Positions 1 to 64,000 are shown, counted from the stretch's first letter. The stretch: DNA of 64,000 nucleotides from Sphingomonadaceae bacterium (GCA_020850455.1 JADZEQ010000001.1:1-64000); one strand, 5' to 3'. Program-made: numbers and translations. The notes: generated from the letters alone by a model not told the origin.

Positions 1-2
1 CC

Positions 3-935
3 AAGGCGTTCATCGCCGAACGCGGCTGGGACACCGCGATCACGGTCGGCTCGGGAAACGCCACGCGGCCGGCGCTGCTGACCGGCAGCAATGTCGAGAT
101 CTTCACCACCCTGACCGGGAAGCGATCACGGGTCGGCAGCGTCGAGGAAATCCTCGGCGACAAGGGGTTTGGCCGGCTGACGCGGCCGTTCATCCGCGAC
201 GAGACGGGAGCCGCCGATGCCGCGCAACGAGCCGCCGAGGCTCGTTTGGATCGGGCACGGCGCGAGATTTGCCGCAGCGGCCTCACGCTCCGTTGCGAGC
301 GCGGCGAGCACGCCGCCGATGGCGCGCCGGTCTGGCGGGTCTGGCTGATCCCGTCCAAACCGCTGCCCCTTACCGGGCTCAGTGCGCTGCGAGTTTGGCC
401 GATCACGCGGGGCGAAGGACATGCGCGCGATCTGCTGGAGCCGCTCCGGCAGGGACAGCCCGCCGACCTTGGCGCAATGCCCTTGGTCGACCTTACCCGG
501 TTCCTCGCCTGTCACCTGACGGACGAGACGGAAGACGTCTCGATCCTGTTCAGCACCGGGCTCATGATGGAGGGGCTGCCCGCAGAGCGCCACGCCGCCA
601 TCCTGCGCTGGGTGATCGACAGCAAGGACGCCTTCTTCCGCTATCTCCGCCTGCTCCTCTCCGAATTAGGCGATCCCTTCGCCGCCGCCCTCGCGGCGCA
701 GGACGGGTCAGGTCAGGGCGCTTGGCGCGCGGCAAGCGACGACGCGCCCATCCTCGAGGAGATGGTTCGGGCCTTCTGCCGGGGCGGAGACCAGCTTCGC
801 GCCATCGAACGGCTGATCGCACGCTTGGAAACCGGCGACGGTGACGATACCGATCCGATTCCGGCCGAGTTCCGCGCACTCTGGAATACATTCCGAATTG
901 CGCTCGCCACGCAGGATGCCGCGCATGCCGAATGA
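3..935 (+). CDS. Phospholipase-D-like (HKD-type) protein, 5' truncated by window start
   Basis: Open frame runs from the window edge: KAFIAERGWDTAITVGSGNATRPALLTGSNVEIFTTLTGKRSRVGS..., resembling the K..D...GSxN part of an HKD motif; 11-bp overlap with next CDS. Confidence 0.6.
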   Translation, partial: KAFIAERGWDTAITVGSGNATRPALLTGSNVEIFTTLTGKRSRVGSVEEILGDKGFGRLTRPFIRDETGAADAAQRAAEARLDRARREICRSGLTLRCERGEHAADGAPVWRVWLIPSKPLPLTGLSALRVWPITRGEGHARDLLEPLRQGQPADLGAMPLVDLTRFLACHLTDETEDVSILFSTGLMMEGLPAERHAAILRWVIDSKDAFFRYLRLLLSELGDPFAAALAAQDGSGQGAWRAASDDAPILEEMVRAFCRGGDQLRAIERLIARLETGDGDDTDPIPAEFRALWNTFRIALATQDAAHAE

Positions 936-3900
936 ACGGTTTCGCGCCGACGCGGCGCTCGCTCCCCTCAAGGTCTTTCAGCGGCGCACCGTCGACTACG
1001 TCTTCGATCGGCTCTACGGCCAGGACGATCCTGTCCGCCAGTTCCTGGTCGCCGACGAAGTCGGCCTCGGCAAGACGATGGTGGCGCGCGGGGTCATCGC
1101 CCGCATGATCGAACACCTGTGGGACAGCACCAAGCGGATCGACATCCTCTACATCTGCTCGAACCAGGCGATCGCCGCCCAGAACCTCAACCGGCTGAAC
1201 GTCCTCGGGCGGCGCGAGCTGGCCCTGCCGACCCGCATGACGCTCGTTCCCCTGCAACTGCGCGATCAGGCGGGCCTCGACGCCAACAGGGTGAACTTCA
1301 TCAGCCTGACGCCGGGCACGACCTTCGATCTGCGCTCCGCGACGGGCGTGACGCAGGAGCGCGCCTTGCTGTTCCATCTCCTGCGCGACCTCGTTACGCG
1401 CCCGCGCGGCCTGCACAATCTGTTGCAGGTCACGGCCGGCGTCGAGGGTTGGAACCGCGCCGTGGACAACCTCACCCTCGAAGGCGTCGACAAGCGCATC
1501 ATCGAGCGTTTCCGCCGCGACGTGCAGGCGGATCGCGACATCTTCGAGGAACTCGAACGGATTTGCGAACTCTTCCCGCGCCGCCGGGACACCTATCCCG
1601 CAGAAATGACACAGCCCCGCAACAGCCTGGTCGCCCGGCTCCGCGCCAAGCTGTCCCACGCCTGCGTGGATGCGCTGCAACCCGACCTCATCATCATGGA
1701 CGAGTTCCAGCGGTTTCGGGATTTGCTGCATGGCGACAGCGACGCGGCGATCCTCGCGCGCGAACTGTTCGACTACTCGGGAGGCGACGGGCACGCCGCC
1801 CGCACCTTGCTGCTCTCCGCCACACCCTACCGAATGCTCACGCTCGCCGGCGACGAGCCCGACGAAGGCGACCACTATCAGGACTTCCTTGAGACTCTGA
1901 GTTTCCTCTACGGCCGGGAAAAGGGGCCGGAGGTGGCAGCCACGCTGGCGCGTGAAATGCGCGCCTTCCGCGGCCTCTTGCATGCCCTGCCACAGTCACA
2001 TGCCTCAGCGGTCGAAACCCGCCAGACCATCGAACGGCGCCTGCGCCGTGTGATCGCCCGAACCGAGCGGGTCGCATCCACAGTCGAGCGCGACTCCATG
2101 ATGAGCGAGCCTCCCATCACGGTCTCGATCGCGCCCGCCGACCTTGCGCAGGCATCCGCCGTTTCTCAGGTGGCGCGCACACTTGATGCGCCGGAGATCA
2201 TCGAATACTGGAAGTCTTCGCCCTATCTGCTTAATTTCATGCGCCACTACAGCCTGAAGCGGCTGCTGGAAGACCAGATCGACGCGCCTTCGGCCGTGCT
2301 CCGCACCGCAATCCAGGCGGCTCGACCGGCCATGCTCGATCACGACGCCATCGACGCCTATGCGCCGCTGGACCCGGCCAACGGTCGCATGCGCGCGATC
2401 ATGGACGACATCTTCGGCCAGCATCTGGAACAGAACCTCTGGATACCCGCCGCCATGCCCTATTACGGCGAGGCGCGAGCCGGGGCGCCGCTGACCAAGG
2501 CGCTGATATTTTCGTCCTGGTCCATGGTGCCCGATGCGGTCGCAGCCCTGCTGTCCTACGAAGCCGAACGGCGCATGGGCGTCGGCGAATCCGGCCGGCG
2601 CTATTTCGAGCAGCATCGCCTGCGTCCCTTGCAGTTCCGGCAGGATCATGGCCGGCTCGCGGGTCTGCGCGCGCTGCTGCTGATCTATCCCTCGCCGGCG
2701 CTGGCCGAGCTGGCCGATCCGCTGGCGGTGTTCAGCGAGACGGGGGTCGCCTTGTCGCTGGAGGGAATGCGCTCCGCTGTGGGCGACCGCCTCAAGCCCG
2801 CCCTCGGTGCTTTGAAGGAAGGCGCGGTGTCGCATCAGGACGCGCACAGCGCCGAGTGGGCCGCCCCAGCCGTGATCGATGACCTGCTGGGCGCGCGATC
2901 CCGCGCCTGGCTGGAAGCGACCCACGGCATGCGCGCCCTGGCGAGCGAAGACGCCTTCCACGATCATATCACCGAACTGGCGGCAGCGGTGAAGACGCAC
3001 GACATCGGCGCTTTGTCCGACGATCTTTCGGACCTGCTGGTTGACGTCGCGCTCGGCAGTCCGGCCGTCTGCGCGCTTCGCGCCCTCAAGCGGATCGCGC
3101 CCGAGCTGGCGTGGGATGACCCACGCTTGCTCAGCGCCGCCGCTGAAGTCGCCTGGTCGTTCCGGGCGCTGTTCAATCAGCATGACGCGGTCGCCTTGCT
3201 GAGACGGGATACCGACGATCACTACTGGCGCCGCGTGCTGGCCTATTGCGCCCAGCACAACCTACAGGCCGTCCTGGACGAATACGCACATTACCTCGTC
3301 GATGCCGAAGGTCTCGGCGCCCGCCCAGCCGACGACCGCGCAATCGGTGTCGCTCGCGCCATGGCCCAGGCCCTCGCTATCCGCCCGTCGCAGATCGACG
3401 TCGATGACGTGCAGGTCGATGGAGAGTCCCTCGCCATCAGCAAGTTCCAGATGCGCGGACGCTTCGCGATGCGGCTCGCCGACTACAAGGACGAAGACGG
3501 CGCCGTCGCGCGGCTCGGAGGCGTGCGTGACGCCTTCAACTCACCGTTCCGGCCGTTCGTTCTCGCCACCACGTCAGTCGGCCAGGAAGGGCTGGACTTC
3601 CATCCCTATTGCTATCGCGTCTATCACTGGAACTTGCCGGGCAACCCGGTGGACCTCGAGCAGCGCGAAGGCCGCGTCCACCGCTTCAAGGGCCATGCCG
3701 TGCGCCTCAATCTGGCCGAACGCCAGGCCGCGGTCGTCAGGGGCCGTGGGCAGGCTCCTGACGATCCGTGGAAGCTGATGTTCGAGCACGCGCGATCCGA
3801 GGCGGCGGTCGACACCGATCTCATCCCCTATTGGATCTACGAAGGTTCCGTGCGCGTCGAACGGCGCGTGCCGATGCTGCCGTTCAGTCGGGAAGTCACG

Positions 3901-4074
3901 CGACTCGCCTGGCTCAAACGCAGCCTCACGGTCTATCGACTGGCCTTCGGTCAACCGCGGCAGGACGATCTGCTCGACTACCTGCAAACCCTGGCCGGCG
4001 ACGGCATGGACTCCAACCTGCTTACAGACCTGCAAATTCGGCTTGAGCCAGAGGTGTTCGACAGGTCAGCGTGA
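925..4074 (+). CDS. SF2/SNF2-type helicase (large, defence-island style)
   Basis: Walker A DEVGLGKT, Walker B IIMDEFQ, LLLSATPYRM (motif III), TSVGQEGLDFH and QREGRVHRFKGH (motifs V/VI); ATG 925 overlaps upstream stop by 11 bp. Confidence 0.88.
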   Translation: MPNERFRADAALAPLKVFQRRTVDYVFDRLYGQDDPVRQFLVADEVGLGKTMVARGVIARMIEHLWDSTKRIDILYICSNQAIAAQNLNRLNVLGRRELALPTRMTLVPLQLRDQAGLDANRVNFISLTPGTTFDLRSATGVTQERALLFHLLRDLVTRPRGLHNLLQVTAGVEGWNRAVDNLTLEGVDKRIIERFRRDVQADRDIFEELERICELFPRRRDTYPAEMTQPRNSLVARLRAKLSHACVDALQPDLIIMDEFQRFRDLLHGDSDAAILARELFDYSGGDGHAARTLLLSATPYRMLTLAGDEPDEGDHYQDFLETLSFLYGREKGPEVAATLAREMRAFRGLLHALPQSHASAVETRQTIERRLRRVIARTERVASTVERDSMMSEPPITVSIAPADLAQASAVSQVARTLDAPEIIEYWKSSPYLLNFMRHYSLKRLLEDQIDAPSAVLRTAIQAARPAMLDHDAIDAYAPLDPANGRMRAIMDDIFGQHLEQNLWIPAAMPYYGEARAGAPLTKALIFSSWSMVPDAVAALLSYEAERRMGVGESGRRYFEQHRLRPLQFRQDHGRLAGLRALLLIYPSPALAELADPLAVFSETGVALSLEGMRSAVGDRLKPALGALKEGAVSHQDAHSAEWAAPAVIDDLLGARSRAWLEATHGMRALASEDAFHDHITELAAAVKTHDIGALSDDLSDLLVDVALGSPAVCALRALKRIAPELAWDDPRLLSAAAEVAWSFRALFNQHDAVALLRRDTDDHYWRRVLAYCAQHNLQAVLDEYAHYLVDAEGLGARPADDRAIGVARAMAQALAIRPSQIDVDDVQVDGESLAISKFQMRGRFAMRLADYKDEDGAVARLGGVRDAFNSPFRPFVLATTSVGQEGLDFHPYCYRVYHWNLPGNPVDLEQREGRVHRFKGHAVRLNLAERQAAVVRGRGQAPDDPWKLMFEHARSEAAVDTDLIPYWIYEGSVRVERRVPMLPFSREVTRLAWLKRSLTVYRLAFGQPRQDDLLDYLQTLAGDGMDSNLLTDLQIRLEPEVFDRSA

Positions 4075-4351
4075 TGACCTCACCGCGCCTGGCTCCAAAT
4101 GCCCTTTGCGAGCGGGAAGACCACTCCGCATCCCCGCCTATTTATATCCCCCACCATCCGCCTTCCCTACGCCTGACGATTGATACTTCCCTGGCCACTT
4201 CCGCGCGCTCATGTTCGGTCGTGCAGGAGCGTGCGCCATCGAGGCTCGGCCAGCGTGTCGGTGCCTCTGAATGACCAACGCATTGCGAAATGCGTCTCGC
4301 GCTCGACCATCAACGATTATCAGCGGCAGGTCTCCTGCCGAAGGAGGGCGT

Positions 4352-4582
4352 ATGTCAGAGACCACATTCCTCACGCCGGAAGAGGTGGCCGAACGCTATC
4401 GTGGCAGCGTTTCGGTCGGCACCCTTCGGAACTGGCGTGCGATGAAGATCGGGCCGTCGTTCGTAAAAATCGGCAAAGCGGTGCTCTACCGGATCGACGA
4501 GCTTGAGGCGTGGGACGACAGGAATCGTGTGCAGTGCCGCGCCCCGAAGCGAATTGAGCAAAGCGCCATGGATCGAGCTTGA
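4352..4582 (+). CDS. Small helix-turn-helix (excisionase/MerR-like) protein
   Basis: MSETTFLTPEEVAERYRGSVSVGTLRNWRAMKIGPSFVKIGKAVLYRIDELEAW; AAGGAGGG SD upstream. Confidence 0.8.
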   Translation: MSETTFLTPEEVAERYRGSVSVGTLRNWRAMKIGPSFVKIGKAVLYRIDELEAWDDRNRVQCRAPKRIEQSAMDRA

Positions 4583-4808
4583 TCGCTCAGCACAAATGGC
4601 GGGCGCGCCGGTTGGCGCTCCCGACGCGCCCGCCCGCCTTCGGTTCATGCGAGGCGAACCGCCCCTCATGCGGCTGGACCATATGACGGCCAGCCTGGTG
4701 GGCCTCATGCGGGTTCGCCGCCATTCCCACCGCCATGCTTGATCCGCCCCACGGTGCGGCTTCTCCCATGGTCCCCGCGCTTATCGGGTCCGGGTCCCCA
4801 TATCTGAC

Positions 4809-5744
4809 TCAGTCGCTCGGCGTTTTCGCAATCGGGCCGAGCGTGTCGATCTCGGCGATCTTCTGAAACTCGCTGAGATAGTCCTGCTGATGGGTCGCCA
4901 ACCAACGGACCACGCGATTGTTCGCAAGGAGCTTGGCGACGTATCCACGCGCGACGGTCAAATGCAGATTGTCGATGCCGTAGGTTTCCTCGACCGACTT
5001 GACCTGCGTCTGGAGCGCCGCCAGTTCCCGCTCCATCCGGGCGATCTGTTGACCCGAGGGCGTCGGCTTGCCGCCGCCCTTTCCCCTCTTGGTGGCGGCA
5101 AGCTGGTTTTCGGATGTCGCCGCGCGCAACGCGCGGGCAAACATGACCGTGAAATTGTTCTGGCCGATCATCAGATCGGCGGCTTCGATCTGCCGCACGG
5201 CCGTCATCTGACGCAGAATGTCGAACACCTTCATCGAGCAAGGCGTGTCTTTCAGCATCTCGGCCGCCTCGGGGCTGATCCCTTCCAGCAGCCGGAAACG
5301 CCGCAGCACTGACTCGACCTGGAGGTTCAGGGCCGCGGCGATGTCGGCGGATGACACGCCTCGATCCATCGCGCGCGCAATCATCCGGTGCTCCTGGATC
5401 GGCGGGATGCGGTTGACGCGCTTGTTGTAGGTATAGGTGTCGTCGTCAGAGGCGAGCAGGCACTCCACCTCAGCGATGCCGAGTTCCTTCAGCGCTTCCA
5501 GCCGAAGGTGGCCATCCAGGAGAAACCAGGTTCCGGCGTTATTTTCATCCGCCATAACGACGGGCGCTTCGATCAGGCCGATCGCCTTGATGGAACTCAG
5601 AACCTGCGAATAGGACCGGCTCGCCTTGGCGCCGTTCGGCAACGTCTTGAGCGGAACGATCGCCGCGACAGGAATTGTCAGGAAGTCTCGGTCGAAGGCG
5701 AGATGAATACGCCCATCCTCCCGTCCCCTCGGTTCATCTGCCAT
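4809..5744 (-). CDS. ParB/RepB-like protein (ParB N-terminal domain plus RepB-like C-terminal region), copy 2
   Basis: ParB-like core ...LLDGHLRLEALKELG...NRIPPIQEHRMIARAMDRGVSSADIAAALNL; overlaps preceding RepB-like gene by 11 bp. Confidence 0.8.
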   Translation of the reverse strand: MADEPRGREDGRIHLAFDRDFLTIPVAAIVPLKTLPNGAKASRSYSQVLSSIKAIGLIEAPVVMADENNAGTWFLLDGHLRLEALKELGIAEVECLLASDDDTYTYNKRVNRIPPIQEHRMIARAMDRGVSSADIAAALNLQVESVLRRFRLLEGISPEAAEMLKDTPCSMKVFDILRQMTAVRQIEAADLMIGQNNFTVMFARALRAATSENQLAATKRGKGGGKPTPSGQQIARMERELAALQTQVKSVEETYGIDNLHLTVARGYVAKLLANNRVVRWLATHQQDYLSEFQKIAEIDTLGPIAKTPSD

Positions 5745-6642
5745 GATCGCCTCCCGAAACGCGGACTTTGAGCGCCCGAGGCATGGTCGCCAGCCCTTCC
5801 GCTCTCAGCAGATTGATGAAGCCGTCGTTGGCGAGCAGATCCTTCAGCGCCTCGACGACGAACAGCAGGCGGGTCTGCGTGAAATCCGACTTCTTGACGA
5901 GCAGGCGCTGCTTTTCCGCTTCACGTTGATAGACCTGCATGAGATCGGCGGCGGTCATTCGGCGGACCCCGGTGCCTTTCCGACCCAACCGCCCGGCAGG
6001 CAAACCTCCCTTGCGCTGGCTTCGCATCCGCATGTCGAGCAGGCGGCGGACGGCGGCCAGCTTCTTGCCCCTGAGCTTGCCGGTCTCATAGGCGTCAAGG
6101 AGCAGATTCTGTGCCTCTTCCGTCTCCGACTTGGAAATCTCCATCGCCAAGGTGATCGGAATGAGCCCGGTTTCGACCGCGGCCACCAACCGTTCCTCGC
6201 CGCGCTCAAGAAGCGAAGCGATCATATTCACCCAGGACGCCCCGACGCCGATCTTCTCGGCGATCTCGGCATCGCTATAGCCGCGAGACCTCAGAGCGCC
6301 GATCTCTTTCATGACGTCTATGGGCCGTGGGGTGCGCCGCGCGATATTCTCGACCAGGCTCATCACGAGACACTCGCTCTCGCTGGCCTCGATCACCACG
6401 GCCGGAATCTCCGTCTGACCCAGCATCTGGAAGGCTTCCAGCCGGCCTTCGCCACAGACGAGATCGTATCTCGGCCCCCCGGCGCCATCACGGCGGCTCA
6501 CCGTGATCGGACGCTTCAGGCCGATGGCCTCAATGTTGTTCACGATCTCCCGGTGCTGACGCTTGTTGCGCGCGCGTGGATTCAGAACGGTGATCCGGGA
6601 GATCGGGATCATTTCGACCCTGTTCGGACGGACGGCAGGCAT
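5734..6642 (-). CDS. ParB/RepB-like protein, copy 1
   Basis: ISRITVLNPRARNKRQHREIVNNIEAIGLKRPITVSRR...LVCGEGRLEAFQMLG...SLVENIARR (ParB boxes); start ATG overlaps recombinase stop (TGATG). Confidence 0.85.
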   Translation of the reverse strand: MPAVRPNRVEMIPISRITVLNPRARNKRQHREIVNNIEAIGLKRPITVSRRDGAGGPRYDLVCGEGRLEAFQMLGQTEIPAVVIEASESECLVMSLVENIARRTPRPIDVMKEIGALRSRGYSDAEIAEKIGVGASWVNMIASLLERGEERLVAAVETGLIPITLAMEISKSETEEAQNLLLDAYETGKLRGKKLAAVRRLLDMRMRSQRKGGLPAGRLGRKGTGVRRMTAADLMQVYQREAEKQRLLVKKSDFTQTRLLFVVEALKDLLANDGFINLLRAEGLATMPRALKVRVSGGDHGR

Positions 6643-8207
6643 CAAGCGGCCTCCCCAAGAGGAATGGGCGTGGCAATGTCGTAGAGAAGCTCGAGGCCGT
6701 CGAAGCGATAAGCGTCGAGCCCGAGCGTATTCTCCTCTCCCAGCCGCAGCTTTTCGGAGAGCATGTCGATACGCGGGAACAGGTAGTAGTCGAACGGCGC
6801 GCGATTGGCGCTGTCCATTCGCACGACGATCGTGATGTCGGGCGCGAGCGAGGTGTCGAAGCGCAGATGCCACCGCAGCAGCCCGGTCGGCGTCTCGACG
6901 CATCGGGCCACCACCACCGAGAGGCTGAACTCGCCGTTGACGATCACCCGGTCGGTCTGAAGATCCTGCCAGGCGTCGCTACCCGCAGCCCGCAATCCGT
7001 CGAGCACCTCGCGGACGATTTCGGGATGGAGCTTACGCAGCTCGCGGTTGATTTCGACATATCGGTAGTCGCGATCCGGCGTGAAGCCCACGAGGCCGTA
7101 GGCGCGAAGCAGGCTGCCAAAGCGAGAGCTATAGGCGCTACTGGATGGCATCCCCTCGCATTCGTCGATGACGATGCCGGACAGCAAACCCCTCTGTTGG
7201 TAGAGCTTCCTCAGAGATTGGAGCATCTCCTCGTCACTCAAACGGAAGGAGCGCGCGCTGATGATGGTCTTGGCCGCCTCGAACAATTCCCGTTCGACGA
7301 CGGCCACGAAGGCGTCCGGCGACCTGATCCACATCTCGGGATCGTTCTGGACGCGCTTTTTCTTCAGCTTGAAGGAGCGACGATTCCATACGTTGTCGCC
7401 GACGTATTTCTCGTTGATCAGAATCTGATGGACCGTTCCCCTGGTCCAGGGTCGTCCAAGATCGGTCGGTAGGCCCCGTTGGTTGAGATCGGCAGCGATC
7501 TCCCGCTCGCTGTATCCCTGATGGACGAAGGCTTGGTAGATGCCGCGCACCAGATCGACTTCTTCCGCCGGGCCAAGCGTCAGGATCACCCGATCGGTCT
7601 GGATGCTCTTGTGCTCCCCACGGCCCAGAACCCCTTTGATGACGCCATGCTCGTCGATCAGGGTTCGGCGGAGACCGAAGCCGGCGGGTCCGCCCTGACG
7701 GTAGCCCTTCTCGATCAGCCGGCCCTGGCCCGCAAAGACCTTGGTCGATAGCTCGCGGCTATACTCGCCGGCCATCGCACGCTTGACGCCTTTAACGATG
7801 GTCGAGATTGGGCTGCCATCGTTGTCGAATTGCTCCGCGCAATACTCGACGGCGATGCCGGCGCGTCGGCAGATATACTCGTAATAGGCGCTCTCGTCGG
7901 CATCCTGAAAACGCCCCCAGCGGCTGACGTCATAGACGAGAACCAAGGTGAAATCGGTGTTCCCGGACTGCACGTCCTCGATGAGCTGTCTGAGCGCGTC
8001 GCGTCCCTCAATCTTGAGGCCGCTTTTCCCCGCATCGGCATAGGTTCTGACGATCTCTATTCCGCGGGCTTCAGCATACTGCTTGATCGCGTCGGACTGG
8101 TTTTCGGTCGAATATTTTTGATGGTCCGTGGACATGCGGACGTATTCGGCAGCCCGAAGAGGACGTTCAGGCTGCCCTGACCGATCATCGTAAAGTCGCT
8201 GGCCCAT
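6642..8207 (-). CDS. Large serine recombinase (recombinase family protein)
   Basis: N-terminal resolvase domain RAAEYVRMSTDHQKYSTENQSDAIKQYAEARGIEIV...SGLKIEGRDALRQLIEDV...VYDVSRWGR plus Recombinase domain and long C-terminus. Confidence 0.93.
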   Translation of the reverse strand: MGQRLYDDRSGQPERPLRAAEYVRMSTDHQKYSTENQSDAIKQYAEARGIEIVRTYADAGKSGLKIEGRDALRQLIEDVQSGNTDFTLVLVYDVSRWGRFQDADESAYYEYICRRAGIAVEYCAEQFDNDGSPISTIVKGVKRAMAGEYSRELSTKVFAGQGRLIEKGYRQGGPAGFGLRRTLIDEHGVIKGVLGRGEHKSIQTDRVILTLGPAEEVDLVRGIYQAFVHQGYSEREIAADLNQRGLPTDLGRPWTRGTVHQILINEKYVGDNVWNRRSFKLKKKRVQNDPEMWIRSPDAFVAVVERELFEAAKTIISARSFRLSDEEMLQSLRKLYQQRGLLSGIVIDECEGMPSSSAYSSRFGSLLRAYGLVGFTPDRDYRYVEINRELRKLHPEIVREVLDGLRAAGSDAWQDLQTDRVIVNGEFSLSVVVARCVETPTGLLRWHLRFDTSLAPDITIVVRMDSANRAPFDYYLFPRIDMLSEKLRLGEENTLGLDAYRFDGLELLYDIATPIPLGEAA

Positions 8208-8231
8208 CACATTACGCCCTCCCGAAATTGC

Positions 8232-8262
8232 CTGCGGCGGTCCGGGCGACCTACCGCCGCAG
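8232..8262. promoter_or_regulatory. Perfect 10-bp inverted repeat (CTGCGGCGGT-N11-ACCGCCGCAG) in the recombinase/HTH divergent intergenic region
   Basis: Read directly from sequence. Confidence 0.6.
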
Positions 8263-8325
8263 CGCATGACGGGCCTCTGCCGCCACTCCGCACGGAAACC
8301 AGTTTAGCTGCGGAGAAAACGGAAG

Positions 8326-8955
8326 ATGTTGCCGAAAACGGGCAGGAAATTTCCCCTATGGACAGGCGTTCTTGGCGGACGTGACACCTACGCGCAGACC
8401 ATCGCCGAGCTGCTGCGCAAAGAGCATGGAGACAGCCGCCGTGCGATCAAGCAGCTCATGCGTCAGACGGATGCGAGCGAGAGGACCGTGAAGCATTGGC
8501 TCTCAGCGCAGCACGGGCCGGATACGGTGTATTTCCTGCGCCTGGTGGTTTCGTCGCCCGTCATCAGGGCCTTTGTTCTCGGCCTGCTCGAAGGCCCGGC
8601 GGCGATCCCGTTGACCGGCCCGGTGGATCGCATATCGCTTGCCAGAGCCCGTGAAGCCTATGCGGCCGGCGAAGCCGCTGGCGGACGTTCAGCAACGGGT
8701 GCGCGAGAATATGACCCTGAACGTGTCCCTGAACGTGACCCTATAAATGTCCCTGATCGGGCAGAGATCAATGAGCGACAACGCTGGTTTCTGAGCCGAG
8801 TCGTCGAGGGTCGATGCGACGCTAGGGAGATCGCAGCTGTTTGGGACGTCAGTCTGAAAACCGCGCGACGGGACATCGCCGCGCTCAAGGCGGCAGATCT
8901 CATATGCTATGTTGGATCACGGAGGAAAGGGCGGTATCGCAAGACGACTGGATAG
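8326..8955 (+). CDS. HTH-containing putative regulator (N-terminal HTH-like, C-terminal winged-helix/DeoR-like)
   Basis: NERQRWFLSRVVEGRCDAREIAAVWDVSLKTARRDIAALKAADLICYVGSRRKGRYR; divergent from recombinase. Confidence 0.6.
   Translation: MLPKTGRKFPLWTGVLGGRDTYAQTIAELLRKEHGDSRRAIKQLMRQTDASERTVKHWLSAQHGPDTVYFLRLVVSSPVIRAFVLGLLEGPAAIPLTGPVDRISLARAREAYAAGEAAGGRSATGAREYDPERVPERDPINVPDRAEINERQRWFLSRVVEGRCDAREIAAVWDVSLKTARRDIAALKAADLICYVGSRRKGRYRKTTG
8712..8759 (+). repeat. Four tandem degenerate 12-mers (consensus TGWCCCTGAACG) inside the HTH gene
   Basis: TGACCCTGAACG TGTCCCTGAACG TGACCCTATAAA TGTCCCTGATCG. Confidence 0.85.
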
Positions 8956-9189
8956 CCGGAATGCCAGCTCGTGGATGCCCCGAGGGGCTCCGCCGAATCG
9001 GTGGGCTTGAATTGTGAGGCGGAAAGGATGAAGTTCGGTGCCGTGCGTGACGCGAACTCGCTGAGCGCGCTGATGATCGCCCGTGACGATCACGATAGCG
9101 CATTAAGTGCAGCTCCCAAACCCCGGCACCACCTTCAGGGGTTCTTCAAAAAAATCATTGAATATCAAAATGATAATGAACTCCGTGGG

Positions 9190-9354
9190 ATGATCCACAA
9201 TCACCCCAGCGGCGACCCCAGCCCCAGCAAGCAGGACATATTGATGACGCGCGAATTGGCCGAAAGCGCCAAAAGGCTCAGCATCAGCCTGCATGACCAT
9301 GTCATCATCGGGCGCGAAGGACATAGCAGCCTCAAATCGCTTGGGCTGTTTTAA
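9190..9354 (+). pseudogene. radC: 3' fragment of radC (JAB/MPN domain C-terminus), truncated by island insertion
   Basis: [53 protein letters not shown] matches RadC C-terminus; upstream frame does not look like RadC. Confidence 0.88.
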
Positions 9355-9426
9355 GCGGCATCGGCTGGCCAGCGCGCCGTCGCGCTGTTAAGGGCGCGGC
9401 CAACCACCCACAGCAGGATTCGCACC

Positions 9427-10746
9427 ATGGTTCCCCGTTATGCCCGCCCCCAAATGACCGCCATTTGGGATGCCGAAGCACGGTACCGCATCTGGTTTGA
9501 AATAGAGGCACATGCAACCGACGCGCTCGCGGCAGCGGGCGTGGTGCCGGCATCTGCCGCCAAAGCCTTGTGGGACTGGTGGGCTACCAACCCGGCAATT
9601 GATGTGCCCGCCATCGACGCCATAGAGGCGGTGACCAAGCATGATGTTATCGCCTTTTTGACATGGGTGGCCGAACATGTCGGCGAAGAAGCGCGGTTCA
9701 TGCACCAAGGCATGACGTCGAGCGATGTGCTCGACACATGCCTGGCCGTACAGTTGACGCGCGCTGCCGACTTGTTGCTGGCCGATTTGGATGCGCTGCT
9801 CGCCGCGCTCAAAACGCGGGCAATCGAACATAAATTGACCCCGACCATCGGACGCAGCCACGGCATCCATGCAGAGCCTGTGACCTTCGGACTGAAACTC
9901 GCAGCCGCTTATGCCGAATTTGCGCGCAACCGCGCGCGCCTGCTCGCCGCGCGCGAAGATATTGCGACCTGCGCCATTTCGGGTGCGGTCGGCACCTTTG
10001 CCAATATCGACCCTGCGATCGAAGCACATGTCGCCGACAAATTGGGGCTCCATATCGAACCCGTTTCGACGCAGGTCATCCCGCGCGACCGCCACGCACA
10101 TTTTTTCGCGACGCTGGGTGTGATTGCCAGCTCGATCGAACGACTGGCGGTTGAAATTCGTCATCTGCAACGCACCGAAGTGCTGGAGGCGGAGGAATAT
10201 TTCGCGCCCGGCCAAAAGGGATCGAGCGCCATGCCGCACAAGCGCAATCCGGTGCTGACCGAAAATTTGACCGGCCTCGCGCGGATGGTGCGTGGATATG
10301 TGACACCGGCGCTTGAAAATGTCGCGCTCTGGCACGAACGCGACATCAGCCATTCGTCGGTTGAACGCTATATCGGCCCCGATGCGACCATCACGCTTGA
10401 TTTTGCGTTGGCGCGCCTCACCGGCGTCATCGAAAAGCTATTGGTCTATCCCGCGCGGATGCAGCGCAATATGGACAGCATGGGTGGGCTTATCCATTCG
10501 CAGCGCGTGCTACTGGCACTGACGCAAGCGGGCCTCAGCCGCGAAGAAAGCTATGCGCTCGTCCAACGCAATGCGATGCGCGTCTGGCAATCGGAGGGGC
10601 GGGACAATTTGCTCGACCTGCTCAAGGATGATGCAGACGTTGCCAAAGCCTTGTCCCATGCCGCACTCGAAAGCCTGTTCGACCTCGATTATCATTTGAA
10701 ACATGTCGATACGATTTTCGCACGGGTTTTTGGGGACGCAAATTAA
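9427..10746 (+). CDS. purB: Adenylosuccinate lyase
   Basis: MVPRYARPQMTAIWDAEARYRIW...GMTSSDVLDT...GSSAMPHKRNP signature. Confidence 0.97.
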   Translation: MVPRYARPQMTAIWDAEARYRIWFEIEAHATDALAAAGVVPASAAKALWDWWATNPAIDVPAIDAIEAVTKHDVIAFLTWVAEHVGEEARFMHQGMTSSDVLDTCLAVQLTRAADLLLADLDALLAALKTRAIEHKLTPTIGRSHGIHAEPVTFGLKLAAAYAEFARNRARLLAAREDIATCAISGAVGTFANIDPAIEAHVADKLGLHIEPVSTQVIPRDRHAHFFATLGVIASSIERLAVEIRHLQRTEVLEAEEYFAPGQKGSSAMPHKRNPVLTENLTGLARMVRGYVTPALENVALWHERDISHSSVERYIGPDATITLDFALARLTGVIEKLLVYPARMQRNMDSMGGLIHSQRVLLALTQAGLSREESYALVQRNAMRVWQSEGRDNLLDLLKDDADVAKALSHAALESLFDLDYHLKHVDTIFARVFGDAN

Positions 10747-10810
10747 TCTGCAAAGGCTTTTACTCGCCCGCATAATTGGTTAGCATGGCCAAAAATCGGG
10801 TTGGAAAAAT

Positions 10811-11098
10811 ATGCAAAGCTTACGCACCATCTGCTGGGTCATCCTCGCCATCGCACTGACCATATTTGCGCTGTTCAACAGTCAACCGGTCGCGGTTGCA
10901 GTATGGCCGGGCTATGTCGCCGAACTGCCGTTGTCGATCCTGATACTCTTGGTCTTCATCATCGGATTTCTGCCACCCTTTTTGTTCAACATGGGCAACC
11001 GCTGGCGTCTGGGGCGCAAAATTGCGGTGCAAGAACAGGTCATCACCCAATTGCGTGCGCCGGTGAACAGCAATGAAACGGCAACGCCCACGCCATGA
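10811..11098 (+). CDS. LapA-domain (DUF1049-like) membrane protein
   Basis: Short two-helix protein, FALFNSQPVAVAVWPG... Confidence 0.75.
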   Translation: MQSLRTICWVILAIALTIFALFNSQPVAVAVWPGYVAELPLSILILLVFIIGFLPPFLFNMGNRWRLGRKIAVQEQVITQLRAPVNSNETATPTP

Positions 11099-11769
11099 CC
11101 GCGCGCATCTATCTCGCGCTTGATACGCAGGATCTGGATGGCGCACTGGCGCTAGCCAAACAGGTGCGCGGCCATGTCGGCGGCTTCAAGCTGGGGATGG
11201 AGTTTTTCTATGCCAATGGCCATCATGGGGTGCATGCCATTGCGCAGCTTGGCCTGCCGCTTTTTCTAGACCTTAAGTTGCATGACATCCCCAATACGGT
11301 GGCCAAGGCCATGCATGCCATCGCGCCGCTCGAACCCGCGGTGGTGACCGTCCATGCGGCGGGTGGCCGCGCGATGATGGAGGATGCCAAGGCCGCCGCG
11401 CCCAGCCATACGCGCGTCGTCGGCGTCACCCTGCTCACCAGTCTGGATGGCGCGGATATGTGCGATGTCGGCATGGTTGGCAGCGCGATTGATCAGGTGG
11501 ATCGACTGGCATTGCTCGCCCGCGAATCGGGGCTGGACGGTATCGTCTGTTCGGGCAATGAACTGGCGCATGTCCACCGCCTGTGGCCCGATGGTTTTTA
11601 TGTCGTTCCGGGCCTGCGCCCCAACAATGGCGAGATGGGGGATCAAAAGCGCGCGGTTACACCGGCGCAAGCTGCCCGCGACGGCGCGTCGATTTTGGTT
11701 ATCGGGCGGCCGATCACCCGGGCCGATGACCCGCTGGAGGCGGCACGCGCCATCGAAGCGACGCTGTAA
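11095..11769 (+). CDS. pyrF: Orotidine 5'-phosphate decarboxylase
   Basis: IYLALDTQDLDGALALAKQV, FLDLKLHDIPNTV, VVPGLRP. Confidence 0.96.
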   Translation: MTARIYLALDTQDLDGALALAKQVRGHVGGFKLGMEFFYANGHHGVHAIAQLGLPLFLDLKLHDIPNTVAKAMHAIAPLEPAVVTVHAAGGRAMMEDAKAAAPSHTRVVGVTLLTSLDGADMCDVGMVGSAIDQVDRLALLARESGLDGIVCSGNELAHVHRLWPDGFYVVPGLRPNNGEMGDQKRAVTPAQAARDGASILVIGRPITRADDPLEAARAIEATL

Positions 11770-11782
11770 GGCGCGCCCACCC

Positions 11783-12409
11783 ATGCCTGTCCGCATCAAA
11801 ATCTGTGGCGTCACCACGCCCGAAGCGCTGGACGCGGCCATCATCGCCGGGGCAAGCCACATCGGCTTTAATTTTTGCGCGGCGAGCCCGCGCTACATCA
11901 CACCCGAAGCCGCCGCCGCGTTGGTTGCCCGCGCCGCCGGGCGCATCACGCCCGTGGCATTGTTTGTCGATGCCAATGCGCAGGATATTGCCAACATCCG
12001 CCGCTTGACCGGCATCGGCACCGTGCAATTGCATGGTGCGGAAAGCCCAGCCTTTGCCGCGCATCTGGGCGGTGACGTCTGGAAAGCTGTCGGCGTGCGT
12101 GAACGTGCCGACATCAGCCAAGCTGCGGCGTTTGCGGGCGCGGTCAGCCACATGCTCTATGACGCCAAACCGCCCCAGGGGGCCAGCCTGACCGGCGGGC
12201 ATGGCCTAGCCTTTGACTGGACAATATTGCCCGGCGCGCGCCACCCATTGCCATGGTTTCTCGCCGGCGGGCTGAACCCCCAAAATGTCGCATCGGCCAT
12301 CCGCCAAAGCGGGGCAAGCGCGGTCGATGTGTCGTCCGGCGTCGAAACGGGTGGGGCAAAGGATAGCGCAAAAATTGCTGCCTTCATTCGCGCTGCTGCG
12401 GACGCGTAA
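11783..12409 (+). CDS. trpF: Phosphoribosylanthranilate isomerase
   Basis: VRIKICGVTTPEALDAAIIAGASHIGFNF...VQLHG...DVSSGVE. Confidence 0.96.
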   Translation: MPVRIKICGVTTPEALDAAIIAGASHIGFNFCAASPRYITPEAAAALVARAAGRITPVALFVDANAQDIANIRRLTGIGTVQLHGAESPAFAAHLGGDVWKAVGVRERADISQAAAFAGAVSHMLYDAKPPQGASLTGGHGLAFDWTILPGARHPLPWFLAGGLNPQNVASAIRQSGASAVDVSSGVETGGAKDSAKIAAFIRAAADA

Positions 12410-12414
12410 TCGTC

Positions 12415-13767
12415 CTAGTAATTTTCCCCCATGGCGAAATGCTGTTCGCGCGTCCGCCAGCCCCCGCGCGTAAAATCCGGAAAATCGACCGTCTGGTTGC
12501 CATTGGCGATCGACTGTTCAGACAATGGGGTAATCGCGCTCCACGTCACGGCATCATAAATGTCGATGGGCATGGGGTCCCCCGCCTTTAACGCCTCGAC
12601 AAAGGCATTGATGACGAACCAGTCCATCCCGCCATGCCCCGCCCCTGCCGCGCGGTCGGCATAGCGGCGCCATAGCGGATGGTCATGTGTCGCCAACATA
12701 TCGGCCGCACCCTGCCAGCGGTGCGCTTCGGGGCTGACGCCTTCGATATATAGCGACTGGTTGACATCCATCCACAGCCCACGCGTTCCCTGCACGCGGA
12801 ACCCCAGACTATAGGGACGTGGGGAGTTGGTATCGTGGCTGAGCATGATGGTTTCGCCATTTTCGCAACCAATCATCGTCGTCACCACATCGCCCAAGGC
12901 AAAGCGTACCGATGCATTGGGGTGGTTCGCCCCGCCGACGGCCACAACATAGTCATGCAGCCCGCGCGCCTTGCTGGCGAAGCTGGTCAGGCGGGTGAAA
13001 CGATTGCCCCGGTTGATATTGGCCCACATGGCGCAGGGACCGATACCGTGGCTGGGGTATAAATCCCCATTGCGCCGCACACTATGGTCGGTGCGCCAGC
13101 GCGCCTCCGACCAGCCAGCAGCGCCAAATTCCGCGCCACCGCCATAGGGACGCCCCGGCACGCCGCTGTTGAACTTCACATTGCGCAAATCATGCTGGTA
13201 GCCGCCCTCCAGGTGCAAAATCTCCCCAAATATATTTTGCCGCACCATGTGGAGCACCGCCATAACATCGCGCCGGAAGCATACATTTTCGAGCAACATA
13301 TAAGGGGTCTGGGTGCGCAATTGCGTATCGAGGACGTCCCAATGGTCTTGTAGGCTGATCCCCGCCACAACTTCGCAGCCAACGGCAACCCCCGCCTCCA
13401 TCGCGGCAATCGCCATCGCCTTATGGTCTTCCCATGGCGTTACGATAAGGACGGCATCGGCGCTGCCACGCGCCAACATGGCGCGCCACGCGTCGGCATC
13501 ACCCGTGAAGACGCGCGGACGCGGCTTGGCTGCGCCATCAAACTGGCTGAGCGCCGCATCAATGACATAGGGGTCGATGTCGGCAATCGCCGTCACATCG
13601 ACATCATCGCGCCGCAATAATTCCTGCAAATGCACGCGCCCGCGCGCACCGGTGCCGATGATCCCGACACGCAGACGTGACGCGCCACGCGTGCGCCCCA
13701 GCGCAGGGGCTGCAACGCCTGCCGCCAGCCCGACCCCGCCCGAAAATAAGACTTCCCGCCGGTTCAT
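12415..13767 (-). CDS. Gfo/Idh/MocA family oxidoreductase with Tat-type signal
   Basis: [24 protein letters not shown] signal; [35 protein letters not shown] Rossmann fold. Confidence 0.88.
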
Positions 13768-13860
13768 ATGGCGACTCCCCCCAAAGCACGTAACGACACA
13801 CAGCTTGTGCCCGCCGCACGCTATAGACAAGCGCGATTATCCGCTTATGGAAACGCCACC

Positions 13861-15084
13861 ATGACCAGCGCTCCCCCCGCTTCGCCCAACAGCTTTCGAA
13901 ACCAGCCCGATAGCGCGGGCCATTTTGGCCCCTATGGCGGGCGCTATGTCGCCGAAACATTGATGCCGCTGATCCTTGATCTGGAAGCGGAATATCGTGC
14001 CGCACAGGCCGACCCCGCATTTGATGCAGAATTTCGGCGGCTGCTGCGTGACTATGTCGGAAGGCCCAGCCCATTGTGGCATGCCGAGCGGCTGTCGAAC
14101 CATCTGGGCGGGGCCAAAATCTATCTCAAGCGTGAAGATTTGAACCATACCGGTGCACACAAGATTAATAATTGCATCGGCCAGATTTTGCTCGCCAAAC
14201 GGATGGGCAAAAAACGCGTCATCGCCGAAACTGGCGCTGGCCAGCATGGGGTGGCGACCGCGACGGTGGCGGCATTATTCGGCCTGCCTTGCACCATTTT
14301 CATGGGCGCGGTCGATGTCGCGCGCCAACAACCCAATGTCTTTCGCATGAAGCTGTTGGGGGCAGAGGTCGTCGCGGTTGAAGCGGGCGCAAAAACGCTC
14401 AAAGATGCGATGAATGAGGCGCTGCGCCATTGGGTCGCCCATGTCCATGACACATTTTACATCATCGGGACGGTGGCCGGCCCCCACCCCTATCCACAAT
14501 TGGTGCGTGATTTCCAATCGGTGATTGGCACTGAAGCGCGCGAACAATTTCTGGCAGCAGAAGGTCGCTTGCCCGACGCATTGATCGCACCCGTTGGTGG
14601 CGGCAGCAATGCAATCGGTCTGTTCCACCCCTTTCTCGACGATGCAGACGTCGCAATCATCGGGGTTGAGGCGGCGGGCGAAGGGCTGGACAAACGGCAT
14701 GCCGCCAGCATCGCGGGCGGGCGGCCCGGCATTTTGCACGGCAATAAAACCTATTTGCTACAGGATGATGATGGCCAGATTGCCGAAGCGCATAGCATTT
14801 CGGCGGGGCTTGATTATCCGGGCATCGGCCCGGAACATGCCTGGCTTAACGACATTGGCCGCGCACAATATGTCAGCGTTACCGACGATGAAGCGCTCAA
14901 CGCCTTTCAGCTTTTAACCCGCCTCGAAGGGATAATCCCCGCGCTCGAATCCGCCCATGCCATCGCCGCCACGATGCGGATTGCCCCCGAAATGGGGCCG
15001 GACAAATGCATCATCGTCAACCTGTCGGGACGCGGCGATAAGGATATATTTTCGGTCGCCGACGCGCTGGGGGTGGCAATATGA
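13861..15084 (+). CDS. trpB: Tryptophan synthase subunit beta
   Basis: [14 protein letters not shown]...[16 protein letters not shown]...VGGGSNAIG. Confidence 0.98.
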
Positions 15085-15875
15085 ACCGCATCGCCGCTGC
15101 ATTTGCGAAACCCCATGCCGCACTCGCCGCCTTTTTAACCGCAGGGGATGGTGACACGGCGGCCAATCTGGATGCGCTGGTCGCGGGCGGTGCCGATATT
15201 ATTGAATTGGGCATGCCCTTTACCGACCCGATGGCCGATGGCCCCGCCATCCAACAGGCCAATTTGCGCAGTCTAGCCAAGGGCACGAGCACGACGGATA
15301 TTTTGGAAATCGTGCGTGCCTTTCGCGCGCGCCACCCCGACATTGCGCTCGTCCTGATGGGATATGCCAACCCGATGGCGGTTCGGGGCGGTGCATGGTT
15401 TGCGGATGCCTGCGCCAAAGCGGGTGTCGATGGCGTCATCTGTGTGGATTTGCCGCCGGAGGAGGACGGGGAACTTGGCCCCGCGCTACGCGAACGGGGC
15501 ATCGCGCTCATCCGCCTTGCCACCCCGACCAGCGATGCAGGCCGCCTGCCGACCATATTGGCGGGCTCCAGCGGTTTTATCTATTATGTCGCGGTTGCCG
15601 GGATAACCGGGCTGCAACAGGCGAGCAGTGACAGCATCGAAAGCGCTATGGCGCGGTTAAAAGCGGTCACTGACATCCCCATCGTCGTTGGCTTTGGCAT
15701 CCGCACGCCGCAACAGGCAGCCGCCGCTGCGCGGGTGGCGGACGGCGTCGCCGTCGGCACCGCGATTGTCGAAATTATCGGAAAATATGGTAATGACGCA
15801 GCCGAACCGCTACGCCTGTTCACCGCCGAACTGGCGCAGGCGATGCGCGCCAAGCAAGAGGATATGATTGGATGA
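15081..15875 (+). CDS. trpA: Tryptophan synthase subunit alpha
   Basis: FLTAGDGD...[23 protein letters not shown] overlap with trpB. Confidence 0.97.
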
Positions 15876-16726
15876 GCTGGCTGAACCGCGTCCGCAACGC
15901 CATCCCCCTCATCGCCAAGCGCGAAACCGCCGACAACCTCTGGCACAAGTGCAAAAGCTGCCACAACCTCGTCTTCCTTAAGGAGTGGGAGGATAATTTA
16001 TGTGTCTGCCCGCGCTGCGGCCACCATGACCGCATCGGCGCAGCGACCCGCTTTGCCCATATTTTCGATGATGGCACGATGGTCGCTATTACCGCGCCCA
16101 AAGTGGCCGAAGACCCGCTGAAATTTCGCGACAGCAAAAAATATAGCGACCGGATAAAGGCCGCACGTACCGCCACCGGCAATAGCGACGCGATGCAGGC
16201 CGCCTATGGCCGGATTGCAGGACAGGAAGCGGTCGTCGCGGTGCAGGACTTTGCCTTCATGGGCGGGTCGATGGGGGTTGCGGTCGGCGAAACCTTTGTC
16301 CGCGCGGCGGAAGAAGCGCTGCAACGTCGCACCGCCTTTGTAATCTTCACCGCAGCGGGCGGCGCACGCATGCAAGAGGGGATTTTGAGCCTGATGCAAA
16401 TGCCGCGTTCCACCGTTGCGATTCAACGGCTGCGCCGCGCGCATTTACCCTATATTGTCGTCCTGACCGACCCGACGACGGGCGGGGTGACCGCCAGCTA
16501 TGCGATGCTGGGCGATGTGCAGATTGCCGAACCCAATGCGCTTATTGGCTTTGCCGGACAGCGGGTGATCGAACAGACCATCCGCGAAAAACTGCCAGAG
16601 GGGTTCCAGCGCGCCGAATATCTGCTCGACCATGGGATGATCGATATGGTGGTGGAACGCGCCGACATGCAGGCGACGCTGGCGCGGGTGATAGCCTATC
16701 TCGCCCCGGCCAAAGCGGCGGCATGA
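15872..16726 (+). CDS. accD: Acetyl-CoA carboxylase carboxyltransferase subunit beta
   Basis: Zn-finger [48 protein letters not shown]. Confidence 0.97.
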
Positions 16727-16827
16727 CCAGCGCCCCCTCCCGCATGTGGGGGGCGGTGGCAACACATCGGTGAACAAGCCCCGCATTTTGGCGCGCCACG
16801 CCATTCCCCCAGCAAGTGACGCATATC

Positions 16828-18171
16828 ATGGCTGACCATGCCCATTCCGACTCCGCCGCCGTACAGGCACAACTCGACCGGTTGACCGCGCTGTCGCCGG
16901 GGCGTGATGTGCTGGGGCTGGAACGGATTGAGGCATTGTGCCAGCGGCTCGGCCATCCCGAACGACAACTACCGCGCAGCTTCCATATCGCGGGCACCAA
17001 CGGCAAGGGTTCGACCAGCGCCTTTTTGCGGGCCATATTGGAAAGCGCTGGACGGCGCGTGCACGTTTACAGCAGCCCGCATTTGGTGCGATTTAACGAA
17101 CGCATCCGCATATCGGGCCAGCTGATTGATGATGCGTTGCTCGCCGCGCTGTTGGCCGAAGTGCTCGACGTGGCGGAGGGGCTTGCCCCAAGTTTTTTTG
17201 AAGTCACCACCGCTGCGGCCTTCCTCGCCTTTGCGCGCCATCCCGCAGATGATGCGATTATAGAGGTGGGTTTGGGCGGGCGGCTCGACGCCACCAACAT
17301 AATTCCCGCGCCTGCGGTCTGCGGTATCGCCAGCCTCGGCATCGATCATGAGGGGTTTTTGCTGGCAGCGGAGGATGGCGTCCCCGACCTGCCCCCGATT
17401 GCGCGTATCGCGTGGGAGAAATCTGGTATAATCAAACCATTATCACGCATTGTTACACAGAAGTATCCGCAAAATGTCGCTGCCATCATCGATGCAACGG
17501 TGCGGCAAATGGCGGTGGAACAATATTGGACAGAGGGACGCGACTGGTGGGTCAGCGCCGATGATGTTGGATTTCGCTGGCACGCACCCACAGGCGGCAT
17601 TGCCCGCACCCTTTACCCCGCACTGGCCGGCGCGCACCAATGGAAAAATGCCGGTCTTGCCATCGCCATGGCCCGCGCAGCGCCGGGCTTTGTCCCCGAT
17701 GATGATGCCATTGCCAGCGGTGTCGCAGCGGCCCGCTGGCCCGCGCGGCTACAGCGGCTACAGCTTGGGCTACTTCATGACATTGCCGCGCCCTCCCCCG
17801 TCTGGATCGACGGCGGGCATAATGTCGATGCGGCATATGCGCTGGCCGATTTTATGGCCAAAAAAGATGCGCAATTTACGCTTGTCATGGGCATGCTGGC
17901 GAACAAGGACGCGGCGCAATTTTTGCAGATTTTGGCACCCCACATCGCGTGCTGCATCGCCGTGCCGATTGTGGGGCATGAACATCATGACCCACAGGCA
18001 ATATGCACATTTGCCAAGCATGCAGGCATCCCCGATTGCAGGACGGCGGGCGACATCACCCATGCGCTGCGCCTCGCCCACAAGTCGGCCGATAGCCGTC
18101 CAATCCTGATCGGCGGTTCGCTCTACCTCGCCGGTCAGGCGCTCAGCGCGAACGCGCAACTGCCGGATTAA
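16828..18171 (+). CDS. folC: Bifunctional folylpolyglutamate/dihydrofolate synthase
   Basis: HIAGTNGKGSTSAFLRAIL, EVGLGGRLDATN, DGGHNVDA. Confidence 0.95.
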   Translation: MADHAHSDSAAVQAQLDRLTALSPGRDVLGLERIEALCQRLGHPERQLPRSFHIAGTNGKGSTSAFLRAILESAGRRVHVYSSPHLVRFNERIRISGQLIDDALLAALLAEVLDVAEGLAPSFFEVTTAAAFLAFARHPADDAIIEVGLGGRLDATNIIPAPAVCGIASLGIDHEGFLLAAEDGVPDLPPIARIAWEKSGIIKPLSRIVTQKYPQNVAAIIDATVRQMAVEQYWTEGRDWWVSADDVGFRWHAPTGGIARTLYPALAGAHQWKNAGLAIAMARAAPGFVPDDDAIASGVAAARWPARLQRLQLGLLHDIAAPSPVWIDGGHNVDAAYALADFMAKKDAQFTLVMGMLANKDAAQFLQILAPHIACCIAVPIVGHEHHDPQAICTFAKHAGIPDCRTAGDITHALRLAHKSADSRPILIGGSLYLAGQALSANAQLPD

Positions 18172-19484
18172 GCGCCTTCCTTGGCCTCCGCCGTCGCGGC
18201 GGTACCGATGCTGCTGTCGATCAAACCGGCGCGCATCATCAGCCAAAATAGCAGGATACCGGGCAAAGCGGCTGCCGTTGTCAGCAGGTAGAAATTAAAG
18301 AAGCCCATATTTTCTACCATCGCACCGGCGGTTGTTCCGGTCAGGAAACGGCCAACGATGCTCGCCGCTGACGAAATCAGCGCATAATGCGCAGCGGTAA
18401 AACGCAAATTGCACAGCGCCGCGAAATAGGCGACCAGAACAACCCCGCCAATTCCGCTGGCAAAATTTTCAAAGGTAATCGCGGCGGCTAGCCCCATATT
18501 ATTGTGCCCCGCCTGCGCCAGAAGCGCGAAGCTGAAATTGGATATCATCATCAAAAGCAGGCTGAGCAAAACCGACCGTTTCAGGCCCAATTTGGCATAG
18601 AGGATACCACCTACAAATATACCGATGAGAAAGGCCCAGAATCCGACCCCGACGTCGTAAAGGGCAATCTCATCATTCGAAAAGCCCAGATCATCGAGCA
18701 ACAGGCGTAGCGTCAGATTGGCCAGCGTATCGCCAATTTTATGTAGCAGGATGAACAGCAGCACCAGCCACGCACCGTTACGGCTAAAGAATTCCCGAAA
18801 CGGTCCAATGATCGATTCACCGATATTAATCGCCTTGCGGGTTACCGCCTCCCGTCGGCGCGCCGGTTCGCCGCCCCACAATACGGCGATGACGGCGGGC
18901 ACCACAAAAATAGCACAGCTGAGGTACCCCACTGACCAGCCTTGACGCTGTGCAACGACGAGCGCCAAAGCCCCCGCCCCCGCCGAACCCAATCGCCAGC
19001 CATATTGGCTCATCCCCGCGCCAATCCCCTGCTGGTCAGGGCGCAAAATCTCAATCCGATAGGCGTCAATCACAATGTCAAATGTCGCCCCGGCAAAGCC
19101 GACGAGCACCGCAGCATAGACAAGGTACAACAGGCTCGCCTTAGGGTCTGCAAAGGCAAGATTGGCCAAAGCCAAAGCAACAAAAGATGCCGCCAGCAGC
19201 ATCCACGAAACGCGCTGTCCCAGCGCTCCCAGCATGGGGATGCGAACGCCATCGACAATCCATGCCCATAGAAATTTGAAATTATAGACAAGGAAGGCCA
19301 GCGTGAACGCCGTCACCGTCTTTTTATCAATGCCGTCCTGCGCCAGACGTGTGGTCAGCGTCGCGCCGATCATCGCATAGGGGAAGCCCGACGAAATGCC
19401 GATGAGCAGCGCAATCAGCGCCTCTTTCTCAAAATAAGGCGTGATTGCATCGAACCAGCTTTTCGTTGCGACCTGCTGACCCAT
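18168..19484 (-). CDS. AmpG-like MFS transporter
   Basis: 12-TM-type MFS; LLIGISSGFPYAMIGATLTTRLAQDGIDKKTVTAF resembles AmpG N-terminus. Confidence 0.8.
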   Translation of the reverse strand: MGQQVATKSWFDAITPYFEKEALIALLIGISSGFPYAMIGATLTTRLAQDGIDKKTVTAFTLAFLVYNFKFLWAWIVDGVRIPMLGALGQRVSWMLLAASFVALALANLAFADPKASLLYLVYAAVLVGFAGATFDIVIDAYRIEILRPDQQGIGAGMSQYGWRLGSAGAGALALVVAQRQGWSVGYLSCAIFVVPAVIAVLWGGEPARRREAVTRKAINIGESIIGPFREFFSRNGAWLVLLFILLHKIGDTLANLTLRLLLDDLGFSNDEIALYDVGVGFWAFLIGIFVGGILYAKLGLKRSVLLSLLLMMISNFSFALLAQAGHNNMGLAAAITFENFASGIGGVVLVAYFAALCNLRFTAAHYALISSAASIVGRFLTGTTAGAMVENMGFFNFYLLTTAAALPGILLFWLMMRAGLIDSSIGTAATAEAKEGA

Positions 19485-19500
19485 AGTCACCGTCCCCCAG

Positions 19501-19580
19501 AATTTTGCCCATGCCTAACGGCAAAATTGCATTTGGCAAAAGCTTTGATGCAGGGAGCCTTAGCGATGGTGACTTTTGCC
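19501..19580. promoter_or_regulatory. Cluster of four TTTTGCC/GGCAAAA heptamers including a 9-bp perfect inverted repeat
   Basis: AATTTTGCC-N10-GGCAAAATT at 19501-19528; GGCAAAA 19535-19541; TTTTGCC 19574-19580; upstream of the AmpG-like gene. Confidence 0.5.
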
Positions 19581-19702
19581 ACATATTGCGCCAAAGGCCG
19601 CGCATGGCCCATCCACCCCGCAACACCCCCGCTAGACCCCAAAGCAAAGCGCGCCCGACCCATCGAGCCGGTGCCCGTGCGCCACAAGCCGTCAGCGCCA
19701 AA

Positions 19703-20449
19703 ATGCACACGACGCGTGAGGACGGTTTGCACCGTATCTCAAAATTGCTGGCACGTGCGGGCGTAGCCTCCCGCCGCGATGTTGAACGGATGATTGCCGA
19801 TGGTCGTGTCACGCTCCATGGCCAAATGGTCGAAAAACCGGCAACCTTGCTCGCCAACCTTGATGGTGTAGCGGTGGATGGCCAGCCCATTGGCGCGATG
19901 GAACAGACACGGCTATTTCTGTTCAACAAGCCGGTTACTGTTCTGACCGCCGCGCGCGACCCCGGTGGTCGCCAGACCATTTATGATATTTTGCCGTCCG
20001 AATTGCCGCGCCTGATGCCTATCGGCAGGCTCGATTTTATGACGGAAGGGCTGTTGCTGCTCACCAATGATGGCGCGCTCAAACGCGCGCTTGAATTGCC
20101 GCGCAGCGGCATTGCCCGCACCTATCGCGCGCGCGCCTTTGGCACCATCAGCCAGACGCAATTGGAAGATTTGATCGAAGGCATCACCATCGATGGCATA
20201 AATTATGGTCGGATTGATGCAAATCTCGAACGGCGCACCGGGCGAAACCAATGGATTGAAATGACCATCACAGAGGGGAAGAACCGTGAAGTTCGGCGGA
20301 TTTTGGAGCATCTGGGGCTAGAGGTATCGCGCCTTATCCGTACGCGCTATGGCCAATTCTCGCTGGGTGACGCACCCCCCGCCGCCATTGAGGAAGTGGC
20401 GCCGCGCGAGCTAAACGGTCTGCTACGCCAGCTTGGACTTGCCGAATGA
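19703..20449 (+). CDS. RsuA/RluB-family pseudouridine synthase
   Basis: HRISKLLARAGVASRRDVERMIADGRVTLHG (S4), MPIGRLDFMTEGLLLLTNDG, EGKNREVRRILEHLG. Confidence 0.93.
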   Translation: MHTTREDGLHRISKLLARAGVASRRDVERMIADGRVTLHGQMVEKPATLLANLDGVAVDGQPIGAMEQTRLFLFNKPVTVLTAARDPGGRQTIYDILPSELPRLMPIGRLDFMTEGLLLLTNDGALKRALELPRSGIARTYRARAFGTISQTQLEDLIEGITIDGINYGRIDANLERRTGRNQWIEMTITEGKNREVRRILEHLGLEVSRLIRTRYGQFSLGDAPPAAIEEVAPRELNGLLRQLGLAE

Positions 20450-21015
20450 AGCCAGCAGGGACGGGGCAGATAAGGATTATCGCCGGGCAATGGCGTGGAC
20501 GCAAATTGCAAGCTCCTGCCGGGATTGTCACCCGCCCAACCGCTGATCGTGCGCGGGAAACGCTATTTTCAATGTTGGCGAGCCGCCTTGGCAGCTTTAC
20601 CGATTTACGCGTGGCCGACCTGTTCGCAGGTTCGGGCGCACTGGGGCTGGAGGCATTGTCGCGCGGTGCTGCGCATTGCAGCTTTGTTGACCAGGACGCG
20701 TCGGCCATCGCCGCCATCCGTGCCAATGTGCAGATATTAGGAGCTGAGGGGGCCGACATCCGTCAGGGCAACGCCGCCCGACCTGCCGGTACCGCGTCGC
20801 CATTCGACCTGTTACTCGCCGATCCGCCCTATGCCTTTACCGAAACGGCGGCATGGATGGATATGTTGGTGGCGCACAATTGGGTGGCCGAAAATAGCTG
20901 GCTGGCGCTGGAGCGCGGCGACGCCGAGATCGCGCTCGGCAATGGCTGGCGGGCGGAAACCAGCCGTCGCTGCGGCAAGGCATGGCTGCACTTCCTGCGC
21001 TACCAGCCGGAATAA
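20446..21015 (+). CDS. rsmD: 16S rRNA (guanine(966)-N(2))-methyltransferase
   Basis: RIIAGQWRGRKL...TRPTADRARETLFSML...DLFAGSGALGLEALSRGA...LLADPPY. Confidence 0.95.
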   Translation: MKPAGTGQIRIIAGQWRGRKLQAPAGIVTRPTADRARETLFSMLASRLGSFTDLRVADLFAGSGALGLEALSRGAAHCSFVDQDASAIAAIRANVQILGAEGADIRQGNAARPAGTASPFDLLLADPPYAFTETAAWMDMLVAHNWVAENSWLALERGDAEIALGNGWRAETSRRCGKAWLHFLRYQPE

Positions 21016-21016
21016 T

Positions 21017-21031
21017 GTTCTTGTAATGTTC
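21017..21031 (+). promoter_or_regulatory. Putative LexA/SOS box GTTC-N7-GTTC upstream of radical SAM gene
   Basis: GTTCTTGTAATGTTC; perfect alphaproteobacterial LexA consensus; candidate -35 TTCTTG / 17 bp / -10 GATAAG overlapping it. Confidence 0.7.
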
Positions 21032-21054
21032 TTTTCCTGCGATAAGATGGCGGG

Positions 21055-22155
21055 ATGGACGGCGCACCCTCCCCTCCCCAATCCCCGCCCGTAACCCGCG
21101 GGCGCGGCGCGCCGTCCAACCACCGCTCCACCCGCTTTGGTTTGGCGCAGAGGATTATTGATCCCGATTGGCTGGATGATGTGGGCCTGATCGACGGCGA
21201 ACAGCAGCGGGTACGCACCAGCGTTACCGCCGACCATGCAAAAAGCATTATTGCGCGCAATACATCGCCCGACATCGGTTTTTATCAGTCAATCAACATG
21301 TATCGCGGCTGTGAGCATGGCTGCATTTATTGCTATGCGCGCCCCAGCCACGCATGGTTCGACCTGTCGCCAGGGCTTGATTTTGAAACCCGGCTATTTG
21401 CCAAGCCCGATGCGGCAAAATTACTGGTGCGCGAGTTAGCGGCAAAAAACTATGCCCCGGCTCCTATAGCGATTGGCACCAACACCGACCCCTATCAGCC
21501 GATTGAACGCGACTGGCGATTAACCCGCGATATCATCGCGGTTTTGGCGCAATATCGCCACCCTCTGATTATTACGACCAAGTCGGACCGCATCATCCGC
21601 GACATTGATTTGCTGGCCCAAATGGCTGAACAAAATCTGGTACATGTGGCAATTTCGGTCACCACGCTCGACAATGGTCTCGCCCGTACGCTCGAACCGC
21701 GCGCACCACGGCCCGACCGTCGCTTGGCCGCAATAGCCGCACTATCAGCGGCGGGCATTCCGACGCAGGTCAACATCTCCCCCATCATTCCGGCGATCAC
21801 CGACAGCGAAATGGAAAATATCCTCGCCGTCGCGTGCGAAGCGGGTGCCTATCGCGCCAGCTATATTTTGCTGCGCCTGCCGCATGAAGTGGCGCCATTA
21901 TTCCGCGAATGGCTGCAGGCCCATTTCCCAGACCGCGCGGCCAAGGTGATGCACATCGTGCAGGATATGCGCGGCGGCCGTGACAACGACCCTGATTTCG
22001 GCAGCCGGATGCGCGGGCAAGGTGTGTGGGCGGATTTAACTCGCGCTCGCTTTCGCCGGGCGACACGCAATCTGGGACTCGACCAGCCTGCCGCCCCGCT
22101 CAACCAGCAAATCTTCACAGCCCCCGAACGCGGCGGGCAATTGCGTTTGCTATGA
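21055..22155 (+). CDS. PA0069/Rv2578c-family radical SAM protein (SPL-like)
   Basis: RGRGAPSNHRSTRF N-terminal motif; MYRGCEHGCIYCYARPSHAW radical SAM CX3CX2C. Confidence 0.92.
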   Translation: MDGAPSPPQSPPVTRGRGAPSNHRSTRFGLAQRIIDPDWLDDVGLIDGEQQRVRTSVTADHAKSIIARNTSPDIGFYQSINMYRGCEHGCIYCYARPSHAWFDLSPGLDFETRLFAKPDAAKLLVRELAAKNYAPAPIAIGTNTDPYQPIERDWRLTRDIIAVLAQYRHPLIITTKSDRIIRDIDLLAQMAEQNLVHVAISVTTLDNGLARTLEPRAPRPDRRLAAIAALSAAGIPTQVNISPIIPAITDSEMENILAVACEAGAYRASYILLRLPHEVAPLFREWLQAHFPDRAAKVMHIVQDMRGGRDNDPDFGSRMRGQGVWADLTRARFRRATRNLGLDQPAAPLNQQIFTAPERGGQLRLL

Positions 22156-23769
22156 TGCGGCATCCAGACTGGCGAGCCGATAATCTTTATACGCGTCGCG
22201 CAGTTGTCGTTTGAGCAATTTGCCGGTCGCGGTGTGCGGCAAGTCATCGACAAATTTAATCTCATCCGGCAACCACCATTTGGCGACCGCACCCGACAAA
22301 TGACTGATAATTTGTTCGGCGCTGACATCGCTGCCAGCCTTGCGCACGACGAGTAAAATTGGCCGTTCATCCCATTTAGGGTGCGGCACACCCACGGCGG
22401 CTGCCTCCGCAACGCCGGGACAGCCCATCGCAGCATTTTCCAATTCGATTGAACTAATCCATTCCCCGCCGGATTTGATGACATCCTTGGCCCGGTCGGT
22501 GATCTGCATGACGCCATCGGGGTGCAAGATCGCGACATCGCCGGTATCAAACCATCCATCAAGGTCCGCCGCATCATGTTCGGCCTGAAAATAGCGTTGT
22601 ACGATCCATAGGCCGCGTACTTGTAATCGCCCGCTGGTCTTGCCGTCGCGCGGCAGAACGACATCGTCATCATCGACGGTGCGCAATTCGACGCCAAAGG
22701 GCACGCGGCCCTGCTTGGCGACCATGTCCACCTGTTGGTCAAAGGACATATCATCCCAACCATGCGGCATGGCCCCCATGGTTCCAATCGGCGACGTCTC
22801 GGTCATCCCCCACGCATGGGCGACGCGGATATTGTTCAACATTAGCCGCTCAATCATTGCGCGCGGTGCAGCCGACCCGCCGATCACCACATGCTTGAGC
22901 GCCCCATAATCACCGCCATTGGCATCCATATCGGCAAACATGGCGAGCCATACCGTCGGCACGCCCGCGCTGTGCGTCACTTTTTCATTACGAATCAAAC
23001 GCCACAACGCCGCCGCGTCGTTCGTCGCCGACATAACCATTTTGGCCCCCGCCGCAGCACAGCCATAGGGAAGACCCCATGCATTGGCGTGAAACATGGG
23101 AACCACCGGCAAGACATTGCTGCGCGATGCCATGTCAAAGACGTCGGGTTGCAACAAGGCATAGGCATGCAAGACATTGGTGCGATGCTGGTACAACACC
23201 CCCTTGGGGTTACCCGTCGTTCCGCTGGTATAACATAAGCCGCAAGCATCCCGTTCATCGATCGGCAGCCATTCGAAATGACCATCCTCTGCGGCTATCC
23301 AATCGCGGAACAAGCGATAGCCAAGGTCGCCTTGCCCATCATATTGGATAAAATGTTCCACCGTTGGCAGTTGCGGCTTCAACCGCTCGACAATCGGCGC
23401 AAACTGCCGATCGAACAGCAACACCCGATCCGCCGCATGGTTGATGATATAGACTAGTTGCTCGTCAAACAGGCGCGGGTTCACCGTATGCAGCACCGCC
23501 CCTGCCCCCGCGCTACCATACCAACTGACAAGGTGGTGGAGGTGGTTCATGGCGAGCGTCGCCACCCGATCCCCCTTTTTGATGCCGAGCCGCACCAGCG
23601 CCGCCGCCATTTGCCGCGCCATATGGTGTACAGCCGACCAATTGCTGCGTTCCTCAACGCCGTCAGCCCACAGCGTCACAATCTCCCGCGCGCCATGTTC
23701 GCGCGCCGCATGATCCACTAGCGCCGTCGTGACCAACTGCTGGTCAAGCTGCATCCCACCAATCAACAT
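22150..23769 (-). CDS. AMP-dependent acyl-CoA ligase (long-chain fatty acid--CoA ligase-like)
   Basis: [50 protein letters not shown]. Confidence 0.93.
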
Positions 23770-23808
23770 CTCACTCCCCTCTCCTGACCTATCGCCGCAA
23801 TCTTGCCG

Positions 23809-26800
23809 CTACGGGGCGGCATTTGGACGCAACGAAAAGCACATATCGCCAACCCCTGCCAGCCGTTCCAGCTTGTGCACCAATTCCTGATCCAATTGAA
23901 AATTTGAGCCAATTTCGATGTGATGGCTATCTAATTCTTCTGACAATTGCCCAGGCACCTCAACAACCACCTGTCCCGCGCCGCGACCATTGTCGTGCAG
24001 CAATTTGGCAAGCTCGGCGACCGCATCAGGGCGTTCAACGATAATTTTCAACAACAAGGGGCGCCGCGTCATCAACGCATCAAGTGCTTCAACCCGACGC
24101 ACAGCGATGCGCGGCGTCTCATCTCCTTCGCGCCAATCCATTTCGACCTGCATCAGCGCGCATCGGCCAGTCTCCGCCATTTCCTCCAGCACGGCACAGC
24201 TCGCTTCGTCAAAACAACTTGCGCGAAACTGTCCTGTCCGATCAGAAAAACTTGCCTGAATATAGCGATTGCCGCGCTGCGACACCTGCGCCTTAGCTCC
24301 CTCTACCAGCGCAGCCATCCTCGCCGAACGGCGCTCACCGGGCGGCGCGGGCGTCATCGCGCAAATATCGACAAAGCTTTGCACCTGCATGCCGTCCGTC
24401 AGCGCAGCATATTGCGAAATGGGATGCGCCGAAAAATAAAAGCCAAAGGCATCGCGCTCTGCCGCCATCACCTCGGCGAGTGACCACGGCGCAGCGTCCG
24501 GCAAATGAACTTTGGGCATGGCAATATCATCACCGCCGAACAGGCCGCCTTGTCCTGTTTCACGCGCGCTTGCTGCCTGTTGCGCGGCCGCCAAAATTGC
24601 ATCTGCCCCGCCGTGGGCACGGCTTCGGCTGTCGCACAACATATCCAACGCGCCGCCAGCGGCCAACGCCTCCATCTGCCGCCGGTTGAGCAGGCGCGCG
24701 TCCACTCGCTCGACAAAATTATCGAGACTGACGAACGCCCCGTGCAGCTGGCGTTCGGTGACCAGATTTTCCATTGCCTTTTCGCCGACACCCTTAAGCC
24801 CGCCAAGGCCGAAACGTACCGCCAGCCCCCCGTCACGCAGCTCTACGCCAAATGCAGCCTCGCTATTGTTGATGCAGGGGGGCAAAATCTCGACGTCCAT
24901 TCGCCGGGCATCTTCGACAAACAGGGACAATTTATCTGTCAGATGAATGTCATAGCTCATCGATGCGGCAAAAAATTCATGCGGATAATGTGCCTTGAGC
25001 CATGCCGTTTGATAGGCGAGCAACGCATAAGCCGCCGCATGGCTTTTGTTAAAGCCATAACCGGCGAATTTATCGATAAGGTCGAACAGGGCATTTGCTC
25101 TATCCGGCTCGATACCATGCTGTGTTTGACACCCGGCAACGAAAACGGAGCGCTGCTCGTCCATTTCCGCCTGTATCTTTTTACCCATCGCACGGCGTAA
25201 CACGTCCGCACCGCCGAGCGAATAGCCGGCCAGAATCTGCGCGGCCTGCATCACCTGTTCCTGATAGACAAAGATGCCATATGTTTCGGCTAGCAGTTCT
25301 TCGAGTAAGGGATGCGGATATTCGACCGGCTCGCGACCATTTTTGCGCGCGCCGAACAGGGGAATATTGTCCATCGGTCCCGGTCGGTAGAGTGCCACAA
25401 GTGCGATGATATCGCCAAAATTTGACGGGCGGACGGCCGACAGAGTCCGGCGCATCCCTTCCGATTCCAATTGGAAAACACCAACTGTTTCACCGCGTTG
25501 CAGCAGTGCATAAACCGCTGGATCATCCCATGTGAGTTGCGACAGATCGACTGTTACCCCACGCAGCGCGAGGAGGCGCACGGCTTCCTTGAGCACGGAC
25601 AGCGTCTTGAGACCCAAAAAATCGAACTTCACCAACCCGGCCTGTTCGACATATTTCATATCGAATTGGGTCACTGGCATGTCCGAACGCGGGTCGCGGT
25701 AAAGCGGGACCAATTCGGCCAACGGGCGGTCGCCGATCACCACACCCGCCGCATGGGTCGAGCTGTGGCGGGGCAAGCCCTCCAACTTTTTGGCCATATC
25801 GAACAAGCGGCGCACATTGTCGCTGCGTCGATATTCTTCGTTTAATTGCGCGACACCGTTCATCGCGCGTTCGAGATTCCAAGGGTCTGTCGGGTGGCTC
25901 GGGACGAGTTTGGCCAGCCGGTCAACCTGCGAATAGCTCATTTGCAGTACACGCCCGGTATCCTTCAATACCGCGCGCGCCTTCATCGTCCCAAAGGTGA
26001 TGATCTGCGCGACTGTATCGTCACCATATTTTTCCTGCACATAGCGAATAACTTCGCCCCGCCGCGTTTCACAAAAGTCGATATCAAAGTCGGGCATGGA
26101 AACACGTTCAGGGTTCAAAAACCGTTCGAACAATAGCCCCAAAGCGAGGGGGTCAAGGTCGGTGATGGTGAGCGCCCAAGCAACAACGCTGCCCGCCCCG
26201 GATCCACGTCCCGGGCCGACGGGTATATCCTGCTGCTTGGCCCATTTGATAAAGTCGGCAACGATCAGAAAATAGCCCGAAAAACCCATCTCGGTGATGA
26301 CATGCGTCTCAAATTCGAGCCGCGTGAAATAATCGGCAAAATGCGCCTCTATGGCGGCATCATCGCCATCATGGCGCGCCCGTAATCGCGCAATCAGGCC
26401 AGCACGCGCATCATCGCGCAATTGTGCGGCCTCCCCTTCGCGATCGCCAGCGATGGAGGGTAATATTGGGTCGCGGCTCGGCGCGCGGACACCGCAGCGC
26501 TGCGCAATCAACAGGCTGTTGGTGATGGCTTCCGGCAAATCGGCAAACAAATCCTCCATTGCATCGGCCGGTTTCATCCAAGCCTGGGGTGAACTGTGGC
26601 GACGCTCCGCCGCCTCCAAATAGGTTGATTGCGCAATGCACAGCAACGCGTCATGCGCCGCATGAAAATCGGGCGTTTCAAAGCAGCACGGGTTGGTGGC
26701 GACCAATGCAATATCGCGCGCATAGGCGATGCGCACCAGCGCATCCTCTGCCGCATCCTCTGCCGCATCGCCGCGGCGCGACACTTCGATGTAGAGGCGG

Positions 26801-27303
26801 TCGCCAAAAATCGCCTGCAAATGGTCGCAATATGCCTCCGCAGCGACGCTCTGCCCGCCAGCTTCCAGCCTGACCAGCGCACCATCGGCACCCGCTGTCA
26901 GGCATATCAATCCATCCGACAATTGTCCCAGTGTCACAAAATCGACATGGGGGCCGACGGCGCTGGCGCCACCATCGACGTGCGCCTTGCTGACTAAGCG
27001 GCAGAGATTGGCGTAGCCCGCTTCGTTTTGGGCGAGCAGTGCTAACCAATCGACACCATCCCCCCCGCCAATATCGGCGGGACGGGCGACGGCCAACAGG
27101 CTCCCGATGATCGGCTGAACGCCCGCACGAAAGCAGGCATCCGAAAATGTCATCGCCGCATAAAGTCCGTTGCGATCCACCACTGCGGCTGCTGGAAATC
27201 CATGCTGCTTCGCCGCTTGGGCGATAGCTTTGGGCGCAAACGCCCCCTCCAGCATCGAAAAGCTTGAAAATATGCGCAGAGGGACAAAGGGGGCGTGGGC
27301 CAT
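23809..27303 (-). CDS. dnaE: DNA polymerase III subunit alpha
   Basis: 1164 aa; GPGRGSGAGSVVAWAL, MPDFDIDFCETRRGEVIRYVQEKYG, NKSHAAAYALLAYQTAWLKAHYP. Confidence 0.97.
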   Translation of the reverse strand: MAHAPFVPLRIFSSFSMLEGAFAPKAIAQAAKQHGFPAAAVVDRNGLYAAMTFSDACFRAGVQPIIGSLLAVARPADIGGGDGVDWLALLAQNEAGYANLCRLVSKAHVDGGASAVGPHVDFVTLGQLSDGLICLTAGADGALVRLEAGGQSVAAEAYCDHLQAIFGDRLYIEVSRRGDAAEDAAEDALVRIAYARDIALVATNPCCFETPDFHAAHDALLCIAQSTYLEAAERRHSSPQAWMKPADAMEDLFADLPEAITNSLLIAQRCGVRAPSRDPILPSIAGDREGEAAQLRDDARAGLIARLRARHDGDDAAIEAHFADYFTRLEFETHVITEMGFSGYFLIVADFIKWAKQQDIPVGPGRGSGAGSVVAWALTITDLDPLALGLLFERFLNPERVSMPDFDIDFCETRRGEVIRYVQEKYGDDTVAQIITFGTMKARAVLKDTGRVLQMSYSQVDRLAKLVPSHPTDPWNLERAMNGVAQLNEEYRRSDNVRRLFDMAKKLEGLPRHSSTHAAGVVIGDRPLAELVPLYRDPRSDMPVTQFDMKYVEQAGLVKFDFLGLKTLSVLKEAVRLLALRGVTVDLSQLTWDDPAVYALLQRGETVGVFQLESEGMRRTLSAVRPSNFGDIIALVALYRPGPMDNIPLFGARKNGREPVEYPHPLLEELLAETYGIFVYQEQVMQAAQILAGYSLGGADVLRRAMGKKIQAEMDEQRSVFVAGCQTQHGIEPDRANALFDLIDKFAGYGFNKSHAAAYALLAYQTAWLKAHYPHEFFAASMSYDIHLTDKLSLFVEDARRMDVEILPPCINNSEAAFGVELRDGGLAVRFGLGGLKGVGEKAMENLVTERQLHGAFVSLDNFVERVDARLLNRRQMEALAAGGALDMLCDSRSRAHGGADAILAAAQQAASARETGQGGLFGGDDIAMPKVHLPDAAPWSLAEVMAAERDAFGFYFSAHPISQYAALTDGMQVQSFVDICAMTPAPPGERRSARMAALVEGAKAQVSQRGNRYIQASFSDRTGQFRASCFDEASCAVLEEMAETGRCALMQVEMDWREGDETPRIAVRRVEALDALMTRRPLLLKIIVERPDAVAELAKLLHDNGRGAGQVVVEVPGQLSEELDSHHIEIGSNFQLDQELVHKLERLAGVGDMCFSLRPNAAP

Positions 27304-27380
27304 GCGTCAACTGTAACGCTGCGCGATGATTCGACCAGCCCTTGCCAGCGTCCGCGAACAATAATATCGGCGCGGCGCGT

Positions 27381-27863
27381 TTAGCCGAGCAATCCCTCAA
27401 TCTCTTGCCGCAGCAATTCGGGACGCACGGTCGGCGCGTGCCGCGAAACAACTTTGCCCGATCGGTCGATCAGAAACTTGGTAAAATTCCACTTGATTGC
27501 GCCGATGCCCAACAGGCCGGTTTGTTCCTTTTTCAGCCATTGCCATAGCGGGTCAGCCGCGGCACCATTGACGTCGACCTTGGCGAATAATGGAAAGCTG
27601 ACATCATAGGTCAGCGAACAGAAATTACGTATTTCCTCTGCGTCGCCGGGCTCCTGCGCACCAAATTGGTTGCATGGAAAGGCGAGCACCTCAAACCCGC
27701 GATCCTTATAATCGCGGTACATGGCTTCCAATTCGGCATATTGCGGCGTGAAGCCGCATTTGGACGCCGTATTGACCACCAACAACACTTTGCCCAGATG
27801 CGCGGCCATTTCCGCTCGCGCACCACCCGGTAAGCCAACCGAAAAATCACTCAATACAGCCAT
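27381..27863 (-). CDS. Glutathione peroxidase
   Basis: VLLVVNTASKCGFTPQYAELEAMYRDYKDRGFEVLAFPCNQFGAQEPGDAEEI; cysteine type. Confidence 0.96.
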   Translation of the reverse strand: MAVLSDFSVGLPGGARAEMAAHLGKVLLVVNTASKCGFTPQYAELEAMYRDYKDRGFEVLAFPCNQFGAQEPGDAEEIRNFCSLTYDVSFPLFAKVDVNGAAADPLWQWLKKEQTGLLGIGAIKWNFTKFLIDRSGKVVSRHAPTVRPELLRQEIEGLLG

Positions 27864-27873
27864 TGCTTGCTCC

Positions 27874-28557
27874 CTAAGTTTCGGGTTCAAGCCCCCCGTT
27901 GTGCAAACGTAGCACATGGTCCATGCGCTTTGCCAGTTGCTCATTATGGGTGGCGACGAGCGCGGCGGATTTTTGCGCACGCACCAATTGGACAAATTGG
28001 TCAAACACATGCGCGGCGGTCGCTTCGTCCAAATTGCCAGTAGGTTCGTCCGCGAGTACCAGTCGTGGCTGATTGGCGAGCGCACGGGCGACCGCAACAC
28101 GTTGCTGTTCCCCCCCCGATAATTGTGATGGCTTGTGATGGAGGCGAGCAGCCAGCCCCAATTCGCCCAGCAAATGTTCCGCGCGCATCGCCGCCGCGAC
28201 GCCATCGCGACCACAAATAAGCTGCGGCATCACAACATTTTCAAGCGCGGTAAAATCCGGCAGCAAATGGTGAAACTGATAAATGAATCCCAGCTTTTCG
28301 CGGCGCACTCTTGTGCGCTCCGCCGCATCCATGATGCCAACAATTTCACCATCAATGACGATATTTCCGTCAAACCCCCCTTCGAGTAAGCCGACCGCTT
28401 GCAACAAGGTCGATTTGCCCGCACCTGATGCCCCAAGCAACGCGACGACCTGCCCCGGTTGCAATGCCAGCGACACAGATTTCAACACCTCTATTTGGGT
28501 GTCGCCCTGCATAAAACTGCGGCTAAGGCCGCGCACATCGAGCACCAGGTCATTCAT
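27874..28557 (-). CDS. lolD: Lipoprotein-releasing ABC transporter ATP-binding protein
   Basis: [47 protein letters not shown]. Confidence 0.93.
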
Positions 28558-29803
28558 AACGCAGCACCTGCACCGGGTCGGTATTAGCCGCTTTGAATGC
28601 TGGGTAGAGCGCAGCCAAAAAGCTGAACAACATCGCCATCGCACAAATGGTGACAATCTCCACCGGATCAGGTTTCGCCGGCAATTCGGTCAAAAATCGG
28701 ATCGACGGATCCCAAAGATTTTGCCCGGTCACCGCCTGTATGCCGTTGACCACCGCTTGCCGGAAAAAGAGGAATATGGCGCCAAGCATCAGGCCTGCGA
28801 CCATGCCCAAAAATCCGATCGCGGTGCCAATGGTGATAAATATGCGCACGACCGCCGACCTTTCCGCCCCCATGGTGCGCAAAATTGCGATATCGCGGGT
28901 TCGCGTACGGACCAACATGATGAGCGAGGAGACAATGTTGAAAGCCGCCACCAAGATGATGATCGACAAGATGACGAACATCGCCACCCTTTCCACTGCC
29001 AATGCTTCAAACAGGCTGGCATTAAGTTGTCGCCAGTCGGTAATCTCCGCGCGACCGGCCACGGCGCGTTTGAGCGGGGCAAGTGTGGATTCCACGCTAT
29101 CGGGATCGGTGGTTTTCACCTCTATCATGCCGACGCTATCGCCCATCAGCATCAATTGCTGGGCATCGGCCATGGGCAGGATGACATAGCTGTTGTCGAA
29201 CTGAAAAACGCCAATCTCAAATATCGCACCGACCGTATAACCAATCTCTCGCGGGACCGTGCCAAAGGGTGTGGCCCGCCCCGCCGGGTTGATAATCGTC
29301 AGCGTGTCGCCCAATTGAACGCCCAAATTCTGCGCAAGTTCACGCCCAATTGCAATCTGCCCACTACCGCCGCGAATGGCGCGTAAATCGCCGATCAGCG
29401 GCCCCGACCGCAGAGATGGATTATCGGCAATATCGGCATCGACCATGCCGCGCATCAATATACCCTCGACGCGCCCATCATGATTGGCCAACAAAGGTTG
29501 TTCGATCAGTGGCGTTGCCGCCGTCACCCCCGGTGTCGCGCGGGTTAGCCGCAAAATGTCGCGCCAATCATCGAGCCGCCCGTCATAACCCTGCACAACG
29601 GCATGGCCGTTCAACCCGACAATTTTGTCAAACAGTTCTGCGCGAAACCCATTCATAACCGACATGACGATGACCAGCGCCGCCACGCCAAGCGTTACCG
29701 CCACAAAACTGAACGCGGCGGCGATAAAGATGAACCCTTCACCCTTTACCGGCAGCAGATAGCGTTTGATGATAAGTCGCTCATAGGCAGAGGGTAAAAT
29801 CAC
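28550..29803 (-). CDS. Lipoprotein-releasing ABC transporter permease (LolC/LolE family); likely GTG start
   Basis: [63 protein letters not shown]; overlaps lolD. Confidence 0.92.
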
Positions 29804-29915
29804 AGGCGCGAATCCGAAGGAACGGCCCGCCAATGGGCGCTCATCCAGCGGCTCTAATCGGGGTAAGCCACGCTGGCAATGGTTGAGGCGTCGCATCGCC
29901 CAGCAGGGTTTTGCT

Positions 29916-29938
29916 GCATCGACAAAGTTAGTCGATGC
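29916..29938. promoter_or_regulatory. Perfect 8-bp inverted repeat GCATCGAC-N7-GTCGATGC upstream of lolC/E
   Basis: Read directly from sequence. Confidence 0.5.
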
Positions 29939-30069
29939 TCTGACGTAACAATATTACCCAATTGTTGCAGCGATGGCACAGCGGCGGCCAAATCGCCTGG
30001 TTTCATGCCACTTATGGATGACAGATTTACCTAGCCGCCATAATCCTTACTCCGTTCCATACCAGCGGA

Positions 30070-30225
30070 CGATCCGAGGGTCAGGTTCAGGGAGACGAGG
30101 TTGAGCATGGCCGCCAAAGGCGCCGGCTCTTTCCAATTCAGCTTCGCACCTTCGGGGGATGGTGCTAGCAGTTCGTCACGCGAGGCTCCGGATGGCGCAA
30201 GCTATCCGGAGCCTTTGCTTTTACG
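30070..30225 (+). ncRNA. Candidate structured small RNA (start uncertain) ending in an intrinsic terminator
   Basis: Consecutive hairpins (CGCC-AAA-GGCG; GCACC...GGTGC; terminator) in the gap between a gene oriented leftward (lolC/E) and the 3' end of the minus-strand crp-like gene. Confidence 0.45.
30183..30224 (+). terminator. Rho-independent terminator
   Basis: AGGCTCCGGAT-GGC-GCAA-GCT-ATCCGGAGCCT stem (11 bp plus 3 further pairs, GCAA tetraloop) followed by TTGCTTTT. Confidence 0.85.
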
Positions 30226-30238
30226 ATTGGATTTTTCG

Positions 30239-30943
30239 TTATTCGCCTGATTCGGCGATTTCCGCCAGCATGTCAGGGTCGAGGATGGTGACCCGCCCAT
30301 GCTCCCGCCCAATCAACCCCTGATCCGCCCAAGCGGACAATTGCCGGTTGATTTGTTCGCGGCTCATGCCGGCAAAATGGGCAAGGTCGGTTTGGTTGAG
30401 GTCATGACGCAGCCGCCCACCGTCGGGCCCTATGGCCATCAACCGGATTAAACAGCGGGCAAGACGTGGGCCGGATGCAAAGGCGCGGTCCCCCTCAATC
30501 GTTGCATTGGCTTGGCGCAAGCGGCGCGCCATCTGGCCGAGCAACAGCCAAGCAAAATCGGGGCGCTGCGAAATAATGTCGCGCAGAGCACCCCGGTCAA
30601 GCCACAGCGCACGCACATCTTCATGTGCGGAAACGGTTGCCGTGCGCTCCCCGCCGTCGAGCACCGCAATTTCGCCGACCACCGCGCCACGTTCGAGGTA
30701 ATCCAATGTAATTTCGCGCCCATTGGCCGCTACAATCGAAACCCGCGCAACCCCGGCCAGCAGAATATAGAGCGCTTTGCCGTCATCGCCCTGCCGCATC
30801 ATCACATCGCCGCGCGCAAATTCGCGCACATTGCCACGGGCGGCCAGCGCGTCAAAAGCCTCTTCGCTTGCGCCTGCAAATAGGCTACCCGACGATAGTA
30901 ATCCCGATAATTCAGCGCCCTGCATAGCAGCTTTTCCCCCCAC
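30239..30943 (-). CDS. Crp/Fnr family transcriptional regulator
   Basis: cNMP-binding domain FARGDVMMRQGDDGKALYILLAGVARV...EIAVLDGGERTATVSA; HTH DLAHFAGMSREQINRQLSAW. Confidence 0.93.
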   Translation of the reverse strand: MGGKAAMQGAELSGLLSSGSLFAGASEEAFDALAARGNVREFARGDVMMRQGDDGKALYILLAGVARVSIVAANGREITLDYLERGAVVGEIAVLDGGERTATVSAHEDVRALWLDRGALRDIISQRPDFAWLLLGQMARRLRQANATIEGDRAFASGPRLARCLIRLMAIGPDGGRLRHDLNQTDLAHFAGMSREQINRQLSAWADQGLIGREHGRVTILDPDMLAEIAESGE

Positions 30944-31009
30944 CTATGCGGCCACCCTGACTAAATTTATTAGCAGGCGCAAGGTGAAAGCGTGTGCGAG
31001 GCGGTGCGC

Positions 31010-32644
31010 CTAGACGAGGCGACTTTGCTGCACCGCCGCTTCCACGAAGCTGGCAAAGAGCGGGTGTGGGTCAAATGGTTTGGATTTGAGTTCCGGGTGA
31101 AATTGCACCCCGACAAACCACGGATGATCGTCGCGTTCGACAATTTCAGGCAATTCGCCGTCTGGCGACATGCCCGAAAAGCGCAGTCCTGCAGCCTCTA
31201 GCCGTTCGCGATATGCGGTATTCACCTCATATCGGTGGCGGTGTCGTTCGCTAATGCTGTCACCGTCATAAATTTGCGCGACATGGCTGTTGCCCGCCAG
31301 CGCAGCCGGATAAGCACCCAGTCGCATCGTTCCGCCCAAATCACTATCGGCGTTGCGCTTTTGCAGCCCCTCCTCGCTCATCCATTCCTGAATAATGCCG
31401 ATAAGCGGTTCATCCGTTGGGCCGAACTCGCTGGAGGAAGCGTTGGGGAGACCGCATAAGTTGCGCGCGCTTTCAACGCAGGCCATTTGCATACCGAAAC
31501 AAATGCCGAAAAATGGGACCTTGCGTTCGCGGGCAAAGCGGATTGCCGCGATTTTGCCCTCTGCCCCGCGTTCGCCAAAGGCGCCGGGCACCAGAATGGC
31601 ATGCAGTGGTTCAAGTTCCGCAGCGATATGCGCTTCGTCGCCTTCAAAAATTTCAGCGTCTATCCAGCGGATATTGACCTTGACACGATTGGCTAGGCCA
31701 CCATGGACCAGCGCTTCGTTCAGGCTCTTATATGCGTCCTGCAGGCCGACATATTTGCCGATAACGCCGACAGTCACTTCCCCTTCGGGGTTGATCTGCC
31801 GATCCAAAATATCGCTCCAGCGGCGCAGGTCGGGTGCAACGCCCGGCGTAATGCCGAATGCGCGCAACACCTCATAATCCAAGCCCTCCGCATGATATTG
31901 CAGTGGCACGGCATAAATGGATTTGGCGTCAAGCGCCGGAATCACCGCTTCCTTGCGCACATTGCAAAACAGCGCAATTTTGGCGCGTTCATTGTCGGGC
32001 AACGGATGTTCGCAGCGGCATAGCAAAATATCAGGCTGCACGCCCAATGCGGTCAATTCCTTGACGCTGTGCTGGGTCGGCTTGGTTTTCAATTCCCCCG
32101 CCGCCGCGATATAGGGAACCAGGGTCACATGGACAAAGACGCTCGCTTCCCGTCCCAATTCGTTGCGGAGCTGGCGGATTGCTTCCATGAAAGGCAGCGA
32201 TTCGATGTCGCCAACCGTTCCGCCAATTTCGCACAGAACAAAATCCAGATCTTGCGTATCCGCCTTGGCAAATGCCTTTATCGCGTCGGTAACATGCGGG
32301 ATAACCTGCACCGTCGCCCCCAGATAATCGCCGCGCCGTTCCTTGGCGATGATGTCGCGATAAATACGGCCAGAGGTGACATTGTCGCTCTGCCGCGCAG
32401 CGACGCCGGTAAATCGTTCGTAATGACCAAGGTCGAGATCGGTTTCCGCGCCATCGTCGGTCACATAGACTTCGCCATGCTGATAGGGCGACATCGTGCC
32501 GGGATCGACGTTCAAATAAGGGTCAAATTTGCGAATACGCACGCGGTATCCGCGCGCCTGCAACAGCGCAGCCAGACTTGCCGCCATCAAACCTTTGCCG
32601 AGCGAGGAGACCACGCCGCCGGTGATAAAAATAAACCGCGCCAT
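31010..32644 (-). CDS. pyrG: CTP synthase
   Basis: [35 protein letters not shown]; GATase [11 protein letters not shown]. Confidence 0.98.
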
Positions 32645-32782
32645 GGGAATCATCGCCTAGCCGTAAATGGGGTGGGTATGCAAGCGGGCAACGGCGCGCG
32701 CAGCGCCATATTTGTCGCCAATCCACCCTAAATGATTGAAATTGCTTACCCGATTTCTACAAATCTTATGCGGGCAAACCAA

Positions 32783-33235
32783 TTATTGCTGCAGCGGCAC
32801 ATTGCCCGGCGCTGCCGCAGGCGGATTGGTGCTGGGCGTACCGGCCGCCGGCGGCGCTGCACCTGTCGCTGCCCCGGCGGCGGCTGCCGATAATGGATCG
32901 CCGCCACCCAATGGCACAGCTGTGGTCGGTGCCGGCAACGGCGGCGCTGCTTCGGCCGGGCCATTGGGCACACTTGCCGCCTTGGCATTGGTGTCAATTT
33001 GCGAGGAACGATGCCCGACCGAGGCAAGGATCGCCAAAATAATCGACAAAGAGATGAACGCGGTCGCCAAAATGGCGGTCGTGCGGGTCAGAAAATCCTT
33101 GGCCCCGTGCGCCGACAGAAACCCGGTCGGGCTGCCGCCTGTGCCAAGCCCACCACCCTCCGACTTTTGCATCAGGATGACGGTGATAAGGCCCAGCGTG
33201 ACCAGCGCCTGCAAAACCAAGAGAAAGGTATACAT
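32783..33235 (-). CDS. secG: Preprotein translocase subunit SecG
   Basis: MYTFLLVLQALVTLGLITVILMQKSEGGGLGTGGSPTGFLSAHGAKDFLTRTTAILA. Confidence 0.93.
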   Translation of the reverse strand: MYTFLLVLQALVTLGLITVILMQKSEGGGLGTGGSPTGFLSAHGAKDFLTRTTAILATAFISLSIILAILASVGHRSSQIDTNAKAASVPNGPAEAAPPLPAPTTAVPLGGGDPLSAAAAGAATGAAPPAAGTPSTNPPAAAPGNVPLQQ

Positions 33236-33316
33236 TATTTTTCCTGCAAATGCGTCGTGCGACATTCACCTGCCGCGCGCCAATTTCCGCGCACATAGGG
33301 CGGCAGTCGCGCGCAA

Positions 33317-34063
33317 TCAAGTATTAGAGGCGCCCTCGCCTGCCGCGATGATCGGCACAAATTTGGCAGCGCTCAAGCTTGCCCCGCCCACCAGCGCACC
33401 GTCAACGTCGCTGGTCGCCAAGATTTCAGCCGCATTATCCGGCGTAACCGACCCACCGTAAAGAATGCGCACATCGTTCGCAGCGCTGCCGAGTGCGCCG
33501 CGGATGGCACCGTGCATGGCTGCAATTTCGTCGGTCGAGGCGGTCAGTCCGGTACCGATTGCCCAAATCGGCTCATAGGCTATGGCGACGCGTTTTGGTG
33601 CATGGAGCAGCGCCATCGGCAGGGATTGGGCGACTTGGCCCAATACATAGGTTTCGGCATCACCCGCTTCACGCACGCTCAGCGGCTCACCAACACAGAT
33701 GATAACGTCCAGCCCCGCGCCCAGAGCTGCCGACGCCTTGTTACGCACCATCTCATTTGATTCGTGGGAATATTCGCGCCGTTCGCTGTGGCCAACGATG
33801 GCGAGCTTTGCCCCGCAATCGACCAGCATATCTGCCGAAACACTGCCGGTAAACGCGCCCTTGTCCAATGTATGACAATCCTGCCCACCGACGCCAAGTT
33901 GGGGACACAGCTTGGCCATCGCCATAACCAACGTAAAGGGCGGACACAGCGCAACATCGACGCCCGGATGCGCATGTGCTGCCTTTTCAATCGCCTGCGC
34001 TTCATGCAGCGAGGTGATGTGGCCGTTCATCTTCCAATTACCGACAATATATTTGCGTCGCAT
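33317..34063 (-). CDS. tpiA: Triose-phosphate isomerase
   Basis: MRRKYIVGNWKMNGH, GHSERREY, AYEPIWAIGTG, YGGSVTPDNAAEI. Confidence 0.97.
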   Translation of the reverse strand: MRRKYIVGNWKMNGHITSLHEAQAIEKAAHAHPGVDVALCPPFTLVMAMAKLCPQLGVGGQDCHTLDKGAFTGSVSADMLVDCGAKLAIVGHSERREYSHESNEMVRNKASAALGAGLDVIICVGEPLSVREAGDAETYVLGQVAQSLPMALLHAPKRVAIAYEPIWAIGTGLTASTDEIAAMHGAIRGALGSAANDVRILYGGSVTPDNAAEILATSDVDGALVGGASLSAAKFVPIIAAGEGASNT

Positions 34064-34236
34064 TATCTGCCCTTTGCCTCTTGCTCTGGGCCATCGCCTA
34101 GCGTTGATGCACGCCGTGCTCAACCGACAAAAGCGCCCGCACCGCCCCTTGCAACGCAGTTTAGCTTGAAGCAGCGCCGCCACCCCCCTAAAGCGCTGCG
34201 CCAGATATCCGCATATCCTTCATAGGCCCGCAATCC

Positions 34237-36174
34237 ATGATTCAGTTTTTCCGCGCCATCCTCACTTCCAAGATCGGCGCGGCCGTTGCGCTCACCCTTT
34301 TGGTCATTCTGGGCTTTGCCTTTGTGCTTGGTGATGTGACGGGGATGAGCGGCGCGGGCCAAGTGGGCGACAATGTCATTGCCAAGGTGGGCAGCCGCGA
34401 CATCACCATGCAGGATGTACGCCAACGGGTGCAGATCGAATATCGGCGGGCGCAACAACAGAACCCGCAACTCACCATGGACCAGTTTCTGGCTGGCGAC
34501 ACGCTTGACGCGCTGATCAACCAGACGGTCGAACTCTATGCGCTCGAACAATATGCCCGTGCACAAGGCATCGGCATCGACCGCGAAAGCATTGACGCCG
34601 AAATCGCGCGCACGCCGGGCTTTGCCGGGGTCAGTGGCAGTTTCGATCAAGAAATCATGCGCCAAGCGCTGCAGCAACAGGGCATGAGCGTTGATCAATA
34701 TCGCGCCAATCTGGTCAATGCCTCCATCGTGCGGCAATTGGTCGCGGCCTATGGCACGCTGCGCGATGCCCCGCGCGGGCTAGTAGTCCCCTATGCATCC
34801 TTGTTGATGGAACGGCGGGTTGGGGACGCAACCTTTGTTCCCGCATCACGCTTTGCACCCACGGCCAACCCGACGCCGCAGCAATTGCAGGCATTTTATA
34901 CCGCGCAGCGCCAACGCTATCTGCTGCCTGAACGGCGGGTGGTACGTTACGCGGTGATCGACCAGAGCCATGTGCCCGCCGTTGCGCCGCCAACTGCTGC
35001 ACAAATTGCAGAGGCATATCGCGCCGCCAGCGCCGAATTTGCAGCGCGCGAAACCCGCCGTTTCAATCAGGTCATCGTGGAAACAAGAGCGGCAGCCGAC
35101 CGGATTGCCGCCGCTGCGCGGGCTGGCCAGTCGCTTGACGCCGCCGCCCGTGCTGCCGGACTGTCGGCAGCGCGCATAGATGCCGCAAACAAGGAAAGCT
35201 TTGCCGCCAGCACCAGCGCGGCGGTTGCCGACACCGCCTTTGCGGCAGCGCAGGGGGGCATAGTTGGCCCACTACCAGTGCCCTTGGGCTTTGTTGTCCT
35301 GCATGTGGAATCGGCCACATCGATCCCCCAGCGCACGCTGGCTGATGTGACGCCCCTGCTCACCCAGCGGCTGAATGAACAGCATCAGCAAGAAGCGATG
35401 GTGGACCTCTTCAACAATGTGCAGGATGCGTTGAATGGTGGGGCGAGTGTTGCCGAAATTGCGACCGACAAGCATCTGACTTTGGTCGAAACACCCGCGA
35501 TTTTGGCCAATGGCCAATCGCTCGCCAACCCCGCTTATCGTTGGGAGGCACGGCTCAACCCCCTGCTCTCCGCAGCTTTCCAAATGCATCAGGGTGATGC
35601 AGCGCAATTGGTAACTATAGAGGATGGGCGCGTTTTTGCGGCGGTTGATGTGCCGACAACCATCGCCGCAGCGCCGCCGCCGCTGGCAGAAATTGCGGCG
35701 CGGGTGACAGCTGATTGGAAACAGGCCGAAGGGGCAAAACGTGCGCGCGATGTGGCACGACGCATCCTTGCCAATGTAGAGCGTGGGCAGAGCATGTCCG
35801 CCGCATCCACAGCTGCGGGCAACAGCCTCTCCGTCCAGCAGATCACTGCGCGGCGTATCGATACGGTGATTGCGCCCGGCCGTGTGCCGCCCGAAGTTGC
35901 GCTGCTGTTCGCGATGGATGGTGGCACAGTGCGCACGTTGGAAATGCCGGGTGGGAGCGGCTGGATGGTCATCAAATTGGCGCGTATCGAACCCGGTGAT
36001 GCCAGTGGCGATCAACAAGTTATTACGGGGGTCGGCCGCGAATTTGTGCAGGCGCTTGGCGCCGATTATGTGCAGATATTGGTCAATGCCGCGCGCGCGC
36101 AATTTCCGGTCAACATTAATCGGGAGGCGGTTCGCACGCTGCGCGAGCAGCTGCTCGGCCGTGGTGGCAACTGA
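34237..36174 (+). CDS. PpiD-like peptidylprolyl isomerase / periplasmic folding chaperone
   Basis: N-terminal TM helix, SurA-N-like domain, weak PpiC-like region; 645 aa upstream of trpE. Confidence 0.85.
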   Translation: MIQFFRAILTSKIGAAVALTLLVILGFAFVLGDVTGMSGAGQVGDNVIAKVGSRDITMQDVRQRVQIEYRRAQQQNPQLTMDQFLAGDTLDALINQTVELYALEQYARAQGIGIDRESIDAEIARTPGFAGVSGSFDQEIMRQALQQQGMSVDQYRANLVNASIVRQLVAAYGTLRDAPRGLVVPYASLLMERRVGDATFVPASRFAPTANPTPQQLQAFYTAQRQRYLLPERRVVRYAVIDQSHVPAVAPPTAAQIAEAYRAASAEFAARETRRFNQVIVETRAAADRIAAAARAGQSLDAAARAAGLSAARIDAANKESFAASTSAAVADTAFAAAQGGIVGPLPVPLGFVVLHVESATSIPQRTLADVTPLLTQRLNEQHQQEAMVDLFNNVQDALNGGASVAEIATDKHLTLVETPAILANGQSLANPAYRWEARLNPLLSAAFQMHQGDAAQLVTIEDGRVFAAVDVPTTIAAAPPPLAEIAARVTADWKQAEGAKRARDVARRILANVERGQSMSAASTAAGNSLSVQQITARRIDTVIAPGRVPPEVALLFAMDGGTVRTLEMPGGSGWMVIKLARIEPGDASGDQQVITGVGREFVQALGADYVQILVNAARAQFPVNINREAVRTLREQLLGRGGN

Positions 36175-37715
36175 GCGGGCCGGCTGCCGCCGCACACGGC
36201 GGGATATTCGGTGCCAAGATAGCGCTTGACGCGCTGACCGATGGCAGGGGCGCACTGCTCTGGGCACAGCGCGTCGCTGATTGCGATACCCCCATTTCGG
36301 CGGCCCTGTCGCTGATGCAGTCGGAGCGTGGCGACTGGATTCTCGAATCGGTAGAAGGCGGCGCAACGCGTGGGCGGTATAGCCTGATCGGCCTCGACCC
36401 CGATTTGGTGCTGCGTGCGCAAGGCGATGTCGTACAAATAAACCGACGTTGGCAGTTGGACCGGCAGCGGTTCGAAACAATCGACCAAACGCCGGTGGAT
36501 GCACTGCGCCAATTGGTTGGCGAATGTCAGGTCGACCCGATACCCGATGGCTTGCCGAGCGCGCTTGCCTGCCTCGTCGGTTATTTCGCCTATGAAATTT
36601 ATGGGCAAATCGAAAGCCTGCCGCGCCCTGCCCCCAACCCGATTGGCGCAAGCGATTATTTCTTTGTCCGACCAACCTTGTTGCTGGTGTTCGACCGGCT
36701 GACCGATTTGGTCTGGATCGTCGCGCCTGTTTGGCCCGACAGCAGCGCGCCGCCCGAACGTAGCATTGCGCGTGCCGAAGAACGTATCGCCGCCGCGCTT
36801 CACGCGCTTGACAGCCATCAACCATCGCCGCGTGCAGAGGTCGCTATCGACCCGGCAGCAATGACGCTGGAACCCACGCTGCCAGCCGGTCGCTATGCCG
36901 ATATGGTGGCGCGCGCCAAGCAATATATTGTCGCCGGCGATATTTTTCAGGTTGTCCTCGCTCAGCGTTTCACCACCCCCTTTGCCCTGCCGCCCATCGC
37001 ACTTTATCGGTCGCTGCGACGGATTAATCCCAGCCCCTTCCTCTATTTCCTCGACCTGCCCGACATGGCGATTGTCGGTTCCAGCCCCGAAATTTTAGTG
37101 CGGGTACGTGATGGTGAAATTACCATCCGGCCGATTGCGGGCACACGCCCGCGCGGGGCCAATGCGGCAGAGGATGTTGCCAATCGCACCTCCCTCCTTG
37201 CCGACGCAAAGGAATGCGCCGAACATCTGATGCTGCTCGACCTTGGGCGCAATGATGTCGCGCGCAGCGCCCGCGCTGGGACGGTCAGCGTCACCGATGC
37301 CTTCACCGTCGAATTTTACAGCCATGTCATGCACATCGTATCGAACGTGGTCGGCACGCTGGATGTGGACAAGGATGCGCTTGACGCGCTGTTCGCCGGC
37401 TTTCCGGCGGGCACGGTTTCAGGCGCGCCAAAGGTGCGTGCAGCGCAAATCATTGCCGAGTTGGAAGGCGAAACGCGCGGGGTTTATGCAGGTGGTATCG
37501 GATATTTTGCGCCCGATGGCAGCATGGATAGCTGCATCGTGCTGCGCACCGGCATCTTGAAGGACGGCACGCTCCACGTCACGGCTGGCGCTGGGATCGT
37601 CGCCGACAGCGACGCCGACTATGAACAGCGCGAGTGTGAGGCAAAAGCCCGCGCGCTGCTCGCTGCGGCGCAAGAGGCGGTGCGCATCGCCGGTGAAGCG
37701 GGGTATGGGCAATGA
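36171..37715 (+). CDS. trpE: Anthranilate synthase component I (start codon non-canonical or uncertain; first in-frame ATG is 36315)
   Basis: ILESVEGGATRGRYSLIGLDPD, SPFLYFLDLP, GTRPRGANAAED, DLGRNDVARSA; conserved N-terminal sequence continues upstream of ATG 36315. Confidence 0.92.
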   Translation: MSGPAAAAHGGIFGAKIALDALTDGRGALLWAQRVADCDTPISAALSLMQSERGDWILESVEGGATRGRYSLIGLDPDLVLRAQGDVVQINRRWQLDRQRFETIDQTPVDALRQLVGECQVDPIPDGLPSALACLVGYFAYEIYGQIESLPRPAPNPIGASDYFFVRPTLLLVFDRLTDLVWIVAPVWPDSSAPPERSIARAEERIAAALHALDSHQPSPRAEVAIDPAAMTLEPTLPAGRYADMVARAKQYIVAGDIFQVVLAQRFTTPFALPPIALYRSLRRINPSPFLYFLDLPDMAIVGSSPEILVRVRDGEITIRPIAGTRPRGANAAEDVANRTSLLADAKECAEHLMLLDLGRNDVARSARAGTVSVTDAFTVEFYSHVMHIVSNVVGTLDVDKDALDALFAGFPAGTVSGAPKVRAAQIIAELEGETRGVYAGGIGYFAPDGSMDSCIVLRTGILKDGTLHVTAGAGIVADSDADYEQRECEAKARALLAAAQEAVRIAGEAGYGQ

Positions 37716-38323
37716 TTTTGGTCATCGACAATTATGACAGCTTTACCTTCAACCTCGTCCACTATTTGCGCGAATTGGGCGCTGAAGTGGTTGTGGAGCG
37801 TAACGATGCGTTACGCGTTGATCAGGCAATGGCCAGCGGGGCCAAGGGATTTCTAATTTCGCCCGGCCCCGGCACGCCCGATGATGCGGGTATAGCGCTG
37901 GAACTGATAGCCGCCTGCGCAGCGGAGGGGCGCCGTCCGCTGCTTGGCGTGTGCCTCGGCCATCAGGCTATCGGGCAAAGCTTTGGCGCCAAGGTGGTGC
38001 GCGGCCATTTGATGCACGGGAAAACCGCATGCGTGCGCCATGACGGCAGTGGCATTTTTGCAGGCATCCCAGACCGATTCACCGCCACGCGATATCATAG
38101 CCTTGTCGTGGAGAATCTGCCCGAATCTTTGCACGTTAATGCGACAAGTGTTGATGGCGCGGTGATGGGTTTTTCGCATCGCAGCTTACCGATCCATGGT
38201 GTGCAATTTCACCCCGAAAGCATCGCCACCCAGCACGGCCATGCGATGCTGGCTAATTTCCTGCGGATGGCAGGAATCGTGCCCACCGCCATACCTAATC
38301 GTGACATCAACTTGCCCCTATGA
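37712..38323 (+). CDS. trpG: Anthranilate synthase component II (glutamine amidotransferase)
   Basis: MILVIDNYDSFTFNLVHYL, SPGPGTPDDAG, LLGVCLGHQAIGQ, HPESIAT. Confidence 0.96.
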   Translation: MILVIDNYDSFTFNLVHYLRELGAEVVVERNDALRVDQAMASGAKGFLISPGPGTPDDAGIALELIAACAAEGRRPLLGVCLGHQAIGQSFGAKVVRGHLMHGKTACVRHDGSGIFAGIPDRFTATRYHSLVVENLPESLHVNATSVDGAVMGFSHRSLPIHGVQFHPESIATQHGHAMLANFLRMAGIVPTAIPNRDINLPL

Positions 38324-39312
38324 CTGGCTTACCCGACCCATCGCGCCCGCTCGATGCAGAGGCGGCGGCGGCGGTCTTTGCACTGCTGCTCGATGGTGGC
38401 GCAGCGGACGCAGACGTTGGCCAATTCCTGCTCGGCCTGTCCGAACGCGGTGAAACGGCGGTGGAAATCGCCGCCGCTGTCCGTGCCATGCGAGCACGAA
38501 TGGTGCGCGTTGCAGCCCCTGTCCACGCCATCGACGTTTGCGGCACCGGGGGCGATGGGCAACATAGTCTCAATGTCTCGACCGCAGTTGCCATTGTTGT
38601 TGCCGCATGCGGCGTGCCGGTCGCCAAACATGGCAATCGCGCAGCGTCGAGCCAGGCGGGCGGCGCGGACACGCTCGAAGCCTTGGGCCTCAATCTCGAC
38701 CGCGCAGCAGAGGCGGCGGAGGATAGCCTAGCCGATATCGGCATCGCATTCCTCTTTGCGCAAAAACACCACCCCGCGCTTGCCAAACTGGCCCCCATTC
38801 GCAAGGCTATCGGCCGACGAACCATATTCAACCTGACCGGCCCCGCCGCAAATCCGGCGGGGGTTACACGCCAGCTCATCGGTATCGCCCGGCCCGATTT
38901 CATGCCTGTCTATGCCGATGCCTTATCCCTGCTTGGAATGGCGGATGCGATGCTGGTCGCAGGTGATGAGCCGCTCGATGAATTGTCGGTCGCAGGGCCG
39001 AGTAGCTATATACGCATCGGCCATGGCGCGGGGCGCGTCACGCCCATCGCGGCCGGGTTACAATATCATGCAACAGATGCCCTGCGCGGCGGCGATGCCG
39101 CCTATAATGCCGCAGCATTGTACCGGCTGCTATGCGGCGAACAGAGCAACCCCGGCGATGCGGCTTACCGCGATGCAGTATTGTTCAATGCAGCAGGCGC
39201 GCTGATGGTTGCAGGCGTTGCGCCGGACTGGGCGAGCGGGGTGGATGAAGCCGCTGAAGCGATTGACAAGGGGCTTGCCAAGGCGCTGCTCGATTGCTGG
39301 ATAGCCTATTGA
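38320..39312 (+). CDS. trpD: Anthranilate phosphoribosyltransferase
   Basis: [43 protein letters not shown]. Confidence 0.97.
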
Positions 39313-40106
39313 TGACCGATAAACTTGCCGAAATCTGCGCGACTACAGCCCGCGAAGTGCACCGCCGTCGCGCCACCATCAGCGACGCTGAAATGGCCGC
39401 GCGTATCGCCGCCGCGCCGCCGCCACGCGGATTCCATGCTGCCTTGCAGTCGAAAATCGACGATGGCGACTTTGCCTTGATAGCCGAAATCAAAAAGGCG
39501 AGCCCGTCCAAGGGCCTTATCCGCGCAGATTTTGATCCGCCAGCCCATGCCCGTGACTATGCGGCGGGTGGGGCTGCTTGCCTTTCCATTCTTACCGACG
39601 AACCCTATTTCCAAGGGCATGCCGATTTTCTGGTTGCCGCGCGCGCAGCATGCACGCTCCCCGTCCTGCGCAAGGATTTCATGGTCGACCGCTGGCAAGT
39701 CGGCGAAGCGCGCGCCATGGGGGCCGATGCCATTTTGCTGATCGTCGCCGCGCTTGATGATGCCATGCTCTCAGCCTTGGAGGGGGAGGCATTGTCGCTC
39801 GGCATGGATGTACTTGTCGAAGTGCATGATGCGGCGGAAATGGACCGTGCGTTGACCCACCTGCAATCCCGGTTGATTGGGGTCAATAATCGCGATCTGC
39901 GCAGCTTTACGGTAGATCTGGCGACTACAGAACGGCTCGCCGCCATGGCGCCCGCCGACATATTATTGGTATGTGAAAGCGGTATCTTCACGCATGCAGA
40001 TTGTCAGCGCATGGCGCAAAGCGGCGTTAATGCCTTTCTTGTCGGTGAAAGCCTGATGCGGCAAGATGATGTGGCCGCCGCCACCCGCCGTCTGTTGAAA
40101 GGATAG
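39312..40106 (+). CDS. trpC: Indole-3-glycerol phosphate synthase
   Basis: [43 protein letters not shown]. Confidence 0.97.
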
Positions 40107-40109
40107 GAT

Positions 40110-40583
40110 ATGGCCGAGCTCACCCATATAGATGCGACGGGCGCGGCACAGATGGTCGATGTCGGGGCCAAAGCGGACAGCGCGCGCGAAGCGGTGGCGA
40201 CGGGTCGTATCACCCTCGCCCCCTCAACCCTTGCCGCAATTGCGGAGGGAACGGCGGCCAAGGGCAATGTACTCGCCACCGCGCGGATTGCGGGCATCAT
40301 GGCAGCCAAACGCACCAGCGAGCTTATTCCGCTCTGTCACCCATTAATGCTCGACAAAATCGCCGTCGATTTCACCACCGACAATGCTGGGATTACCGCC
40401 ACCGCGATCGCGCGCCTGACGGGCAAAACGGGGGTGGAGATGGAGGCGCTGACCGCTGTATCCGTCGCGCTCCTCACCATTTACGACATGGTAAAGGCAA
40501 TGGAGCGGGATTCATGTATCAGCGACATTCGCCTCGTCGCCAAATCAGGCGGCAAATCGGGTGCGTGGACGGCTGGCGCCTGA
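40110..40583 (+). CDS. moaC: Cyclic pyranopterin monophosphate synthase
   Basis: [52 protein letters not shown]. Confidence 0.97.
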
Positions 40584-40660
40584 CCGCGCTGCCCATATAT
40601 TGCGCCATTTGGCACAAAAGGGGCACAAAGGCTTGACCTTTCCGAATATGTTGCCTAGAC

Positions 40661-40675
40661 GTTCCTACAACGTTC
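40661..40675 (+). promoter_or_regulatory. LexA/SOS box GTTC-N7-GTTC upstream of lexA
   Basis: GTTCCTACAACGTTC, 38 bp before lexA ATG. Confidence 0.9.
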
Positions 40676-40713
40676 CAAGGCAACTCGTTCACTGCCATTT
40701 GGGGGAAGGTGCA

Positions 40714-41397
40714 ATGCTCACGCGCAAACAGCATGAACTTATCTGCTTCATCGAAGATCGGTTGAACAATAGCGGGATCAGCCCCTCTTTTGAGGAGATG
40801 AAGGAAGCCTTGGGGCTGAAATCCAAATCAGGTGTGCATCGGTTGATCAGCGCGCTTGAAGAGCGCGGCTTTTTGCGCCGGTTGCCCAATCGCGCCCGCG
40901 CGTTGGAGGTGGTGCGCGCACCCGAACGCGGTGAGGAGGCTGCCGCCGCCGCCACACCGTCCAATGTCATTGCGATGCCGCGCGCCAGCAGCCCGCTACC
41001 CAACGTCGCCAATGACGTCATTGACCTGCCCTTGCACGGGCGGATTGCGGCGGGCGTGCCGATCGAAGCATTTGAAGACAGCCAGATGCTGCCTGTTCCC
41101 GCTGCGCTATTGGGGCCGGGGGAACATTATGCGCTGGAAGTTTCTGGCGATTCGATGGTCGAGGCAGGGATTTTGGATGGCGACTTCGCCTTGATTCAGC
41201 GCAGCGAAACTGCGCGGGAGGGGGATATTGTCGTCGCACTCGTTGATGGACAGGATGCAACGCTCAAATATTTCCATCGTGCTGGGCGCGACATCCGCCT
41301 TGAGCCAGCCAACGCGCGTTATGATGCGCAGATCTATGCGCCAGGCCGGGTCAGCATTCAGGGCAAGCTGGCCGGGTTGCTCCGCCGCTACCATTAA
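40714..41397 (+). CDS. lexA: Transcriptional repressor LexA
   Basis: [66 protein letters not shown]; peptidase S24 domain [13 protein letters not shown]. Confidence 0.98.
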
Positions 41398-41406
41398 GGA
41401 TCAGGC

Positions 41407-43566
41407 TCAGCGGCGGGGCATGGTGGTCGGCGGATCATCCCATGGCTTGGCAGCGCGCTGGCGTGCGGTTGTAATGCGCGGTGGCTGTAAATAGAGCGCA
41501 ACAGCACCATGTGCAGCCAGAAAACGCCGGTCGATTTTGACCCAGCGGGGGCGGCAAGCGCGTGGCAATGTTCGTTCAGCAATGACAATATCGCTCGCCG
41601 CACATGCACGCGCCAATGCATCGATGGGCGACAATAGGTCGGATCGAGCCGCCATCAACGTCCAGATGCGCCCCTGCGTCTGCATTTGCCAGACGCAAAA
41701 ATCGGGTGAACAGCGTGTTCCCGCTTGATCCGCGAGCGGCAGAAAATCGCCACCAAAACCGGTTGCTTCGGCAAAAATGTCGCGTGTTCTTTCCCCCGCT
41801 TGCGCGCGCAGCAGCGTATAGCGGCCATTGGGCATCCGCGCAGCCACATGCGCGCCGTCGCGGCTGACCAATATATCGGGGTCATCTGCGATCCACGCCA
41901 TCGCTACGCCGGTGGCGATGAGTCCACAGCCCAACCAGCGTGTCCGACCCAAAATCAACAACAGCCACAATGCGCCCCCTATCATTGCGGCAAAGGCTGC
42001 GGTGGGTAACACGCCCATTGTCCATTGCGCCCCGGGCAGCGCGGCAACAAAATGGGCAAGGTTGAGCAACAGATTGATGGCCCATTCGACCAGCCACCAT
42101 ATGGGTGCACCAATCCCCAAACTATCCAGCAGCAGCGCCAGCGCCTCCAGCGGCATGATGACGAGTGTGGTGAGCGGGATGGCGATGATATTCGCCGCCG
42201 CGCCATAAAGCCCCGCACGATGGAAATGGAAGAGCGCGATGGGGATGAGCGCAAGTTCTACTGCGAGCCCCGTCAGGATGAGGCCCAAAATGCTGCGCGC
42301 ACCGCACGCGGCCATTCCCTCTTCGCGTCGCATCAACAGCGCCTGCACCCGGCCATTGCTGTGCAGCACGACGATTGCCAGCATTGCCGCAAAACTTAGC
42401 TGAAAACTTGGGCCAAACAGCGCATGGGGCCAGAGCAGCATGACCACCAATGCCGCTGCCGCCAGCACGCGCAACGACAGCGCTTCCCGCCCGATGGCCA
42501 GCGCGAGGAGGAGGAGGAGCGCGCCGATCAGCGCGCGCAGCGTCGGCACTTCGCCGCCGGTAATCCACGTATACCCCGCCGCTGCCAACGCGCCCAAAAT
42601 GCCGCTGATCAAAGGCAAAGGCAGGCGCAAGGCCAACCAGGGGGAGAGGGCGAGGAGGCGCATTGCCAAAAAAATGGTCGCACCAACCACTGCGGTGATG
42701 TGGAGTCCGCTGACCGACAGCAGATGCGCCAACCCGGACCGCCGCATTGCCTCCGCATCTGACGGCGCCATATTGCCGACATCGCCGCTGGCCAGTGCGG
42801 CCGCCAGTGCCGCAGGCCGCGCCGCCATTTGCCCACGAATATGCTCGGACAAACCGGATCGCAGATCATCCCGTCGCGCATCGCGCGCTTCACGCGCCAC
42901 CACAATCGGACCGATAGCACGCCCGACCGCGCCAATCCCATCGAACCAAGCGCGCATCGCAAAATCATATCCACCAGGCAAAAAGGCGCCCGATGGCGGC
43001 ATCAGCCGTGCGCGCAGCGTAACGCTGGCCCCAATGTACAAATGCTGCGGCATATCTGTATCGGGCACGGTCACGCGTATGCGTGGCGGCAGGCCGTACC
43101 CCCGCGCCGTCAACAAATAGAGCCGCGATTCGCCTTCGAAACCGTGCCGTTCGACCCGCTCCACCCGGGCCGAAAATTGGGCGATGCTGGGCCGTTGCAG
43201 CACCGGCGCCGCCACCCACGCGCTGCGCAATGCCATGCTGCTGCAGCCCAAGGCCAACAATATACCCAACATGGTGGCGATGCGTGCCATGGCGGCCCAC
43301 CGACGCAGCAACCACCCGGTGCCGAACGCCGACAGCATCGCGCATAGGATGAACGGCAGAACGCCGCTGGCAGGCAAGAAATACCAAGCGATTATGCCGC
43401 CTGCCAACGCCAATGGCGACCATGTAAACCATTGTTCATGCTGAAAATGGAGCCAATTTTCGATGGTCGCGGGCAGCGACACCATCGCCGCACGGCCCCG
43501 CGCCAGCCATGGCGTGGCGCTCCCCCTTTGCCGAGCGGCAATTGCCATGCTAGGCGGCCCCTTCAT
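41407..43566 (-). CDS. comEC: ComEC/Rec2 family competence protein (start approximate)
   Basis: Multi-[20 protein letters not shown] signature. Confidence 0.92.
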
Positions 43567-43627
43567 ATCGGCCAGCGCGGCACGAGCCACGCGACGCCGA
43601 ACGCATCTTTTATGGAGATTTTTTTTC

Positions 43628-45076
43628 GTGACAAGCGCGGCGCAACCCATTCCCGTCAGCACCTTGGGTCGCCCGGTTGTCACGCGCTTTGCCCCATCCC
43701 CCACCGGCTTTTTGCACATTGGCGGCGCGCGCACCGCGCTGTTCAACTGGCTCTATGCGCGGCGCACCGGTGGTAACTTCTTGTTGCGGATAGAGGATAC
43801 GGATCGCGCCCGTTCAACCGACGCCGCGATTGATGCCATTTTGGATGGCATGCGCTGGTTAGGGCTCGATTGGGATGGCGATGTTATATTCCAATTTGCC
43901 CGCGCCACGCGCCATGCCGAAGTGGCCCATGCACTGCTCGATAGCGGCCATGCCTATCGCTGCTGGCTGACGGCGGAGGAACTGGCCGCCATGCGCGCCG
44001 CCGCACAGGCCGAAAAGCGCCCGTTCCGTATAGAAAGCCCGTGGCGCGACGGCGACATTGCAAACGCACCTACCGATCAGCCCTATGTTGTGCGGTTAAA
44101 AGCGCCGCGTGAAGGTATATTAACAATCCACGACAGGGTTCAGGGAGAAGTATCGGTAAAAGCGCAGGAAATTGATGATTTTGTGTTGCTGCGCAGCGAC
44201 GGGACGCCGACATATATGCTCTCGGTCGTCGTTGATGACCATGACATGGGCGTTACGCACATCATCCGGGGTGATGACCACCTCAACAACGCCTTTCGCC
44301 AATTGGTTATGCTGCGCGCGCTGGGCTGGGAAGAACCCGTCTATGCCCATGTGCCGCTGATTCACGGCAGTGACGGTGCCAAACTGTCCAAACGTCACGG
44401 CGCGCTCGGCGTTGATGCATATCGCGATGAACTTGGCCTGTTGCCAGAGGCAGTGTGCAATTACCTTGCGCGGCTATCTTGGGGACATGGTGATGACGAG
44501 ATATTCAGTCGCGATCAGGCGGTGGAATGGTTCGATATTGATGACGTGGGGCGCGGTGCGGCACGCTTTGACATGGCAAAGCTCGAAAACCTGAACGCCC
44601 ACTATCTGCGCGAAGCCGACGATGCGCGCCTCGATGATTTGGTAACCGCACGGCTGGCAAGCAGCGGTATCACGCTGACCGATGCACAACGCGTCATCTT
44701 GCGTGCTGCCCTGCCCGCCTTAAAGCCGCGCGCCCGTACACTGATTGAACTTGCCGATGGGGCGAGTTTCCTATTTGCCAAGGTGCCGCTGGAATTTGAA
44801 GAAAAAGCCAAGGCGCAGATCGATGGCGCGCCAGCGGGGATGCTCATGTCGCTCCACGATGCACTGGCCGCGCTCGACACATGGTCACATCCGGCACTAG
44901 AAGGGGTGTTGCGCGACGCGGCAGAGCACGCCGGCGTCGGCCTTGGAAAGATCGCCGCACCTTTGCGTGCGGCGCTGACCGGCAGAAGCATTTCACCTGG
45001 CATATTTGATGTGCTATATCTTCTCGGTCGGGACGAGAGCTTGCAACGCTTGCGCTGGGTGTTAGCAGCAAAATAA
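43628..45076 (+). CDS. gltX: Glutamate--tRNA ligase (GTG start)
   Basis: [37 protein letters not shown]. Confidence 0.97.
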
Positions 45077-45111
45077 ATACCGCGCGCAGAACATAATACA
45101 GGGGATTGTCC

Positions 45112-46392
45112 ATGACAGATGCCACACTCAACACCGCAGGTAAGGCGGTGGAACTGCCCACTCTAGAAGGGAGCATCGGCCCATCGGTGCTCGATATCCG
45201 CAAAATGTACGCGGCAACCGGGCAATTTACCTATGATCCGGGCTTTACCAGCACTGCCAGCTGCGAGTCGGGGCTGACGTATATCGACGGTGATGAGGGG
45301 GTTTTGCTCCACCGTGGATACCCGATTGGGCAGCTCGCTGAACATTCGAGCTTCATGGAAGTTTGCTATCTGCTGCTCAACGGCGAATTACCGAGCCAGA
45401 GTGAGCTTGGGCAATTTTCGCGAATCATTTCGCGCCACACGATGCTGCACGAACAATTGGCAACATTTTACCGTGGCTTTCGGCGTGACGCGCACCCGAT
45501 GGCGATCATGTGCGGTGTGGTGGGTGCGTTGTCGGCATTTTATCACGATTCGACCGACATTAACGACCCGCAGCAGCGCAAAATTGCCAGCCATCGGCTG
45601 ATTGCCAAAATGCCAACGATTGCGGCGATGGCGTATAAATATTCGGTGGGGCAACCGTTCCTCTACCCCGACAACAGCCTGTCCTACACCGGCAATTTCC
45701 TGCGCATGACCTTTGGCGTTCCTGCTGAACCCTATGTCGTGGTGCCGGAAGTGGAACGCGCGCTCGACCGGATATTCATCCTCCATGCCGACCATGAACA
45801 AAATGCCTCGACATCGACCGTGCGGCTCGCCGGTTCGTCGGGGGCCAACCCCTTTGCCTGTATCGCGGCGGGTATCGCCTGTCTGTGGGGCCCGGCGCAC
45901 GGCGGCGCCAACGAAGCCGCGCTCAACATGCTGCGCGAAATCGGTACGCCAGACCGGATTCCGCACTATATTGCGCGGGCAAAGGACAAGAATGATCCCT
46001 TCCGCCTGATGGGCTTTGGCCATCGCGTCTATAAAAATTATGATCCGCGCGCGACGGTGATGCAAAAAACGGTGCGCGAAGTTTTTGCGGCGCTCAAGGT
46101 CAATGACCCGCTGTTCGAAACCGCGCTCCAGCTCGAAGAAATCGCGCTTTCCGACCCCTATTTCGCGGAAAAGAAATTATTCCCTAATGTCGATTTCTAT
46201 TCGGGCATCATATTGTCGGCGATTGGTTTCCCGACGACTATGTTCACTGTGCTGTTCGCCCTTGCCCGTACGGTCGGCTGGGTAGCACAGTGGAATGAAA
46301 TGATATCGGATCCCAATCAGAAAATTGGCCGCCCGCGTCAGCTCTATACCGGGCCGGTGCAGCGCGATTATGTGCCGCTATCTGCGCGTTAA
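45112..46392 (+). CDS. gltA: Citrate synthase
   Basis: [47 protein letters not shown]. Confidence 0.98.
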
Positions 46393-47855
46393 GCGCTGAT
46401 TTGCGTGGACGAAGCCATCCGCCGGGGGAGTGCGAGTGTAAAGCGCGCGCCCTGCCCCGGCGCAGATTCGATGCGGATTTCGCCGCCCATCGCCAGTGCA
46501 AGGCGTCGCGAGATATAGAGGCCTAGCCCTGCCCCGCCGCCATCGGTGCGCCCCAGCCGTTCAAATTTTTCAAATAATCGCGCCTGGTCGGCAGCCGAAA
46601 TGCCCGGCCCCTGATCGGCGACGGTAATGGTGGCGAACTGCGCCTCCTCTTCAACGCGTAGCCAAATTTGCGAGCCATCTGGGCTGTAACGCACCGCATT
46701 GCCGATGAGGTTGAGCAATATTTGCAACGCGCGGCGGAATTCACCGGTGGCGAGCGCTCGTTCATCAAAATCGGGTGCGTCGATACGAATGCCACGTTCC
46801 TGCGCCTTCATAGCGAGCAAGCCTGCGGCGCGGCGCCCCACATCGGCAAGGTCGACCGCTTCGCTGGCCACCGAAAAATCTTCGCGCTCAACCGCCTGCA
46901 AATCGGCCAAATCATCCACGAGGTCGAGCAAATGCCGCCCGGCAAGCGCAATGTCGCTGGCATAGCGCGCATATTCATCCCGTATCGGGCCCTGCATCTG
47001 ACCGGCGATGGTTTCGGCATTGGCGATAATGCGCCCCAATGGTCGCCGCAACGCGCCATCGACCCGCAGCGCAAAGTTGCGCGTATCCATCTCCCCCAGC
47101 AGGCTTGCACCCCGGTCAGCGTCACGCTTGGCGGCAAGTTCGGGGGGCAATTGACCAAAGCCGATTGGCTCAGCACTGCCATAATAGCCGGTAAAGCCGC
47201 TCGCTTCATCGGTCATCGCATGGGCCGAAAGCGCAAGAACGGTGCCATCGGCCTTGCCAGAGGCGAGCCGCGCACGCTGTCCAGTAAAGCCGGCTTGATC
47301 GGCCAGCGCGCCCAATAGTTGGAAATTGCCGTCGCGGTCGGGTACCAGATGGAATAATTCCGACAGCGGACGACCCAGCCAGTTGGTATCGCTCAAATCC
47401 CATGCAATATCGGCTTCTACGAGGATGAGGCGCAGTCGCACATCACACGCCCAACGCACCAATCCGGGCGGTATGGGCCGGGTTGGAACCGACGGCAGCG
47501 CTTGATCGGCGCTGATGTCTGGCAAGGGCTGCGCGCTCCATTCAACCAGTTCGATCCGCGCACCATCTGCATCGGGGAGGATGCGGGCAAAGGCGCGAAT
47601 TTCGGCTGCATCATCAGCGAGCAGCACAGGACGCTCAATCGGCGTTTCGAGCCGGATGGCAAGCATTGTCAGGCGCGCCAGCGCCGGCAGCAACAGCGGG
47701 TCACCCAAATCACCGCCTGCCTGTTGCTGCAAACGCAACAGCCCATCATCGGCCTGAATCAGCCGACCGTCCAAATTGGTTCGGGCGCGCACCACCAAGC
47801 TCACGGCATAGCTGCCTGTCGCTGGAGGATGGCCGAACGCGGCGATCGCCGCCAA
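46389..47855 (-). CDS. Sensor histidine kinase-like protein with degenerate H-box
   Basis: HATPase_c boxes [30 protein letters not shown]; HisKA-like helices but [13 protein letters not shown] in place of H-E-x-x-x-P. Confidence 0.85.
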
Positions 47856-47909
47856 TATGCGTTAAAATTGTGCACGAATGTGGCTTTAGCCGATTGCGGT
47901 TAATGCCAG

Positions 47910-49139
47910 CTAAACCGCGTGCGATGTTGCCACATCATCCCGCACCACGCTCCATAATATGGGGATCACCAGGGTCAGTCCGACCAGTCCCGCCGCCAGA
48001 TCAAAGCCGCCGCGCCAGCCAAAGGCCACCACCGACACCGCAGATACCAGCCATGCCAGCAAAAAATCGGGGCCCCATTGCGCCAAGCGCTGGGCGATCC
48101 GCCGTTGGAGGAGAAGGGTGAGCGCCAAGAATAGGCAGATGGCATTGCTGCCGCTGCCCATATGCCATTGACCGCCCGAAACCGTCATTCCGCGCTCTGC
48201 AACGCCCAGAGCGACAAATTGCAGCATCAGGCCGAGCCAGCCAAAACCACGCTGCACCCTGCTCACGGGACGGAAACGCCCCACAAAATCAGCGGCTTGA
48301 TGGCCAATAGCCGCCACCAACCCCGCCACCGCCGCAACGCCGATATGCCCCGTCAGCGCGCCAGCAATAGCAGCGATGCCGCCCAAATGGCTTGTCAGCA
48401 GCGCGACATTGCCGCTCGACTGGCGTGCCAGCAGCGCGGGTGCCGCCAATGCCAACATCGGCGCGACGACAAACCGACCCACCAGTCCCGTTTCCACCCG
48501 GCTGGAGGTGGTGAGCAATTTCTGCTGCGCATCCGCCGCATCCTCCAGCGAATCAGCCAGCGTCGCATCACCACCCACAAACATCGATGGTTCGCAGGCA
48601 TATTGTGCAACACCCGACTGGATGGCCCCGCGCAACAGGTAAAGCTGCGCATCCCAATCAGCAGGTGCATTGCCCAAATCCGCCCACTCTGCCGGGGTCA
48701 GACGCGCCAAACCTGCCCAGCGGGTTTGTGCATCGATGCGCTCCAGCGTTGCAGTAACCGGCCCATCCTCCACCGTCAGCAGCAACGGCGCTTCACCCAG
48801 TCCTGCCGCGCGCCACAGCCGTGGCGCCGCAACCAGCCCGTCCGCGATCAGCCACAATTCGCGCGCGCCTTCGCATGCCGCCATGACGTCAGATGCATTG
48901 CGTGCCAATTGCACCGGCAGACCGCGCGCGCGGATGCGGTCAATCGCCTCGGTCAGCGCGGCGGGTAGCGCATCTATGAGGAGGAGGAGGGTATCGCACC
49001 CCATGGCGCGCGCCTGCTCCGCCTGATGTTCGACAACGCTCATCCCGGCAATGGGCAAAAGCGCGCGCAGCCCCGGCATACCCCATGCATCCACCGCGTC
49101 GGCAAGCTGCTCTGCTGCGGCGAGGGCGATGCGTGTCAT
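47910..49139 (-). CDS. Nucleotidyltransferase-like N-terminus fused to a multi-TM domain (possibly degenerate CDP-alcohol phosphatidyltransferase-like)
   Basis: MPGLRALLPIAGMSVVEHQAEQARAMGCDTLLLLIDALPAALTEAID... followed by several hydrophobic segments. Confidence 0.5.
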   Translation of the reverse strand: MTRIALAAAEQLADAVDAWGMPGLRALLPIAGMSVVEHQAEQARAMGCDTLLLLIDALPAALTEAIDRIRARGLPVQLARNASDVMAACEGARELWLIADGLVAAPRLWRAAGLGEAPLLLTVEDGPVTATLERIDAQTRWAGLARLTPAEWADLGNAPADWDAQLYLLRGAIQSGVAQYACEPSMFVGGDATLADSLEDAADAQQKLLTTSSRVETGLVGRFVVAPMLALAAPALLARQSSGNVALLTSHLGGIAAIAGALTGHIGVAAVAGLVAAIGHQAADFVGRFRPVSRVQRGFGWLGLMLQFVALGVAERGMTVSGGQWHMGSGSNAICLFLALTLLLQRRIAQRLAQWGPDFLLAWLVSAVSVVAFGWRGGFDLAAGLVGLTLVIPILWSVVRDDVATSHAV

Positions 49140-49321
49140 GCGCCGTTTCCTATCGATAAATGGGCCAAAAGGCGATAGCGACATTGGTCTGCATTGCCGC
49201 TGCTCAAACAAGCGCGAATACCGCCAAAAAAATGCGTCCTGCCGTGGGCTTTTGCTGGCCATTTGCGCCGCGCGGCGTTAGGGTAACGCAATTATATTTC
49301 CTTCCCCGAAAAGGCTGAAAA

Positions 49322-52036
49322 TTGACCGATAATAGCGACATTTTGCCTGCGCAGCCCAGCGACGTGCACCCAGTGAACATCGTCGATGAAATGCGTTCGA
49401 GCTATCTCGACTATGCGATGTCGGTCATCGTCTCACGTGCGTTGCCCGACGTGCGCGACGGGCTAAAACCCGTGCACCGCCGCATCCTGTTCGCGGCACA
49501 AGAAGGCGGCTTTATTCCTGGTCGTCCGTATAAAAAATCAGCCAAAATCGTCGGCGACGTCATGGGTAATTACCACCCGCATGGCGACAGCGCCATTTAT
49601 GACGCGCTCGCCCGCATGACGCAGGATTGGGCGATGCGCGTGCCGCTGATCGACGGTCAGGGTAATTTCGGGTCGATGGACCCTGACCCGCCCGCCTCCA
49701 TGCGATATACAGAGGCGCGGTTGATGCGGGTCGCGATGACCATGCTCGACGAGCTCGACAAAGATACGGTCGATTTTCAACCAAATTACGACGCGAGCCG
49801 CGAAGAACCGACGGTTTTACCCGCGCGTTTTCCCAATTTGCTGGTCAATGGCGCGGGCGGCATCGCGGTGGGCATGGCGACCAACATTCCGCCGCACAAT
49901 TTGGGTGAGGTTATCGACGCCTGCCTCGCCACCATAGATGACCCCGCGATTTCGACCGATGATCTGATGCGCATCGTCCCCGCACCCGATTTTCCGACCG
50001 GTGCCCTAATTCTGGGGCAAGGGGGCGCGCGCAACGCCTATCACACCGGACGCGGCTCCATCATGATGCGCAGCCGCCATGTGGTAGAGGAAGGGCGCGG
50101 GGACCGTCGCTCGATCGTCCTCACCGCCATCCCCTATCAGGTCGGCAAATCGGGGCTGGTCGAAAAAATCGCCGAAGCCGCCAAGGAAAAACGGATCGAG
50201 GGGATCAGCGACATCCGCGACGAAAGTTCGCGCGCGGGGGTCCGCATTGTTATCGACCTCAAACGCGACGCAACCCCCGACGTCGTACTCAACCAATTGT
50301 GGCGGCATACCCCCGCACAAGCCAGTTTTCCGGCCAATATGCTTGCCATTCGTGGCGGCCGTCCGGAAATTCTCGGCCTTAAGGACATTCTGACCAGCTT
50401 CATCGCCTTTCGCGAACAGGTCATCACCCGGCGCTGCAAATTTGAACTCAACAAGGCGCGTGACCGTGCGCACATCTTGCTCGGTCTGGTCGTGGCGGTC
50501 ACCAATTTGGACGATGTCGTACGCATCATCCGTTCGAGCGCCAACGCCGCCGAAGCGCGTGTCGCGCTGCTGGCGCGCGAATGGCCGATGGGCGATATTG
50601 CGCCTTATATCCGCTTGGTAGAAGCACTGGACACCGAAGCAGAGGGTGCGATTTATCGGCTGTCCGATACCCAGGTGCGCGCCATCCTCGAACTGCGGCT
50701 GCACCGCCTGACCGCGTTGGGGCGCGATGAAATCGGCAATGAACTCAAGGAATTGTCGGTAAAAATTGCCGAATTGCTCGATATTTTGGGTGACCGCGCA
50801 AAACTTTATGCGGTGATGCGCGAAGAATTGATCGCGGTGCGTGATGGTTATGCAACCCCGCGCCGCACCGAAATCACCGCCGCTGCCGACGGGATTGAGG
50901 ATGAAGACCTCATCGAGCGGGAGGATATGGTGGTGACCGTCACCATGGACGGTTATATCAAGCGCACCAACCTCGACGCATTTCGCCAGCAACGGCGCGG
51001 CGGCAAGGGTCGTGCGGGGATGGCGACCAAGGATGAAGATGTTGTCACCGAACTCTTCGTTACATCCACCCACACGCCAGTGCTGTTTTTCTCCACCCAC
51101 GGAAAAGTCTATCGCAAAAAAGTTTGGCGCCTGCCCGAAGGTGGTCCGGCGACGCGCGGACGGCCAATGGTCAATTTACTGCCGCTGGCGGAGGGTGAGA
51201 ATATCTCCACCGTGCTGCCGCTCCCCGAAGATGAGGGGCTATGGGGCGATTTGAGTGTCGTTTTCGCGACCGCAAGGGGAAATATTCGACGCAATTCAAT
51301 GGATAGCTTCACAAACATACCATCTAATGGCAAGTTTGCGATGCGCTTTGAAGATGGCAGCGACGACCGGTTGATCGGCGTTGCCCTGCTCAATCCCAAT
51401 GATGATGTGCTGCTCGCCACCCGCAATGGCAAGGCAATACGCTTTGCGGGCGATGATGTGCGTGAGTTTCAGAGCCGCACCTCCACTGGCGTGCGCGGCA
51501 TGACGTTGCGCGACGGGGATGAGGTAATTTCGCTGTCCATCCTCCACCGCGTTGGCGTCCGCGACCAAGAGGAGCGCGAGGATTATTTGCGCCATGCCCC
51601 ATGGAAGGGCGAACGCGATAGCGAACCAAAGATGACCGCCGAACGCTTTGCCGAACTGCAGGCAAAGGAACAATTCATCCTCACGATCTGCGCCAATGGC
51701 TATGGAAAATTATCCTCAGCCTATGAATATCGCCGCACCGGGCGTGGCGGACAGGGTATTTCCAATATCGACAATATCGCGCGCAACGGCCCAGTTGTAG
51801 CAAGCTTCCCTGCCGAACAATCGCACCAGTTGATGCTGGTAACCGACCAAGCCAAGCTCATCCGTATCGGGCTCGACAGCCTGCGCGTCATTGGACGTGG
51901 CAGCGCAGGCGTACGCCTGTTCGACGTTGCCGATGCCGAACATGTGGTGAGCGCCGCGCGTATCAGCGATAATGACGACCAATCTGATAGCGATGCGGCG
52001 TCCGATCAGGATGGAACGGACGCTCCCGTCGAATGA
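49322..52036 (+). CDS. gyrA: DNA gyrase subunit A (TTG start)
   Basis: [74 protein letters not shown]. Confidence 0.98.
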
Positions 52037-52341
52037 CCGTGCGTTTTGCCTATAAGGTGCTGACGGCCACCCAATGGGCCGACTTTGTCCGTGACGGGGT
52101 TTTTCGGGGCGCGCCGGTCGATCTCACCGATGGCTATATTCACCTGTCCACTGCCGAACAATTGCCCGAAACCATCGATAAGCATTTCAAAAATCAGTCT
52201 GGTTTGATGATTGCGGAGGTGGACCTTGCCGCATTGGGTGACAAGGTGCGCTGGGAGGAATCGCGGGGCGGCGCGCTGTTCCCGCATATTTATGCCGCCC
52301 TCCCCCTGCTTGCGGTGCAAAGCGTACGTAAAGCCGATTGA
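52033..52341 (+). CDS. DUF952-like protein
   Basis: AYKVLTATQWADFVRDGVFRGAPVDLTDGYIHLSTAEQLPETIDKHF. Confidence 0.88.
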   Translation: MTVRFAYKVLTATQWADFVRDGVFRGAPVDLTDGYIHLSTAEQLPETIDKHFKNQSGLMIAEVDLAALGDKVRWEESRGGALFPHIYAALPLLAVQSVRKAD

Positions 52342-52371
52342 CCCGCTGCGCCTGATAGCGCAGCATAGGCC

Positions 52372-53214
52372 ATGACAATTGAAATTATCCTTTCCGGTCA
52401 ATCCTGTGGCGCGACAATTCGTGGGCTCGATTTGGCGCAACCGCTCTTGCCCGAAGCGGTTGCCGAAATCCGCGCATTGTGGCTGCAGCATCATGTGCTC
52501 TCCTTTCCCGATCAGCGATTGGGGGACGATGATCTGGAGCGTTTCAGCCAATATTTCGGCGGCTTTGGCGATGATCCGTTTATTGCCCCGATAAAGGGAC
52601 GGCGACATATTATAGCGGTGAAACGCCGGGCCGACGAAACATCGCCACTATTCGCCGAAAATTGGCACAGCGACTGGAGTTTTCAGGCGCGGCCACCCGC
52701 AGGCACCTGCCTATATGGCATTACCATCCCGCCGCATGGTGGTAACACCGAATTCGTCAACCAGCATATGGCGCTCGACGCTATGCCCGATGCGCTGCGC
52801 CAACGGCTCGAAGGACGGATGGCGATCCACAGCGCGCGCGGCGGCTATGCGCCCTCCGGCATGTATGGCGACAAGGACAAGGGGCGCAGCATGGATATTC
52901 GCAGCAGCGAATCCGCGCGCGCAACGCAGCTTCACCCGATCATCCAGCGTCACCCCGAAACGGGGCGGGAAGGGATTTTTGGCTGCGCGGGCTATATCAT
53001 CGGCTTTGCCGATATGGATGAGGAAGAATCGCTGGCTCTGTTGCGCGACCTCATCGCGTGGCAGGATCGCCCGGATTTTCGTTACAGCCATGTCTGGCAG
53101 GCCAATATGTTGCTAATGTGGGACAATCGTTCGTTACTGCACCGCGCGACCGGCGGCTATGATGGCTATGACCGATTGCTCCATCGCACGACAATCGCCG
53201 CTTGGGCGGCTTAA
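52372..53214 (+). CDS. TauD/TfdA family dioxygenase
   Basis: NWHSDWSFQARPPAGTCLYGITIPPHGGNTEF (HxD), MWDNRSLLHRA. Confidence 0.95.
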   Translation: MTIEIILSGQSCGATIRGLDLAQPLLPEAVAEIRALWLQHHVLSFPDQRLGDDDLERFSQYFGGFGDDPFIAPIKGRRHIIAVKRRADETSPLFAENWHSDWSFQARPPAGTCLYGITIPPHGGNTEFVNQHMALDAMPDALRQRLEGRMAIHSARGGYAPSGMYGDKDKGRSMDIRSSESARATQLHPIIQRHPETGREGIFGCAGYIIGFADMDEEESLALLRDLIAWQDRPDFRYSHVWQANMLLMWDNRSLLHRATGGYDGYDRLLHRTTIAAWAA

Positions 53215-53855
53215 CGCGCCGTTCGCAGGCTTGTCACCACGCCATGCGCAATCATCGCCTGCCCGCCGAAATATAGCGGCCAAATGAGCGCTGCGGCGAG
53301 AGCGGGCGCCACATGCCCGCCAGCCCGCGCGAAAATCAACAAATCGCTCACCAAAAAGGCGATTGCACCCAGTCCGGTGCGATAACGCGGAAAGCGGCTG
53401 GCCCAAGCGAATGCCGCCATGGCCGCGACGATCGCCGTATAGAGTGCGGCGTGCCACCAACCCGCCGCCGGATAGAGCATCGCCATGCAGATGATGAGCG
53501 CAGCGGGCACCAGCGCCCATGCCAGCAAATTTTGTGACAGGCTGCGCTGTGGCCGCGCGTTGCGCGCATATAGGTAGATGGCCACAAAATGGCCCGCCGC
53601 AAAAGCCAGCGCGCCCACTTCCAGCCCCTTGGCGTCGAGCAGCACATCACCCAGTGCGCCCAATGCCAACACCAGCGCCATCAGCCAGCCATCCTGCCCT
53701 TTGGCCTCCATCGCCGCCCATAGCGCCAACAGCCCGACCCCCAGCCCCTTCCAGACGATGATTAGGGGGCCGTGCATCTGGCCCAATACTGCCGCCATAT
53801 AGCTGACGCCCGCCAGTATCGCTGCCCACCAAAATAGCCGCATATGTGCCCCCAT
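53211..53855 (-). CDS. YhhN-family (lysoplasmalogenase-like) membrane protein
   Basis: Multi-[22 protein letters not shown] pattern. Confidence 0.75.
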
Positions 53856-53901
53856 TGCCCCCTATTGCATCAGCCGCGCTGCTTCGCCAAGGGGTGCGAC
53901 C

Positions 53902-55266
53902 ATGCGCGATAGAAATTATGACGTCCATATCATTGGCGGCGGTCTGGCGGGGAGCGAGGCGGCGTGGCAATTGGCCGAGGCTGGACGGCGGGTTCGCCTG
54001 TCCGAAATGCGCGGCTCAGGGGATATGACCGCAGCGCATCAGGGTGATGGACTGGCCGAAATGGTCTGTTCCAACAGCTTTCGTTCGGATGATGGCGACC
54101 ATAATGCCGTTGGCTTGCTGCATCGGGAGATGCGGATGTTGGGTTCGCTCATCATGGCGGCCGCCGACAAGCATGCCCTGCCCGCCGGGTCGGCGCTGGC
54201 GGTCGATCGGGAGGCTTTTTCTGCCGAGGTAACCCGCCGACTCCATGCGCATCCCAATATCAACATCGTGCGCGAACGCATTGATATATTGCCAGAAAGT
54301 GGCCCTACAATCGTCGCCACCGGCCCATTGACTGCGCCGCGACTTGCCGATGCCATTGGCGGGGCGACCGGGCGCGATGCGCTGGCCTTTTTTGACGCCA
54401 TCGCCCCCATCGTCCATCGCGACAGCATCGACATGGATGTCGCATGGATGGCGAGCCGCTGGGACAAGGGTTCGGCGCTGGGGGATGGCAAGGACTATAT
54501 CAACTGCCCGATGGACAAGCCGCAATATCACGCCTTTGTCGAGGAGCTGTTGGCCGCCGACACCGGCGATTTTCGCGAATGGGAAAAGGATACGCCCTAT
54601 TTCGAGGCCTGCATGCCGATAGAGGTCATGGCGTCGCGCGGCCCCGAAACGCTGCGTTTCGGGCCGATGAAGGCGGTCGGGCTGGACAATCCGCGCACCG
54701 GGCGATGGCCTTATGCCGTCGTGCAATTGCGACAGGACAATCGGCTGGGCACTTTGTGGAACATGGTCGGTTTTCAGACCAAGCTGAAATATGCCGAGCA
54801 GACCCGTGTTTTCCGGACAATTCCGGGCTTGGAACAAGCCGAATTTGCGCGGCTCGGCGGGTTGCACCGCAACAGCTTCATTCGCTCACCAGAGGTGCTC
54901 GATACGCGCCTTGCGCTCCATAACCAGCCGCATATCCGTTTTGCGGGGCAGATTACCGGCTGTGAAGGCTATGTTGAAAGTGCCGCAATCGGCCTTGTCA
55001 GCGCATTGTTCTGGATTGGCGACCTGCGCGGCAGCCCATTGCCGCCACCGCCCGCCGACAGTGCATTGGGCGCGTTACTTGGCCATATTACCCACGGTGC
55101 GGATAGCAGCCAATTTCAGCCGATGAACGTCAATTTCGGGCTGTTCCCGCCCGTCGATGTGCCCAAAAAGGCTGACCGCAAGCTCGCCTATACCCGGCGG
55201 GCAGATGCAGCCTTGCGCGGCTGGATTGCCGAAAACGCCGCGACATTACCGTCAATCACCGTCTGA
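53902..55266 (+). CDS. trmFO: FADH2-dependent tRNA (uracil-54-C5)-methyltransferase TrmFO
   Basis: [71 protein letters not shown]. Confidence 0.97.
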
Positions 55267-55722
55267 ATCCGGGCAAATGCAGCGCGCACGCGCATTGGCT
55301 GGACGCGCGGTGGTGGCAAATTCAGCGCGGGTTAAAATCCCGTCGCGGTCGCCATCGGCCCCGGCAAAGCGGTTCGATGTTGCCACCGCCCATTCCTCAA
55401 ACGACAATAAATTATTGCCATCACGGTCGAGGCGGCGAAAGCCATTGCTGCGGCTCGATAACATTTCGATCCGCGTTATCCGCCGGTCGCGGTTGCGATC
55501 ATAACGGCCAAAGCGCCGTTCCTCCCGCGATAATTTGGGGGCTTCGGGCGGCGCAGGCGGCGCGGTGCCAACCAGCCCCTCCGCCGCTTGTGGCAGGCCT
55601 TCGGGCGGTGGCGGGATGGCGGCGGCGACCGGTTCCCCCCATTGCTGCGCGCCCTGCCAGACAAAGACGCCGCCGATCAGCAACAGGCTGGCGATGCCGC
55701 CGCCGAGTAAAATCCGGTTCAT
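55252..55722 (-). CDS. EF-hand domain-containing protein with N-terminal TM anchor
   Basis: [42 protein letters not shown]. Confidence 0.85.
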
Positions 55723-55739
55723 TGCACCCTCCCCCGACA

Positions 55740-56444
55740 TTATCGCCCAAAAAGGCCGACCCGCAAGATAATTGCCTGTTCGTTTAACCGGCGACGCCTG
55801 CCGCCCGCGCGCGCAATGGTGCGCGCCATGGCGGCTATCGCGGCAAGCGGTTTGGGCAATTTGGCCAAAGACAATGCGCCCAGCGCTTGCGCCAATGCCG
55901 CCCAATCAGCAGGTGCGCCATCCGCCCCCCCGTCATCAAATGCCTGCCAGAATAATCCCATGACATTCCCCGCAGCCGCAATGTCGGGTGCGATGTCGCG
56001 TTCGATGTCTGCTGCACCGTCACCCAAAATGCGTGCGGTTAAGGTAAATAATATTGCCCCGGCCATGGCCCGCCCCGGCCCATCTTGGTCGGCTGCAACC
56101 GCAAAATATGCATCGGCAAGCGCACCCAATTCTGCCCCCGTCACATGCGGCAACAACAAGGTGGCGCATGACGTCAAAAGCGGGTCAGGTGGGGCATCGC
56201 CATCTCTTAGTGCACCCAGCGCCTCTGCCCACCAGCGTAAACGAATTTGCGCCAGCGCCGGTTCGCTAACCGCAGAAATCTGCGCATGCATATGCTGGTT
56301 CAACGCCCATAATATGCCGACAGCTTCCCGCCGCGCCGCAGGAACAAGCGGTAAAATCAATGGGTTGTCGATGATGGGCGCACCCGCCCCGCCATGCCAT
56401 GTCGCAACCATCGTCATGACGTCAAATCCACATTGGGACAGCAT
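55740..56444 (-). CDS. Squalene/phytoene synthase-family-like protein
   Basis: ALNQHMHAQISAVSEPALAQIRLRWWAEALGAL...GNVMGLFWQA. Confidence 0.75.
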   Translation of the reverse strand: MLSQCGFDVMTMVATWHGGAGAPIIDNPLILPLVPAARREAVGILWALNQHMHAQISAVSEPALAQIRLRWWAEALGALRDGDAPPDPLLTSCATLLLPHVTGAELGALADAYFAVAADQDGPGRAMAGAILFTLTARILGDGAADIERDIAPDIAAAGNVMGLFWQAFDDGGADGAPADWAALAQALGALSLAKLPKPLAAIAAMARTIARAGGRRRRLNEQAIILRVGLFGR

Positions 56445-56561
56445 ATGGTAAGCCGGTTGGTAACCAATGCGCTGAACCCCTTGCCAACGTTAATGCTGCT
56501 AATCGCCCCAAATCTAATGGTCGGGCTGCATATGTGGCAACCCACCTTCAGGGGACGATTT

Positions 56562-58469
56562 ATGCCTAAGGCCGGACGCTTCATACGGCAACTACACCGC
56601 AACCAGAGCGGCAACGTCATGTATTTGACGGCGGGCCTGCTTATGCCCATTTTCGCGGTGATTGGTGCGGGCGTTGACCTGGGTCAAGCCTATATGGCGA
56701 AAACGCGCCTGCAACAGGCGTGCGACGCTGGCGTGCTCGCCGGCCGGCGCGCCATGGCGGACGGCACATACAGCAGCGCGGCGCAAACTGCCGCGAACAA
56801 TATGTTTGCATTCAACTTTCCCGATGACCTGTACAGCAGCACCGGGGTTGATTTCGATAGTGAACAGCGCGGCGCATCCGAAGTGACGGCAACGGCGACC
56901 GCCACCGTCAATACGATGATGATGCGCATGTTCGGCAAGGAACAGATTGGCATAACGGTCAATTGCACCGCGCGGCTCGAAGTGTCGAATGCCGACATCA
57001 TGTTCGTGCTCGACACCACCGGGTCGATGCTCGAGACCAATTCGGGTGACAGCGTCAACAAAATCACTGCACTTCGTACCGAAGTGATGAACTTTTTCGA
57101 CACAGTGACGGCGGCGCAGTCGGGCACCAGCATATTGCGCTTTGGCGTTGTCCCTTATTCCAGCAATGTAAACGTCGGCGCAGCGTTGGTGAACGCCAAT
57201 CCCGACTGGGTTTCGGACACCACCGAACAACATTCGCGTACCGCTACTTGGGTAACAACCAGCAGCAGCGGCCCGACCACCACATGGTCTGACGTGTCTG
57301 GATTTTCGAGCTGGAGCAACACAGGCGTTATTGTCGGTATTTCTAGCTCTTATTGTAATTCGACCACACGCTATCCGACCTATGAAGACGGATCGGTCGT
57401 CTCCGGCCCGACGACCAGCACGTCGACCAGCGGCACCAACCCGCGCACGACGACAACGTACGTCGACACCAATTACAACAGCACCAAATATCGTTATCGT
57501 TGGAGCAGCAGCAAATGCCGTGAGCAACGTTCGACCGGCGTGCGCCGCGAACGGGTGACGAGCAGCATCACGCAGACCTTGACCTATCACCATATGCTGC
57601 GCAGCTTTGATGTTTCCGCCTATAAATTGGCGGGCGGCACCATAACCGACCCTCTCGGCACCAATGGCGCCAATGTCACCGTCAGCTGGAATGGCTGCAT
57701 CATCGAACGCGACACCAACGCCTTTGATGATGCAGCCAGCCCGCCAGCCAACACCTATGACCTCGACATTGATTTGGTCCCGAATAGTGAGGAAACGCGC
57801 TGGCACGCGGCCATCCGTGATTTTGCCTTTCCGCGCACATCTTCGCCGTCGAGCAGCCAGTCGCCGTCGCCCGCAACGATGGACACGACGACCGACATCC
57901 CGAGCTATGGCAGCAGTTCGAACGTGTCATCCGGTTGGTCAGCTTGTCCGTCGCCGGTGATGAAATTGACCCCCATGACATCGGCGGATCGTTCGACCCT
58001 GCAAACCTATGTCAATAATCTGGTCGCCACCGGCGGTACATATCATGATGTCGGCATGGTTTGGGGTGCACGGCTCGCATCCCCCACCGGGCTGTTTGCA
58101 TCCGAAAATGCGACCGCCAGCAATGGTATGGCGATCAGCCGTCACATCATCTTCATGACCGATGGTCAGATGGCACCCAACCCCGGCATCTTTGGCTTTC
58201 AGGGGGAGGAATATCTGGACGGCCGTGTCGGTTCGACCAGCACCAGCGAAATGACCGCGCGGCACAATAAACGCTTTCTGACGGCATGCGATGCGGCAAA
58301 ATCACACAATATCACGGTCTGGGTGGTCAGCTTTGGCACATCGCTCAGCAGCGATATGCGCGCCTGCGCCAGCGGCGACCGCGCATTCCAGGCCAATAAT
58401 TCCAGCCAGTTGCGTCAGCAGTTTCAGGCAATCGCGTCGCAAATCACGCGCCTCAGGCTATCGGAGTAA
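56562..58469 (+). CDS. TadG-like pilus assembly protein with vWA-type domain
   Basis: NQSGNVMYLTAGLLMPIFAVIGAGVDLGQAYMAKTRLQQACDAGVLAGRRAM; MIDAS-like MFVLDTTGSM. Confidence 0.85.
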   Translation: MPKAGRFIRQLHRNQSGNVMYLTAGLLMPIFAVIGAGVDLGQAYMAKTRLQQACDAGVLAGRRAMADGTYSSAAQTAANNMFAFNFPDDLYSSTGVDFDSEQRGASEVTATATATVNTMMMRMFGKEQIGITVNCTARLEVSNADIMFVLDTTGSMLETNSGDSVNKITALRTEVMNFFDTVTAAQSGTSILRFGVVPYSSNVNVGAALVNANPDWVSDTTEQHSRTATWVTTSSSGPTTTWSDVSGFSSWSNTGVIVGISSSYCNSTTRYPTYEDGSVVSGPTTSTSTSGTNPRTTTTYVDTNYNSTKYRYRWSSSKCREQRSTGVRRERVTSSITQTLTYHHMLRSFDVSAYKLAGGTITDPLGTNGANVTVSWNGCIIERDTNAFDDAASPPANTYDLDIDLVPNSEETRWHAAIRDFAFPRTSSPSSSQSPSPATMDTTTDIPSYGSSSNVSSGWSACPSPVMKLTPMTSADRSTLQTYVNNLVATGGTYHDVGMVWGARLASPTGLFASENATASNGMAISRHIIFMTDGQMAPNPGIFGFQGEEYLDGRVGSTSTSEMTARHNKRFLTACDAAKSHNITVWVVSFGTSLSSDMRACASGDRAFQANNSSQLRQQFQAIASQITRLRLSE

Positions 58470-58474
58470 GCGAT

Positions 58475-59062
58475 ATGATGAACAAGCTCCATCGCCTGCG
58501 CACAGATGAAAATGGCAGCTATGCCATCGAATTCGCATTGATTTTGCCAACATTTCTGATGCTGGTCATGGGCACGTTCGACCTTGGCATGCAGATGTAT
58601 GCCAAACAGACGCTGGCCGGTGTCGTGGCGCAAGCAGCGCGCGACAGCACATTGGAATCCAATGTCGGCGACCCCAGCGCCGTGGACCAGCGTGTGCGGG
58701 ATCGCATGGGTGTGGTTGCACGTTATGGCACGTTGGCCTTCACCCGCACCAGTTACAGCGATTATAACTCGGTCGGTCGGCCCGAAAATTTCACCGACTC
58801 CAATGGCAATGGCGTGCGCAACCCCGGCGAATGTTATGAGGATGTGAACGGCAACAGCACATGGGATGCGGACCGGGGCAGTAGCGGTTCGGGCGGTGCC
58901 AGCGACGTTGTCGTCTATCAGGCAACCTTTACCTTTCCGCGCCTGTTTCCCCTGTGGAAAATGCTGGGGCAGGACGAAAATAAGTCGATCGTGGTTGCAT
59001 CCTCTGTGCGCAACCAGCCCTATTCCAACCAGACAAGTTCAACCGTGGTGCGTTGCTCATGA
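58475..59062 (+). CDS. TadE-like pilus assembly protein
   Basis: DENGSYAIEFALILPTFLMLVMGTFDLGMQMYAKQTLAGVVAQAAR. Confidence 0.88.
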   Translation: MMNKLHRLRTDENGSYAIEFALILPTFLMLVMGTFDLGMQMYAKQTLAGVVAQAARDSTLESNVGDPSAVDQRVRDRMGVVARYGTLAFTRTSYSDYNSVGRPENFTDSNGNGVRNPGECYEDVNGNSTWDADRGSSGSGGASDVVVYQATFTFPRLFPLWKMLGQDENKSIVVASSVRNQPYSNQTSSTVVRCS

Positions 59063-59814
59063 TCCAGAACCGCTCCCTCCGCCGTGCGACAATCGCCCTG
59101 CAACGGCCCGTGCGCCGCCTGCGCCGCGACACGCGTGCGCTCGCCATGATTGAAATGGCGGTGACCCTGCCGACCTTGCTGTTGCTCAGCTTTGGTGGGC
59201 TCGAAATTTCCAGCCTCATGCTGGCGCACACACGCATTTCGAACATCGCACTGTCGGTGGCCGACAATGCGTCGCGCATTGCATCGGAAAGCGGGCTCGC
59301 CAACCCACAGGTGCGTGAGGTTGATGTGAACGACGTGTTTCGTGGCGCGCAGATTGAAAGCGGCACCATGAACCTGCTCGCCAATGGGCGGGTCATCCTC
59401 TCCAGCCTCGAACTGAATGACGATGGCGGGCAGTGGATCCACTGGCAGCGCTGCTATGGCAATATGAATGTGTCGTCCGCTTATGGCCCGCAGGGAACGG
59501 GGGCGTCCGGCACCAGCTTTGCCGGCATGGGTGATGAGGGTAGTGAGGTAAAGGCGGGCGAAGGCAACCCGATCATGTTCGTCGAAATCACCTATCGCTA
59601 TCAGCCAGCCGTGCTCGCCAGCCTGTACGATGCGCCGATCGACATTGATTATGAAGCGGCCTTTGCCGTGCGTGACGCGCGCGACACGTCACAGATTTTC
59701 AACCCCAACCCCAGCGCAACGGTTGCCAACTGCCCGACCGGCGTGCAGCGCAAGAAACGGCACGACCGCGGACACAACGGGTTGGGCGGGATATTGGGCT
59801 GGGCCGGCCTCTGA
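59059..59814 (+). CDS. TadE/TadF-like pilus assembly protein
   Basis: RALAMIEMAVTLPTLLLLSFGGLEISSLMLAHTRISNIALSVADNASR. Confidence 0.85.
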   Translation: MIQNRSLRRATIALQRPVRRLRRDTRALAMIEMAVTLPTLLLLSFGGLEISSLMLAHTRISNIALSVADNASRIASESGLANPQVREVDVNDVFRGAQIESGTMNLLANGRVILSSLELNDDGGQWIHWQRCYGNMNVSSAYGPQGTGASGTSFAGMGDEGSEVKAGEGNPIMFVEITYRYQPAVLASLYDAPIDIDYEAAFAVRDARDTSQIFNPNPSATVANCPTGVQRKKRHDRGHNGLGGILGWAGL

Positions 59815-59826
59815 CACCGCTCGTCT

Positions 59827-61176
59827 TCAGCGGTTGCACAAGGTCCGTGCCTTGGCCACCACCTTGTCCGCGTCAATGATTGCCGCACGTTCCAGATTGG
59901 CGGCGTAGGGTAAGGGCACATCCTCATCACAGACGCGCAATACCGGCGCGTCGAGGTCATCGAACGCCTGTTCCATAACGACCATAGCCAGTTCGCTGGC
60001 GATGGAACAGACCGGCCAGCCCTCCTCCACAATCAGCAGGCGGTTGGTCTTGCGCAGGCTGGCGATGACGGTGGCCGTGTCGAGCGGGCGCAAGGTACGC
60101 AAATCAATGACTTCGGCTGAAATTCCTTCAGCCGCCAATTTTTCGGCTGCATCGAGCGCGACGCCAACCCCAATCGAATAGGAAACGATGCTCAGGTCGC
60201 TCCCCGTCCGGCGCACCAATGCCTTGCCGATCGGCAGGACATGATCGTCGATCGCCGGCACATCAAAGCTGCGGCCATACATGAGTTCATTTTCGAGGAA
60301 GACGACCGGGTCTTCGCTGCGGATCGCCGCCTTCATCAGCCCCTTGGCATCCGCCGCGTCATAAGGCGCGAGGACAATCAGGCCGGGGACGCTGGCATAC
60401 CATGGTCCGAAATTCTGGCTATGCTGCGCGCCGACCCGGCTCGCCGCGCCATTGGGCCCGCGAAAAACGATCGGGCAGCGCATCTGCCCGCCCGACATAT
60501 AATTGGTCTTTGCAGCAGAATTGATAATATGATCAATGGCTTGCAGTGCAAAGTTAAAGGTCATGAACTCGATAACCGGGCGCAAACCACCCATGGCCGC
60601 GCCAGCGCCCAGACCGGCAAAACCATATTCGGTGATCGGCGTGTCAATGACCCGACGCGGCCCGAACATGTCGAGCAAACCCTGCGTCACCTTGTACGCG
60701 CCCTGATATTCGGCGACTTCTTCACCCATGACAAAGACGCGCTCGTCGCGGCGCATTTCCTCCGCCATGGCATCGCGCAATGCCTCTCGCACCGTGGTTG
60801 CAACCATCGCGGTGCCGGCGGGAATCGCCGGGTCTGCATGCGCGACCGCTGGCGGCGGCGGTGGCGGTGGTGCAGCAGGTGCTGCTGCAACGGGCGCAGG
60901 TGCAGCGGCGGGGATCGGCGTTGTAACATCACCCGCATCGCTGCCAATCAGCGCGATGACGGTGCCGACCTTCACCCCCTCGCTCCCTTCGGGGACGAGG
61001 ATTTTGCCGATCACCCCTTCATCGACCGCTTCAAATTCCATCGTCGCCTTGTCGGTTTCAATCTCCGCCATAATGTCGCCCGACGACACGCTGTCGCCTT
61101 CTTTGACGAGCCATTTGGCGAGTGTCCCTTCCTCCATCGTCGGGGACAGCGCGGGCATTTTAATCTCGATCGCCAT
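59827..61176 (-). CDS. pdhB: Pyruvate dehydrogenase E1 component subunit beta with N-terminal lipoyl domain
   Basis: [50 protein letters not shown]; transketolase-like domain. Confidence 0.97.
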
Positions 61177-62315
61177 CAGTAATTTTCCACCAGCACATCG
61201 GTATAAAGTTCGGGCAAATCCGGTTCGGGCGCGCTTTCGGCAAAATCCGCTGCGACCGACACAATTTTGCGGATTTCCTGATCGATGGCCTTCAGCGCGT
61301 CTTCGCTCGCCCCAGCTTTGAGCAAATCAGCCTTCAGCCCCTCAATCGGGTCGCTCTTTTCGCGCACCGCCTGCACTTCTTCGCGGCTGCGATATTTGGC
61401 GGGGTCGGACATGCTATGCCCGCGATAGCGATAGGTTTTGAGTTCGAGGAGCACCGGTCCCTTGCCGCTGCGTACCCATGCCAACGCCTTTTCGGCGGCA
61501 TCGCGCACTTCGAGCACGTCCATGCCATTCACCTGCACGCCGGGGATACGGAAGCTTTCGCCGCGCCGATAAAGCTGATCCTCCGCCGATGCACGGTTGA
61601 CCGAAGTGCCCATCGCATATTGGTTATTTTCAATCACAAAGACGATCGGCAGCTTCCACAATTCGGCCATGTTGAAGCTTTCATAAACCTGGCCCTGGTT
61701 GGCCGCGCCATCGCCAAAATAGGCGAGGCAGACGCCCCCATCGTCGCGATATTTATGCGCAAAGGCGAGGCCATTGCCGAGCGCGACCTGCGCACCGACG
61801 ATGCCGTGACCGCCGTAAAATTTATGCTCGACGCTGAACATATGCATCGAACCGCCCTTGCCGCGCGAAATCCCCGCCGCACGGCCGGTGAGTTCCGCCA
61901 TAATCACGTTGGGGTCAATGCCATAGGCCAGCATATGACCATGGTCGCGATAGCCGGTGATAACGCTGTCCCGCTTGGGGTCGAGCGCCGATTGCAGGCC
62001 GACTGCCACCGCCTCTTGCCCGATATAAAGGTGGCAGAAACCGCCGATCAGCCCCAGCCCGTACAACTGCCCCGCCTTTTCCTCAAAGCGTCGGATGAGC
62101 AGCATTTCGCGGTAAAATGCCTCCATCGTCGCCAGATCGGCGGGATAACGGCCATGCGCCTCCGGCTTTTCGCGGTTGGAAAGCACAGCGCCCTGCGCTT
62201 TGGCCGCCGCCTTGGCTGGTTTGGCGGTTGCCGATTTCTGCCCCTTTGCGGCCAAGTCACCCTCCCCCAAATTTACGTGGCGCCGCGCGCCGCACATTTG
62301 TCCGGCTATAGGCAA
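61176..62315 (-). CDS. pdhA: Pyruvate dehydrogenase E1 component subunit alpha (maximal ORF; true start probably internal)
   Basis: [44 protein letters not shown]. Confidence 0.96.
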
Positions 62316-62382
62316 TCTGCCGCGCGATGCAACGGCGAAGGCGTTACGGCATCGTGCTATTTGGTTGCGATAGAGAGCAGAA

Positions 62383-62709
62383 TCAGCGCTGCGGATGCAG
62401 CGGAATTACAATATCGTCGGGGTGCACATAATTAAGCTCGCCGCGTAGCATTTCATCGGCCAAATCGGGGTCGACATGATGCGGGTTGAGCAAGCGCTTG
62501 CGGTTGATGAGCCGCACCCGTTCGGCCTTTAATTCGGCCAGTTGCACGCGGCTCGCCGCCAATTCGCGGCGATAATCGCTCCACGCAAAAACGCCGGTGC
62601 TGCCGAACAGCAACCATGTGGCGATGACAATGCCACCGGCAATCGACAGCAGTACGGCCCCGGAAGGGCGCCTGCTTCGAATCTTGGGTGGGTTGGCGTT
62701 ACGCGGCAT
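62383..62709 (-). CDS. FtsB/DivIC-like septum formation initiator
   Basis: Single TM then coiled coil YRRELAASRVQLAELKAERVRLINRKRLLNPHHVDPDLADEMLRGELNYVHPDDIVI. Confidence 0.88.
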   Translation of the reverse strand: MPRNANPPKIRSRRPSGAVLLSIAGGIVIATWLLFGSTGVFAWSDYRRELAASRVQLAELKAERVRLINRKRLLNPHHVDPDLADEMLRGELNYVHPDDIVIPLHPQR

Positions 62710-62950
62710 GGCCCCTTGAATCACGCAAGTTACGGTGCGTCAACCACCATTTCATAAGTGATTCAAATGATTCGATGAAGTTGTGGTCGGTGAACATAAT
62801 ATGTTGCGCGCCAGCGAAATGCGCCCGCCCCCTTTCCAAACCTGCCCCATGCTTGCCTTTTACCCGCAACATGGCTATGCGCGCGCCCTTCCAGCCATGG
62901 TCATCCCTGGAGGCGTGGCGGAAGTCCAAATTGGAAATGGAGTAAGTTAC

Positions 62951-63574
62951 ATGAGCGAACAGCTGACGCTGTCGGCCGAAACGCGCGATCGGGAAGGCAA
63001 GGGAGCATCCCGTGCATTGCGCAACAATGGCCGCGTACCCGCCGTCATCTATGGTGGCAAATCCGAACCGCAGACGATCCATCTTGAAGAAAAAGCGCTG
63101 GTCAAAGCATTGATGACCGGCCATTTCTTCAACAGCGTTGTCGAAGTCACCGTTGGTGGCAAGGCGCAAACCACCCTGCCCAAGGATGTTGCCTTTCACC
63201 CGGTCACCGAACGCCCGATGCACGTTGATTTCCTGCGCGTTGCCAAGGATACCAAGCTGACCGTCAACGTCCCGGTCCACTTCATCAATGAAGAAAAATC
63301 GCCGGGCCTGAAGCGCGGTGGCGTTCTGAACATCGTGCGCCATGACGTCGAACTGGCCTGCGATGCCAGCCATATCCCCGATGAACTGACCATCGACCTT
63401 AGCGGTTATGACGTTGGTGATTCGATCCACATTTCTGCCGTCACCCTGCCCCAAGGGGCTTCGCCGACGATCACCGACCGCGATTTCACCATCGCCACCG
63501 TCGTTGCGCCGTCGGGCCTGCGTTCGGCCGAAGGTGACAATAGCAAAACCGAAGGCGACACCGCCGAGGGCTAA
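62951..63574 (+). CDS. rplY: 50S ribosomal protein L25/general stress protein Ctc
   Basis: [36 protein letters not shown]; typical L25/CTC. Confidence 0.97.
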
Positions 63575-63599
63575 GCCAAACAAATATTCAGCACTTGCC

Positions 63600-63630
63600 A
63601 ACCCCTCCCCTTTTGGGGGAGGGGTTTTTT
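63600..63630 (+). terminator. Rho-independent terminator downstream of rplY, abutting pth ATG
   Basis: AACCCCTCCCC-TTTTG-GGGGAGGGGTT stem followed by TTTT. Confidence 0.9.
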
Positions 63631-64000
63631 ATGCAAATCTGGGCAGGTCTCGGCAATCCGGGCGCGAATTACGCGCTCCACCGACATAATGTCGGCTTCA
63701 TGCTGGCCGACGTCTTGGCAGCAGATGGGCAATTTGGCCCATGGACGCGCAAATTTCAGGCTCTGGTCGCCGAAGGGCGGATTGGCACCAGCCGCATCCT
63801 CCTGATGAAGCCGCAGACCTTCATGAACGAAAGCGGCCGCGCGATTGGCGAAGCATTGCGCTTTTTCAAGGGCGTCGCCGAAGATGTTACCATATTTTAC
63901 GATGAACTGGATCTCGCCCCCATGAAGATCAAGCTGCAACGCGGCGGCGGCGCAGCGGGGCATAATGGCGTGCGTTCGACCATCCAACATATTGGCGCAG
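63631..64000 (+). CDS. pth: Peptidyl-tRNA hydrolase, 3' truncated by window end
   Basis: MQIWAGLGNPGANYALHRHNVGFMLADVLA...LLMKPQTFMNESG...FYDELDL...GGGAAGHNGVRS. Confidence 0.97.
   Translation, partial: MQIWAGLGNPGANYALHRHNVGFMLADVLAADGQFGPWTRKFQALVAEGRIGTSRILLMKPQTFMNESGRAIGEALRFFKGVAEDVTIFYDELDLAPMKIKLQRGGGAAGHNGVRSTIQHIGA

Follow-up and report, generated by a model that had tools for sequence, protein, structure and literature searches.

The left end of the window, as we call the whole 64,000-nucleotide stretch of a Sphingomonadaceae bacterium genome analyzed here, carries the 3' part of a gene for a PLD-family nuclease and, overlapping it, a complete gene for a large helicase, followed by the rest of the right-hand part of an integrative island that ends within radC (Table 1). 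By their profile matches, the two proteins are ZacB and ZacC of Azaca, an already named anti-phage system.

Table 1. Features at the left end of the window, with the basis of each assignment
Feature	Position	Strand	Basis and remarks
ZacB, C-terminal half, PLD-family nuclease	3..935	+	PADLOC PDLC03829; includes second HxK...N half-site; 5' end of gene beyond contig end
ZacC, complete SF2/SNF2-type helicase, ~1050 aa	925..4074	+	PADLOC PDLC03830; conserved motifs
Small helix-turn-helix protein, HTH_17, excisionase-like	4271..4582	+	Pfam PF12728
RepB/ParB-like island protein	4809..5744	-	Pfam PF07506, E 2e-46
ParB/RepB-like island protein	5734..6903	-	Pfam PF02195, PF07506; true start probably further inside the frame
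Large serine recombinase of the island	6642..8267	-	Pfam Resolvase + Recombinase
HTH regulator, last island gene	8326..8955	+	Pfam PF08220
Interrupted radC, 3' part	9201..9354	+	RadC profile; island/chromosome junction at ~9195-9206

In the PADLOC profile search, the ZacB fragment aligned to positions 300-584 of its 586-position model (E 1.5e-64), and ZacC aligned with residues 34-1070 to positions 4-1016 of 1019 (E 0, 1148 bits). The nuclease frame is open from the first base to its stop at 935, and the helicase frame spans 841-4074; its outermost start, GTG 841, was rejected because homologs start at ATG 925 or 916. With ATG 925 as the likely start, the two genes overlap by 11 bp (20 bp if ATG 916 is used). 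Both this overlap of a PLD-like C-terminus with a large helicase and the helicase motifs had been described in a first-pass annotation, and they are real: DEVGLGKT, DEFQ, SATPYRM and QREGRVHRF are all found in ZacC, and the core residues of Walker A, DEFQ, SAT and motif VI are kept across 15 diverse ZacC sequences, some of which have identities well under 50%. Pfam recognizes only the DEAD and Helicase_C domains in the protein. The annotation was also right to see a PLD-helicase defence module, but it took the pair for a candidate system and listed a match to a named system as speaking against its proposal; PADLOC returns Azaca (ZacABC). The original paper on this system is that of Millman et al. 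(2022). Azaca and ZacC are named in PMC12278908, and a PLD domain in Azaca in PMC10952713.

In the window, the visible portion of the PLD part of ZacB starts at the Lys in the second HxK half-site (KAFIAERGWDTAITVGSGNATRPALLTGSNVE). In an alignment, complete ZacB proteins display two half-sites, FHPK...SRNLT..RSWD and LHAK...GSGNAT....NVE, which are of the form HxK...N. Because they are without the conserved Asp of classical HKD enzymes, the label 'HKD-like' given earlier is only loosely right. The structural PLD match that had been looked for is supportive only, since it comes from a weak model (pLDDT 54): the fold search yielded Tdp1, a member of the PLD superfamily, as the best plausible match (probability 0.97-0.99, E ~4e-3), standing among spurious DnaK matches. 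The AlphaFold model of ZacA has a pLDDT of 39, too low to be of use. Sequence searches of the PDB returned nothing credible for ZacC, ZacA or the AddB-like protein described below, and one weak match for ZacB, whose second HxK site aligns to a putative helicase (7clg, E 0.007). No relative of ZacA or of the AddB-like protein was found in the viral contigs searched; one phage-labelled contig carries a ZacC that is 31% identical.

The pair had further been read as island cargo, and indeed the locus lies inside an island inserted in radC, both halves of which are in the assembly (G000). Positions 3-76 of the RadC profile match at 726790-727011 of contig C5, and positions 69-120 at 9190-9345 of contig C1, to which the window belongs. 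Contig C5 stops 1.4 kb past its radC half, and this stretch carries a tyrosine recombinase. The radC halves thus lie on two contig ends and mark the two ends of one island, whose middle is unassembled and whose right part extends from window position 1 to ~9200. The insertion target is the Asn-His-Pro (HNHP) codons of radC, at 9195-9206 of the window and on C5 (L066:4990-5010). In a Rhodobacteraceae assembly (L030), the island DNA is identical to the window up to 9200 and then diverges within another radC, and L015 has the same junction. The tyrosine recombinase of the island is 78-100% identical in the four genomes sharing this right end; the other genomes searched contain nothing closer than ~31%. 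In one further locus (L069, 2164-2394), the same element sits in an unrelated gene, yqgE-like by eye, again at Asn-His-Pro codons. With the tyrosine recombinase at one island end and the large serine recombinase near the other, either could integrate the element. In two relatives (L067:9256-12689 and L068:9719-13152), this island carries a SIR2 + HerA pair at its left end, with PADLOC scores of 794 and 990 bits in L067, and the island therefore stacks several defence systems.

Window base 1 is also base 1 of contig C1, and the 5' part of zacB and the upstream genes are missing because the contig ends there, an assembly artefact. It had been suggested that the remaining genes lie to the left of the window; relatives do have them, but here the contig itself ends. 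The missing part was read from relatives (29 loci), of which the closest with more sequence are L006 from Novosphingobium aquimarinum, 98.6% identical in DNA over window 1-7372, and the plasmid locus L038 from Niveispirillum, 98.9% identical over window 1-5504. From left to right, near-identical islands contain an Hma operon, a WYL gene pointing towards it and, in the opposite direction, the genes for an AddB-like protein, an AddA-like protein, ZacA, ZacB and ZacC. Likewise, most relatives with enough sequence have ZacA (DUF6361) and the AddA-like and AddB-like proteins upstream, mostly with a divergent WYL gene; the proposed tabulation of homologs' neighbours thus gives ZacA, the AddAB-like pair, WYL and Hma, among others. 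In L006, the AddB-like and AddA-like genes overlap by 4 bp, a 4-bp gap separates the latter from zacA, and zacA/zacB and zacB/zacC overlap by 11 bp each, junctions typical of one operon. In this lineage, Azaca and the AddAB-like pair very probably form one operon with a divergent WYL repressor. Beyond the WYL gene, L006 has a complete Hma operon (HmaA, 1587 bits; HmaB; HmaC), and Hma genes are also found there in L030, L025, L013, L007, L011 and L038. In L019, this place is held by a type III R-M set and an HKD-Snf2 protein, and by gene order likewise in L016 and L012.

The AddA-like protein combines UvrD motors with a C-terminal PD-(D/E)XK domain, and its AddB-like partner is a PD-(D/E)XK protein. 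The former aligns to positions 11-1111 of the 1138-position profile TIGR02784 (addA_alphas; E 7e-80), yet because it scores 270 bits against a curated cut-off of 861 despite this whole-length alignment, we refer to it as AddA-like and not as AddA. The latter has a weak match to TIGR03623 only and belongs to no PADLOC family. Across ten diverse pairs, the residues of the nuclease and Walker motifs do not vary. In the genome of the window, the best match to the AddA-like protein is ~29-35% identical to it and is presumably the chromosomal AddA. The pair is rare, occurring in 7/385 alphaproteobacterial genomes and in 2/398 genomes of a phylum sample (at a limit of 1e-60, with the matches near E 0 and none near the limit), and 39 of the 60 plasmid records with an AddB-like protein are typed conjugative.

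Is this pair a part of the Azaca system or its neighbour? The close ZacC group comprises ~22 loci with the upstream side visible. Seventeen of these contain the AddAB-like pair (three of them, cut by contig ends, show the AddA-like gene only in part), two (L023 and L024) keep a C-terminal AddA-like remnant upstream of zacA, a natural loss of the pair with the Zac genes kept, and L014, L017, L027 and probably L029 are without it. Azaca without the pair is also found in Cronobacter (L040) and Halomarina (L044). Because these loci, L029 aside, have Azaca alone, Azaca as such does not require the pair. Together with the remnants, they speak for an alternative in which Azaca works alone and the AddAB-like genes are a separate inhabitant of defence islands, or a module for plasmid recombination/repair, that simply sits alongside Azaca and other systems; a distant clade (~40% identity), in which the pair occurs by itself on rhizobial plasmids, in some cases near repABC, points in the same direction. 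We regard this alternative as somewhat doubtful, if deserving of serious weight, since it must contend with the translation-coupled 4-bp junctions and with the same gene order in two ZacC groups: the pair also precedes ZacABC on plasmids of rhizobia, where ZacC shares only ~43% identity.

Direct junctions to genes of other systems likewise argue against a merely coincidental resident. The pair adjoins complete Shango genes in L051, from Sulfitobacter, and in L050 (SngC to AddB, 2 bp in both), as well as in L053, L074 and L083; it directly follows the cyclase-Cap2-Cap3 set of a CBASS-II system in L054 (98 bp) and directly precedes the gene of a PbeA-like helicase in L048, L051, L073 and L079 (14 bp at the PbeA-like junction). 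R-M genes are nearby in L052 and L084, and in L049 the pair follows a multiubiquitin-ThiF-DUF6527 set. In the AddA-like tree, the Azaca label changes five times, with at least four changes forced by well-supported branches, and the Shango label three times; a clade made up of the 17 loci of one close ZacC group is rejected (AU p 8e-64, with a log-likelihood lower by 407). In this small sample of loci, which were collected through their similarity to a few query sequences, the AddA-like tree thus conflicts with the ZacC tree, and the pair has therefore moved between systems.

Some of these neighbourhoods have features of their own. The CBASS-II locus on a Desulfosarcina plasmid (L054:4730-15432) contains the cyclase, Cap2, Cap3 and WYL genes and, within the stretch, no usual effector gene; the AddAB-like pair directly behind the set could replace the effector. 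On rhizobial plasmids (L041, L043, L047, L049, L056 and L087), the multiubiquitin-ThiF-DUF6527 set immediately upstream of the pair includes a large GajB-like UvrD helicase of its own. A transposase separates the set from the pair in L056, and in the L049 set, only the UvrD protein matched a PADLOC family.

A second alternative holds that the operon is truly broken here, with ZacB truncated, ZacA lost and the locus a decaying remnant. ZacA, the N-terminus of ZacB, HmaA and the AddA-like protein were searched for in the assembly and none was found, of which the first two favour decay, as does the presence of the same island in L030 without most of zacC. However, the zacB frame reaches the first contig base without a stop codon, and the second half of the island likewise stops at a contig end, as in an assembly gap. 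Given also that L004 and L005 are broken close to this point and that L006 and L038 have the upstream genes, a decaying locus is unlikely. ZacA, short of whose locus the contig ends, is present in complete relatives such as L006 and L019, and from the relatives, the AddAB-like genes would be expected in the window's own genome as well. A weak ZacB match at G000:C1:289301, which covers 59 profile positions (E 4e-4) within a frame of 407 aa, was attributed to a different protein. Assembly breaks inside zacB/zacC are found at window 1, at the first base of L004 and of L005 (window 290 and 326, respectively) and in L020 and L022 (window 1435 and 1447), perhaps because several community members carry near-identical island copies. 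Relative to window 2081-4940, the otherwise near-identical island of L030 carries a deletion of the 3' half of zacC together with the next gene. The case shows how a contig end inside a known defence system can make two genes look like a novelty.

Lastly, a DISARM-like or Mokosh-like system, which would likewise combine PLD proteins with helicases, is very improbable: ZacC resembles DrmD weakly around motif VI (E 5e-11, one ~45-residue stretch) and scores 40 bits against it, compared with 1148 bits over the full length of the ZacC model, no MkoA, MkoB or MkoC model matched either window protein, and, as the first-pass annotation had already judged for canonical DISARM, there is no full-length Drm match, with DrmB (DUF1998), DrmA/DrmD and a methylase absent from the operon of the scanned complete relative. 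The DrmD, DpdE and Brx helicase models match ZacC over short stretches only, at ~40 bits or less.

We thus favour, with a probability of about 0.7, the reading of the locus as the right-hand part of an Azaca operon on an integrative radC island, equipped with an AddAB-like pair and acting as follows. In the literature searched, no published mechanism of Azaca was found, and we infer every step. By family, ZacC belongs to the DNA translocases and ZacB to the phosphodiesterases, and the simplest reading is that of a sensor-translocase positioning a nuclease, as in Hachiman (PMC12278908). ZacC, being SNF2-type, would translocate on incoming double-stranded DNA and position ZacA/ZacB, and ZacB, as a Tdp1-like PLD phosphodiesterase, would cut the foreign DNA. 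The AddAB-like pair would enter at the DNA ends and degrade both strands, and single-stranded DNA arising in this process may lift repression by the WYL protein and lead to higher expression. WYL repressors of this type control defence operons. According to a title in the reference list of PMC13373217, they sense single-stranded DNA; at this locus, such a role is putative.

Phages often block host RecBCD/AddAB (PMC12407980), and a diverged second AddAB copy could therefore stand in. We tentatively propose, at a little less than even odds, that the WYL-linked AddAB-like pair is an exchangeable mobile module that carries out or completes DNA destruction for Azaca, Shango, CBASS-II and PbeA-like systems, and possibly a stand-in for a host nuclease disabled by phages. 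If this is true, a second, mobile AddAB plugs into otherwise unrelated defence systems. Its occurrence in both Shango and CBASS loci suggests that several systems with names of their own share a single exchangeable nuclease module, and in the Azaca operon, the pair offers a concrete biochemical handle: ends, strand degradation and single-stranded DNA.

Compared with known systems, Azaca itself is not new: of its profiles (PDLC03828-03830), those for ZacB and ZacC match here, the latter over the full length, and complete relatives share the order ZacA-ZacB-ZacC with DUF6361, PLD and helicase domains. Whereas PADLOC defines Azaca by three named genes, zacABC here follow an AddB-like/AddA-like pair in one operon with a divergent WYL gene. 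As far as we checked, this exchangeable partner is apparently undescribed; no description of the pair was found in literature and family libraries of 2023-2026, an absence that is no proof of novelty. With chromosomal AddAB, the pair shares an AddA-like protein alignable over its whole length, with UvrD motors and PD-(D/E)XK domain, and a PD-(D/E)XK partner, but it is island-borne, rare and below the TIGR02784 cut-off. Shango (SngABC) and CBASS type II have the pair directly adjacent in other loci, and Hma and BREX lie behind a WYL gene facing it in others; all four differ in having their own sensor or effector genes, linked only through the shared partner. Finally, Gabija, Hachiman and other helicase-nuclease defences likewise direct a helicase or ATPase motor and a nuclease at foreign or damaged DNA (PMC12278908, PMC12407980), but they are built from other protein families, whereas here two helicase-nuclease pairs stand in one operon.
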